Of a stretch of DNA of 35,181 nt, positions 1-35,181 are shown one piece after another. Position 1 is the first letter of the stretch, and the number at the start of each line of letters is the position of its first letter. Origin of the DNA: Anaerolineales bacterium (lineage in GTDB: Bacteria; Chloroflexota; Anaerolineae; Anaerolineales; Villigracilaceae); the NCBI GenBank assembly GCA_013360875.1, contig JABWAU010000028.1, positions 1 to 35,181 of the forward strand, written 5' to 3'. A program made the translations under genes and the position numbers. The notes beneath the pieces were generated by a model. It was not told the DNA's origin. It was given only the letters and a program-made list of their open reading frames with translations, and searched no databases.

Positions 1-115
1 TCATGCTGTGACTGCCAAAGGTTTTGAACTCAAGGTAGCTTTGCTTGTGCTCGCCTGCTCCATCAACTTCCTTTGGTAGGTCGCAACTTGGGTTACTTAC
101 CTGCTTTTCCTCAAA

Positions 116-1495
116 ATGGACGCCGAGAACGCCTCCATGCTCGGCAGGCAAAGCGCCATTCCTGAGAACTACAACTGGGCAAGCCTGCAACGCCTCAATG
201 GCGATGAACTCGAAAGCCATTATCGAGAAATTCTTACAGGGTTGGGTCAAGGCGCGGGATTGATCCCCGTCATCTTCCGCAAGGCACAAAACAAAATTCA
301 GGACCCCGCTAAACTCCGCCGCTTGATCGAATTGATTGACAGCGAAACCTGGATCGGTCTGGATATTGACGTCAAAGGCGAGATTTACGAGGGTCTGCTC
401 GAAAAGAACGCCCAGGATACCAAGAGCGGAGCGGGTCAATACTTCACGCCGCGTCCGCTCATCAAGGCGATTGTGGATGTCATGCGCCCGCAGCCCGGTC
501 AGACCATCTGCGATCCCGCGGCAGGCACAGGCGGATTCCTGCTCGCCGCGCACGATTACATCGCCACTCACAACACCCTCGACCGCGATCAGTGGAATCA
601 CCTGCGCCATCAAGCCCTGCATGGCTGGGAGATCGTGGATAACACAGCGCGCTTGTGCGTGATGAATTTGTATTTGCACGGCATCGGCGAAGTAGGACAA
701 ACTTCAAGTTTGTCCCACAGCCCCATTCACGTGGCGGATAGTCTCGCCTCTCATCCCGGCGAATATTTCGACATGGTGCTGACCAATCCGCCCTTTGGCA
801 AGAAGTCCAGCGTCACCTTTGTCACCGATGAAGGCGAAATCAAACGCGAGTCGCAGAACATCGTCCGCGAGGATTTCTGGACCTCCACCAGCAACAAGCA
901 ACTCAACTTTGTCCAGCACATCAAGACCATCCTCAATATGAATGGCAAAGCGGCAGTAGTCGTGCCTGATAACGTTCTATTCGAAGGCGGTGCAGGGGAA
1001 GTCGTTCGACGCAAACTCCTGCATGAGTGTGATGTTCATACCCTACTGCGATTGCCGACAGGCATCTTCTATGCCCAGGGCGTCAAAGCCAACGTTCTCT
1101 TCTTCGACCGAAAGCCTGCCTCCGAAACCCCATGGACGAAGCAACTCTGGATCTATGACCTGCGCACCAACATGGACTTCACGCTCAAGACGAATCCGCT
1201 CTCACGGGAGGACTTGAACGAATTCGTGGAATGTTTCCACGCCGACAACCGCTTCGAACGCACCGCGACCTGGTCGCCGTCAAACGAAACGGGTCGCTGG
1301 CGAAGCTTTACCTACGAAGAACTCCTCGCCCGCGACAAAGTCAACCTCGACATCTTCTGGCTGAGGGATGAGTCGCTGGAGGATTCCACCAACCTCCCCT
1401 CTCCCGATGTGCTCGCGGCGGAGATCATGGAGGATTTAAGAACTGCGCTCGATCAATTCGAGGGCATCGCCGAAGAATTGGGCGAGGAAGAATAG
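116..1495 (+). CDS. hsdM: Type I restriction-modification DNA methyltransferase (M subunit), 5'-truncated
   Basis: N6-adenine DNA methyltransferase of the HsdM family, which uses S-adenosylmethionine and normally works with HsdS and HsdR. The protein has the SAM-binding motif DPAAGTGG (residues 133-140), the catalytic NPPF motif (224-227) and the family block GAGQYFTPR before motif I. From ATG 116 it has 459 residues and lacks roughly the first 30-40 of the family. Family sequence (VTYLLFLKM) is still readable in frame from about position 92, before the ATG, but an in-frame TAG at 77-79 and unrelated sequence before that show the 5' end is lost. No hsdS or hsdR follows. An in-frame palindrome adds about seven residues (194-200). 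The catalytic core looks intact, but without its N-terminal helices and partners it is probably a decaying gene. Family call is confident; activity is doubtful. Confidence 0.88.
   Translation: MDAENASMLGRQSAIPENYNWASLQRLNGDELESHYREILTGLGQGAGLIPVIFRKAQNKIQDPAKLRRLIELIDSETWIGLDIDVKGEIYEGLLEKNAQDTKSGAGQYFTPRPLIKAIVDVMRPQPGQTICDPAAGTGGFLLAAHDYIATHNTLDRDQWNHLRHQALHGWEIVDNTARLCVMNLYLHGIGEVGQTSSLSHSPIHVADSLASHPGEYFDMVLTNPPFGKKSSVTFVTDEGEIKRESQNIVREDFWTSTSNKQLNFVQHIKTILNMNGKAAVVVPDNVLFEGGAGEVVRRKLLHECDVHTLLRLPTGIFYAQGVKANVLFFDRKPASETPWTKQLWIYDLRTNMDFTLKTNPLSREDLNEFVECFHADNRFERTATWSPSNETGRWRSFTYEELLARDKVNLDIFWLRDESLEDSTNLPSPDVLAAEIMEDLRTALDQFEGIAEELGEEE
695..715. repeat. Perfect palindrome inside hsdM, translated in frame
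   Basis: Arms GGACAAACTT (695-704) and AAGTTTGTCC (706-715) flank a single C. The palindrome encodes GQTSSLS at residues 194-200 of the methyltransferase, between NLYLHGIG and SPIHV, a place where relatives normally have only a short turn. It looks like an inserted interspersed repeat that keeps the frame. Confidence 0.75.
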
Positions 1496-1536
1496 CAGCG
1501 ACATTTTTTGCGGTCCGCGTTCGATGGGAAACTATG

Positions 1537-1564
1537 ACCCCCTCCGCCTTCGGCAGGAAGGGGT
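1537..1564. repeat. REP-like imperfect hairpin
   Basis: ACCCC/GGGGT outer arms and GCC/GGC inner arms around TTC form an approximately 12-bp stem with one mismatch and one bulge. It lies 40 bases after the hsdM stop. No T-tract follows, so it is more likely a repeat than an intrinsic terminator. Confidence 0.4.
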
Positions 1565-1592
1565 TGGAGTCTGCAGCGGGGAGGTTGTAGAA

Positions 1593-1629
1593 TGGTCGCA
1601 GGTTTGAAGGTTGAAATGTTGGAAGGTTT
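1593..1629. repeat. Degenerate GAAGGTT-rich spacer repeat
   Basis: Low-complexity run built of variants of GGTTTGAAGGTTGAAA. A similar text (AAGTTGAAGGTTGCAGGTCGAAGGT) recurs at about 35057-35081 upstream of moeA, so this is an interspersed spacer motif rather than part of a gene. Confidence 0.4.
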
Positions 1630-1680
1630 GTCAGTGTATTGTCGTTTTTGGATCACCGTCTCAGTCATCGGGAGACAGGG

Positions 1681-2982
1681 ATGCGAATCAACCTCCTAAC
1701 CGCCGGTACGCGGGGAGATGTCCAACCCGCCATTGCGCTGGGCTTGGAATTGAAAAATGCCGGCTACACGGTGCAGATGGTGGCATTCGAAGAATTTGGC
1801 GCTTTGGCGAGGGGGCATGGATTGGATTTCTTCCCATTGCGGGCCAGGGTGCAGGAACTGGCAAAGCCGAGTCTTGTTGGGCTGGCGGGTTCCGGCGCAG
1901 CCGTGTTTCGCACCGTGCCTGAATTAATAAAACTGTTTCGTGAATTGTTTTTGCTGATGACAGCCGACTTCTGGCAGGCAAGCCAGGAGTCCGACGTTTT
2001 GATCAGCAACACGGCGACTGCGATGTCGGCGGCCGCGGTGGCGGAGAAACTGAAAATTCATCACATTCAAACGAGCGTCTTTCCGGATTGGCCCACACGC
2101 GCGTTTCCGTCCATCTTTTGGCCCTGGCCCGCCGCCATGCAAACCGGCGAAAAGAACCTGCTCGCGGCGCTCAAAGGGGCTTTCAATTTATCCACCTATG
2201 TGTTGACAGGCTTGCTATTCACACTTGGCTTACAGCCTATGATCGAACGCTGCCGCACAGAAATCCTGAACCTGCCGGCGCGTAGTTCCCGCCGGAACAG
2301 GCAATCTGCAAAGCCATCTACTCCTGTGCTGGCAGGTTTCAGTGAACACGTGGTTCCCCGGCCCGCCGATTGGGAGGAAAATATTCGCATCACCGGCTAT
2401 TGGTTTCTTGATACCACGGTCTATACGCCGCCTCCATCCCTGCAAGCGTTTCTGGAGTCTGGACCTCCGCCGGTCTACGTGGGATTTGGCAGTATGCCCA
2501 GTCAAGACCCTGAGCAGGTGACGGCTTTGGTCGTGCAGGCTTTGACTTTGGCCGGGCAGCGCGGGATCATTCTCACCGGAAAAGGGGCAATGGGACAGGG
2601 AATGGCACAGCAGGGGAACAACGAGTCGGTATTTTTTATCGACTCCATTCCTCACGATTGGCTGTTGCCGCAAGTAGCAGCCATCGTCCATCACGGAGGG
2701 GCGGGTACCACGTCCGCCGGGATCAGGGCTGGTATTCCGGGCGTTCTGATCCCCATCCTGGGAGATCAATCATTTTGGGGGCAACGCGTGGCTGATTTGG
2801 GCATCGGCGCTGGTCCCATTCCACGCAAAAAATTGACGGCAGACCGTCTGGCATCAGCCATCCATCAGGCCGTCACTGACTCTGTTATGCGTCAACGCGC
2901 CGCAACCTTGGGGGGAAAAATCCGCGCGGAAGACGGTGCTGGACAGGCAGTCCGTATCATCCGTCAGCACCTTGGAGTATGA
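1681..2982 (+). CDS. GT1-type glycosyltransferase (UDP-sugar, sterol/macrolide glucosyltransferase-like)
   Basis: Nucleotide-sugar-dependent glycosyltransferase with GT-B fold, 433 residues. The N-terminal Rossmann half opens with MRINLLTAGTRGDVQPAIALG, typical of sterol and lipid glucosyltransferases; the C-terminal half carries VYVGFGSM (266-272) and the donor-site motif HHGGAGTT (337-344). The ATG at 1681 is chosen because family similarity begins there and GGGAGA precedes it; a frame open from 1639 adds 14 residues without similarity. The acceptor is unknown; a lipid, hopanoid or antibiotic-like small molecule is possible. The gene sits alone between two hsdM-derived sequences, which suggests it was inserted into, or spared by decay of, a restriction-modification locus. 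Confidence 0.85.
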   Translation: MRINLLTAGTRGDVQPAIALGLELKNAGYTVQMVAFEEFGALARGHGLDFFPLRARVQELAKPSLVGLAGSGAAVFRTVPELIKLFRELFLLMTADFWQASQESDVLISNTATAMSAAAVAEKLKIHHIQTSVFPDWPTRAFPSIFWPWPAAMQTGEKNLLAALKGAFNLSTYVLTGLLFTLGLQPMIERCRTEILNLPARSSRRNRQSAKPSTPVLAGFSEHVVPRPADWEENIRITGYWFLDTTVYTPPPSLQAFLESGPPPVYVGFGSMPSQDPEQVTALVVQALTLAGQRGIILTGKGAMGQGMAQQGNNESVFFIDSIPHDWLLPQVAAIVHHGGAGTTSAGIRAGIPGVLIPILGDQSFWGQRVADLGIGAGPIPRKKLTADRLASAIHQAVTDSVMRQRAATLGGKIRAEDGAGQAVRIIRQHLGV

Positions 2983-3033
2983 TAACCCATGTGATGTGAG
3001 ACTCTTATGGTGGATGAAAAGCGGCAGGAGATC

Positions 3034-3153
3034 CGTGACAAGGTCAATCTCGATATTTTCTGGCTGAGGGGTGTGTCGGTGGAGGATTCCGCCAATCTGC
3101 CCGAACCGGATATGATCGCAAATGAAATCGTCGAAGACTTGCGATCTGCGCTC
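3034..3153 (+). pseudogene. Fragment of a second hsdM 3' end
   Basis: Translates as RDKVNLDIFWLRGVSVEDSA and onward to NEIVEDLRSAL, matching the last part of the methyltransferase at 1331-1450 without gaps. By hand count the two 120-base segments differ at about 29 positions, about 76% identity, so this is an old paralogue or horizontally acquired relic, not a recent duplication. No catalytic region precedes it and it ends five bases before the convergent glycosidase gene's stop codon. Confidence 0.8.
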
Positions 3154-3157
3154 ATAC

Positions 3158-4453
3158 TCACTCCCGATCTCCAGCCAGCCACTCAATCGTCAGCGCGGCG
3201 GACCAGGAGAAATCGGTCGAGCCGCAGCCGGAGCCGTCGCGGGGATCGTAATATTCGCGAAAGCCGGAACGCGCGACGAGTTCGAGCGAGTCGCGGCGGA
3301 GTTCCTCGGCGGGATCGTCGAATCCGTATCGTTTCAACCCATCCCATAAGATCCAATTGAAGATGATCCACACCGGTCCGCGCCAGTAACGGCGCGGCTC
3401 CCATGCTGATTCAGCCTTACTTGTGGTAGTGACGCGATAACGTATATTCTTGTCAGGCTGATACTCCCTGGGATTCTGCCAGTGTTCGGCGATCAAGCGT
3501 CGGGCTTTGGTTGGGTCCGGGAGGCCGGCGAAGAAGGGGGCAAAGGTCATTGCAGTATTGACCAAAATCGGTTTGTCAGCGCGCAGGTCGAAGTCAAAGT
3601 ATGAACCGTGCGTCTCATCCCAAAAACGAGCGTCGAAGCGGGCGCGCATTTTGTCGAGCCAGCCGTCAATCTCGCCGGTCGGTTCTCCGAGTTCGAGCGC
3701 GAGGGCGCGCAGGTCTTCGTTCGCCCGATAAAGGATGGAATTGAATAATACGTCTTGAACGAGAAAGGGAGAACGCGAGAGCAGGGCTGCTGGATCGTAT
3801 CGGTTCCGGCGGAAGACATCTATGAGGTGGATGAAGCGGACGTAATCGGCAGAGTGGGGACGTTCGGAGGCGGAGACGTGGATCGTATCCCCGCGCTGGA
3901 AGGGCGGCACGTCCGGCGGCGCGATGGCGGACATGGCACTCAACCAGCGGGGCGAATCGTCGGTGCCGGATTCCCAGGGATGGATGATGCATACTAGCCC
4001 GCTTCCATCCGCGTCACGCGCGGTGTGCAACCAGCGATGCCAGCGCAGCAGGGCGGGATAGGTCTCGCGGATGAAGTTGAGGATTGGACTTCGCGAGTGA
4101 ATTTTTCGGATGATCGTAGCCAGAACAGGCGGCTGGGTGATGCCGGAAGTTGGAACGGCGGGCGCGTTCGGATTGGTTTCGATTTGCCAGAATGCGGGGC
4201 TGGGGAAGTAATCGGATGGCGACTGGTGATAAACGACGTGCGGGATCATGCCGTCGCCCCATTGACCCCGCAGCAGCGAGCGGATCTCCGTCAGCGCGCG
4301 CGGCAGGTCGAAGTGGGAAAGTCCGAGGGCGATAATCGCCGAATCCCAATTCCATTGATGCGGATACTGGCGCGGACCCGGCTTTGTGAACACGCCCGTA
4401 TCATTCGAGCGCAGAACATTTTGCGCGCGCAAGATGAGATCGGATATGTCCAT
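3158..4453 (-). CDS. GH63-like glycoside hydrolase (MGH1-like (alpha/alpha)6 barrel)
   Basis: Predicted cytoplasmic glycosidase, 431 residues, no signal peptide. It shows signatures of the GH63/mannosylglycerate-hydrolase-like group: PHQWNWDSAI near the N terminus, HPWESGTDDSPRW in the middle and YWRGPVWIIFNW before the C terminus. Characterised relatives cleave mannosylglycerate or glucosylglycerate; whether that holds here is inference. It is the last gene of the ABC operon, 15 bases after the ATPase stop, so it probably hydrolyses the sugar or glycoside that the transporter imports. Start ATG 4453 is the only one that fits the operon spacing. Confidence 0.82.
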   Translation of the reverse strand: MDISDLILRAQNVLRSNDTGVFTKPGPRQYPHQWNWDSAIIALGLSHFDLPRALTEIRSLLRGQWGDGMIPHVVYHQSPSDYFPSPAFWQIETNPNAPAVPTSGITQPPVLATIIRKIHSRSPILNFIRETYPALLRWHRWLHTARDADGSGLVCIIHPWESGTDDSPRWLSAMSAIAPPDVPPFQRGDTIHVSASERPHSADYVRFIHLIDVFRRNRYDPAALLSRSPFLVQDVLFNSILYRANEDLRALALELGEPTGEIDGWLDKMRARFDARFWDETHGSYFDFDLRADKPILVNTAMTFAPFFAGLPDPTKARRLIAEHWQNPREYQPDKNIRYRVTTTSKAESAWEPRRYWRGPVWIIFNWILWDGLKRYGFDDPAEELRRDSLELVARSGFREYYDPRDGSGCGSTDFSWSAALTIEWLAGDRE

Positions 4454-4468
4454 TGCCTGCGGGCAACC

Positions 4469-5539
4469 CTATGAAATTGCGCGCCCGGTGTCCCGGTTCA
4501 TCCAGCGGATCTTCTCCGGCGCGAACTTGAGCCAGATCCGCTGACCCGGCTCGAAACGGGAATCGGCATGGGCATTGACCTTCACGCGTTCGCCTCCCAC
4601 CTGGACCGTGAGCAGATTGTGCGAACCAAGCGGCTCGACGACCAGCACCGCGCCGGAGAGCGCGCCGTCGGTTCGCACAGATTCGGCAACAATGTTCTCG
4701 GCGCGGATGCCAAGCGCGACGCGCGCTCCGTTCCCCAAAGCCGCGCGGACCGCAGGCGGAGGCGTAAATGAGGCTCCCCCGGCCATGACCGCATTGTCGC
4801 TGAGTTGAACCTCGAGAAAATTCATCGGAGGGTTGCCGATGAAGCCGCCGATGAATTCGCTGGCGGGATTGTCGTACACCTGCAGCGGCGTGTCGCATTG
4901 CAGGATTTCGCCGTCTTTCATCACCGCGATCCGGTCGCCGAGACTGAGCGCCTCGACCTGGTCGTGCGTAACGTACACGACCGTGCTTTTCACATCCTTG
5001 AGCAGGCGCTTGAGTTCGGCGCGCATTTCCAGACGCAGGAGCGCATCGAGGTTGCTGAGCGGTTCGTCCATCAGCAATACTTCCGCCTGCACCGCGATGG
5101 CGCGCGCCACCGCCACACGCTGGCGTTGTCCGCCGGAGACCTTGGCGGGAAAACGGTCGAGCAGGTCGGTGATCTGCAACAATTCCGCCGATGAGTGTAC
5201 GCGCTTTTTCACTTCGGAATCGGGAAGGCGCTGCATCCTCAACCCGAAGGCGATGTTTTCATAAACGGTCAGATGCGGGAAGACAGCGTAACTTTGAAAG
5301 ACCATTGCGATGCGGCGTTTGCGGGAAGGGAGATCGGTCACATCCTTGTCGCCGATGAAGACGCGCCCGCTGTCTATCTGTTCCAGACCGGCAATGCCGC
5401 GCAGGAGGGTGGTCTTGCCGCAGCCGGAAGGACCGAGCAGGACCATGAATTCGGTGTCGTGAACGGTCAGGCTTACGTCGCGCGTGGCGACGATTTTACC
5501 GAATGTCTTGCGAATATTGTCGAGTCGTATCTCAGCCAT
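4469..5539 (-). CDS. Carbohydrate ABC transporter ATP-binding protein (MalK/UgpC/MsmK type)
   Basis: ATPase subunit, 356 residues, that powers the two permeases upstream. It has Walker A GPSGCGKT (36-43), the signature VSGGQRQR (from 134), Walker B LLMDEP with D158 and E159, and a C-terminal TOBE-like region with GIRAENI, typical of sugar importers of the CUT1 group. The start overlaps the stop of the preceding permease as TAATG, giving tight translational coupling. An upstream extension of the open frame to 5959 only reads through the permease gene in another frame. Function is clear; substrate is not visible from sequence. Confidence 0.93.
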   Translation of the reverse strand: MAEIRLDNIRKTFGKIVATRDVSLTVHDTEFMVLLGPSGCGKTTLLRGIAGLEQIDSGRVFIGDKDVTDLPSRKRRIAMVFQSYAVFPHLTVYENIAFGLRMQRLPDSEVKKRVHSSAELLQITDLLDRFPAKVSGGQRQRVAVARAIAVQAEVLLMDEPLSNLDALLRLEMRAELKRLLKDVKSTVVYVTHDQVEALSLGDRIAVMKDGEILQCDTPLQVYDNPASEFIGGFIGNPPMNFLEVQLSDNAVMAGGASFTPPPAVRAALGNGARVALGIRAENIVAESVRTDGALSGAVLVVEPLGSHNLLTVQVGGERVKVNAHADSRFEPGQRIWLKFAPEKIRWMNRDTGRAIS

Positions 5540-6366
5540 TATTTTGTCACCTTTCCCCAGAGATTGAACAGGTATTTGCGGATGAACAGCATGAAGATCA
5601 GGGAGGGCGCGAGCATGAAGAAGCCACCGGCAAATCGGTAGGGCAGAGGCGAGACGTCCAGCACGGTCAGCACGAGCGCCGGGAGGGTGCGGTTGCGGAC
5701 GGTGAGGATGACGGCGGCGAAGACCTCGTTCCACGACAGAACGAAGGTGAACAGGGTCGCGGCGGCAAGTCCCGGCAAAGCCAGGGGCAATGAAACGCGC
5801 ACGAAGGCTTGCAATTGACTGCACCCCAGAGTCATCGCCGCCTCTTCCAAATCCCTCGGCACGCTGGCGAACACGCTGCTGGTGATGAGAATGGTGAAGG
5901 GAAGCGCCAGCGCGGTGTGCATCAATGCCAGGCTGTACACCGAGTCGTACATGCCCCATTCGATGAAGGACACGGCAAGCGGAATGGACAGGATGACGAT
6001 CGGGAACGCCCGCGTCGAGACCACGAGCAGACGGAACGTTTCGCGTCCGCGAAAGACGAAACGGGCAATGGCATATCCGGCGGGCGCGCCGATGAGCGTG
6101 GAGAGGCTGAGCGTGATCAACGCAACGACGACGCTCGATCGCACCGACGCGGCGACGCCGGTTGATTTCAGGAAAAAGACCATCGTTTCCGTCGAGAAGG
6201 GCGATGGAAAAAAGGGCCGCGGGTATTTATAGACCGCCAGTTGCTCGCTGAACGCCGCCACGCCGATCAGGTAAATCGGAAGGAGGACCCATAACGCCAT
6301 GAGGATGGCGAGGAGATAAACGAGACCGCGGCTGACGTATCTCAGGAATGTGTTGGAGGATTTCAT
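5539..6366 (-). CDS. Carbohydrate ABC transporter permease (MalG-like)
   Basis: Inner-membrane permease, 275 residues, with six predicted hydrophobic segments. The BPD-transporter signature that contacts the ATPase is visible as EEAAMTLGCSQLQAFVRVSLPLALPG. ATG 6366 overlaps the stop of the preceding permease (ATGA), and the stop overlaps the ATPase start. MalG-type partners are usually the shorter, second permease, as here. Confidence 0.92.
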   Translation of the reverse strand: MKSSNTFLRYVSRGLVYLLAILMALWVLLPIYLIGVAAFSEQLAVYKYPRPFFPSPFSTETMVFFLKSTGVAASVRSSVVVALITLSLSTLIGAPAGYAIARFVFRGRETFRLLVVSTRAFPIVILSIPLAVSFIEWGMYDSVYSLALMHTALALPFTILITSSVFASVPRDLEEAAMTLGCSQLQAFVRVSLPLALPGLAAATLFTFVLSWNEVFAAVILTVRNRTLPALVLTVLDVSPLPYRFAGGFFMLAPSLIFMLFIRKYLFNLWGKVTK

Positions 6367-7223
6367 AGCGTTTGCTCCTCCGGCGTCCGCAACCCCCACA
6401 GATAAAGGATGGTACTGACAATGGACAGAACCATGATCAGGGCGGCGAATGCGGCGGCGACGTTCGGGTCTCGATATGTGTTGTACCAGCGGTAGGCTTC
6501 CGCCGCCAAAAGAGTGATGCCGCGTCCCGCCACAGCCAGCGCCACCGCAAAGACCTGAAACGCGAGAATGGTCCGCAGGATCAATGCAACTTGCAGGCTG
6601 GGGCGAAGGAGCGGAAGAATGACTCGCCATACCTTGTCCCACAGCGTCGCGCCGAACACGTCCGCCGCTTCCAGGAACTCATTGGGAATGGATTGCAGGC
6701 CGGCGACCAGGATCACCATCACAATGGAAGTCGCTCGCCACGCCTCCGCCAGCACAACGGCAAACAGCAGCCAGCCAGTATTTTGGTAACTGAGGAAAAT
6801 GAACGGCTTGTCCAAAATTCCAAGCGCGGTCAGCACGGTGTTTAGATAACCGCGTTCGGTGAATATAGCAAACCACACAATGCCCGCCGCCAGTTCGGAG
6901 ATGCCCAGCGGAATGGCGTAAATGTAAAGGAACAAACCGGAAAACTTGAGTTTGGCTTGAATCAGCAATGCCATCGTCAAGGCGAGCGCGAACTGTACGG
7001 GGATGATGATCAGAATAAGCAAAAGCGTCGTGCGGAACGCGGGCGCAAATGCCACGTCGCGGATCATCGTTTGAAAGTTATCGAGCGTCCACCCCCCGCC
7101 CTCCGCGCGGAATGCCAGCGTGAAGGCTTCCACCATCGGGTAGGCGAAGAAAACGAGCAAAAAAATGACAGAGGGAAGAAGCAGGGCATAAGGGGTGAGC
7201 GCCTGCAAGCGGCGTGTGGACAT
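6363..7223 (-). CDS. Carbohydrate ABC transporter permease (MalF-like)
   Basis: Inner-membrane permease, 286 residues, with several membrane segments and the EAA-type loop EAADVFGATLWDKVWRVILPLLRP. ATG 7223 (MSTRRLQALTPYALLLP) is preferred because GGAGG (plus-strand CCTCC, 7229-7233) lies at ideal spacing; an in-frame start at 7262 would add 13 residues read through a stem-loop. Its 3' end overlaps the next permease by 4 bases. It follows the binding-protein gene after a 57-base spacer that holds a strong hairpin. Confidence 0.92.
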   Translation of the reverse strand: MSTRRLQALTPYALLLPSVIFLLVFFAYPMVEAFTLAFRAEGGGWTLDNFQTMIRDVAFAPAFRTTLLLILIIIPVQFALALTMALLIQAKLKFSGLFLYIYAIPLGISELAAGIVWFAIFTERGYLNTVLTALGILDKPFIFLSYQNTGWLLFAVVLAEAWRATSIVMVILVAGLQSIPNEFLEAADVFGATLWDKVWRVILPLLRPSLQVALILRTILAFQVFAVALAVAGRGITLLAAEAYRWYNTYRDPNVAAAFAALIMVLSIVSTILYLWGLRTPEEQTL

Positions 7224-7238
7224 CACAGCCTCCGATCG

Positions 7239-7267
7239 TCGGGACGGCGGATCATCCGCCATCCCGA
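7239..7267 (-). promoter_or_regulatory. Intercistronic stem-loop between binding-protein and permease genes
   Basis: Arms TCGGGA/TCCCGA and GGCGGAT/ATCCGCC meet around one base, with one position forming a U-G wobble in the minus-strand transcript, so nearly the whole 29 bases can pair. No T-tract follows and the permease ribosome-binding site lies just downstream. In maltose-type operons a hairpin at this place stabilises the binding-protein mRNA and lowers permease output; the same role is inferred here. Confidence 0.7.
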
Positions 7268-7280
7268 CATTGACGAGCGA

Positions 7281-8663
7281 TTATTGAACTTGACAAGCCT
7301 GTCCGCCGCTGTCTGGATCGGGCGACCAGCATGGCGCGCCGGTCTCATCCATGATCGCCTGCAGGATGGGCTTTTGACCTGCAAGCACGGTCTGGATGTC
7401 CTCCCCGTTCAACACGATCAGCGTAAAGGTATCGCGGAACACCTTGTTGAAGTCGCCGCCCTTACCGCCCAGCCCCTGCGGCAGAAGCGCCGGCAGGGCG
7501 TCAGGAGACGCGGCTTGCAGGGTCACTGCCTCTCCTTCCAATTTGACGCCCGGCGATACGAAGCCCGGATAATCCACTGCGACGACCGGGAAGAATCCGA
7601 CTTCGCGCAAAGTGTTGATCTGCGTGTTCGGTTCGGTCATGTATCGGATCAACGCTTCGGCTCCCGCCACATTATTCGAAGTGACGGGGATGGCGAGTCC
7701 GGCGATGACAGGCATGAAGGCGCGTCCCTTCGGACCTGCGGGAACGGGCAATGCGACGAAGTCATCGGGCCTGGCTTCGAAAGCGTCCTTCAGGCGGGCG
7801 GTATGATCCCACGCCACCCAGACTTCTTCGGAAAGCAAAGGTTCCTGCATGAAGTTATACGTGGTGGACTGGGGATGCACGTAGGGCCACATGTCCACGA
7901 GCCACTGCCAGCCCGCCGCGGCGTCTGCACCGGCGAAGGTGGTCACAACTCCGCCAGAGAAGGACGGAACGAGGAAGCCCTGGAAGAAGCGATGCAACAA
8001 TCCCTGTTCGCCCGCTGGGAAACCGAATTTGGCTTCGCCTGTGGCGTCGAAAACGTTCTTTGCCCATTGGGCATATTGTTCGTATGTCAGGGCGTTGGGG
8101 TCCGCTCCCGAAGGCAGATACTCCAGGGCAGCCTTATTGGCGGCAATAATGTATGTCGCCTGCATCCACGGCACGTAGTAGGTCTGTTCCGTGTTCAACT
8201 GCGCCACGTTCCAGAAGGCATCCGGAATGCCGCGATCAGCCAGCGACTCGCGCAGCGCGGTCAGATCTTGCAACTGCCCGGCTGGAGCCATGGTCGAGAA
8301 GTTGCCGTGCAGGGCGCCAAGCACATCCACTGTGCCTTGCCCGGTTTGCACTTCGGCAGCGATGCGATCGTGGAATGGACCTTCATCTTCCGGGATGAAT
8401 TCCACCGTGCCGGGGAAATCCGCAAGGATGACGCCGCGCACCTTCTCCGCTTCCTGCACCGGGCGCAATTGTGTGGAGAGCCAGACGAGGTTGCCATAAT
8501 TCACCGGTGTTGATGTCACTTCGATGATCGTTTCGACTTCGACAGGGACTTGTTTGGTGACCTCCACGGTCACTGTCACTGTGGTGGGCTGGCAGGCGCT
8601 CAACAACAATCCCGTGATGAGAATGAGGGTGGATAAACCAGCCCAAAGGCGTTTTTGTTTCAT
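7281..8663 (-). CDS. Extracellular solute-binding lipoprotein of the carbohydrate ABC transporter
   Basis: Substrate-binding protein, 460 residues, anchored outside the membrane. The N terminus is a lipoprotein signal with lipobox LLSAC and lipidated Cys24, followed by a V/T/E-rich linker. The body reads as a family 1 (CUT1) sugar-binding protein, with features such as GTVDVLGALHG, MPVIAGLAIPVTSN and EALIRYMTEP. The start is set by GGAGG upstream of ATG 8663. It is the first structural gene of the operon, 142 bases downstream of the LacI-type gene, and a LacI-type operator lies in that gap. The ligand cannot be read from sequence; a GH63 substrate is likely. Confidence 0.92.
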   Translation of the reverse strand: MKQKRLWAGLSTLILITGLLLSACQPTTVTVTVEVTKQVPVEVETIIEVTSTPVNYGNLVWLSTQLRPVQEAEKVRGVILADFPGTVEFIPEDEGPFHDRIAAEVQTGQGTVDVLGALHGNFSTMAPAGQLQDLTALRESLADRGIPDAFWNVAQLNTEQTYYVPWMQATYIIAANKAALEYLPSGADPNALTYEQYAQWAKNVFDATGEAKFGFPAGEQGLLHRFFQGFLVPSFSGGVVTTFAGADAAAGWQWLVDMWPYVHPQSTTYNFMQEPLLSEEVWVAWDHTARLKDAFEARPDDFVALPVPAGPKGRAFMPVIAGLAIPVTSNNVAGAEALIRYMTEPNTQINTLREVGFFPVVAVDYPGFVSPGVKLEGEAVTLQAASPDALPALLPQGLGGKGGDFNKVFRDTFTLIVLNGEDIQTVLAGQKPILQAIMDETGAPCWSPDPDSGGQACQVQ

Positions 8664-8734
8664 ATACTCCTCCTCGAGTAATGTCAGTGGTTATTTGTTC
8701 GTTCCTTATTGTCAACTTCGCAAAATTATCGTCG

Positions 8735-8743
8735 TCACTTCAT
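8735..8743 (-). other. Minimal upstream ORF (ATG AAG TGA) with perfect Shine-Dalgarno
   Basis: On the minus strand AAGGAGG (8756-8750) is followed after six bases by ATG AAG TGA (8743-8735), in the leader of the binding-protein gene. The ribosome site is better than that of most real genes in the window, yet it serves a start codon, one codon and a stop. It could be a chance leftover or a ribosome-stalling minimal ORF. Confidence 0.4.
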
Positions 8744-8767
8744 GTGCCACCTCCTTATGGTCCGCGC

Positions 8768-8791
8768 GAAGCCCAAAGCGTTTTGGACTTC
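8768..8791. promoter_or_regulatory. Second LacI-type operator, upstream of the sugar ABC operon
   Basis: CCAAAGCGTTTTGG (8773-8786) with flanking GAAG/CTTC arms is an imperfect palindrome that matches the core of the operator at 9824-9843 (CCAAAACGTTTTGG) in 13 of 14 positions. It lies 105-128 bases before the binding-protein start codon, in the gap after the regulator gene, where the operon promoter should be. Confidence 0.8.
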
Positions 8792-8805
8792 ACGCGATGA
8801 AAACA

Positions 8806-9819
8806 TCAGGGGCTTGTAGACTCCCGAATGATGAGTTCGGGCTGAAGCAGGATTTGCGGTTCAGCCAGCGATTCATTGGCGATAAGAGCCAGCAACATCT
8901 TCACCAGGCGTCGGGCGATTTCGTAAACAGGTTGGTTGAGCGTGGTGAGAGGCGGACGGCTATGCTCTGCGTCTTCGATACCGTCGTAGCCCGCCACCGC
9001 AAGGTCGCGCCCGATCGCGAGTCCTTTTTCGTGGGCGGCGCGCATCGCTCCAATGGCAGTGAGGTCATTGATCCCGATAATGGCGGATGGCGGATCGGGC
9101 GTCGCCAGCAATCTTCGCGCCGCTTCATACCCTCCCTGACGCGTCAGGTTGCCCTCCACCACCAACTTCGCATCGAAAGGGATGCCGGCGGCTGCAAGCC
9201 CGTCGCGGTAACCTTCCAACCGGACCGATTGCAACATCAAATCGGGCGGCGCGCCGATGAAGGCGATGCGGCGATGACCCCGTTCGACCAGGTGGCCGAC
9301 CAGCGCGGCAAATCCGGAGCGGGCGTCCACTTCGATATAGGGATGGCTGGAGGAATTGAGGCTGCGGCCCATGGTAACGAACGGCAATTTCTTACCCGAC
9401 AAGAATTCGACGCGCCAATCATTGCGACGCATGCGGCTAAGCGCCATCCCATCTACACGACGGCTATGAGTCCACCTTTCATATAGCAGTTGTTCGGCGG
9501 CCTCACCGGGCGGGGCGGTGGAGACCAGCAAGTCGAAATTGTTCGAGGCCGCCTCATCGCCGAGACCGGCAATGAATTCCGAGAAAAAGGGATCTGAGAA
9601 ACGCGGCTGGATGGTGGGCAGAATGTACCCAATGGCTTCCGAGCGTCTGCGCCGCAGTTGGCGGGCGGCGCCGCGTGGTACGTACCCCATTTCCCGGGCG
9701 ACGCGGATCACGCGTTCGCGCGTCTCTTCCGCCACGTCGTCATATCCATCCAGCGCGCGGGAGACGGTGGTAATGGAAAGTTTGAGCCGCTTGGCTACGT
9801 CACGTATCGTGGGGGTCAT
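8806..9819 (-). CDS. LacI-family transcriptional regulator of the sugar operon
   Basis: DNA-binding repressor, 337 residues. An N-terminal LacI helix-turn-helix reads TIRDVAKRLKLSITTVSRAL, followed by the hinge helix region (RGAARQLRRRRSEAIGYILP) and a periplasmic-binding-protein-like sensor domain. ATG 9819 (MTPTIRDVAK) is chosen by comparison with the family; a TTG at 9846 would make the protein begin inside the operator palindrome. There is no Shine-Dalgarno before ATG 9819. The gene precedes the ABC operon on the same strand, and operators in front of both argue for autoregulation and local control, with a sugar or glycoside as inducer (inferred). Confidence 0.92.
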   Translation of the reverse strand: MTPTIRDVAKRLKLSITTVSRALDGYDDVAEETRERVIRVAREMGYVPRGAARQLRRRRSEAIGYILPTIQPRFSDPFFSEFIAGLGDEAASNNFDLLVSTAPPGEAAEQLLYERWTHSRRVDGMALSRMRRNDWRVEFLSGKKLPFVTMGRSLNSSSHPYIEVDARSGFAALVGHLVERGHRRIAFIGAPPDLMLQSVRLEGYRDGLAAAGIPFDAKLVVEGNLTRQGGYEAARRLLATPDPPSAIIGINDLTAIGAMRAAHEKGLAIGRDLAVAGYDGIEDAEHSRPPLTTLNQPVYEIARRLVKMLLALIANESLAEPQILLQPELIIRESTSP

Positions 9820-9823
9820 AATT

Positions 9824-9843
9824 TTTCCAAAACGTTTTGGAAA
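9824..9843. promoter_or_regulatory. LacI-type operator (20-bp perfect palindrome) in front of the regulator gene
   Basis: TTTCCAAAACGTTTTGGAAA is self-complementary over all 20 bases with the central CG typical of LacI-family operators. It lies five bases before the regulator start codon and just downstream of the predicted promoter, so binding should block transcription start. Confidence 0.88.
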
Positions 9844-9850
9844 CAAGAGG

Positions 9851-9880
9851 ATTTTAAGGCAGTATGGGTGAATTAGTCAA
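9851..9880 (-). promoter_or_regulatory. Predicted sigma70-type promoter of the LacI-type gene
   Basis: Minus strand TTGACT (9880-9875), 18-base spacer, TAAAAT (9856-9851). The expected start at about 9844 would make the first 20 or so transcribed bases the operator itself, leaving a leader of about 25 bases without a Shine-Dalgarno. Confidence 0.6.
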
Positions 9881-9966
9881 GCAATTTCGAGTGCGAACCG
9901 GATGGTGATAAAATTCACCCCATCCGGGAACATCGAACAGGCAATCTGCTGGACAAATCGTCAACC

Positions 9967-10461
9967 ATGCCCCTCTCCGATCAAGGCGTCACTTCCGATA
10001 GATACACCCTCATCCCTCGCACGGCGATCTTTTTGCGGCGCGGGGACTCATTCCTGCTCCTCAAGAGCGCGCCGACGAAGCGACTGTGGGCGAACAAGTA
10101 CAACGGACTCGGCGGGCACGTTGAACGCGGCGAGGATGCCCTCTCCGCCGCAAAGCGCGAACTGCTCGAGGAAACCGGTCTCACCGCGGACTTGTGGCTG
10201 TGCGGCACGTTGATCGTGGACGCGGGCGAAACGGGGATTGGCTTGTTTGTCTTCAGCGGGGAATGTATCGAGGGGGAACCCAGATCATCGAAAGAGGGAG
10301 CGGCGGAGTGGATTGAATATCGGAGGATTGGAGGATTGCCGGTGGTGGAGGACCTGCCGGTATTGTTGCGGAAGATCCATTCGATGAAACGCGGCGACGT
10401 TCCTTTTCACGCGCGGTCGTATTACGACGAAGAGGGAAAACTGACGGTCGTGTTCGGTTGA
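9967..10461 (+). CDS. Nudix hydrolase (MutT/8-oxo-dGTP diphosphatase-like)
   Basis: Pyrophosphohydrolase, 164 residues. The Nudix box GX5EX7REUXEEXGU is complete at residues 50-72 (GHVERGED, then KRELLEETGL), so metal binding and catalysis should be intact. The upstream stretch AIFLRRGDSFLLLKSAPTKRLWANKYNGLGG and the C-terminal FHARSYYDEEGKL fit the MutT-like group that sanitises oxidised nucleotides, but the substrate of Nudix enzymes is hard to read from sequence. It is transcribed away from the LacI-type gene and ends at a terminator shared with pckA. Confidence 0.88.
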   Translation: MPLSDQGVTSDRYTLIPRTAIFLRRGDSFLLLKSAPTKRLWANKYNGLGGHVERGEDALSAAKRELLEETGLTADLWLCGTLIVDAGETGIGLFVFSGECIEGEPRSSKEGAAEWIEYRRIGGLPVVEDLPVLLRKIHSMKRGDVPFHARSYYDEEGKLTVVFG

Positions 10462-10486
10462 CGCGCAAATTCGAGGGATTAAAACG

Positions 10487-10515
10487 ATCAGCCAACCTCG
10501 ATTGAGTTGGCTGAT
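10487..10515. terminator. Bidirectional intrinsic terminator between the Nudix gene and pckA
   Basis: Perfect 10-bp stem ATCAGCCAAC/GTTGGCTGAT with a nine-base loop. On the minus strand it is followed by CGTTTTAAT, on the plus strand by TTCAGG. It sits between two convergent genes. Confidence 0.8.
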
Positions 10516-10546
10516 TTCAGGTAAATCAACGGCGAACGCGACGATC

Positions 10547-12193
10547 TCAGATCTTCGGTCCCGCCTGTACCACTTCCTTCGGCGTCTGGTCTTCGAACTT
10601 GGCGAAGTTCTGCTCGAAGCGCATTGCCAGGTCCTTGTAGCGGCGGTCATATTCCTTTTTATCGCCCCACGAAGAGGAGGGGTCTAAAACCTCGGATGGA
10701 ACGTCCGGACATTCCATTGGCACCTCGAAGCCAAAGACCGGATCGGTCTTGTATTTCACGTTATCCAGTTTACCGGTCAATGCCGCATTCAACAACGCGC
10801 GCGTGTAGCGAATCGAGATACGCTTGCCCACGCCGTACGGACCTCCCACCCATCCCGTATTAACCAGCCAGCACTTGACGCCGTATCGTCCGATCTTGTT
10901 CTTCAGCAATTCGGCGTATTTATACGGATGATGCACCATGAACGGACCGCCGAAACAGGCGGAGAAGGTCATCTCCGGTTCATCGCGCAAACCGACTTCC
11001 GTCCCACCGACTTTGGACGTGTACCCCGAAATGAACTGGTACAACGCCTGGTTGGGGGTCAGCCGCGCAATGGGAGGCATGACGCCGTTCGCGTCGCACG
11101 TCAACAGGATGATGTTCTTCGGATGCCCCGCCTTCTTTTCGGGGACGGCGTTCGCGATGAATTCCAAAGGATACGAGGCGCGAGTGTTCTCGGTGATCGA
11201 GTCGTCGTCGAGGTCAATGTAGCGCGTAACCGGGTCGAACGTCACGTTCTCGAGGATCGTCCCGAACATTTTGGTCGTCGCGTAAATTTCCGGCTCGGCG
11301 GATTCGGACAACCCGATGACTTTTGCGTAGCATCCGCCCTCGAAGTTGAAGACGCCGTCGTCGCTCCACCCATGCTCATCGTCCCCAATGAGGCGGCGCG
11401 TCGGGTCGGCGGAAAGAGTCGTTTTGCCGGTGCCGCTCAAACCGAAAAATAAAGCCACGTCGTTGGGGTCGTCCGGGCTGACATTCGCCGAACAGTGCAT
11501 CGAAAGCACGCCCTCCAGCGGGAGCAGATAGTTCAATAACGTGAATACGGATTTCTTCAACTCGCCCGCGTAAAGGGTGTTGCCGACGATCGCCAGTTTC
11601 TTTTCGAAGTTCAGCACGATGAACGTCTCGCTGTTGGTGTTGTCAACCGCCGGGGCGGATTTGAATCCGGGCGCGGCAACAATTGTAAAGTCCGGGACGA
11701 AGCGTTTGTATTCCTCCAGCGATTCCGGCGTGAGGAACATGTTCCGAACGAACATGGCGTGCCAGGCGTGTTCCGTCACGAAGCGCACGGGCAGGCGATA
11801 ATTTTCGTCCGCGCCCGCGTATACGTCCTGCACGAAAACGTCCCTGCCTTGAAGGTATCCGAGCAAACGCACATACAGCGCGTCGAACTTTTCGATCTCG
11901 AACGGGCGGTTGTACACGCCCCACCAGATATTATTTTCCGAGTCCGTATGACGGACAACAAACTTATCGTTCGCGGAGCGCGCCGTATGTTTGCCCGTAT
12001 GCGCGATGAACGGACCGCCGCGCGAGGTGACGCCCTCCCCTCGAAAGACAGCCTCTTCGTATAACGCTTCGGTCGCCAGGTTCCAATAAGCCAGCCGCAA
12101 ATTGGACACGCCAATGGTCGAGAGATTCAAGTCCGCCTTGCGGATCTGGGCGACCGATTCTGCGGGGGTTTTGATGTTGAGTAGATTGTTCAT
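10547..12193 (-). CDS. pckA: Phosphoenolpyruvate carboxykinase (ATP)
   Basis: Converts oxaloacetate and ATP to phosphoenolpyruvate, CO2 and ADP in the first dedicated step of gluconeogenesis (EC 4.1.1.49). At 548 residues it has full family length. Visible motifs are the P-loop GLSGTGKTT (251-259), the kinase-2 and metal region GDDEHGW shortly after, the substrate segment RGGPFIAHTGKHTARS near residues 58-73, and the C-terminal NTGWVGGPYGVGKRI. The start has GAGGAA upstream. It is followed by a shared terminator and preceded by a repeat-filled spacer, so it is probably transcribed alone or read through from the aminotransferase gene. Confidence 0.97.
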   Translation of the reverse strand: MNNLLNIKTPAESVAQIRKADLNLSTIGVSNLRLAYWNLATEALYEEAVFRGEGVTSRGGPFIAHTGKHTARSANDKFVVRHTDSENNIWWGVYNRPFEIEKFDALYVRLLGYLQGRDVFVQDVYAGADENYRLPVRFVTEHAWHAMFVRNMFLTPESLEEYKRFVPDFTIVAAPGFKSAPAVDNTNSETFIVLNFEKKLAIVGNTLYAGELKKSVFTLLNYLLPLEGVLSMHCSANVSPDDPNDVALFFGLSGTGKTTLSADPTRRLIGDDEHGWSDDGVFNFEGGCYAKVIGLSESAEPEIYATTKMFGTILENVTFDPVTRYIDLDDDSITENTRASYPLEFIANAVPEKKAGHPKNIILLTCDANGVMPPIARLTPNQALYQFISGYTSKVGGTEVGLRDEPEMTFSACFGGPFMVHHPYKYAELLKNKIGRYGVKCWLVNTGWVGGPYGVGKRISIRYTRALLNAALTGKLDNVKYKTDPVFGFEVPMECPDVPSEVLDPSSSWGDKKEYDRRYKDLAMRFEQNFAKFEDQTPKEVVQAGPKI

Positions 12194-12220
12194 TTATTTC
12201 CTCGGTGGATGAGCATTCGG

Positions 12221-12288
12221 GCACACGGGTATACAGGTCATAAACGAATCTTGTTTACCTGTCTACGTGCCTGCTTGTTTACTTCGCC
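12221..12288. repeat. Interspersed ACAGGTA/GTAAACAAG spacer repeat
   Basis: The pckA-aminotransferase spacer is almost entirely variants of GTAGACAGGTAAACAAG (read on the minus strand). The same vocabulary fills 30955-31050 before the dehydratase gene, so this is a dispersed family. Confidence 0.55.
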
Positions 12289-13506
12289 TCACATCCAATC
12301 TCTTATCATCTTCTTATCGCCAATATAGATCTCGTTCGGGCTGGTCGGGTCAAGCGCCCATTTGATGCGTGCAATGCCCTCGGTCACGTCCTTGACCGAA
12401 CCGGAAAACGAAATGCGGATGTGCCCCTCCATCCCAAACTCTTTGCCCGGTACCGTCACCACCATCGCCTTCTTGAGCAGGAAGCGCGAGACCTCGACCG
12501 AATTGCCGTTGAAGGCGCGGATGTCCGGCAGGGCATAGAACGTCCCCTGCGGTTCGATCAAACGGACGCCGTTGAACGTCCTGAACTCTTGTAGCAGCAC
12601 ATCGCGGTTGTTCTGGATGTGAAGACGCAGCGCCTCCACCACGGACTGCAAGCCGTTCAACGCACCCTCAGCCGCCGCCTGGCTGACGGGGCTTACGCCC
12701 GAGGTCGTCTGCGCGGTGACGTTCGTCATCACGCGAACGAGTTGCCGCGGTCCCACCACCCAGCCGACGCGGAAGCCGGTCATGCCGTACAACTTCGCCA
12801 CGCCGTTGACGACGATGATGTGCGAGTCTTCGACGTCCTTCTTCGTGAAACGATAGGCTGGCGCGGCCTCGTTACCATCGAACGTCAACTTGTGATAGAT
12901 GTCGTCGCAGATCAGGTAGATGCCCTTGCGCTCGCACAGGTCAACCAGTTTTTCGATCAACTCCGGCGGATAGATCACACCGGAGGGGTTGTTCGGGCTG
13001 TTGACGATGAGCGCCCGCGTGTAGGAGGTGATCGCCCGTTCGATGTCCTCGAAGCGAGGCGTGAACGTTCCATCCTCGGGCGTGACAATCACCGGTTTAC
13101 CCATGCACATCTTGATGATCTCCGGGTACGACACCCAGTACGGCGCAATGACGATCACTTCGTCCTGCGGGTTCAAAATGCTGTAGATGATGTTGAACAG
13201 GGATTGTTTTGCGCCGTTCGTGATGATGACGTTTTCCGGCGCGACGAGGCGGTCGTAATTTTCCTCCGTGTAACGAATCACCGCCTTCTTCAACGAGGGA
13301 ATTCCGTCAATGGGAACGTACTTCACCTCTCCGCTGGTCAGTTTTGCCGCGGAGGAAAGGATGGCATGGATCGGCGTCTTGTTCTTCGGCTCTCCGATCC
13401 CCAGGTTGATCACGGCTTCGCCGCGTTCGCGCAAGAGTCTCGCTTCTTCGTTCAGCGCCAGTGTGGGAGACTCTACGATCTCACTGGCAAGTTTGCTCAA
13501 TTTCAT
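12289..13506 (-). CDS. Class I/II pyridoxal-phosphate aminotransferase (aspartate aminotransferase-like)
   Basis: PLP-dependent aminotransferase, fold type I, 405 residues. It has SPNNPSG (170-176), DDIYHKL (from 201) and the PLP lysine K238 in AKLYGMTGFRVGW, where most relatives have SK rather than AK. It most resembles the bacterial 1-beta aspartate/prephenate aminotransferases; the amino acid used is not certain. ATG 13506 is preferred because CGGAG precedes it at good spacing; an in-frame GTG at 13512 would cover that site. A terminator-like hairpin lies directly in front of its ribosome-binding site, which suggests attenuation. Confidence 0.9.
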   Translation of the reverse strand: MKLSKLASEIVESPTLALNEEARLLRERGEAVINLGIGEPKNKTPIHAILSSAAKLTSGEVKYVPIDGIPSLKKAVIRYTEENYDRLVAPENVIITNGAKQSLFNIIYSILNPQDEVIVIAPYWVSYPEIIKMCMGKPVIVTPEDGTFTPRFEDIERAITSYTRALIVNSPNNPSGVIYPPELIEKLVDLCERKGIYLICDDIYHKLTFDGNEAAPAYRFTKKDVEDSHIIVVNGVAKLYGMTGFRVGWVVGPRQLVRVMTNVTAQTTSGVSPVSQAAAEGALNGLQSVVEALRLHIQNNRDVLLQEFRTFNGVRLIEPQGTFYALPDIRAFNGNSVEVSRFLLKKAMVVTVPGKEFGMEGHIRISFSGSVKDVTEGIARIKWALDPTSPNEIYIGDKKMIRDWM

Positions 13507-13520
13507 ATCCACTCCGATTA

Positions 13521-13558
13521 AAAAACCATCTGGTCAGGCGTGTCTGCTCTGACCAGAT
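13521..13558 (-). terminator. Intrinsic terminator, possibly an attenuator of the aminotransferase gene
   Basis: Stem ATCTGGTCAG/CTGACCAGAT (10 bp, 11-base loop) followed on the minus strand by GGTTTTTTAAT. It ends the upstream phospholipase-like transcript, but its T-tract finishes only a few bases before the Shine-Dalgarno of the aminotransferase gene, an arrangement typical of leader attenuators. Confidence 0.8.
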
Positions 13559-13624
13559 ACAATTTGATAGCCGCAAAGAAAGCGGCGCCGACACAAAAAT
13601 GTCAGACAAGGCTATCATGCCGCC

Positions 13625-13630
13625 ATTATA
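13625..13630 (-). promoter_or_regulatory. Possible -10 element of the aminotransferase leader
   Basis: TATAAT on the minus strand, 119 bases before the ATG. The matching -35 region (CCGGTT at 17-base spacing) is poor, so this is tentative. If used, transcription would start near 13618 and the terminator at 13521-13558 would lie within the leader. Confidence 0.3.
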
Positions 13631-13678
13631 CTACATGGAAATTTTCAAACCGGCGAAAGAACGGGAGGCCATGGACGC

Positions 13679-14935
13679 CTACGGACACGCCATCGCCGCC
13701 GGGTCCGGGTTCTTTCCAATCGCCCAGACGCGCTCGAATTCCTCAACGTAAAGCCTCGCAATATCGGGGTTGTCAATGATGATCACATTCTCGTCGTTGG
13801 TGGTCTCCGCCCGCGTGGAGAAATTCAGCGAGCCGGTGACCACGTACCGCTCATCCACGATTACGACCTTGTGATGCAGGAAACCGCCGTTGCCATCCTG
13901 CCGGACGGGAACCTCGCCGCAGAAGAGCGTCCGCAATTCCGCCGATTCAGAAGTGCTGCCGAACGACTCGAACACGCCCGCCACATCCACTCCGTGGAGA
14001 TAACGCTGGATCATCGCGTCGGCAAGCGGATAATCCGTAAAACTGAACGCCATGAAATACACGCTCGATTGCGCACTTTGCACCAATGGGACGATGGCGG
14101 TTTCGAGCGCGGGATCCTCCGACGTGAAGATTACCTGGATGGGCGTCCCTTCGATGTTCAACGACTGGTCCGCCAGTTGGGAAGGCGACCTCGCGCCGAA
14201 TTGACCGTTCCACATCTCGTCGAATTCCCGCTCGTAGATTGCCGCCAACTCCGGCGAACGGATCACGATCACGTTATTGTTCTGGTCGTAGATCCCGTTC
14301 TTCGTGATGTTGGTTGACCCCGTCCATACGATCCGACCGTCGAAGATCCAAAACTTATTGTGCATGAAGGCGGACCTTCCAAGATCATCCCTTACTTCGA
14401 TGCCCGCGTCACGCAGCATCGCGAACTGACCGTGACCCGGCTCCTCGTCCGCAAGCAAGCCGTGTTCGTCGTCCGTCACCCAGCGCACGTCCACGCCGCG
14501 CCCCTTCGCCGCGATCAATGCCCGGGCGGTCGAATCAAGATCGAACTCGAATGAAGCGATGTGGATGCTCGTCTGCGCGGCGTTGATGTACTGGATCAAC
14601 TTCTCCTCGACCGAACCACCGATCACGTTGGGGTCGCGATGATTATTGGGGTCTGTAAAATACACCTCCCACCAGCCTGCGAGGGGTGAAACCGTCGGCT
14701 CCTGCCCGATCACCACCGGCGTCGCGGTGGAAGCGTTTACATCCGGCAGGAAAGGCGTCTCCGTTGCTAACAAGAGCGGCGTCGCCGAAGCGGCAGGCGT
14801 ATCGGTTTCGGAGAATAACCCGCCCACGTCAATTCCGGTCAGGGCGTAGAACGCGCCGCAGATCAACAACAGGACGGTGAACAATAAAACAATGACGCCG
14901 CCCTGGGTTTTCGAAATCGTCCTTCGCTTTGCCAT
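13679..14935 (-). CDS. Membrane-anchored phospholipase D-like protein with two HKD motifs
   Basis: Phosphodiesterase-superfamily protein, 418 residues. One hydrophobic segment (about residues 12-32) anchors or exports it; a T/P/A-rich linker follows to about 85. Both catalytic HKD motifs are complete: H192, K194, D199 with GSTN following, and H354, K356, D361 with GSLNFS following. Relatives include phospholipases, cardiolipin synthase-like enzymes and Nuc-type nucleases; this one resembles the Nuc/PLD-like secreted group, so DNA or phospholipid is the likely substrate. It begins four bases after the stop of a hypothetical gene and is probably co-transcribed with it. Confidence 0.88.
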   Translation of the reverse strand: MAKRRTISKTQGGVIVLLFTVLLLICGAFYALTGIDVGGLFSETDTPAASATPLLLATETPFLPDVNASTATPVVIGQEPTVSPLAGWWEVYFTDPNNHRDPNVIGGSVEEKLIQYINAAQTSIHIASFEFDLDSTARALIAAKGRGVDVRWVTDDEHGLLADEEPGHGQFAMLRDAGIEVRDDLGRSAFMHNKFWIFDGRIVWTGSTNITKNGIYDQNNNVIVIRSPELAAIYEREFDEMWNGQFGARSPSQLADQSLNIEGTPIQVIFTSEDPALETAIVPLVQSAQSSVYFMAFSFTDYPLADAMIQRYLHGVDVAGVFESFGSTSESAELRTLFCGEVPVRQDGNGGFLHHKVVIVDERYVVTGSLNFSTRAETTNDENVIIIDNPDIARLYVEEFERVWAIGKNPDPAAMACP

Positions 14936-14939
14936 GATC

Positions 14940-15371
14940 TCATCCTTTGATTCGTTTTTCTTCCACCAGGTTTTTCAACCACGCAACGATCTGCCGCGCA
15001 TTCGCCTGCGAGGGCAGGTGGGCAAGCGCCTCGTCCATGGAGGGCAGCGAGAACGATTCACCGAACAACACGCGCGCCTGTTCGCCGACGCGGTGCCACA
15101 AAGCGCGCCGCGTCTCAACCTCCAAATCCGCCTCCCCCGCCCACCTCGCGACCGAGCGCAGCATCAAACGCAAGGCGCGCAGACGCGGCGCGATATGTCC
15201 TTCGGCAGAGTCGTTGTCCATGCGCTCGGTTTCGTTCACGATGCGCCTCGCCGCAGACTCCCCCCACGAAAACAATTCGCCTGCCGCATCATCGTCCAAC
15301 GACGCGGCAAGCGACTCGTTCCCGATCATGCTCCCCATCGCCTGATGGAATCGTTTCTCCAATTCATCCAT
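14940..15371 (-). CDS. Hypothetical helical protein
   Basis: 143 residues, not recognised. It is rich in charged residues and predicted helical throughout (MDELEKRFHQAMGSMIGNES, then RLRALRLMLRSVARWAGE), without membrane segments or Cys motifs; the C terminus is basic. The tight spacing to the phospholipase-like gene (four bases) implies joint expression and perhaps a shared role. Coding is supported by the clean frame and this coupling, not by similarity. Confidence 0.65.
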   Translation of the reverse strand: MDELEKRFHQAMGSMIGNESLAASLDDDAAGELFSWGESAARRIVNETERMDNDSAEGHIAPRLRALRLMLRSVARWAGEADLEVETRRALWHRVGEQARVLFGESFSLPSMDEALAHLPSQANARQIVAWLKNLVEEKRIKG

Positions 15372-15450
15372 GATGCGAGTATAGCAGAATTAATTTGGAA
15401 TCCAACGGCAATCTGTTGGAAACACCGACAGCAGGCTGCCGGAATCCATA

Positions 15451-16395
15451 TCAGACAAGGGTTTCAAAATCCTTCGGACTGCCCAACGGGAAGCGGCGTG
15501 CAGATGGCTCGATCCGCTTGACCATTCCCAACAGGACTTCCCCGCTTCCCGCCTCGACGAAAGCCTGCATCCCCATCCCAAGCATCCTCTCCACCGATTC
15601 CGTCCAGCGCACACGCGATTGCATCTGCGCCTTGATGTCGGCGCGCAGTTCGTCCGCTGAGAGCAGCGCGTTCGCATGGACGTTTCCGATCACAGGGATC
15701 GCCGGTTCCTCCATCGCGCACGCGTCCACCGCCGCGTTCCATTCCTCCTGGATCGAAGCCATGAGCGGAGAGTGCGCGGCAATGCTCACCGCAAGCGGAA
15801 GCGCGCGTTTTGCGCCCGCGGCTTTGGCTGCCTGCATGGCGCGTTCCAACGCGGGTTTGTGCCCGGAGATCACAACCTGCCCCGGGCAATTATCGTTCGC
15901 GACCTGAACGATCTCATCCACTGTGCTTGCCTCCGTGCAGACCCTGTCCAGCGTGGGAATGTCCACACCGAGAATAGCCGCCATGCCGCCGGGGTTGAGT
16001 TCGCCGGCGCGTTTCATCAACTCGCCGCGCGTGCGGACGAGTTTGAGTCCATCGGAAAAGGATAAGGCGCCGGAGGCGGTCAGAGCCGATAACTCGCCAA
16101 GAGAATGTCCGGCAACAGAAGCAGGTTTGAGGTGCGGATAAAGATGCGTCATCGTCCTCCATGCAGCAATCGAATGGACGTATAACGCCGGCTGCGTGTT
16201 GATCGTCTCGTCCAGTTCCTCTTTGGGTCCCTCCCACATGAGTTTGGAAAGTGAAAAACCGAGGAGGGAATCCGCTTCCTCGAAAGTTTGTCCCGCAATG
16301 GGATATGCTTCGGCAAGTTCCTTCCCCATGCCGGCCGCTTGCGAGCCTTGACCGGGGAAAATGAACGCGGTGGTCCTGGGATCGAGTTTCATCAT
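15451..16395 (-). CDS. fabD: Malonyl-CoA:acyl carrier protein transacylase
   Basis: Moves malonyl from CoA to acyl carrier protein, supplying the extender unit of fatty acid synthesis (EC 2.3.1.39), in the cytoplasm. The 314-residue protein has GQGSQ (15-19), the nucleophile Ser98 in GHSLGE, the active-site His208 in AAHSPLM, and the usual C-terminal VEAGSGEVL. Two adjacent ATG codons (16395, 16392) can start it; the second has better spacing to GGAG. It follows rpmF, the classic rpmF-fab linkage but without plsX and fabH between. Confidence 0.96.
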   Translation of the reverse strand: MMKLDPRTTAFIFPGQGSQAAGMGKELAEAYPIAGQTFEEADSLLGFSLSKLMWEGPKEELDETINTQPALYVHSIAAWRTMTHLYPHLKPASVAGHSLGELSALTASGALSFSDGLKLVRTRGELMKRAGELNPGGMAAILGVDIPTLDRVCTEASTVDEIVQVANDNCPGQVVISGHKPALERAMQAAKAAGAKRALPLAVSIAAHSPLMASIQEEWNAAVDACAMEEPAIPVIGNVHANALLSADELRADIKAQMQSRVRWTESVERMLGMGMQAFVEAGSGEVLLGMVKRIEPSARRFPLGSPKDFETLV

Positions 16396-16502
16396 AACTC
16401 CAACGTTTCACGCTTCGACTTCGTTACGCTTCGCTCAGGGCGATGATTTGCAATTAAAACACAAACGGATCGTGTTCGTCACGACCCGTCGGCGCATCGG
16501 GA

Positions 16503-16703
<201 letters not shown>

Positions 16704-16723
16704 TCGTCTTTCTCCTTTAGAAT

Positions 16724-16850
16724 TAGTATTACAGCGCAAAGTCCGACGCTAGAGAGCGTCGGTTCCGCTTCGGCGTAGGCAGATGTTCTCCCCTGGCGCT
16801 TGCCCGCCAGGGCAAGTGTAACGTCCGCCCAACCTTGCGCTGTAATGTTA
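16724..16850. repeat. MITE-like element, copy A (with 28-bp internal insertion)
   Basis: Terminal inverted repeats ATTACAGCGCAA (16728-16739) and TTGCGCTGTAAT (16835-16846) are perfect complements; flanks TAGT and GTTA extend them imperfectly. Without bases 16791-16818 the 91-base core aligns end to end with copy B (29586-29676), about 80 of 91 identical. The extra 28 bases contain the palindrome arms CCCTGGCG/CGCCAGGG. The element lies between the predicted rpmF promoter and rpmF. Confidence 0.8.
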
Positions 16851-16898
16851 GGCAGCGCCGATTTATATCCGGCGCTACGCCTTGACATAAGCGGGCAG

Positions 16899-16927
16899 AT
16901 TATAGCGGCTGGGGAGGGGAGCGTCAA
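16899..16927 (-). promoter_or_regulatory. Predicted sigma70-type promoter of rpmF-fabD
   Basis: Minus strand TTGACG (16927-16922), 17-base spacer, TATAAT (16904-16899). This is the best consensus promoter in the window. The expected start near 16892 gives rpmF a leader of about 190 bases that contains repeat copy A. Confidence 0.75.
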
Positions 16928-16976
16928 GTGAAATACGGGAAATTTCAAATACCCGACTCCATAGTAAAATGAGGAC

Positions 16977-17696
16977 ATGGAAGTTCAGATCGCGGTTGCC
17001 AAGATCAACAAGTACGCCTCGTCCGAAAGCGGCGATACGCTGGAAGTGATCGAGAGACCCAACGGCGGCGTCTCCGTAGCGCTGGCAGACGGGCAGACCT
17101 CCGGGCGCGGCGCCAAAGCCGTCTCGCAGATGGTCGTCCGCAAGGTGATCGGCCTGCTGGCGGAAGGTGTCCGTGACGGCGCCGCGGCGCGCGCTGCTTC
17201 GGACATGCTCTACACCGAGAAAAAGGGGAAGGTCGTTTGCACGCTCAACATTGCCTCCATAGATCTGCACAGCGGAACCATCGTCCTCACACGCAACAAC
17301 CCCTCGCCCATGTTCATCTGCCGTGACATGCAAATTGATCGCATTGACGTGGAAAGCGTTCCGTTGGGCGTCTCGCGCGACGTGCGCCCCTCCATCACCG
17401 AGATCGAGATCGAGCCGGGGCTTACGATTGTCATCTACACCGATGGACTCGTCCACGCCGGGGAACGGCGCGGTCAACCCATGAACGTCATGGAAGTGCT
17501 TCGATCCATGATGGAAGACCTGGACCCCACGCCGCAAAGTATCGCGGATACGCTCCTCGCGCACGCCGTCTCGCTCGACGACAACCGCCCGGTGGACGAC
17601 ATCAGCGTTGTAGTTCTCAAGGTCTCCGCGCTGGCTGTGGACAACGTCCGCCGCATGACGGTGCGCCTGCCCATCGAATGGTACGAGAGGGCATGA
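16977..17696 (+). CDS. SpoIIE-family (PP2C-like) serine/threonine phosphatase
   Basis: Stand-alone phosphatase domain, 239 residues, with metal-binding motifs ALADGQTSGRGAKA near the N terminus, YTDGL in the middle and DDISVVVLK near the C terminus. The family dephosphorylates anti-anti-sigma factors or other switch proteins. There is no sensor or receiver domain and no membrane segment, so partners must act in trans. The start has GAGGA upstream. The following P-loop gene begins 9 bases after its stop. A long antisense open frame over this gene is a shadow. Confidence 0.87.
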   Translation: MEVQIAVAKINKYASSESGDTLEVIERPNGGVSVALADGQTSGRGAKAVSQMVVRKVIGLLAEGVRDGAAARAASDMLYTEKKGKVVCTLNIASIDLHSGTIVLTRNNPSPMFICRDMQIDRIDVESVPLGVSRDVRPSITEIEIEPGLTIVIYTDGLVHAGERRGQPMNVMEVLRSMMEDLDPTPQSIADTLLAHAVSLDDNRPVDDISVVVLKVSALAVDNVRRMTVRLPIEWYERA

Positions 17697-17705
17697 ACCT
17701 TCGCA

Positions 17706-18059
17706 ATGGAGCCTCCGTCGAAAGGTCAGCTTGTTGGCGTCGTCGGTCCGTGCGGCTCGGGGAAATCCACGCTCATGGCAGGTCTCGAAAAACACGGTTA
17801 CGCCTGCCGCCACATCGCGCAGGAGCATTCCTACGTCCAAGCCATGTGGCAGATCGTTTCCAAGCCCGACGTCCTCATCTACCTGCACTCGTCCTTCCCG
17901 GTCAGCACTGCGCGCCGCAAACTCGACTGGCGAGAAAAAGATTACGAGGAACAACTTCGCAGACTCTCCCACGCCCGTGAACACGCGCAACTTTTCATTG
18001 ACACGGATAACCTCACTCCCGAACAGGTTTTGCAAAAAGCATTGGATTTTTTGAAGTAA
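17706..18059 (+). CDS. Small P-loop NTPase (nucleotide kinase-like)
   Basis: 117 residues with a Walker A motif GPCGSGKST (residues 14-22) and then SKPDVLIYLHSSFPVSTARRKLDW, resembling the mobile and substrate part of a small nucleoside or adenylate kinase. At this length it is about half of a typical kinase and lacks a clear lid region. It is cotranscribed with the SpoIIE phosphatase, nine bases apart, with no strong Shine-Dalgarno of its own, so it is probably translated by coupling. A kinase acting opposite the phosphatase is possible but only inferred. Confidence 0.75.
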   Translation: MEPPSKGQLVGVVGPCGSGKSTLMAGLEKHGYACRHIAQEHSYVQAMWQIVSKPDVLIYLHSSFPVSTARRKLDWREKDYEEQLRRLSHAREHAQLFIDTDNLTPEQVLQKALDFLK

Positions 18060-18129
18060 CGCGACACACCGTTCTCGAAGGATATCCGGCGGGCAGCGGA
18101 AAAATCTCGCGTTGCAGCAAAAGGCCGCG

Positions 18130-19620
18130 ATGAAAAGACCCCTCGCCTCATTCCTGACCCTCAGCCTGCTCCTCCTCTCCTGCAATTTCCTCCAGCCGAC
18201 GCCTTCCCCGCCTCCCTCCGCGCCCGGACCCGATCCCATGCAAACGCCCTGGGACGACCGCACCCACTTCAAAAGCGGATTGGTCGCATCGGCGCAATCG
18301 GTTTTGAATGGATTGGCAGGCGCAAGCGTCTATCGCATCGAATTCACGATCGCCGATAACCTGTACCAAGTCGCAGGAACGGAGGAGGTTCGATACACCA
18401 ACACGGAAGACGTTGCATTGAACGAAATCCACTTTCGGCTCTTCCCCAACATCCTCGGCGGCGGGATGACCGTTTCCAACCTGTCAGTGAATGGGCAATC
18501 CGCCGCGCCCCGATTCGGACTCGAAAACAGTTTGATGATCGTCCCATTGCCCGCGCCGCTCGAAGCAAATCAAAGCGTCGTTCTCAAAATGGATTACGCC
18601 GTCACCGTTCCGCAGGCGGTCGAATTGAATTACGGCGTGCTTGCCTACTACGACGACGTCCTCGCGCTCGCGCACGCGTATCCTATGATCGCCGTGTACG
18701 ACGACGAAGGCTGGAACGCGGAGATCCCGCCGCAGGATGGCGACGTCACGTATGCGGACGCGGCGTTCCATCTTGTACGCGTCCGCGCGCCGAAGGAATT
18801 AACGCTGGTCGCGTCCGGGCGTGAGATCAGCCGCGGCGAAGAGGGGCAGGCTCAGGTCCTGATTGTAGCGAACGGTCCCGCGCGCGATTTCTATCTGGCG
18901 GCGAGTCCAAAATACGAAAAAATCTCGCAAACATTCGGTGAAATAACCGTCAACAGTTACGCCCCAAGGGAACTCAGGGACGGTGCGCAATTCGCGCTGG
19001 AGGTTGCCGTCAGAGCCATTGACGCGTTCAGCGAACGTTACGCGCCCTACCCCTACACCGAATTCGACATCGTATCCACACCCACGCTCGCGCTCGGCAT
19101 CGAATACCCCGGCATGACCGCCATCGCTTCGCGCTTATATGATGGGAACCGCGATTCCCGCATGTACTTGGAATCGACCGTCGCGCACGAAGTTGGCCAT
19201 CAATGGTTCTACAACCTCGTCGGCGGCGATCAACTCGACGATCCCTGGCTGGACGAATCGCTCACTCAGTTCGTCACGCTTCAATATTTTGCGGATGAAT
19301 ATGGGAAAGTCGGGGAGGATGAATTCCGCGCCTCGCTGGAAGGCAGGTGGGCGCGCGTGAACAATGAAAAGATTCCCATCGGATTGCCCGTTTCCGCGTA
19401 TCGGGGTGCGGAGTATAGCGCCATCGTCTACGGGCGCGGCGCGTTGTTCTTCCTCGCATTGCGCGAGGAAATGGGAACGGATGCGTTCGATGCCTTTCTG
19501 AAGGAATATACCGCGTCGCTTTCGTGGGGTATCGCCGCGCCCGAATATTTGCAGTCGCTTGCCGAACAAAAATGCGCCTGCGAACTGGATGCGCTTTTCG
19601 AGGAGTGGGTGTATCCGTAG
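18130..19620 (+). CDS. M1-family (aminopeptidase N-like) metallopeptidase lipoprotein
   Basis: Exported zinc peptidase, 496 residues. The N terminus is a lipoprotein signal with Cys18 in LLLLSC, then a P/S-rich linker. The zinc site HEVGH (353-357) with Glu376, 18 residues after the second His (HExxH-x18-E), is complete. GIEYPGM (323-329) occupies the place of the family GAMEN exopeptidase motif. ATG 18130 is preferred over the in-frame TTG 18112 because the signal peptide begins there. The C-terminal helical domain of long M1 enzymes is absent. Probably degrades peptides outside the membrane. Confidence 0.9.
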   Translation: MKRPLASFLTLSLLLLSCNFLQPTPSPPPSAPGPDPMQTPWDDRTHFKSGLVASAQSVLNGLAGASVYRIEFTIADNLYQVAGTEEVRYTNTEDVALNEIHFRLFPNILGGGMTVSNLSVNGQSAAPRFGLENSLMIVPLPAPLEANQSVVLKMDYAVTVPQAVELNYGVLAYYDDVLALAHAYPMIAVYDDEGWNAEIPPQDGDVTYADAAFHLVRVRAPKELTLVASGREISRGEEGQAQVLIVANGPARDFYLAASPKYEKISQTFGEITVNSYAPRELRDGAQFALEVAVRAIDAFSERYAPYPYTEFDIVSTPTLALGIEYPGMTAIASRLYDGNRDSRMYLESTVAHEVGHQWFYNLVGGDQLDDPWLDESLTQFVTLQYFADEYGKVGEDEFRASLEGRWARVNNEKIPIGLPVSAYRGAEYSAIVYGRGALFFLALREEMGTDAFDAFLKEYTASLSWGIAAPEYLQSLAEQKCACELDALFEEWVYP

Positions 19621-19665
19621 CGCAAGATGCCGTCCTTCGATGAACTCAGGACAAGCCTTGCGCTA
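19618..19665. repeat. Palindrome-bounded repeat containing a CCTTCGATGAACTCAGG core
   Basis: Arms TAGCGCAAG (19618-19626, including the stop codon of the peptidase gene) and CTTGCGCTA (19657-19665) bound a core CCTTCGATGAACTCAGGACAAGCC (19634-19657). A close relative of this core lies inside moeA at 34943-34971. Confidence 0.65.
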
Positions 19666-19733
19666 CATTACACAACCATATCCCATCCGGGAAAATTTTC
19701 CAAATTGTCCTACCCATGCCCAATCAACAGGGG

Positions 19734-19739
19734 TATAAT
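19734..19739 (+). promoter_or_regulatory. Possible -10 element of secD-secF
   Basis: TATAAT, 51 bases before the secD start codon. The -35 at 17-base spacing (TACCCA) is poor, so activator help or another spacing would be needed. Confidence 0.4.
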
Positions 19740-19790
19740 CAGCCGCGCCCAGCCCCAGGCTGGCATTTTTGTGAGTGGAGAATCCATTGC

Positions 19791-21170
19791 ATGATACGAA
19801 ACTTATCCAATCGAATCCTTCTCATTCTCATCATTGTCGGGCTCGCCTTATGGGTGGACTTCACGGATGAGATCAAAATCAACAACCCCAGGGATGGTTC
19901 CGTTCTCTTCCAATTGAAGACCTCAGCCAAACTCGGTTTGGATCTGCAGGGCGGTCTGCAAGTCCTTTTGGAAGCCGACCTGCCGGAAACCACCCGCGTC
20001 ACAACCGAGGAAATGGAAACGGCGCGCAGCATCGTTGAAAACCGCACGAACGCGCTGGGCGTGAGTGAAAACCTGATCCAGGTGGCGGGCGAGAGGCGCA
20101 TTGTGGGCGAATTTCCCGGCGTGGAAGACTCGGATGCCATCCTCGACATCATCCAGCAGACCGGTCTGCTCGAATTCGTGGATACCGGCGATTATTCGCC
20201 CGAGGTCGGCACGATCCTACAAACAGATTTTGGGAGCGATCCAACCGCCGCCCCTGCCACTCCCGCCTCCCCCACGAACGGGAGCGGCGATCAGATCGTG
20301 TATCACACCGTAATGACCGGCAAGGATTTGCGAAGCGTCTCCGTTGCGCCGGACCAGTTGGGGACCAACTATGCCATTGACTTCACGCTTACCCCGGACG
20401 GCACTAGGATCTTCGCCGATCATACCTCCGCCAACGTGGGCAGATTCCTCACCATCACGCTGGATAAACGCGTCATCTCCTCGCCGCGCATCGAATCGGC
20501 GATCCCCGATGGCGCCGGCACGATCACGGGAAGTTTTACGCCCGATACGGCGAATGCGCTCGCCGTCCAACTGCGCTACGGCTCCCTGCCCATTCCCCTC
20601 AAGGTGGTCGAGACGCGCATCATCGGTCCGACGCTGGGCGAAGACTCCCTGCAACGGAGTCTCGTCGCCGGGTTGATCGGGTTCGTGATCGTGATCCTGT
20701 TCATGGGCATCTATTACCGGCTGCCTGGCATCACCGCGAACATTTCCATCCTGATGTACGCGGTCATTTTGTTCGCGGTCTTCAAACTGATCGGCGTCAC
20801 CATGACCCTGCCCGGCATCGCCGGCATCATGCTCAGCACCGGCTCCGCGCTGGACGCGAACATCCTCGTCTTCGAGAGGCTGAAGGAGGAGTTACGCGGC
20901 GGGCGGACGATGAGGCAGGCTTTCGGTCAGGCGTGGAACCGGGCGTGGCCCTCCATTCGCGATTCGAACGTCGCCGCCCTCATCACCTCCGCCATCCTGT
21001 TCTGGTTCGGAAGCGCGTTTGGCGCCACCATCGTGAAGGGCTTTGCCGTGACCCTGTTCCTCGGGGTAATCATCAGCTTGTTCTCCTCCCTGTTCATCAC
21101 ACATTCGCTGCTTGGACTGGCGCTGGACACCTTCAAACTCAAAAACCTCGAACGCTGGATTGGCATTTAG
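19791..21170 (+). CDS. secD: Protein translocase subunit SecD
   Basis: Membrane protein, 459 residues, that with SecF uses the proton-motive force to help SecYEG complete protein export. It has one N-terminal membrane segment, a large external domain opening with LGLDLQGGLQVLLE, the second external region with LDKRVISSPRI and SGSFTP-type motifs, and about five C-terminal membrane segments including GSALDANILVFERLKEELR (usually GMAVDAN). A P/A/T-rich linker (about residues 142-160) is inserted in the external part. ATG 19791 with GGAG upstream is chosen. secF follows after 13 bases. Confidence 0.96.
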   Translation: MIRNLSNRILLILIIVGLALWVDFTDEIKINNPRDGSVLFQLKTSAKLGLDLQGGLQVLLEADLPETTRVTTEEMETARSIVENRTNALGVSENLIQVAGERRIVGEFPGVEDSDAILDIIQQTGLLEFVDTGDYSPEVGTILQTDFGSDPTAAPATPASPTNGSGDQIVYHTVMTGKDLRSVSVAPDQLGTNYAIDFTLTPDGTRIFADHTSANVGRFLTITLDKRVISSPRIESAIPDGAGTITGSFTPDTANALAVQLRYGSLPIPLKVVETRIIGPTLGEDSLQRSLVAGLIGFVIVILFMGIYYRLPGITANISILMYAVILFAVFKLIGVTMTLPGIAGIMLSTGSALDANILVFERLKEELRGGRTMRQAFGQAWNRAWPSIRDSNVAALITSAILFWFGSAFGATIVKGFAVTLFLGVIISLFSSLFITHSLLGLALDTFKLKNLERWIGI

Positions 21171-21183
21171 GAATCGGACACTT

Positions 21184-22092
21184 ATGAACATTCTTGGAAA
21201 ACGTTATTTCTTCTTCGGGCTATCCCTGCTGATCATCATCCCCGGGCTCGTCATCCTGTTTGCCGGAGGCGTTCCCCTGTCCATTGATTTTACCGGCGGG
21301 AGCCTGCTCGAGGTCAAGTTCGAAAATCGAACCCCGGAAACAAGTCAGATCTATGCGGTCTACGACAAGGCTGGCATCGAGGACACGCAGGTGCAAACCA
21401 GCGATGCGGGCAGTTACATCATCCGTTCGCAGTTCCTCCAAAACGAAGACCGGGACGCCGTCCTCGCCGCGCTCAACGAAAACATCGGCAAGGCGGAGGT
21501 CGTCCGTTTCGACAGCGTGGGACCCAGCATCGGCAGGCAGGTCACCTCGCGCGGCGCGCTGGCAGTGACGGTGTCATCGCTTCTGGTGGTCCTGTTCATC
21601 GCCTGGTCCTTTCGCGGGGTGACGCACGCATTTCGCTACGGCGTCTGCGCCATCCTTGCCATGATCCACGACGTCGCCATCATCTTCAGTTTCACCGCCA
21701 TCGGAAGTCTCCTGTGGGGCTGGGAAATCGACTCCCTCTTCCTCACCGCCTTGCTGACCGTGATCGGCTTCTCCATGCAGGATACCATCGTGGTATTCGA
21801 CCGCATTCGGGAAAACTCCAACATCTACCGCCGCCTCGATTTCGAAACGCTCGTCAACCATTCCATCGTGCAAACGCTCCAGCGTTCGATCAACACCCAG
21901 TTGATGACGGTCGAGTTCCTCCTGCTGGCGCTCGCCATGTTCGGCGGCATTACATTGCGCGAATTCGCCTCCATCCTGCTGATCGGATTGTTGAGCGGAA
22001 CCTACTCGTCCATCTTCATCGCCGCCCCCATCTTGGTGCTGTGGGAAAACCGCGAATGGAGAACCTGGTTCCGCAAACCGGCCGCTGCATAA
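21184..22092 (+). CDS. secF: Protein translocase subunit SecF
   Basis: Partner of SecD, 302 residues. It opens with one membrane segment, then SIDFTGGSLLEV (the SecF signature), an external domain ending VGPSIGRQV, and five membrane segments with GFSMQDTIVVFDRIREN, the region facing SecD. The short C-terminal tail EWRTWFRKPAAA is positively charged. ATG 21184 follows the secD stop directly. The operon ends at a strong hairpin just downstream. Confidence 0.96.
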   Translation: MNILGKRYFFFGLSLLIIIPGLVILFAGGVPLSIDFTGGSLLEVKFENRTPETSQIYAVYDKAGIEDTQVQTSDAGSYIIRSQFLQNEDRDAVLAALNENIGKAEVVRFDSVGPSIGRQVTSRGALAVTVSSLLVVLFIAWSFRGVTHAFRYGVCAILAMIHDVAIIFSFTAIGSLLWGWEIDSLFLTALLTVIGFSMQDTIVVFDRIRENSNIYRRLDFETLVNHSIVQTLQRSINTQLMTVEFLLLALAMFGGITLREFASILLIGLLSGTYSSIFIAAPILVLWENREWRTWFRKPAAA

Positions 22093-22110
22093 CCCCAGCC
22101 CGCGACAAGC

Positions 22111-22155
22111 AAAAAAAAAAAAAAAAGCCGCCCCCTTGATTTTCGGGGGCGGCTT
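22111..22155. terminator. Strong bidirectional intrinsic terminator beyond secF
   Basis: Perfect 11-bp GC-rich stem AAGCCGCCCCC/GGGGGCGGCTT with a nine-base loop. On the minus strand it is followed by an unbroken T-tract (A16 at 22111-22126 on the plus strand); on the plus strand only CATTTTAT follows. It therefore suits a minus-strand transcript even better than secF. Confidence 0.9.
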
Positions 22156-22167
22156 CATTTTATGCGT

Positions 22168-22317
22168 TCAACCCATGAGCACGGAAAGGAGCCGATACAA
22201 CAGGTTCACAAAGTACGACCGGCGCATCGAAAACAGATTGTCCGGGTATTCATCGTCGTAAGACCGTAGTTGCAAGAGCAATCGAATTATTGCCCAATTC
22301 CTGTTTGACCGATACAT
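22168..22317 (-). CDS. Putative small protein of 49 residues
   Basis: Short open frame beginning MYRSNRNWAIIRLLLQLRSY and ending LLYRLLSVLMG, alternating helical hydrophobic and basic/aromatic stretches with an acidic DDEYP turn in the middle. Not recognised. Supporting context: it lies alone between two terminators, and its stop codon is 12 bases before the hairpin whose T-tract points along its own strand. A weak purine-rich site (GAAGGCGAG) precedes the ATG. The rest of this 374-base gap (22093-22466) shows only the two terminators and no other candidate. Coding is plausible, not proven. Confidence 0.45.
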   Translation of the reverse strand: MYRSNRNWAIIRLLLQLRSYDDEYPDNLFSMRRSYFVNLLYRLLSVLMG

Positions 22318-22381
22318 CCGCCGTATACTCGCCTTCAATGTCTGGTTTTCAAAGTCAAGACGATAAGATTACAGTAAAGTT

Positions 22382-22418
22382 ACAAAAACCGTCCCATCCT
22401 TGGTTCATGGATGGGACG
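22382..22418 (-). terminator. Intrinsic terminator of the KASIII-like gene
   Basis: Stem CGTCCCATCC/GGATGGGACG (10 bp, nine-base loop) followed on the minus strand by GTTTTTGTAA. It lies 49 bases after the synthase stop codon. Confidence 0.85.
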
Positions 22419-22466
22419 ATTCGCTTCGAACGGCGGGACGGCTGCCCCCTTTTCGAGTTAATGGAC

Positions 22467-23723
22467 CTACCCTCCGAGTTCCACCGCCAGCGCGTCGTAA
22501 TACGTGCCAGCCCCGAAACCGTCAATTAAAATGTGATCGAAGGGTTTCAAATTCGGAAGTTCGCGCAGGAAGGCGATCATGTTGGATGCCGCGCTCACGT
22601 TCCCGAACTCGCTCAACAGCCACGGCATCGGCAGGACGATCCCCTCGTTTTGCAGGTGTTTTTCCTTGAGTTTGTTGATCTTGTAATTCGCGTGATGGAC
22701 GATCGCCACAGCCAGCGACCTGCCCGCCAGACCCAGGTCGCCCAGCCGGGCTTGATAGGAGGCGTACACGTCCCTGACCACCTGCACCCCGGTCCGCACG
22801 AACAACTTGACCATGCCCATCGGTCCCGCCATCGTAATGGATGAACCGTCGTGCGGTTCGTGCATCAACCCCGCCACGCGGATGTTGTTCGTCAGCGGTT
22901 CGGTCACATCCACGTTGAACTCGCCGTTGTGTTTCTGCCGCGAGTGGGGATAATACATGGCGACCTGCAATACGCCGTCGTCGTCGAATACCTCGCGCGA
23001 TCTGCCAGCCAGGAATTTCATGGTCTCGCCGGGGATTACGCCGATCACGCCCGCCGCGTTTCCGAACAGTTGCAGGGCGTTCGCGTCGTGCGACGAACCG
23101 ACAAAACGACTCAACCCCTCGATCCCCCCAACCAGCACCTTCCTGCCGCGCAGGGACTCCGCAATGTTGATGTTCAATTGCATGTTTTCGGGCAGGTCCG
23201 GGTTCAATGCCAGATGCAGGCTGCTCGTCGAACCATCGCACGCCTTGTGGATCGCGACCTTCAAAGCGGAATCGGGAATGCCTGCGGCTCTTGTGATCCG
23301 ATCCAGGTAATCCTCCGTGATCGGCGCGCTCATGCCGATCAACACCGCCTCCACTTCCGAAGGCTGCCAATTGCAGGCTTTCATCGCCGCAACGAGGAGC
23401 CTCCTCCCCACTTCCACTTCCACTTGAATGTGTTCCTCCAGCGTAAGGTTCAATGGAAGATGGTGCCGGTTGAGGAAACCCAATTCGGACAGATTCAGTT
23501 TTTCGTTCGCGGGAAGCGGATGTCCGAGGCGTTGTTCCAAAAAGTCCGATAACCTTTCGTTGTCGTAACTTTCCCCCCACGTGCCGTAAACGCCCCCGAT
23601 CCCCACGTTCGGGTTGGCTACGCGCTCCATGCCAAAGGGTATCCCCCCCGCAATCGGCAGCAATTCCATCTCGACGCCGGGCCGGTCGTAAAAGGATTTA
23701 ATGTTTGAACTCGAATTATCCAT
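22467..23723 (-). CDS. 3-oxoacyl-ACP synthase III (KASIII/thiolase-fold) family protein
   Basis: Condensing enzyme of the thiolase superfamily, 418 residues, somewhat longer than standard FabH. The Cys-His-Asn triad is visible: Cys162 in HKACDGSTSS, His343 or His344 in VHHANYKIN, and Asn375 in GNVSAASN. The extra N-terminal part (GIPFGMERVANPNVGIGG) is unlike FabH. It may make a branched or specialised acyl product rather than prime bulk fatty acid synthesis; this is inference. ATG 23723 is chosen with AAGGAG upstream; an open frame extending to 23909 shows no similarity. It has its own terminator. Confidence 0.86.
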   Translation of the reverse strand: MDNSSSNIKSFYDRPGVEMELLPIAGGIPFGMERVANPNVGIGGVYGTWGESYDNERLSDFLEQRLGHPLPANEKLNLSELGFLNRHHLPLNLTLEEHIQVEVEVGRRLLVAAMKACNWQPSEVEAVLIGMSAPITEDYLDRITRAAGIPDSALKVAIHKACDGSTSSLHLALNPDLPENMQLNINIAESLRGRKVLVGGIEGLSRFVGSSHDANALQLFGNAAGVIGVIPGETMKFLAGRSREVFDDDGVLQVAMYYPHSRQKHNGEFNVDVTEPLTNNIRVAGLMHEPHDGSSITMAGPMGMVKLFVRTGVQVVRDVYASYQARLGDLGLAGRSLAVAIVHHANYKINKLKEKHLQNEGIVLPMPWLLSEFGNVSAASNMIAFLRELPNLKPFDHILIDGFGAGTYYDALAVELGG

Positions 23724-23881
23724 GGTGGTAAAACTCCTTGTTTCTTGTTTACTATGAAACCCTGTTGTATTCCTTTGGTTTCGCATCCGCGCGACCCTGC
23801 CGAGCCGATTTTTGCAACGGCGCAGCGCCACGTAACGCAGTGCAGGGCATGTCCTGTCGATTGTCCGCTGCAGCGGGATGA

Positions 23882-24787
23882 TCAACCTGCGTTTCTGAAT
23901 TTTTTCCAATACCTCAATAATCCATCCGCGCTCATGCCGGGCGGGTTCGCCAATTCGTAAGCCGCCATCACTTCTTCATCCAAACCGATCTTCCTCCCCT
24001 CCTCCGCCATCCAGTCTGTAAACCTCTGTCGCATCTCCTCCAATGACGGTTCGGATGGCATGATCTCCTCCAGCCAGCCCGTGGCAGACACAAGCCCCTT
24101 TTCCACCTCGCTCAAATGCCATGCGGGATCGTCGAAGATTCCAAAGTGAGTCGGCGCGATACGCGTGAACTTTTCCTTTCGCAGGCGGGCGAGGCTTTCG
24201 CGCCAGCGTTCAATGTGCAGTTCCGGCGGCGGCATGGGAACGCGCAAATAGGGATAGCCGGGGATGCGCACGCCGCCCACGTCGCCGCTGAATAAAACAT
24301 CCTCGAAGAGATAGGAATAATGATGTTCCGCGTGACCGGGCGTATTGATCGGAAGGATTTCCAAGTTACCGATTTTTATCGCCTCCGCGTCTTTCGGGAC
24401 TTTGAGTTGACTCTGCGGCACCGGCAGAAACTCCCCCCAAAGCGATTCCATTCGATCCCCGTAAATGCGCGCCGCGCTGGCTAGCAGTTTTTCGGGGTCC
24501 AGCATGTGCGGCGCGCCGACGGGATGCACGTAAACCTCCGCGCCCTGCCTTGCAAGCCAGCCTGCCGCGCCGGCGTGATCGAGATGAATGTGCGTGAGCA
24601 GGACGTGCGTCACGCCGCGGGGAGACAAACCTTCCTTTGCCAGACCAGCCTCGAGCGCGGAAAGAGTCGAGCCGGGCCCGCTTTCGACGAGGATCGCTCC
24701 GTCCGCATGTCGTATCAAATACGCGGCAATTGCGTGAGGGCGCCCCTGAAAGTTCAGGTCAAGTGTGACAACACGGGAGGATGCCAT
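23882..24787 (-). CDS. Metallo-beta-lactamase-fold hydrolase
   Basis: 301 residues with the metal motif HIHLDH (66-71), a further ligand His152 in NTPGHAEHH and Asp169 in FSGDVGG, so a binuclear metal site is expected. The family includes glyoxalase II-like thioesterases, lactonases and nucleases; no feature here picks the substrate. The C-terminal part (from about 205) is helical and acidic. GGAGG sits just before ATG 24787, which overlaps the 3' end of the DUF58 gene by 34 bases, so the two genes are coupled. Confidence 0.88.
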   Translation of the reverse strand: MASSRVVTLDLNFQGRPHAIAAYLIRHADGAILVESGPGSTLSALEAGLAKEGLSPRGVTHVLLTHIHLDHAGAAGWLARQGAEVYVHPVGAPHMLDPEKLLASAARIYGDRMESLWGEFLPVPQSQLKVPKDAEAIKIGNLEILPINTPGHAEHHYSYLFEDVLFSGDVGGVRIPGYPYLRVPMPPPELHIERWRESLARLRKEKFTRIAPTHFGIFDDPAWHLSEVEKGLVSATGWLEEIMPSEPSLEEMRQRFTDWMAEEGRKIGLDEEVMAAYELANPPGMSADGLLRYWKKFRNAG

Positions 24788-26076
24788 GAAGCCTCCTTCG
24801 AAAAAATGTTTGCGGAAAAACCGGAGAGGGTCTCCGAAAGATCAGCGTCGCAGTACACCGGGCAGACCGGCACCATACGTTCGGCAAGCGCGCTTGCAAG
24901 GTTATCGTTTCCCTGATTACCTCCAAAGGAACGCGCCATGAGCAGGACGACGACCGGGCGCAAATTGCGACGCTGAAGGTTGTTCGCCACGAGGAGCAGA
25001 TCGTTCCAGACCATCGGTGTTATGAGGATGGCGCTACTTCCCTGCGGCAGTTGACCCATCTGCGCCGAAACCAGGCTTGGAAGCGAGATCGCGCTTTCGC
25101 CCTGCAAGAAGGCAAGCGCCTCGAGTATCTTGCCCTCCTGTCTTTCGCTTCGTTCGGCGGGGATGACCTTGTATGAGTGTTCGGCGGCGGTCAACAAACC
25201 GACGGAGCGCCGTTGTTCGATGAAGAAGTGCGCGAGCGACGCCGCAATGCTGATCGAATATTCGAGCGTGGAGGGAGGCAATTGGAATTTGCGCCGTCGG
25301 AACAGGAACACGTCGTCAACAGGCGGTAGTTCCTGCTGCCAGCCCGGTTTCGAGACGTGCACGTTTTTATGCGTGTCGAGGATCAACCAGACTTCCGCCT
25401 GCGGGTCCTGTTCGAATTCCTTGACCATGAGTTGGTTGCGGCGCGCGCTCGTGCGCCAGTGAATGCGCTTCATCGGGTCGCCCGGCACATATTCGCGCAC
25501 ACCGGAAGCGTGCGGCGTGATGTCTATGGATTTGCGGCGGATCGCCTTGCCGCCTGGCAGGAGTCCAGGAGGCGAAAGGAAGTCCTTGACCGGGAAAAGC
25601 AGGGGAAAGACGACGAGGCTCGCCGAGGCGGGGAACTGCCTCGAGACGCGGAAAATGCCGAACGGATCGCCGGAGGCGACGGTGGTGGGCCCGAGCAGGA
25701 ATCCGCCCCGGGCGGTGAGCCAGGTACGGGCGACGTATGAACGTTTTTGTCGTCCGCGTAAAATGGTGATGACGCGCGAGCCGCTCACGTTGGGAATCTT
25801 CGCCTCGTTGATGACCTCCAGCCAGAGTTTGACGAGGCGACTGTTGTTCGCAATCTCGAAATGTTCGTCGAACACGTCGCCCACGCCGGCGCGCAGGGAG
25901 CGAACGCGTCTTTCCACCGTGATGCCGCGCAGGGACAGCCTCGTCAACAGCCAGGCAAGGACGAGAAGCAATATGCCCAGGTACAGCAGGCGCACGTAAT
26001 AGACCGAGCCGTTGACCATCGCGCCGACGCCCCCCACTGCAAGAATCAAGAGAACAAAGACGCGTCCCGCGGTCAC
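24754..26076 (-). CDS. DUF58-domain membrane protein (MoxR partner)
   Basis: 440 residues, with two N-terminal membrane segments (about 5-20 and 28-44), then a beta-rich domain and the DUF58 core SGVREYVPGDPMKRIHWRTSAR-like signature near residues 190-215, followed by a von Willebrand A-like fold. It begins with GTG inside the stop of the MoxR gene (GTGA overlap). MoxR-DUF58 pairs are thought to act as chaperone-like assembly machines for metal enzymes or cell-envelope complexes. A transglutaminase-like gene, often third, is replaced here by the MBL-fold gene. Confidence 0.9.
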   Translation of the reverse strand: MTAGRVFVLLILAVGGVGAMVNGSVYYVRLLYLGILLLVLAWLLTRLSLRGITVERRVRSLRAGVGDVFDEHFEIANNSRLVKLWLEVINEAKIPNVSGSRVITILRGRQKRSYVARTWLTARGGFLLGPTTVASGDPFGIFRVSRQFPASASLVVFPLLFPVKDFLSPPGLLPGGKAIRRKSIDITPHASGVREYVPGDPMKRIHWRTSARRNQLMVKEFEQDPQAEVWLILDTHKNVHVSKPGWQQELPPVDDVFLFRRRKFQLPPSTLEYSISIAASLAHFFIEQRRSVGLLTAAEHSYKVIPAERSERQEGKILEALAFLQGESAISLPSLVSAQMGQLPQGSSAILITPMVWNDLLLVANNLQRRNLRPVVVLLMARSFGGNQGNDNLASALAERMVPVCPVYCDADLSETLSGFSANIFSKEASWHPPVLSHLT

Positions 26077-27053
26077 CCGGATTTTCCTATTTTCGTATTT
26101 GCGAAAGCCTTGTAATCGCCGCCCGGCACAGGTACGCTGTGAACGACCTCCTCCACGATGCGGTCCGCGCTCAATTCCCGCAGGCGCGCCGCAGGCGACA
26201 CAATGACGCGATGACCCAGCACTGCAACCGCCAGCGCTTTGATGTCGTCCGGCAGGACGTGATCGCGTCCCTGCAGGGCGGCGCGCGCCTGCCCGGCGCG
26301 GAACAGCGCCAGGCTGCCCCTTGGGCTCGCGCCCAGATACACGTCGTTGCTCTGGCGCGTGCGCCCGACGATGCTGATGATGTATTTTTGGATCGCGAGG
26401 GAAACAAACACTTCGCGGACCGCCTTGAACGCGGCGAGCAGGTCCTTGGTTTTAGCCACCGATTTGAGCGTTTCGATCGGATGCCGGATCTGCTGCCCGC
26501 TCATGATCTTCATCTCCTCCGACGCGCTGGGATATCCCATGCGGACGCGCATTAGGAAGCGATCCAGTTGTGCTTCGGGGAGAGGGAAGGTGCCTTCGTA
26601 TTCGATGGGATTCTGGGTGGCAAGCACCATGAACGGCTGCGGCAGCGGATGGGTGATCCCGTCCACAGTGACCTGGCGCTCTTCCATGGCTTCGAGCAGG
26701 GAGGCTTGCGTTTTGGGCGTGGCGCGATTGACCTCATCTGCGAGAACGACCTGCCCCATGATGGGGCCGGGGCGGAACTCGAACACGCGTTTCTGTTGGT
26801 TGTAGATCGAAACCCCGGTCACGTCGCTGGGAAGCATATCCGGGGTGAATTGGATGCGGTTGAAGGAACACTCGAGGGATTTTGCGAGACTGCGCGCCAG
26901 CATGGTCTTGCCCACGCCCGGCACGTCCTCGATCAGGATGTGTCCCTGGCACAACAAACCGATCACCACCAGTTCGAGGGAATTGCGCTTGCCGACGATC
27001 ACCTGCTCCAGGTTTCCGATGAGACGCTCCCCAAATTCCTTGATATCCATCAT
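26073..27053 (-). CDS. MoxR-family AAA+ ATPase
   Basis: 326 residues. Walker A GVGKT (46-50), Walker B VVLADE (102-107), sensor region LATQNPIEYEGTFPLPEAQLDRF and the C-terminal lid ASPRGSLALFRAGQA are all present, the typical order of the MoxR group. ATG 27053 has AGGA seven bases upstream; a TTG at 27077 would add eight residues. It works with the DUF58 protein, whose gene overlaps it by four bases. Confidence 0.95.
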   Translation of the reverse strand: MMDIKEFGERLIGNLEQVIVGKRNSLELVVIGLLCQGHILIEDVPGVGKTMLARSLAKSLECSFNRIQFTPDMLPSDVTGVSIYNQQKRVFEFRPGPIMGQVVLADEVNRATPKTQASLLEAMEERQVTVDGITHPLPQPFMVLATQNPIEYEGTFPLPEAQLDRFLMRVRMGYPSASEEMKIMSGQQIRHPIETLKSVAKTKDLLAAFKAVREVFVSLAIQKYIISIVGRTRQSNDVYLGASPRGSLALFRAGQARAALQGRDHVLPDDIKALAVAVLGHRVIVSPAARLRELSADRIVEEVVHSVPVPGGDYKAFANTKIGKSG

Positions 27054-27376
27054 TCCAGGGTTCCTTTCCCGTTCCAATGTGAGGATGAACGATCCAATTG
27101 TACCGCTTTGATTGTACGAGGGATGAAAGGGACGGGCAAGTGCGCCCTCCCCTTCTGCGGAGGGGTATCCGCTTGTCGTTCAGGGCGGTTTTGTAGTTGA
27201 TGCGAGTAAGGGAGTAACGAGTTAAAAGATAAAACGTCCCGAAGGTTTTCTTGAAGAGAAATCGGTCGTTTGCGTCAACCTTCGGGACGGTTCAACTGAA
27301 ATGAAACATACCCCAGCGATTTTATTACAAGAATTATACTGGTGATATCAGTTGAACAAGACAGAACAGGTTACCC
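27054..27376. other. Intergenic region before the MoxR operon
   Basis: 323 bases without a credible gene. It holds two minus-strand TACAAT hexamers 14 bases apart (27097-27102 and 27111-27116, possible -10 sites of the MoxR operon, -35 not clear), a small hairpin CCCTCC/GGAGGG near 27145-27165, and the terminator of the ABC exporter at 27224-27289. Confidence 0.5.
27224..27289 (-). terminator. Intrinsic terminator of the ABC exporter gene
   Basis: Perfect 13-bp stem (arms CGTCCCGAAGGTT at 27235-27247 and AACCTTCGGGACG at 27277-27289) with a 29-base loop, followed on the minus strand by TTTTATCTTTTAAC. The long loop is unusual for a simple terminator. Confidence 0.75.
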
Positions 27377-29170
27377 CTATTCCTGAAAGCCTGTTTTATA
27401 AAGTTCATAATACATCTCCTGATTCGCCAGCAACTCGGAGTGTGTTCCCTGCTCGACGATCTTTCCATCGTGAAGGACCACGATCTTATCCGCGTTCGTG
27501 ATGGTCGAAAGGCGATGCGCGATCACAAATGAAGTTCGTCCTTTCAACAGAGTCGCCAGCGCTTTTTGGATGATCTGCTCGGTCTGTGTATCCACTGAGG
27601 AGGTGGCTTCGTCCAAGATCAAAATGCGCGGGTCGGCGAGCAGTGCACGCGCGAACGAGATCAACTGGCGTTGTCCCACGCTCAACGTCGCGCCGCCCTC
27701 CTCCACGGATGTGTCAAATCCGTTTTTCAAACCCATGATGAAGTCATGCGCGCCGACAGCCTTCGCCGCGGCGATCACTTCCTCGTCTGTCGCGTCCAGC
27801 CTGCCGAACAAAATATTTTCCTTCACCGTGCCGTTGAACAGGAACGGGTCTTGAAGAACCATCCCCATCTGCCGGCGTAGGCTACCCTGAGTCACCGTCC
27901 GCAGGTCAACGCCATCCACGCGCACACAGCCCGAAGTCGGGTCATGGAAGCGGGTCAACAATTTGACGATCGTCGTTTTGCCCGCGCCCGTCTCCCCCAC
28001 CAACGCCACCGTTTGACCGGGCTGCACATCCAGATTGATCCCATCGAGGACGAGAGTCGGGTCATCGGAATAATGGAACTGGACATCTTCGAATCGGACT
28101 CCGCCGGTAATTGGCTTCATCTCGAGGGCATCTTCCGCATCCCGAACCTCGACCGGCGTATTGAGCAACTCAAGGATGCGTTCGCCGCCCGCCATCGTGG
28201 ATTGCAGCGTATCGAAGCGGCGGCTTAAGTCACGGATGGGGTCGAAGAGGCGGTCAATGTACAACACGAACGCAATCAACACTCCAGGCGTGATCGACTC
28301 GCCTAACACATAAGTCCCACCCAGATATACGACGAGCGCCGTTGCAATCGCACCGAGCACATCCACGATCGGCGTGAATGCCGACGCCACCTTTGCCGCG
28401 TCGAGACTCCTTTCGAGAAAATAACGATTGACGTACTCCTTGAAGTTTTTGTAATTATGTTCCTGGCGCGAGAACGCCTGCACGACTCTCACGCCGTTGA
28501 CGTTCTCCGCCAGCACCGAGTTCGTCCACGAGATCGCGGCGCGCACCTTGCGATAATTCCGCCGCGCCGTGTTGCGGTAAAGGACGGTCGCGAGAATCAT
28601 CAATGGAATGACCGAGAACGTGATCAACGACAAACGGAAATTGAGTGAAAGCATCGCAATCAGCGTCCCGATGATCGCCAGCAAATTGCGGACGATCGCT
28701 AGCACCGCCCAGGTGATGAACTCACGTAGAGTCCCCACGTCATTGATGACGCGTGTGATGACGCGACCCACACTGTAACGGTTATAGAAATTCAACGATA
28801 ACTTTTGCAAATGATCGAACATCGCCGTGCGGACATCGTACAACACATGCTGTCCCACCCGTGACATGATACGCACGCGGAGGAAGTTCGCGACAAGTTG
28901 CACGCCTGCAACGACAAAATAGGCGATGGCAATGCCGCCCAGCGCGTGCAGATCTTTCTTGCCAATCCCCTCGTCAATCGCCAGTTTGACGAAGTACGGT
29001 CCCGACACCGCCGCGGCAGTGACGATGACCATGAAGGCAAGCGAGATAAGCATCTGCTTCGAGTAGGGTTTGACAAATTGAAGAAGTCCATGCGCCACTT
29101 TGGGGTCATAGCCCTTATCGTAGGCGTCTTCGGAACGGGTGATGTATTCGGGAGGGATGATTTTGGTCAT
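27377..29170 (-). CDS. ABC exporter, fused membrane and ATPase domains (MsbA/LmrA-like)
   Basis: 597 residues: six membrane segments in residues about 35-305, then the ATPase with Walker A GETGAGKT (392-399), C-loop LSVGQRQ (496-502; usually LSGGQ) and Walker B ILILDEATSSVD with Glu521. The segment FYNRYSVGRVITRVINDVGTLREF is the usual coupling region of lipid and drug exporters. The catalytic glutamate and C-loop serine remain, so it is probably active as a homodimer or with a partner elsewhere. It may flip a lipid or export a drug-like substrate; which one is unknown. Confidence 0.93.
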   Translation of the reverse strand: MTKIIPPEYITRSEDAYDKGYDPKVAHGLLQFVKPYSKQMLISLAFMVIVTAAAVSGPYFVKLAIDEGIGKKDLHALGGIAIAYFVVAGVQLVANFLRVRIMSRVGQHVLYDVRTAMFDHLQKLSLNFYNRYSVGRVITRVINDVGTLREFITWAVLAIVRNLLAIIGTLIAMLSLNFRLSLITFSVIPLMILATVLYRNTARRNYRKVRAAISWTNSVLAENVNGVRVVQAFSRQEHNYKNFKEYVNRYFLERSLDAAKVASAFTPIVDVLGAIATALVVYLGGTYVLGESITPGVLIAFVLYIDRLFDPIRDLSRRFDTLQSTMAGGERILELLNTPVEVRDAEDALEMKPITGGVRFEDVQFHYSDDPTLVLDGINLDVQPGQTVALVGETGAGKTTIVKLLTRFHDPTSGCVRVDGVDLRTVTQGSLRRQMGMVLQDPFLFNGTVKENILFGRLDATDEEVIAAAKAVGAHDFIMGLKNGFDTSVEEGGATLSVGQRQLISFARALLADPRILILDEATSSVDTQTEQIIQKALATLLKGRTSFVIAHRLSTITNADKIVVLHDGKIVEQGTHSELLANQEMYYELYKTGFQE

Positions 29171-29180
29171 GGTTAATCAC

Positions 29181-29305
29181 GTTTATCACGCTAAGCAGAG
29201 GGACGATGACTTTCCATCCCGCAAACGAAGCGCAGGGTTCAAGTTTATCGCGCGAAGCGGAGGAGCGGTGACTTTCCGTCTCGCAGACGAAGCGCAGGGC
29301 TTCAG
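29181..29305. repeat. Tandem duplication of about 62 bases, diverged
   Basis: GTTTATCACGCTAAGCAGAG at 29181 and GTTTATCGCGCGAAGCGGAG at 29243 start two adjacent copies that share TGACTTTCC and CGAAGCGCAGGG at the same relative places. Ten or so substitutions and a one-base length change separate them. Confidence 0.75.
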
Positions 29306-29356
29306 GTTAGTGAGCGGTTTCCTGTAATTCGCGCTTCGTCTGCACTTCGTTCCGTT

Positions 29357-29520
29357 CAGTGCAATGTTTTCTTCTTGTTTTCATCTCTTCTTTTCCTTTC
29401 AGCCTTCACAATCTCATGAATTCCTTCGATATCGCCGCGGATCAATACTTTCTTCTTGGCGCGGTTCCACCCCCTGATGCGGCGCTCCCATTGTAAGGCT
29501 TCAGGAAAAAAGGACACGCT
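29357..29520 (-). pseudogene. C-terminal fossil of a GIY-YIG nuclease
   Basis: The minus strand reads SVSFFPEALQWERRIRGWNR then AKKKVLIRGDIEGIHEIVKA and stops at TGA 29359-29357. EAL-W-RR-I-GWNRAKK is the conserved end of small GIY-YIG proteins. An in-frame TAG three codons upstream of this segment and no GIY or YIG motif before it show that the front half is gone. Confidence 0.65.
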
Positions 29521-29581
29521 TGCTTTTTTCTATCATATTATCTATACTCTTGTCGTCCCTATATAAATATTGTTGAGCGTC

Positions 29582-29680
29582 TAACATTATTGCGCAAGGT
29601 TGGGCAGACGTTAGAGAACGTCTGCCTACGCGGAAGCATAATAGACGCTCTCTAGCGTTGGACTTTGCGTTGTAATACTA
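29582..29680. repeat. MITE-like element, copy B
   Basis: Ends ATTATTGCGCAA (29586-29597) and TTGCGTTGTAAT (29665-29676) are imperfect inverted repeats. The 91-base core, in opposite orientation, matches copy A (16728-16846 without its 28-base insertion) at about 80 of 91 positions. Inner hairpin arms include CAGACGTT/AACGTCTG. Confidence 0.8.
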
Positions 29681-29762
29681 AAACTTCAAAAAACCTCGTT
29701 TACAGCGTAATGAATTGTCTGAAAAGCATTCAGGAAAAGGCAATCTTCTCACGGAGGCGCAA

Positions 29763-30008
29763 ATGAACTTCTTCCTTTGGATCCTCTTCGGCGCGCTGGC
29801 GGGCTGGGTCGCCAGCATCATCACCGGCAAAAACCGCAAGATGGGCGCGGTTGCCAACATCGTGATCGGCATCTTCGGCGCGTTTGTCGGCGCGGGGATC
29901 ATGAACACGCTCGGCATCCCGGTACCGCAGGGATTCGGTCTTACCGGCTTTTTGGTCGCGGTGGGAGGCGCGGTCGCGTTGATCGTCGCCACAGGATTGA
30001 TTCGTTGA
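29763..30008 (+). CDS. GlsB/YeaQ/YmgE-family (transglycosylase-associated) membrane protein
   Basis: 81 residues with three hydrophobic segments and glycine-zipper spacing: WILFGALAGWVASIITGKNR, then NIVIGIFGAFVGAGIMN, then a final valine/alanine/glycine-rich helix. This is the usual size and layout of the family, which is stress-linked in several bacteria but has no firm biochemical role. GGAGG precedes the ATG at 29763. The dehydrogenase gene follows after seven bases, so both are probably on one transcript. Confidence 0.87.
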   Translation: MNFFLWILFGALAGWVASIITGKNRKMGAVANIVIGIFGAFVGAGIMNTLGIPVPQGFGLTGFLVAVGGAVALIVATGLIR

Positions 30009-30015
30009 GAGGCAT

Positions 30016-30954
30016 ATGCCCAAACTTCTGATCCTGTCCCGCGAACCAGACGAATACAAAAAACTCATCCGGCAAGCCGACCTGCCGGACCTGGAAATTG
30101 TCGCGGAGTTCGCGGAATGCGACGTCGTCCTCGGCGAACCGCGCATCATTCGAGAACACCTTCCCCAACTGCCGAACGTGAAATGGATCCAGTCCATGTA
30201 CGCGGGCGTCGAGGCGTTGACGGATCCCACCCTGCGCCGCGATTACGTCCTGACCAACGCGCGCGGCGTCTTCGGCGAACTGATGTCCGAGTACGTGTTC
30301 GGGTACATGCTGGCGCACGAGAAGAAAATCTTCGAGCGATTCAAAGCGCAGCAGGCGAAGAAATGGGACCGGTTCGAATCGGGTTTGTTGCGCGGCAAGA
30401 CGCTGGGCTTGCTGGGCGTGGGTTCGATTGGCGCGCATCTGGCAGGAACGGCAAAGCATTTTGGGATGACGGTGTGGGGATACTCGCGCGGAAGTGAGAG
30501 GAGCACACACGTAGACAGGTATTTTCATCCCCCACCCCAACCCTCTCCCGGCGGGAGAGGGGGAATCATCGAATTTGCCAACGGGTTGGATTATCTCGTC
30601 GTGGTTCTCCCGCGTACAAAAGACACCGACAAGATCGTGGATGCAAACCTGCTCGACGCCCTGCCGCCGCACGCCATTCTCCTCAACGTTGGACGCGGGA
30701 ACGCGGTGGATGAGTCCGCATTGGTGGAGGCGTTGGAACATGGCAAGATCGCGGGAGCAGTTTTGGATGTCACGGAAAAAGAGCCGCTTCCCAAAGACCA
30801 TCCGTTTTGGGTAACCCCGAATCTGCTCCTGACCTTTCACACGTCCGCGATGAGTTATCCCGAAGACATCACGAAGTTGTTCGTCGAAAATTATCGTCTC
30901 TACATCGAGGGCAAGCCGTTGAAATATCGGGTTGATTTCGAGAGGGGGTATTAG
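30016..30954 (+). CDS. D-2-hydroxyacid dehydrogenase (NAD(P)-dependent)
   Basis: 312 residues. The NAD-binding motif is GVGSIG (134-139) and the catalytic residues Arg227 (NVGRG), Glu256 (EKEPLP) and His275 (FHTS) are all present, so it should reduce 2-oxoacids such as glyoxylate, hydroxypyruvate or similar. It resembles the GhrA-like group. Residues about 172-182 (PPPQPSPGGRG) come from a palindromic repeat inserted in frame between the second beta-strand region and IIEFANGLDYLV. It lies between the GlsB-type gene and the dehydratase gene, all on one strand. Confidence 0.9.
   Translation: MPKLLILSREPDEYKKLIRQADLPDLEIVAEFAECDVVLGEPRIIREHLPQLPNVKWIQSMYAGVEALTDPTLRRDYVLTNARGVFGELMSEYVFGYMLAHEKKIFERFKAQQAKKWDRFESGLLRGKTLGLLGVGSIGAHLAGTAKHFGMTVWGYSRGSERSTHVDRYFHPPPQPSPGGRGGIIEFANGLDYLVVVLPRTKDTDKIVDANLLDALPPHAILLNVGRGNAVDESALVEALEHGKIAGAVLDVTEKEPLPKDHPFWVTPNLLLTFHTSAMSYPEDITKLFVENYRLYIEGKPLKYRVDFERGY
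30541..30561. repeat. REP-like palindrome inside the dehydrogenase gene, translated in frame
   Basis: Arms CCCTCTCCC and GGGAGAGGG around GGC. It encodes PSPGGRG (176-182) and is preceded by CCCCCACCCCAA, the classic context of this widespread repeat. The frame is kept. Confidence 0.8.
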
Positions 30955-31050
30955 GAGCAAACAGGTATACAGGCAGATTAGTATACAGGTAGACAAGTAC
31001 ACACGTAGACAGGCGAGCATGATTTCCTGTTTACTTGTTTATTTTCCCAG
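30955..31050. repeat. Interspersed ACAGGTA/GTAGACA spacer repeat
   Basis: Runs of GTATACAGGTAGACAAGTAC-like units followed by the inverse TGTTTACTTGTTTA. Shares the word ACACACGTAGACAGG (30999-31013) with 30505-30519 inside the dehydrogenase gene and its vocabulary with 12221-12288. Confidence 0.55.
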
Positions 31051-31058
31051 GAGTAATT

Positions 31059-32006
31059 ATGACCGTCACACTCGCTGACATTCAACAAGCCGCGCAGCGC
31101 ATCGAGCCTTTCGCGCATCGCACGCCCGTCATCACGAACGAAAGCCTCGATCAACGCGTGGACGCGCAGGTGTATCTCAAATGCGAGAACATGCAGAAGG
31201 TCGGCGCGTTCAAGTTTCGCGGTGCGTGCAATGCGGTCTTTTCGTTGAGCGACGAGGAAGCAAAGCATGGAGTTGTCACACATTCGTCGGGGAATCACGC
31301 GCAGGCGCTGGCACTCGCGGCGAGATTGCGCGGCATTCCTGCGTATATCGTCATGCCAAACAACGCGCCTCAGATCAAGAAAGACGCGGTCGCGGGTTAC
31401 GGAGGTCGGATCACATTTTGTGAACCAACGCTCGAGGCGAGGGAAAGCACAATGGAGAGGATCAGGCTCGATACGCGCGCGACCGTCATTCACCCCTACA
31501 ACGACGAACGCGTCATCGCGGGACAGGGAACTGCCGCACTCGAGTTGCTTGATACAATCCCGGACCTCGACACCGTCATCGCGCCGGTCGGCGGCGGCGG
31601 ACTCATCAGCGGCACATCCATCGCGGCAAAGGGGCTCAAGCCTAGCGTCCGCGTCATTGCGGGCGAACCCGAAATGGCGGACGACGCGCATCGCTCGATG
31701 AAGGAAGGAAGGATCGTTCCGTCGGTCAATCCCAAAACGATCGCGGACGGTCTGCTCACTTCGCTCGGCACGTTGACTTTCCCCATCATCCGGCAAAACG
31801 TCGAACAGATCGTCACAGTCAGCGAAAAGGGCATCATCGAAGCAATGAAATTCGTATGGGAGCGCGCCAAGATCGTGATCGAACCGTCGGCGGCAGTGGC
31901 GGTTGCGGTGTTGTGGGAAGGGAAGATTGGTTTGACCGGCTTGAAGGTCGGCGTTATCCTCAGCGGCGGCAACGTGGATTTGAACAAACTGCCCTGGCAA
32001 TCCTGA
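31059..32006 (+). CDS. PLP-dependent serine/threonine dehydratase-like enzyme
   Basis: 315 residues of fold type II: PLP lysine Lys52 in GAFKFRGA, the substrate loop SSGNHAQ (76-82) and the phosphate-binding GGGG (178-181). There is no C-terminal ACT regulatory domain, so it is the short, catabolic or serine-racemase-like form rather than biosynthetic IlvA. Threonine ammonia-lyase or serine racemase activity cannot be told apart here. AGGAG precedes ATG 31059. An acidic hypothetical gene follows 14 bases after its stop. Confidence 0.9.
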   Translation: MTVTLADIQQAAQRIEPFAHRTPVITNESLDQRVDAQVYLKCENMQKVGAFKFRGACNAVFSLSDEEAKHGVVTHSSGNHAQALALAARLRGIPAYIVMPNNAPQIKKDAVAGYGGRITFCEPTLEARESTMERIRLDTRATVIHPYNDERVIAGQGTAALELLDTIPDLDTVIAPVGGGGLISGTSIAAKGLKPSVRVIAGEPEMADDAHRSMKEGRIVPSVNPKTIADGLLTSLGTLTFPIIRQNVEQIVTVSEKGIIEAMKFVWERAKIVIEPSAAVAVAVLWEGKIGLTGLKVGVILSGGNVDLNKLPWQS

Positions 32007-32020
32007 CCGGAGGTGACGAC

Positions 32021-32413
32021 ATGGACGACGAATCGCCCATCGAGGAAAGACTCCCCTACCCCACCCAGCCCATGTATTTCCCCGATGGGACGTGGGTGGA
32101 GGAATTCATCATTCCAGAAGAGGACAAGGAGATCGTCCTCGAACAGTTGTATCCCTTTTCGCCCGTCCCGAAATTGACGGATGTGATGTACGACCTGCAC
32201 GCCGACAAGACCTTCGTCGTCAGGAAATTCCGCGTTACGTGGGAGCACGGCATGAATTATCTCGTCAGCCCGTATTACCCCGAAAACGGCGGAACGGTCA
32301 TTGACTGGATGGACGAAAACTCATGGGTGGACGACGAATACGACGAGGAGGATTTCGGCGACGAGGATTTCGATTTGACAGGGTTTGACAACGACGATGA
32401 TCTTCCATTCTAA
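32021..32413 (+). CDS. Hypothetical acidic protein
   Basis: 130 residues, not recognised. The first 90 residues have mixed aromatic and acidic character (LPYPTQPMYFPDGTWVEEF, then TFVVRKFRVTWEHGMNYLV), and the last 35 are almost wholly Asp/Glu with a few aromatics (DEEDFGDEDFDLTGFDNDDD). No membrane segment or Cys motif. GGAGG precedes the ATG. Tight spacing to the dehydratase gene before and the next gene after makes a small operon. Confidence 0.75.
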   Translation: MDDESPIEERLPYPTQPMYFPDGTWVEEFIIPEEDKEIVLEQLYPFSPVPKLTDVMYDLHADKTFVVRKFRVTWEHGMNYLVSPYYPENGGTVIDWMDENSWVDDEYDEEDFGDEDFDLTGFDNDDDLPF

Positions 32414-32434
32414 TTATTTCAACAGGAAACCAAC

Positions 32435-32917
32435 ATGAGCAAACGAAGACGACATGCGCAAAGACAATCGGACTTCTCCCAGATCGAATGGCTGAAACAC
32501 CGCACGGGATACCCATCACCCGAAGAACGGGAGAGGATCATCCAACTGCGGCAGGAACTTTCCATCGAGCTTATCCAACTCGCGGTCACGGGAGTCAAAC
32601 CTGACGACGCCCGCATTCAGGCGCTGGTCAGGAAATACGGCGCAGAGGAAGTCGAGCGGGCAACGCAGGTCTTCAGCGAGACAATGTCCACCAAGCAGTC
32701 GCTTGTTGCCGACGACGCCTTCAGTTACCGCGATTACCGTCTGCGCTATGCGCGCTTCGGAAACGGACAAAAATTCTATACAGCCCGGGAAGTGGACGAG
32801 TTGTATATAAACCATGCGGATCAATTAAAGGACATGTTCTTGAAAAGGGGCGGCTATAAACAACCTGCGCCGGAAGAGGATCTGAACAAACTCCTGATGA
32901 TCGGTTGGAATGACTAG
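32435..32917 (+). CDS. Hypothetical protein
   Basis: 160 residues, not recognised. A basic N terminus (MSKRRRHAQRQSDF) is followed by two helical regions (EERERIIQLRQELSIELIQL; then VRKYGAEEVERATQVFSETM) and a C-terminal part with YTAREVDELYINHADQLKDM. Cytoplasmic by appearance. AGGA precedes the ATG. Its last codons overlap the start of the next gene (ATGACTAG). Confidence 0.75.
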   Translation: MSKRRRHAQRQSDFSQIEWLKHRTGYPSPEERERIIQLRQELSIELIQLAVTGVKPDDARIQALVRKYGAEEVERATQVFSETMSTKQSLVADDAFSYRDYRLRYARFGNGQKFYTAREVDELYINHADQLKDMFLKRGGYKQPAPEEDLNKLLMIGWND

Positions 32918-33654
32918 AAAGACATCACCCCTCCCGCCATCCCCCTGCGTCCCGATGATTTCAGCGCGCCCGCGCCCGGTTCCTATCCCGCCCCAATCAA
33001 TGAATTGCTCGAATGGGGAGACGACCTGTACAGGTCGCATAACTTTGCCGATGAAGTGGACTACCTCAAATGGAGAAAACACATCCCCGCGTTGACGCGC
33101 ATGGCATTGGATGCGGGACTCGTGAACGGGTGGCCGCGGAGCCTGCAAGTTGGGCGCCCTGGCACGCCATCCATGCTCTCGGCGCGTTACAGGCTTGGGA
33201 GTCCGCTCCCGCGCTGGCGGAACTAGCCAACCTTGAAAACGACTGGCTCTCGGATCGCCTGCCGCACATCTGGGCGGGAATGGGCATGGAAGTCGAACCC
33301 TCGCTTTGGACGATCCTCGAAAACCAGACTGCATCCGCAAAACAACGCGGTCTCGCCGCGCAGGGTTTACGCATGATGGCGGAAGACAACGACATCCTGG
33401 AAAACAAGATCGCCAAAGGCTTTGTAAGGCTGCTCGAAAACACGAAGGTCTTCGACCCCAAAGTGAACGCCTACCTCGTCCATTTTCTCAGGGAAAGGGA
33501 CGAAGCCGAAGATGTTTGGGAGGCGATCAAATCAGCCTTCGATGAGGAACGCGTGGACTTGGACGTCATCACGCTCGTGGATGTCGAAGAATACGACTAC
33601 TTCGATGAATTTCCCGATGACGAAGAATTCGAGGACGAGGTTGAGAATGAATAA
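32910..33654 (+). pseudogene. Conserved acidic-tailed protein gene with two frameshifts (HEAT-like/DUF1186-like)
   Basis: Three frames join into one protein. Frame from ATG 32910 gives MTRK; the next frame reads DITPPAIPLRPDDFSAPAPG and on to LDAGLVNG; the third reads AAEPASWAPWHAIHALGALQ and continues to the stop at 33654. Each shift equals one missing base, near the AAA at 32918-32920 and near the GGG at about 33128. With two bases restored the length is 747, divisible by three (248 residues). The middle resembles DUF1186/HEAT-like repeats (inferred), and the tail is Asp/Glu-rich. Sequencing error in homopolymers and true decay are both possible. Without correction only 33070-33654 would be seen as a gene. 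Confidence 0.7.
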
Positions 33655-33676
33655 CGTTTCGACTCATGCGTGATTT

Positions 33677-33710
33677 TTGCGCAGACGTTAGAGAACGTCC
33701 GTTACGCGCG
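33677..33710. repeat. MITE-like element, fragment C
   Basis: GCAGACGTTAGAGAACGTC (33681-33699) is identical to 29604-29622 in copy B, and TTGCGC before it and TACGCG after it also correspond. The outer parts are missing. It lies between the frameshifted gene and moeA, which converge. Confidence 0.65.
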
Positions 33711-33747
33711 AACGTTTTTTCAGACATTTCATGCATGAGCCAACGGT

Positions 33748-35043
33748 TCAAATCAGGAGGACCTCCACGATCTCGCCGGCGCTCAAGCCTGTCGTGTCGG
33801 AAGGGATGCGAAGCAAACCGTCTGCGTTCGCCAGCGTGAAGATCAGGTTGCTTTTGCCGAAGATGGGATCGGCTTCATAATTAATGATTGACGATTGACG
33901 ATTTACGATTAGTTTCACGGGCCACCAGTCTTCGCGGCCCGCCTGGGACGGCAGGTTGACGGTTAGCCGCGCAAGCACATTCGCCTCTGGTTTTGGCAGC
34001 GCCCCCAATAATTTTTCGATCACGGGAACGACAAACAAATACCCGTTCACCAACGCGCTGACGGGGTTGCCGGGCAAGCCGATCACCGCCTTGCCGTTGC
34101 ATACGCCGAGGATGGTCGGTTTGCCAGGTCTTGTATTGATGCCGTGGACTAGAACGCCCGGCTCGCCCAACGAGCGGATGACCTCGGCGGTCATGTCTCT
34201 TGTGGAGGCGGACGACCCGGCTGTGATAAGGACCACGTCACAATCGGACAACGCCTGCGCCGCCGCTTCTTTCAACGCCGGAAACTGGTCGCCGACGATC
34301 CCATAGCGTTTTGCCACGCCTCCGCTCTTTTCGACGAGCGCACTGAGTGTGTACGAGTTGATGTCGCGAACCTGACCCGGTCGCGGCTTCAGACCCGGGT
34401 TTATTACTTCGTCCCCGGTCGAAATCAATGCCACCTTCACCTGCCTGACCACACGAACAGACGTGATCCCCAACGCCATCAAGCCGCCGATCTCCGCCGG
34501 GCGGATGCGAGTCCCCTTGTGGAGGACGAGTCCTCCCTGCGCGACATCTTCTCCAATGTGAATGACGTTTTCGCCGACCGCCACCGCGCGGAAGATTTCG
34601 ATTTCACGCGGCAGACCTCCGGGGTCCTTCGAGACCTCGGAGGTCTGTTGGGTATATTCCAACATGACGACCGCGTCTGCGCCGTTCGGAAGCATCCCGC
34701 CGGTGTGGATCAACGCGCATTGACCCTCTCCAATTCCGAACGCGGGCGCGTCTCCCATGGGGACTTCGCCGACGAGGGTGAGATAGGCGGGCAGGGATTC
34801 GGACGCGCCGAACGTATCCCGCGCGCGGACCGCGTACCCGTCAACTGTTGTCCGCTGGAAATCGGGGAGCGGATGCGACGCGAGGATGTCCTCGGCGAGG
34901 ACGCGGCTCAAAGATGAGATCACGTCAATTGATTCAGAATCAGGCTTGCCCTGAGTTTGATCGAAGGGCATCGGATCGGGAAGATGCGAGAGGAGGAGGG
35001 CACGGGCTTCGTCGGGAGGGAGGAGAGTCAGGAATTCGGGCAT
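33748..35043 (-). CDS. moeA: Molybdopterin molybdenumtransferase MoeA
   Basis: Inserts molybdate into adenylylated molybdopterin, the last general step of molybdenum cofactor synthesis (EC 2.10.1.1). The 431-residue protein has the MoeA marks LPDFQRTTVDGYAVRA, TGGMLPNGADAVVMLEY, ISTGDEV, TAGSSASTRDMT and GLPGNPVSA in order. Three short repeats are translated in frame: residues 25-34 (MPFDQTQGKP), 133-144 (QTSEVSKDPGGL) and about 378-386 (from a GATTGAC tandem). All three lie in loops between conserved blocks. ATG 35043 begins family similarity; no strong Shine-Dalgarno is seen. No other Mo-cofactor gene is in the window. Confidence 0.95.
   Translation of the reverse strand: MPEFLTLLPPDEARALLLSHLPDPMPFDQTQGKPDSESIDVISSLSRVLAEDILASHPLPDFQRTTVDGYAVRARDTFGASESLPAYLTLVGEVPMGDAPAFGIGEGQCALIHTGGMLPNGADAVVMLEYTQQTSEVSKDPGGLPREIEIFRAVAVGENVIHIGEDVAQGGLVLHKGTRIRPAEIGGLMALGITSVRVVRQVKVALISTGDEVINPGLKPRPGQVRDINSYTLSALVEKSGGVAKRYGIVGDQFPALKEAAAQALSDCDVVLITAGSSASTRDMTAEVIRSLGEPGVLVHGINTRPGKPTILGVCNGKAVIGLPGNPVSALVNGYLFVVPVIEKLLGALPKPEANVLARLTVNLPSQAGREDWWPVKLIVNRQSSIINYEADPIFGKSNLIFTLANADGLLRIPSDTTGLSAGEIVEVLLI
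33886..33912. repeat. Heptamer tandem repeat inside moeA
   Basis: GATTGAC, GATTGAC, GATTTAC, then GATTAG in direct tandem. Three seven-base units make 21 bases, which keeps the reading frame. It encodes part of VNRQSSIIN just before EADPIFGKS. Confidence 0.75.
34613..34646. repeat. Palindromic repeat AGACCTCC/GGAGGTCT inside moeA
   Basis: Eight-base perfect arms at 34613-34620 and 34639-34646, with a nested GACCTC/GAGGTC pair. It encodes QTSEVSKDPGGL between the conserved VVMLEY and EIEIFRAV, where relatives have a short loop. Confidence 0.75.
34943..34971. repeat. CCTTCGAT-AACTCAGG repeat inside moeA
   Basis: On the minus strand CCCTTCGATCAAACTCAGGG followed by CAAGCC; it is a near-copy of 19634-19657 after the peptidase gene. 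It encodes MPFDQTQGKP (25-34) in the N-terminal loop. Confidence 0.7.
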
Positions 35044-35095
35044 CTTGTTAAGTCACAAGTTGAAGGTTGCAGGTCGAAGGTCTGTGAAATCTCAT

Positions 35096-35141
35096 AAAGT
35101 CGTATTACCCGAACCTTAACAAAAGTCTCGAAAAGTCGTAT
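35096..35141. repeat. Two direct AAAGTCGTAT repeats 36 bases apart
   Basis: Copies at 35096-35105 and 35132-35141, both followed by T/C-AC and separated by an extra AAAAGTC. They lie 50-100 bases upstream of moeA at the edge of the window, so they may be regulator-binding sites or the start of a longer array that is cut off. Confidence 0.5.
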
Positions 35142-35181
35142 CACTTACCTGTGAAGCAAAAGCGAAAGCAGGATAGATACG

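Follow-up and report, generated by a model that had tools for sequence, protein, structure and literature searches.

Several families of small dispersed repeats are translated in frame in three loops of MoeA from Anaerolineales

The window, the whole stretch of 35,181 nucleotides analysed here, is contig C3 of an Anaerolineales genome of 3.99 Mb assembled in 208 contigs. Judged from its sequence, the ORF on the reverse strand at 33748-35043 is a complete MoeA, with scores of 146 bits for MoeA_N (cut-off 30.8), 103.9 bits for MoCF_biosynth (cut-off 26.6) and 54.8 bits for MoeA_C (cut-off 22.1). Twenty eight distinct sequences from solved MoeA, gephyrin and CNX1 structures were found to match this protein at E ≤ 1e-20. 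A second moeA paralogue, 37% identical to that of the window, was identified elsewhere in the genome (C172:7742-8953), and a GATTGAC array (C172:7709-7726) was observed to stop 12 bases ahead of the likely ATG of this paralogue.

Three different repeats, designated families A, B and C, were identified within the window moeA at positions termed sites 1, 2 and 3 (Table 1), each being translated in frame as the initial annotation had described. These inserts span 25-36 nt. The pattern used for family A (CCTTCGAT..CTCAGG) matched at 34950-34967 (-), coding for PFDQTQG at residues 26-32, and was matched twice in the window (0.00 expected by chance). Family B gave four matches with up to two mismatches (0.14 expected), three of them within the site 2 hairpin and the fourth elsewhere in moeA at 34180-34193, while family C gave two overlapping matches with up to three mismatches (0.00 expected). 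When folded as single-stranded DNA, the site 2 hairpin reached -13.9 kcal/mol (z -4.6, with none of 200 shuffles as good). The ability of families A and C to form a hairpin alone was weak or absent (z -1.9 and +0.8, respectively), and the site 3 array was supported by its period-7 score (p 0.005). Compared to 1uz5, the best-matching solved MoeA, the window protein possesses extra residues at sites 2 and 3, and compared to the second-best, 1xi8, at site 2 only.

Table 1. Position of the moeA gene and of the small repeats in the window.
Feature	Position	Strand	Remarks
Family A, intergenic copy	19634..19650	+	Between ORFs 18112-19620 and 19716/19791-21170
Family D hairpin (CCCTCTCCCGGCGGGAGAGGG)	30541..30561	+	In frame in 2-hydroxyacid dehydrogenase-like ORF 30016-30954
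moeA-like gene	33748..35043	-	431 aa; Pfam MoeA_N, MoCF_biosynth and MoeA_C; 80 named relatives
Site 3, family C heptamer array (GATTGAC)	33886..33910	+	GTCAATC on the coding strand; IVNRQSSI, residues ~379-387
Site 2, family B hairpin (GACCTCSGAGGTC)	34612..34647	-	36 nt; codes for QTSEVSKDPGGL, residues 133-144
Site 1, family A repeat (CCCTTCGATCAAACTCAGGGCAAGCC)	34943..34969	-	Codes for PFDQTQGKP; 40 matches in own genome, 0 for the reversed-pattern control

Two further repeats were identified outside of moeA (Table 1). The family D hairpin of the dehydrogenase-like ORF is translated as PPPQPSPGGRGG / PPPQPSPGGRGGI and was found in none of the 17 relatives in which this region could be read, out of 24 relatives scanned (the widened form of the motif for this region matched 18 of 25 loci, including that of the window). 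Elsewhere in the window, the C-terminal peptide (DKVNLDIFWLRDESLEDS..) of ORF 116-1495, which we take to be DNA-methylase-like, was seen to recur in a small ORF (3007-3150) situated past a glycosyltransferase-like ORF (1639-2982), as if this tail had been duplicated or split.

Relatives of the window MoeA were obtained with a scan seeded with six of its peptides, one of which (PDPMPFDQ) spans site 1. Of the 83 found, the best 80 were retained; as the seeds were the window's own peptides, these 80 relatives are not a random sample. They comprise Chloroflexota records, mostly MAGs labelled as Anaerolineales, Anaerolineae or Chloroflexi, plus one Thermosediminibacter, with the closest (L057) being 92% identical to the window protein. 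A same-genus search returned 11 moeA orthologues including that of the window, and nine of the other ten were genes of the contigs already named, with L282 the only new one. The moeA genes of the 80 named contigs were translated and aligned together with that of the window (81 sequences). Length was then compared across 77 of these (L131, L134, L090 and L123 excluded), disregarding the ends that lie outside the outermost shared columns. Differences of more than one amino acid were found at three places only, namely sites 1, 2 and 3. Site 1 (window residues 22-33) showed 5 length classes, site 2 (residues 134-146) showed 20 classes of 1 to 28 aa and site 3 (residues 380-390) showed 19 classes of 5 to 37 aa. 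This alignment confirmed the placement of the inserts between conserved MoeA blocks with the frame kept. An assembly artefact was rejected as an explanation, since 80 named contigs belonging to separate records show the pattern.

The gaps in relatives that the initial annotation had called for were present at all three sites. Site 1 was filled in only two of the 78 relatives covering the region (L057 and L066) and absent in the remaining 76, with L066, a 74% relative, carrying 22 nt of repeat A (CCCTTCGATCAAACTCAGGGCA) identical to those of the window. The contents of site 2 (n=80 including the window, L131 excluded) were classed as family E in 23 sequences, B in 10, F in 7, other in 9 and short in 31, and those of site 3 (n=81 including the window) as heptamers (family C) in 31, D in 17, F in 2, other in 14 and short in 17, where "other" denotes inserts that fit no defined class. 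Family E at site 2 is a GTA(G/A)GGGC hairpin and family F is defined by CCACGGAG..CTCCGTGG. These labels were given by eye from the inserts, except for the heptamers, which were assigned by score; strict patterns find fewer. The initial annotation had named, as evidence against insertion, the presence of the same residues with unrelated codon sequence in most relatives. This criterion should be reworded for sites 2 and 3: most relatives do hold extra residues at site 2 (49/80) and site 3 (64/81), and approximately 80% of these long inserts (40/49 and 50/64) could be assigned to a repeat class, so that they are mostly other repeats rather than unrelated unique sequence.

Strict patterns for the six families matched 30 of 80 moeA genes (L131 excluded). 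Every match lay within the three sites, with the rest of the gene free of them: site 1 held A in 2 genes, site 2 held E in 10, B in 6 and F in 2, and site 3 held D in 10, C in 7 and F in 2. The same patterns were matched in 3 of 70 pairs of 1.4-kb moeA flanks (2.8 kb each). Shuffle tests at p ≤ 0.01 detected a hairpin in 20 of the 49 long inserts of site 2, and among the 64 of site 3 a hairpin in 13, a heptamer repeat in 32 and either in 43; no short allele passed (0/31 at site 2 and 0/17 at site 3). The 29 long site 2 inserts that failed this threshold did so by a crude stem score, and some of them look decayed.

An AlphaFold2 model of the window MoeA, built with an alignment of 41 of the 81 sequences (mean pLDDT 86.0, pTM 0.76), predicts that all three sites are in coil or turn. 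Site 1 was modelled in the coil leading from helix 10-19 to strand 36-40. Site 2 is flanked by strands 131-133 and 147-150 and site 3 by strands 371-380 and 389-393, with pLDDT falling below 50 at residues 26-33 and 137-139.

Similar behaviour was observed in one loop of UvrA, for which 30 loci were fetched from the 61 genomes searched. This loop (residues 249-275 of L178) showed 18 length classes in 30 sequences, with a hairpin or heptamer repeat at p ≤ 0.01 in 16 of 21 long forms compared to 1 of 9 short forms. At two other places in UvrA, only two lengths were seen (0 or 4 aa and 0 or 3 aa), with one and five sequences, respectively, making the difference. The insert of UvrA L179 scored both as a hairpin and for period 7 (p 0.005 in each case), and some UvrA inserts resemble two heptamer arrays in inverted orientation, so that both arms of a hairpin can be built from heptamers.

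The initial annotation had also expected other genomic copies of the repeats, and many were found, with family A matching at 40 positions of its own genome, B at 19 sites and C in 16 arrays. For family B, the pattern GACCTCN{0,12}GAGGTC gave 14 strand hits at 7 places but also 6 strand hits for its control, and the looser pattern GACYTCSGARGTC (19 sites, control 0) was therefore relied upon. The 16 arrays of family C were merged from 19 matches (control 0), and family D (CCCTCTCCC..GGGAGAGGG) was found at 22 sites. Beyond this genome, family A was matched in 103 of 151 genomes of the order, although a good many had no more than the one or two matches that the control also reaches. Family B was present in 10 of 10 genomes searched (its own and nine picked for B in MoeA) at 4 to 58 sites with controls of 0 or 1, and family D in 53 of the 61 genomes of the host's taxonomic family. 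Family E (GTAGGGGCG..CGCCC) was found in 55 of the 61, some with tens of copies, though its controls were not zero, so its counts mean little in low-copy genomes, including the window's own (7 hits compared to 2 for the control).

The location of copies was determined with a simple codon-usage gene caller, which called 408 genes in a 424,181-base sample of the genome (approximately 89% coding). Eleven of the 40 family A copies were called in frame, 8 were uncertain (three of these, L003, L018 and L019, lying inside ORFs of more than 650 aa) and 21 were apparently intergenic; with approximately 89% of the sample coding, this indicates that copies avoid genes overall. The in-frame hosts of family A are presumably UvrA-, PheT-, DnaE- and thiamine pyrophosphokinase-like proteins, together with what we take to be xanthine-dehydrogenase-type, AMP-binding ligase-like and formylglycine-generating-enzyme-like proteins. 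L018, which we assume to be a CydC-like ABC protein, contains two linkers resembling translated heptamer repeats (SQVKSQKSKVELHLQPFDIAQGMP..; VVSNQLSVISEQSQITEH), one of them with an A copy. The 16 family C arrays comprised 9 that were apparently intergenic, 4 uncertain cases and 3 in frame. Each of the three in-frame arrays is read from the GTCAATC strand; on the GATTGAC strand, an array of at least three such units has a TGA in every frame.

The six families together accounted for 17 copies in the 424,181-base sample, of which 9 were in called genes, 3 of these being in moeA. The genome is thus not saturated with small repeats, contrary to one proposal of the initial annotation, and moeA stands out. 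Only four 11-mers in this sample exceeded the cut-off (at least 10 copies and more than five times expectation), and none came from family A, family B or the GATTGAC array, although one of the four, ACTGATCACTG, is a heptamer repeat with a different unit. The most over-represented were CGTTAGAGAAC and CGTTCTCTAAC (13 and 12 copies compared to 0.1-0.2 expected), two overlapping 11-mers that represent a further repeat family. In the window this family lies at 33684-33699 (GACGTTAGAGAACGTC), between ORFs just downstream of moeA.

The distribution of repeat families was compared to a MoeA tree from which the insert columns had been left out (quick IQ-TREE, SH-aLRT support only). With all states included, the contents of site 2 required at least 32 changes on the tree compared to a shuffled mean of 42 (0 of 500 shuffles as low), and those of site 3 at least 35 compared to 43 (2 of 500), indicating that site contents, with the short and other states counted, are partly inherited. 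With "other" and "short" sequences excluded, there were 13 changes for site 2 (n=40) against a shuffled mean of 15.3 (31 of 500 as low) and 17 for site 3 (n=50) against 16.1 (402 of 500 as low). Family identity among repeat-bearing sequences is therefore nearly independent of the MoeA tree. Sister pairs with support of at least 96 were found to be unlike at both sites, with L059 and L058 each carrying B at site 2 and C at site 3 while their respective sisters L085 and L060 carry F and D. In a third such pair, L086 has family E at site 2 and C at site 3, whereas L098 is short at site 2 and has D at site 3.

Within the heptamer arrays, units were 0.93 identical inside a gene compared to 0.66 between species, the former value being partly built in as these sequences were picked for periodicity, and 17 consensus units were counted in 31 arrays. 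Third bases at shared amino acids agreed at 0.70-0.88 inside repeats and 0.55-0.58 in the rest of the gene, a contrast that is inflated because the sequences were picked for alike repeats and single control windows reach 0.83-0.95. This suggests, as support rather than proof, that what is shared is the DNA rather than the peptide.

Taken together, the identity of the repeats, their frame, the restriction of indels and repeats to three loops, the several families per site, the near independence of family from the tree and the like behaviour of one UvrA loop were observed directly. These are probably best explained by dispersed small repeats that recurrently settle and replace one another in tolerant loops of MoeA, with those that keep the frame surviving. 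Unrelated families, both hairpins of approximately 20-50 nt and heptamer arrays, are spread through these genomes, with many of the copies situated between genes. A copy arriving in a surface loop with a stop-free frame and a length divisible by three would survive and be translated, and the three coil or beta-turn loops of MoeA would accept such repeats. These loops are presumed to lie at the protein surface, with inserts close to neutral for the protein, and a resident repeat could be lost or swapped for one of another family faster than the gene tree records. Hairpins may move by template switching or by having their single strands copied, and heptamers through slippage plus copying. The selection for frame-preserving insertion suggested by the initial annotation is not needed, since the pattern is accounted for if copies that keep the frame survive in tolerant loops. 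Y1_Tnp genes were found in 60 of the 61 genomes of the taxonomic family. The six families were searched at 33 Y1_Tnp loci, these being part of the matches listed, and repeats were present at 3 of them; the corresponding figures were 2 of 30 for unrelated loci and 8 of 99 for stretches taken from the window's own genome. With no enrichment near Y1_Tnp genes, mobilisation by RAYT/Y1 is unsupported for these families, and no mobilising enzyme was found by this comparison. This counts against the explanation given above, as does the fact that no target duplications were noticed in the few pairs compared by eye.

An unlikely alternative to the settling of repeats in tolerant loops is that insertion is targeted, or that repeats are replaced in place by a nuclease or by recombination with existing repeats, the loops acting as docking sites and not just tolerant ones. 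Repeat starts were found to recur at the same base (family D at offset 12 in 14 of 17, family E at offset 15 in 14 of 23), more tightly than pure tolerance predicts, which targeted insertion or partial inheritance may explain, and the swapping of families between close sisters at the same place and the unusual likeness of silent positions inside repeats point the same way. However, the limits of frame and loop alone narrow the possible starts, other offsets were also observed (E at 11, 12 and 16; B at 7, 10 and 12; F, with a loose motif, at 4, 15, 17, 26 and 36), and the same families were also found in UvrA and other genes, at places of unrelated sequence. It is similarly doubtful that conserved enzymes of this order carry docking loops with fixed codons, from which one family is removed and another installed cleanly in frame more often than species split; if so, loop content would reflect a rapid exchange of cassettes in place rather than tolerated debris alone. 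Local birth of the repeats, heptamers by slippage and hairpins by template switching in situ without copying from elsewhere, would account for heptamer arrays that are homogeneous within a gene and differ between species, in sequences picked for periodicity. It is rather less probable again, as copies of the hairpin families B and D were found at many loci with reversed controls near zero, family E being less clean.

It is improbable, and already disfavoured, that the inserts are old and inherited, having diverged and being hairpin-like by chance or through selection on mRNA structure. The tree signal seen when short and other states are counted is in keeping with this, and several D inserts have similar downstream codons (FSA/LSA), consistent with some inheritance, but one site can hold unrelated families in sister species, the family present in repeat-bearing sequences hardly follows the tree, and D and B have many genomic copies. 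An adaptive role, with MoeA or UvrA being tuned through the peptide that an insert encodes or through its mRNA hairpin, seems very improbable: hairpins can be strong, as at site 2 of the window, and repeats are far commoner in moeA than in its flanks, yet the peptides occupying a given loop are unrelated and many relatives have no insert at all.

MoeA offers a natural series across many species, with a given loop of one enzyme being either empty or filled by different small repeats, so that one short locus could be used to test the movement and removal of REP-like repeats and the gain of new protein loop sequence. It also carries a warning that loop peptides such as PFDQTQGKP, PSPxGRGQGEG and VNRQSSIVN in these proteins represent translated DNA repeats rather than conserved motifs. 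In a literature search of titles and abstracts among the matches listed, with subscription journals thinly covered, no report was found of repeat turnover in MoeA loops, of MoeA as a repeat host or of same-site turnover of several families across many species.

Cyanobacterial STRRs are heptamer direct repeats dispersed in the genome, and the arrays described here share with heptamer STRRs the dispersal of tandem 7-nt units, with 16 arrays in the window's own genome and period-7 signal in half of the long site 3 inserts. The TAACTGA heptamer repeats of Beggiatoaceae are called intergenic in the title of the paper describing them (PMC4679880), whereas the present arrays are also translated and their unit differs between species at one site. 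Enterobacterial RU elements (103-168 bp) and Coxiella MITEs are small mobile sequences of which some are intragenic, and the openings of their abstracts mention no same-site replacement (PMC2759123, PMC5896051). Compared to RAYT-mobilised REP/REPIN elements, the present repeats differ in that Y1 loci carry them no more often than control loci. In other bacteria, intragenic GTAG/CGTC REPs are described as short tagged palindromes in uvrA, in DnaE-type polymerase genes and in tRNA synthetase genes, with GTAG repeats also occurring in Chloroflexi, and different REPs lie at about the same site in recB of two Xanthomonas species; recB is reported as the same-site case, the other genes of that category having different sites (PMC3733652). 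In the case of family E, which is absent from the window moeA, the site 2 inserts of relatives begin with GTAG or GTAA, and the pattern of this family is widespread in the genomes searched but has controls that are not zero. Repeats A, B and C of the window have no GTAG tag at their ends. Judged against that account, the turnover described here is unlike that of GTAG/CGTC REPs in affecting the same site of two enzymes in many species, and in including non-GTAG families and heptamers.

The likeness to Rickettsia palindromic elements (RPEs) drawn by the initial annotation is an apt one. RPEs are described as several families of palindromic repeats of approximately 150 bp that are inserted in frame in unrelated genes and translated with a conserved peptide (PMC10969869). 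In-frame insertion into ORFs of conserved proteins is shared, here with MoeA, UvrA and further ORFs of the window's own genome. On the published description of RPEs, the Anaerolineales repeats differ in their smaller units (approximately 20-50 nt), in peptides that are unrelated between families, in the inclusion of heptamer arrays and in the filling of one loop by different families across the order. Order-wide, same-site turnover of several families thus appears to be new, with in-frame REPs and RPEs as its precedents.
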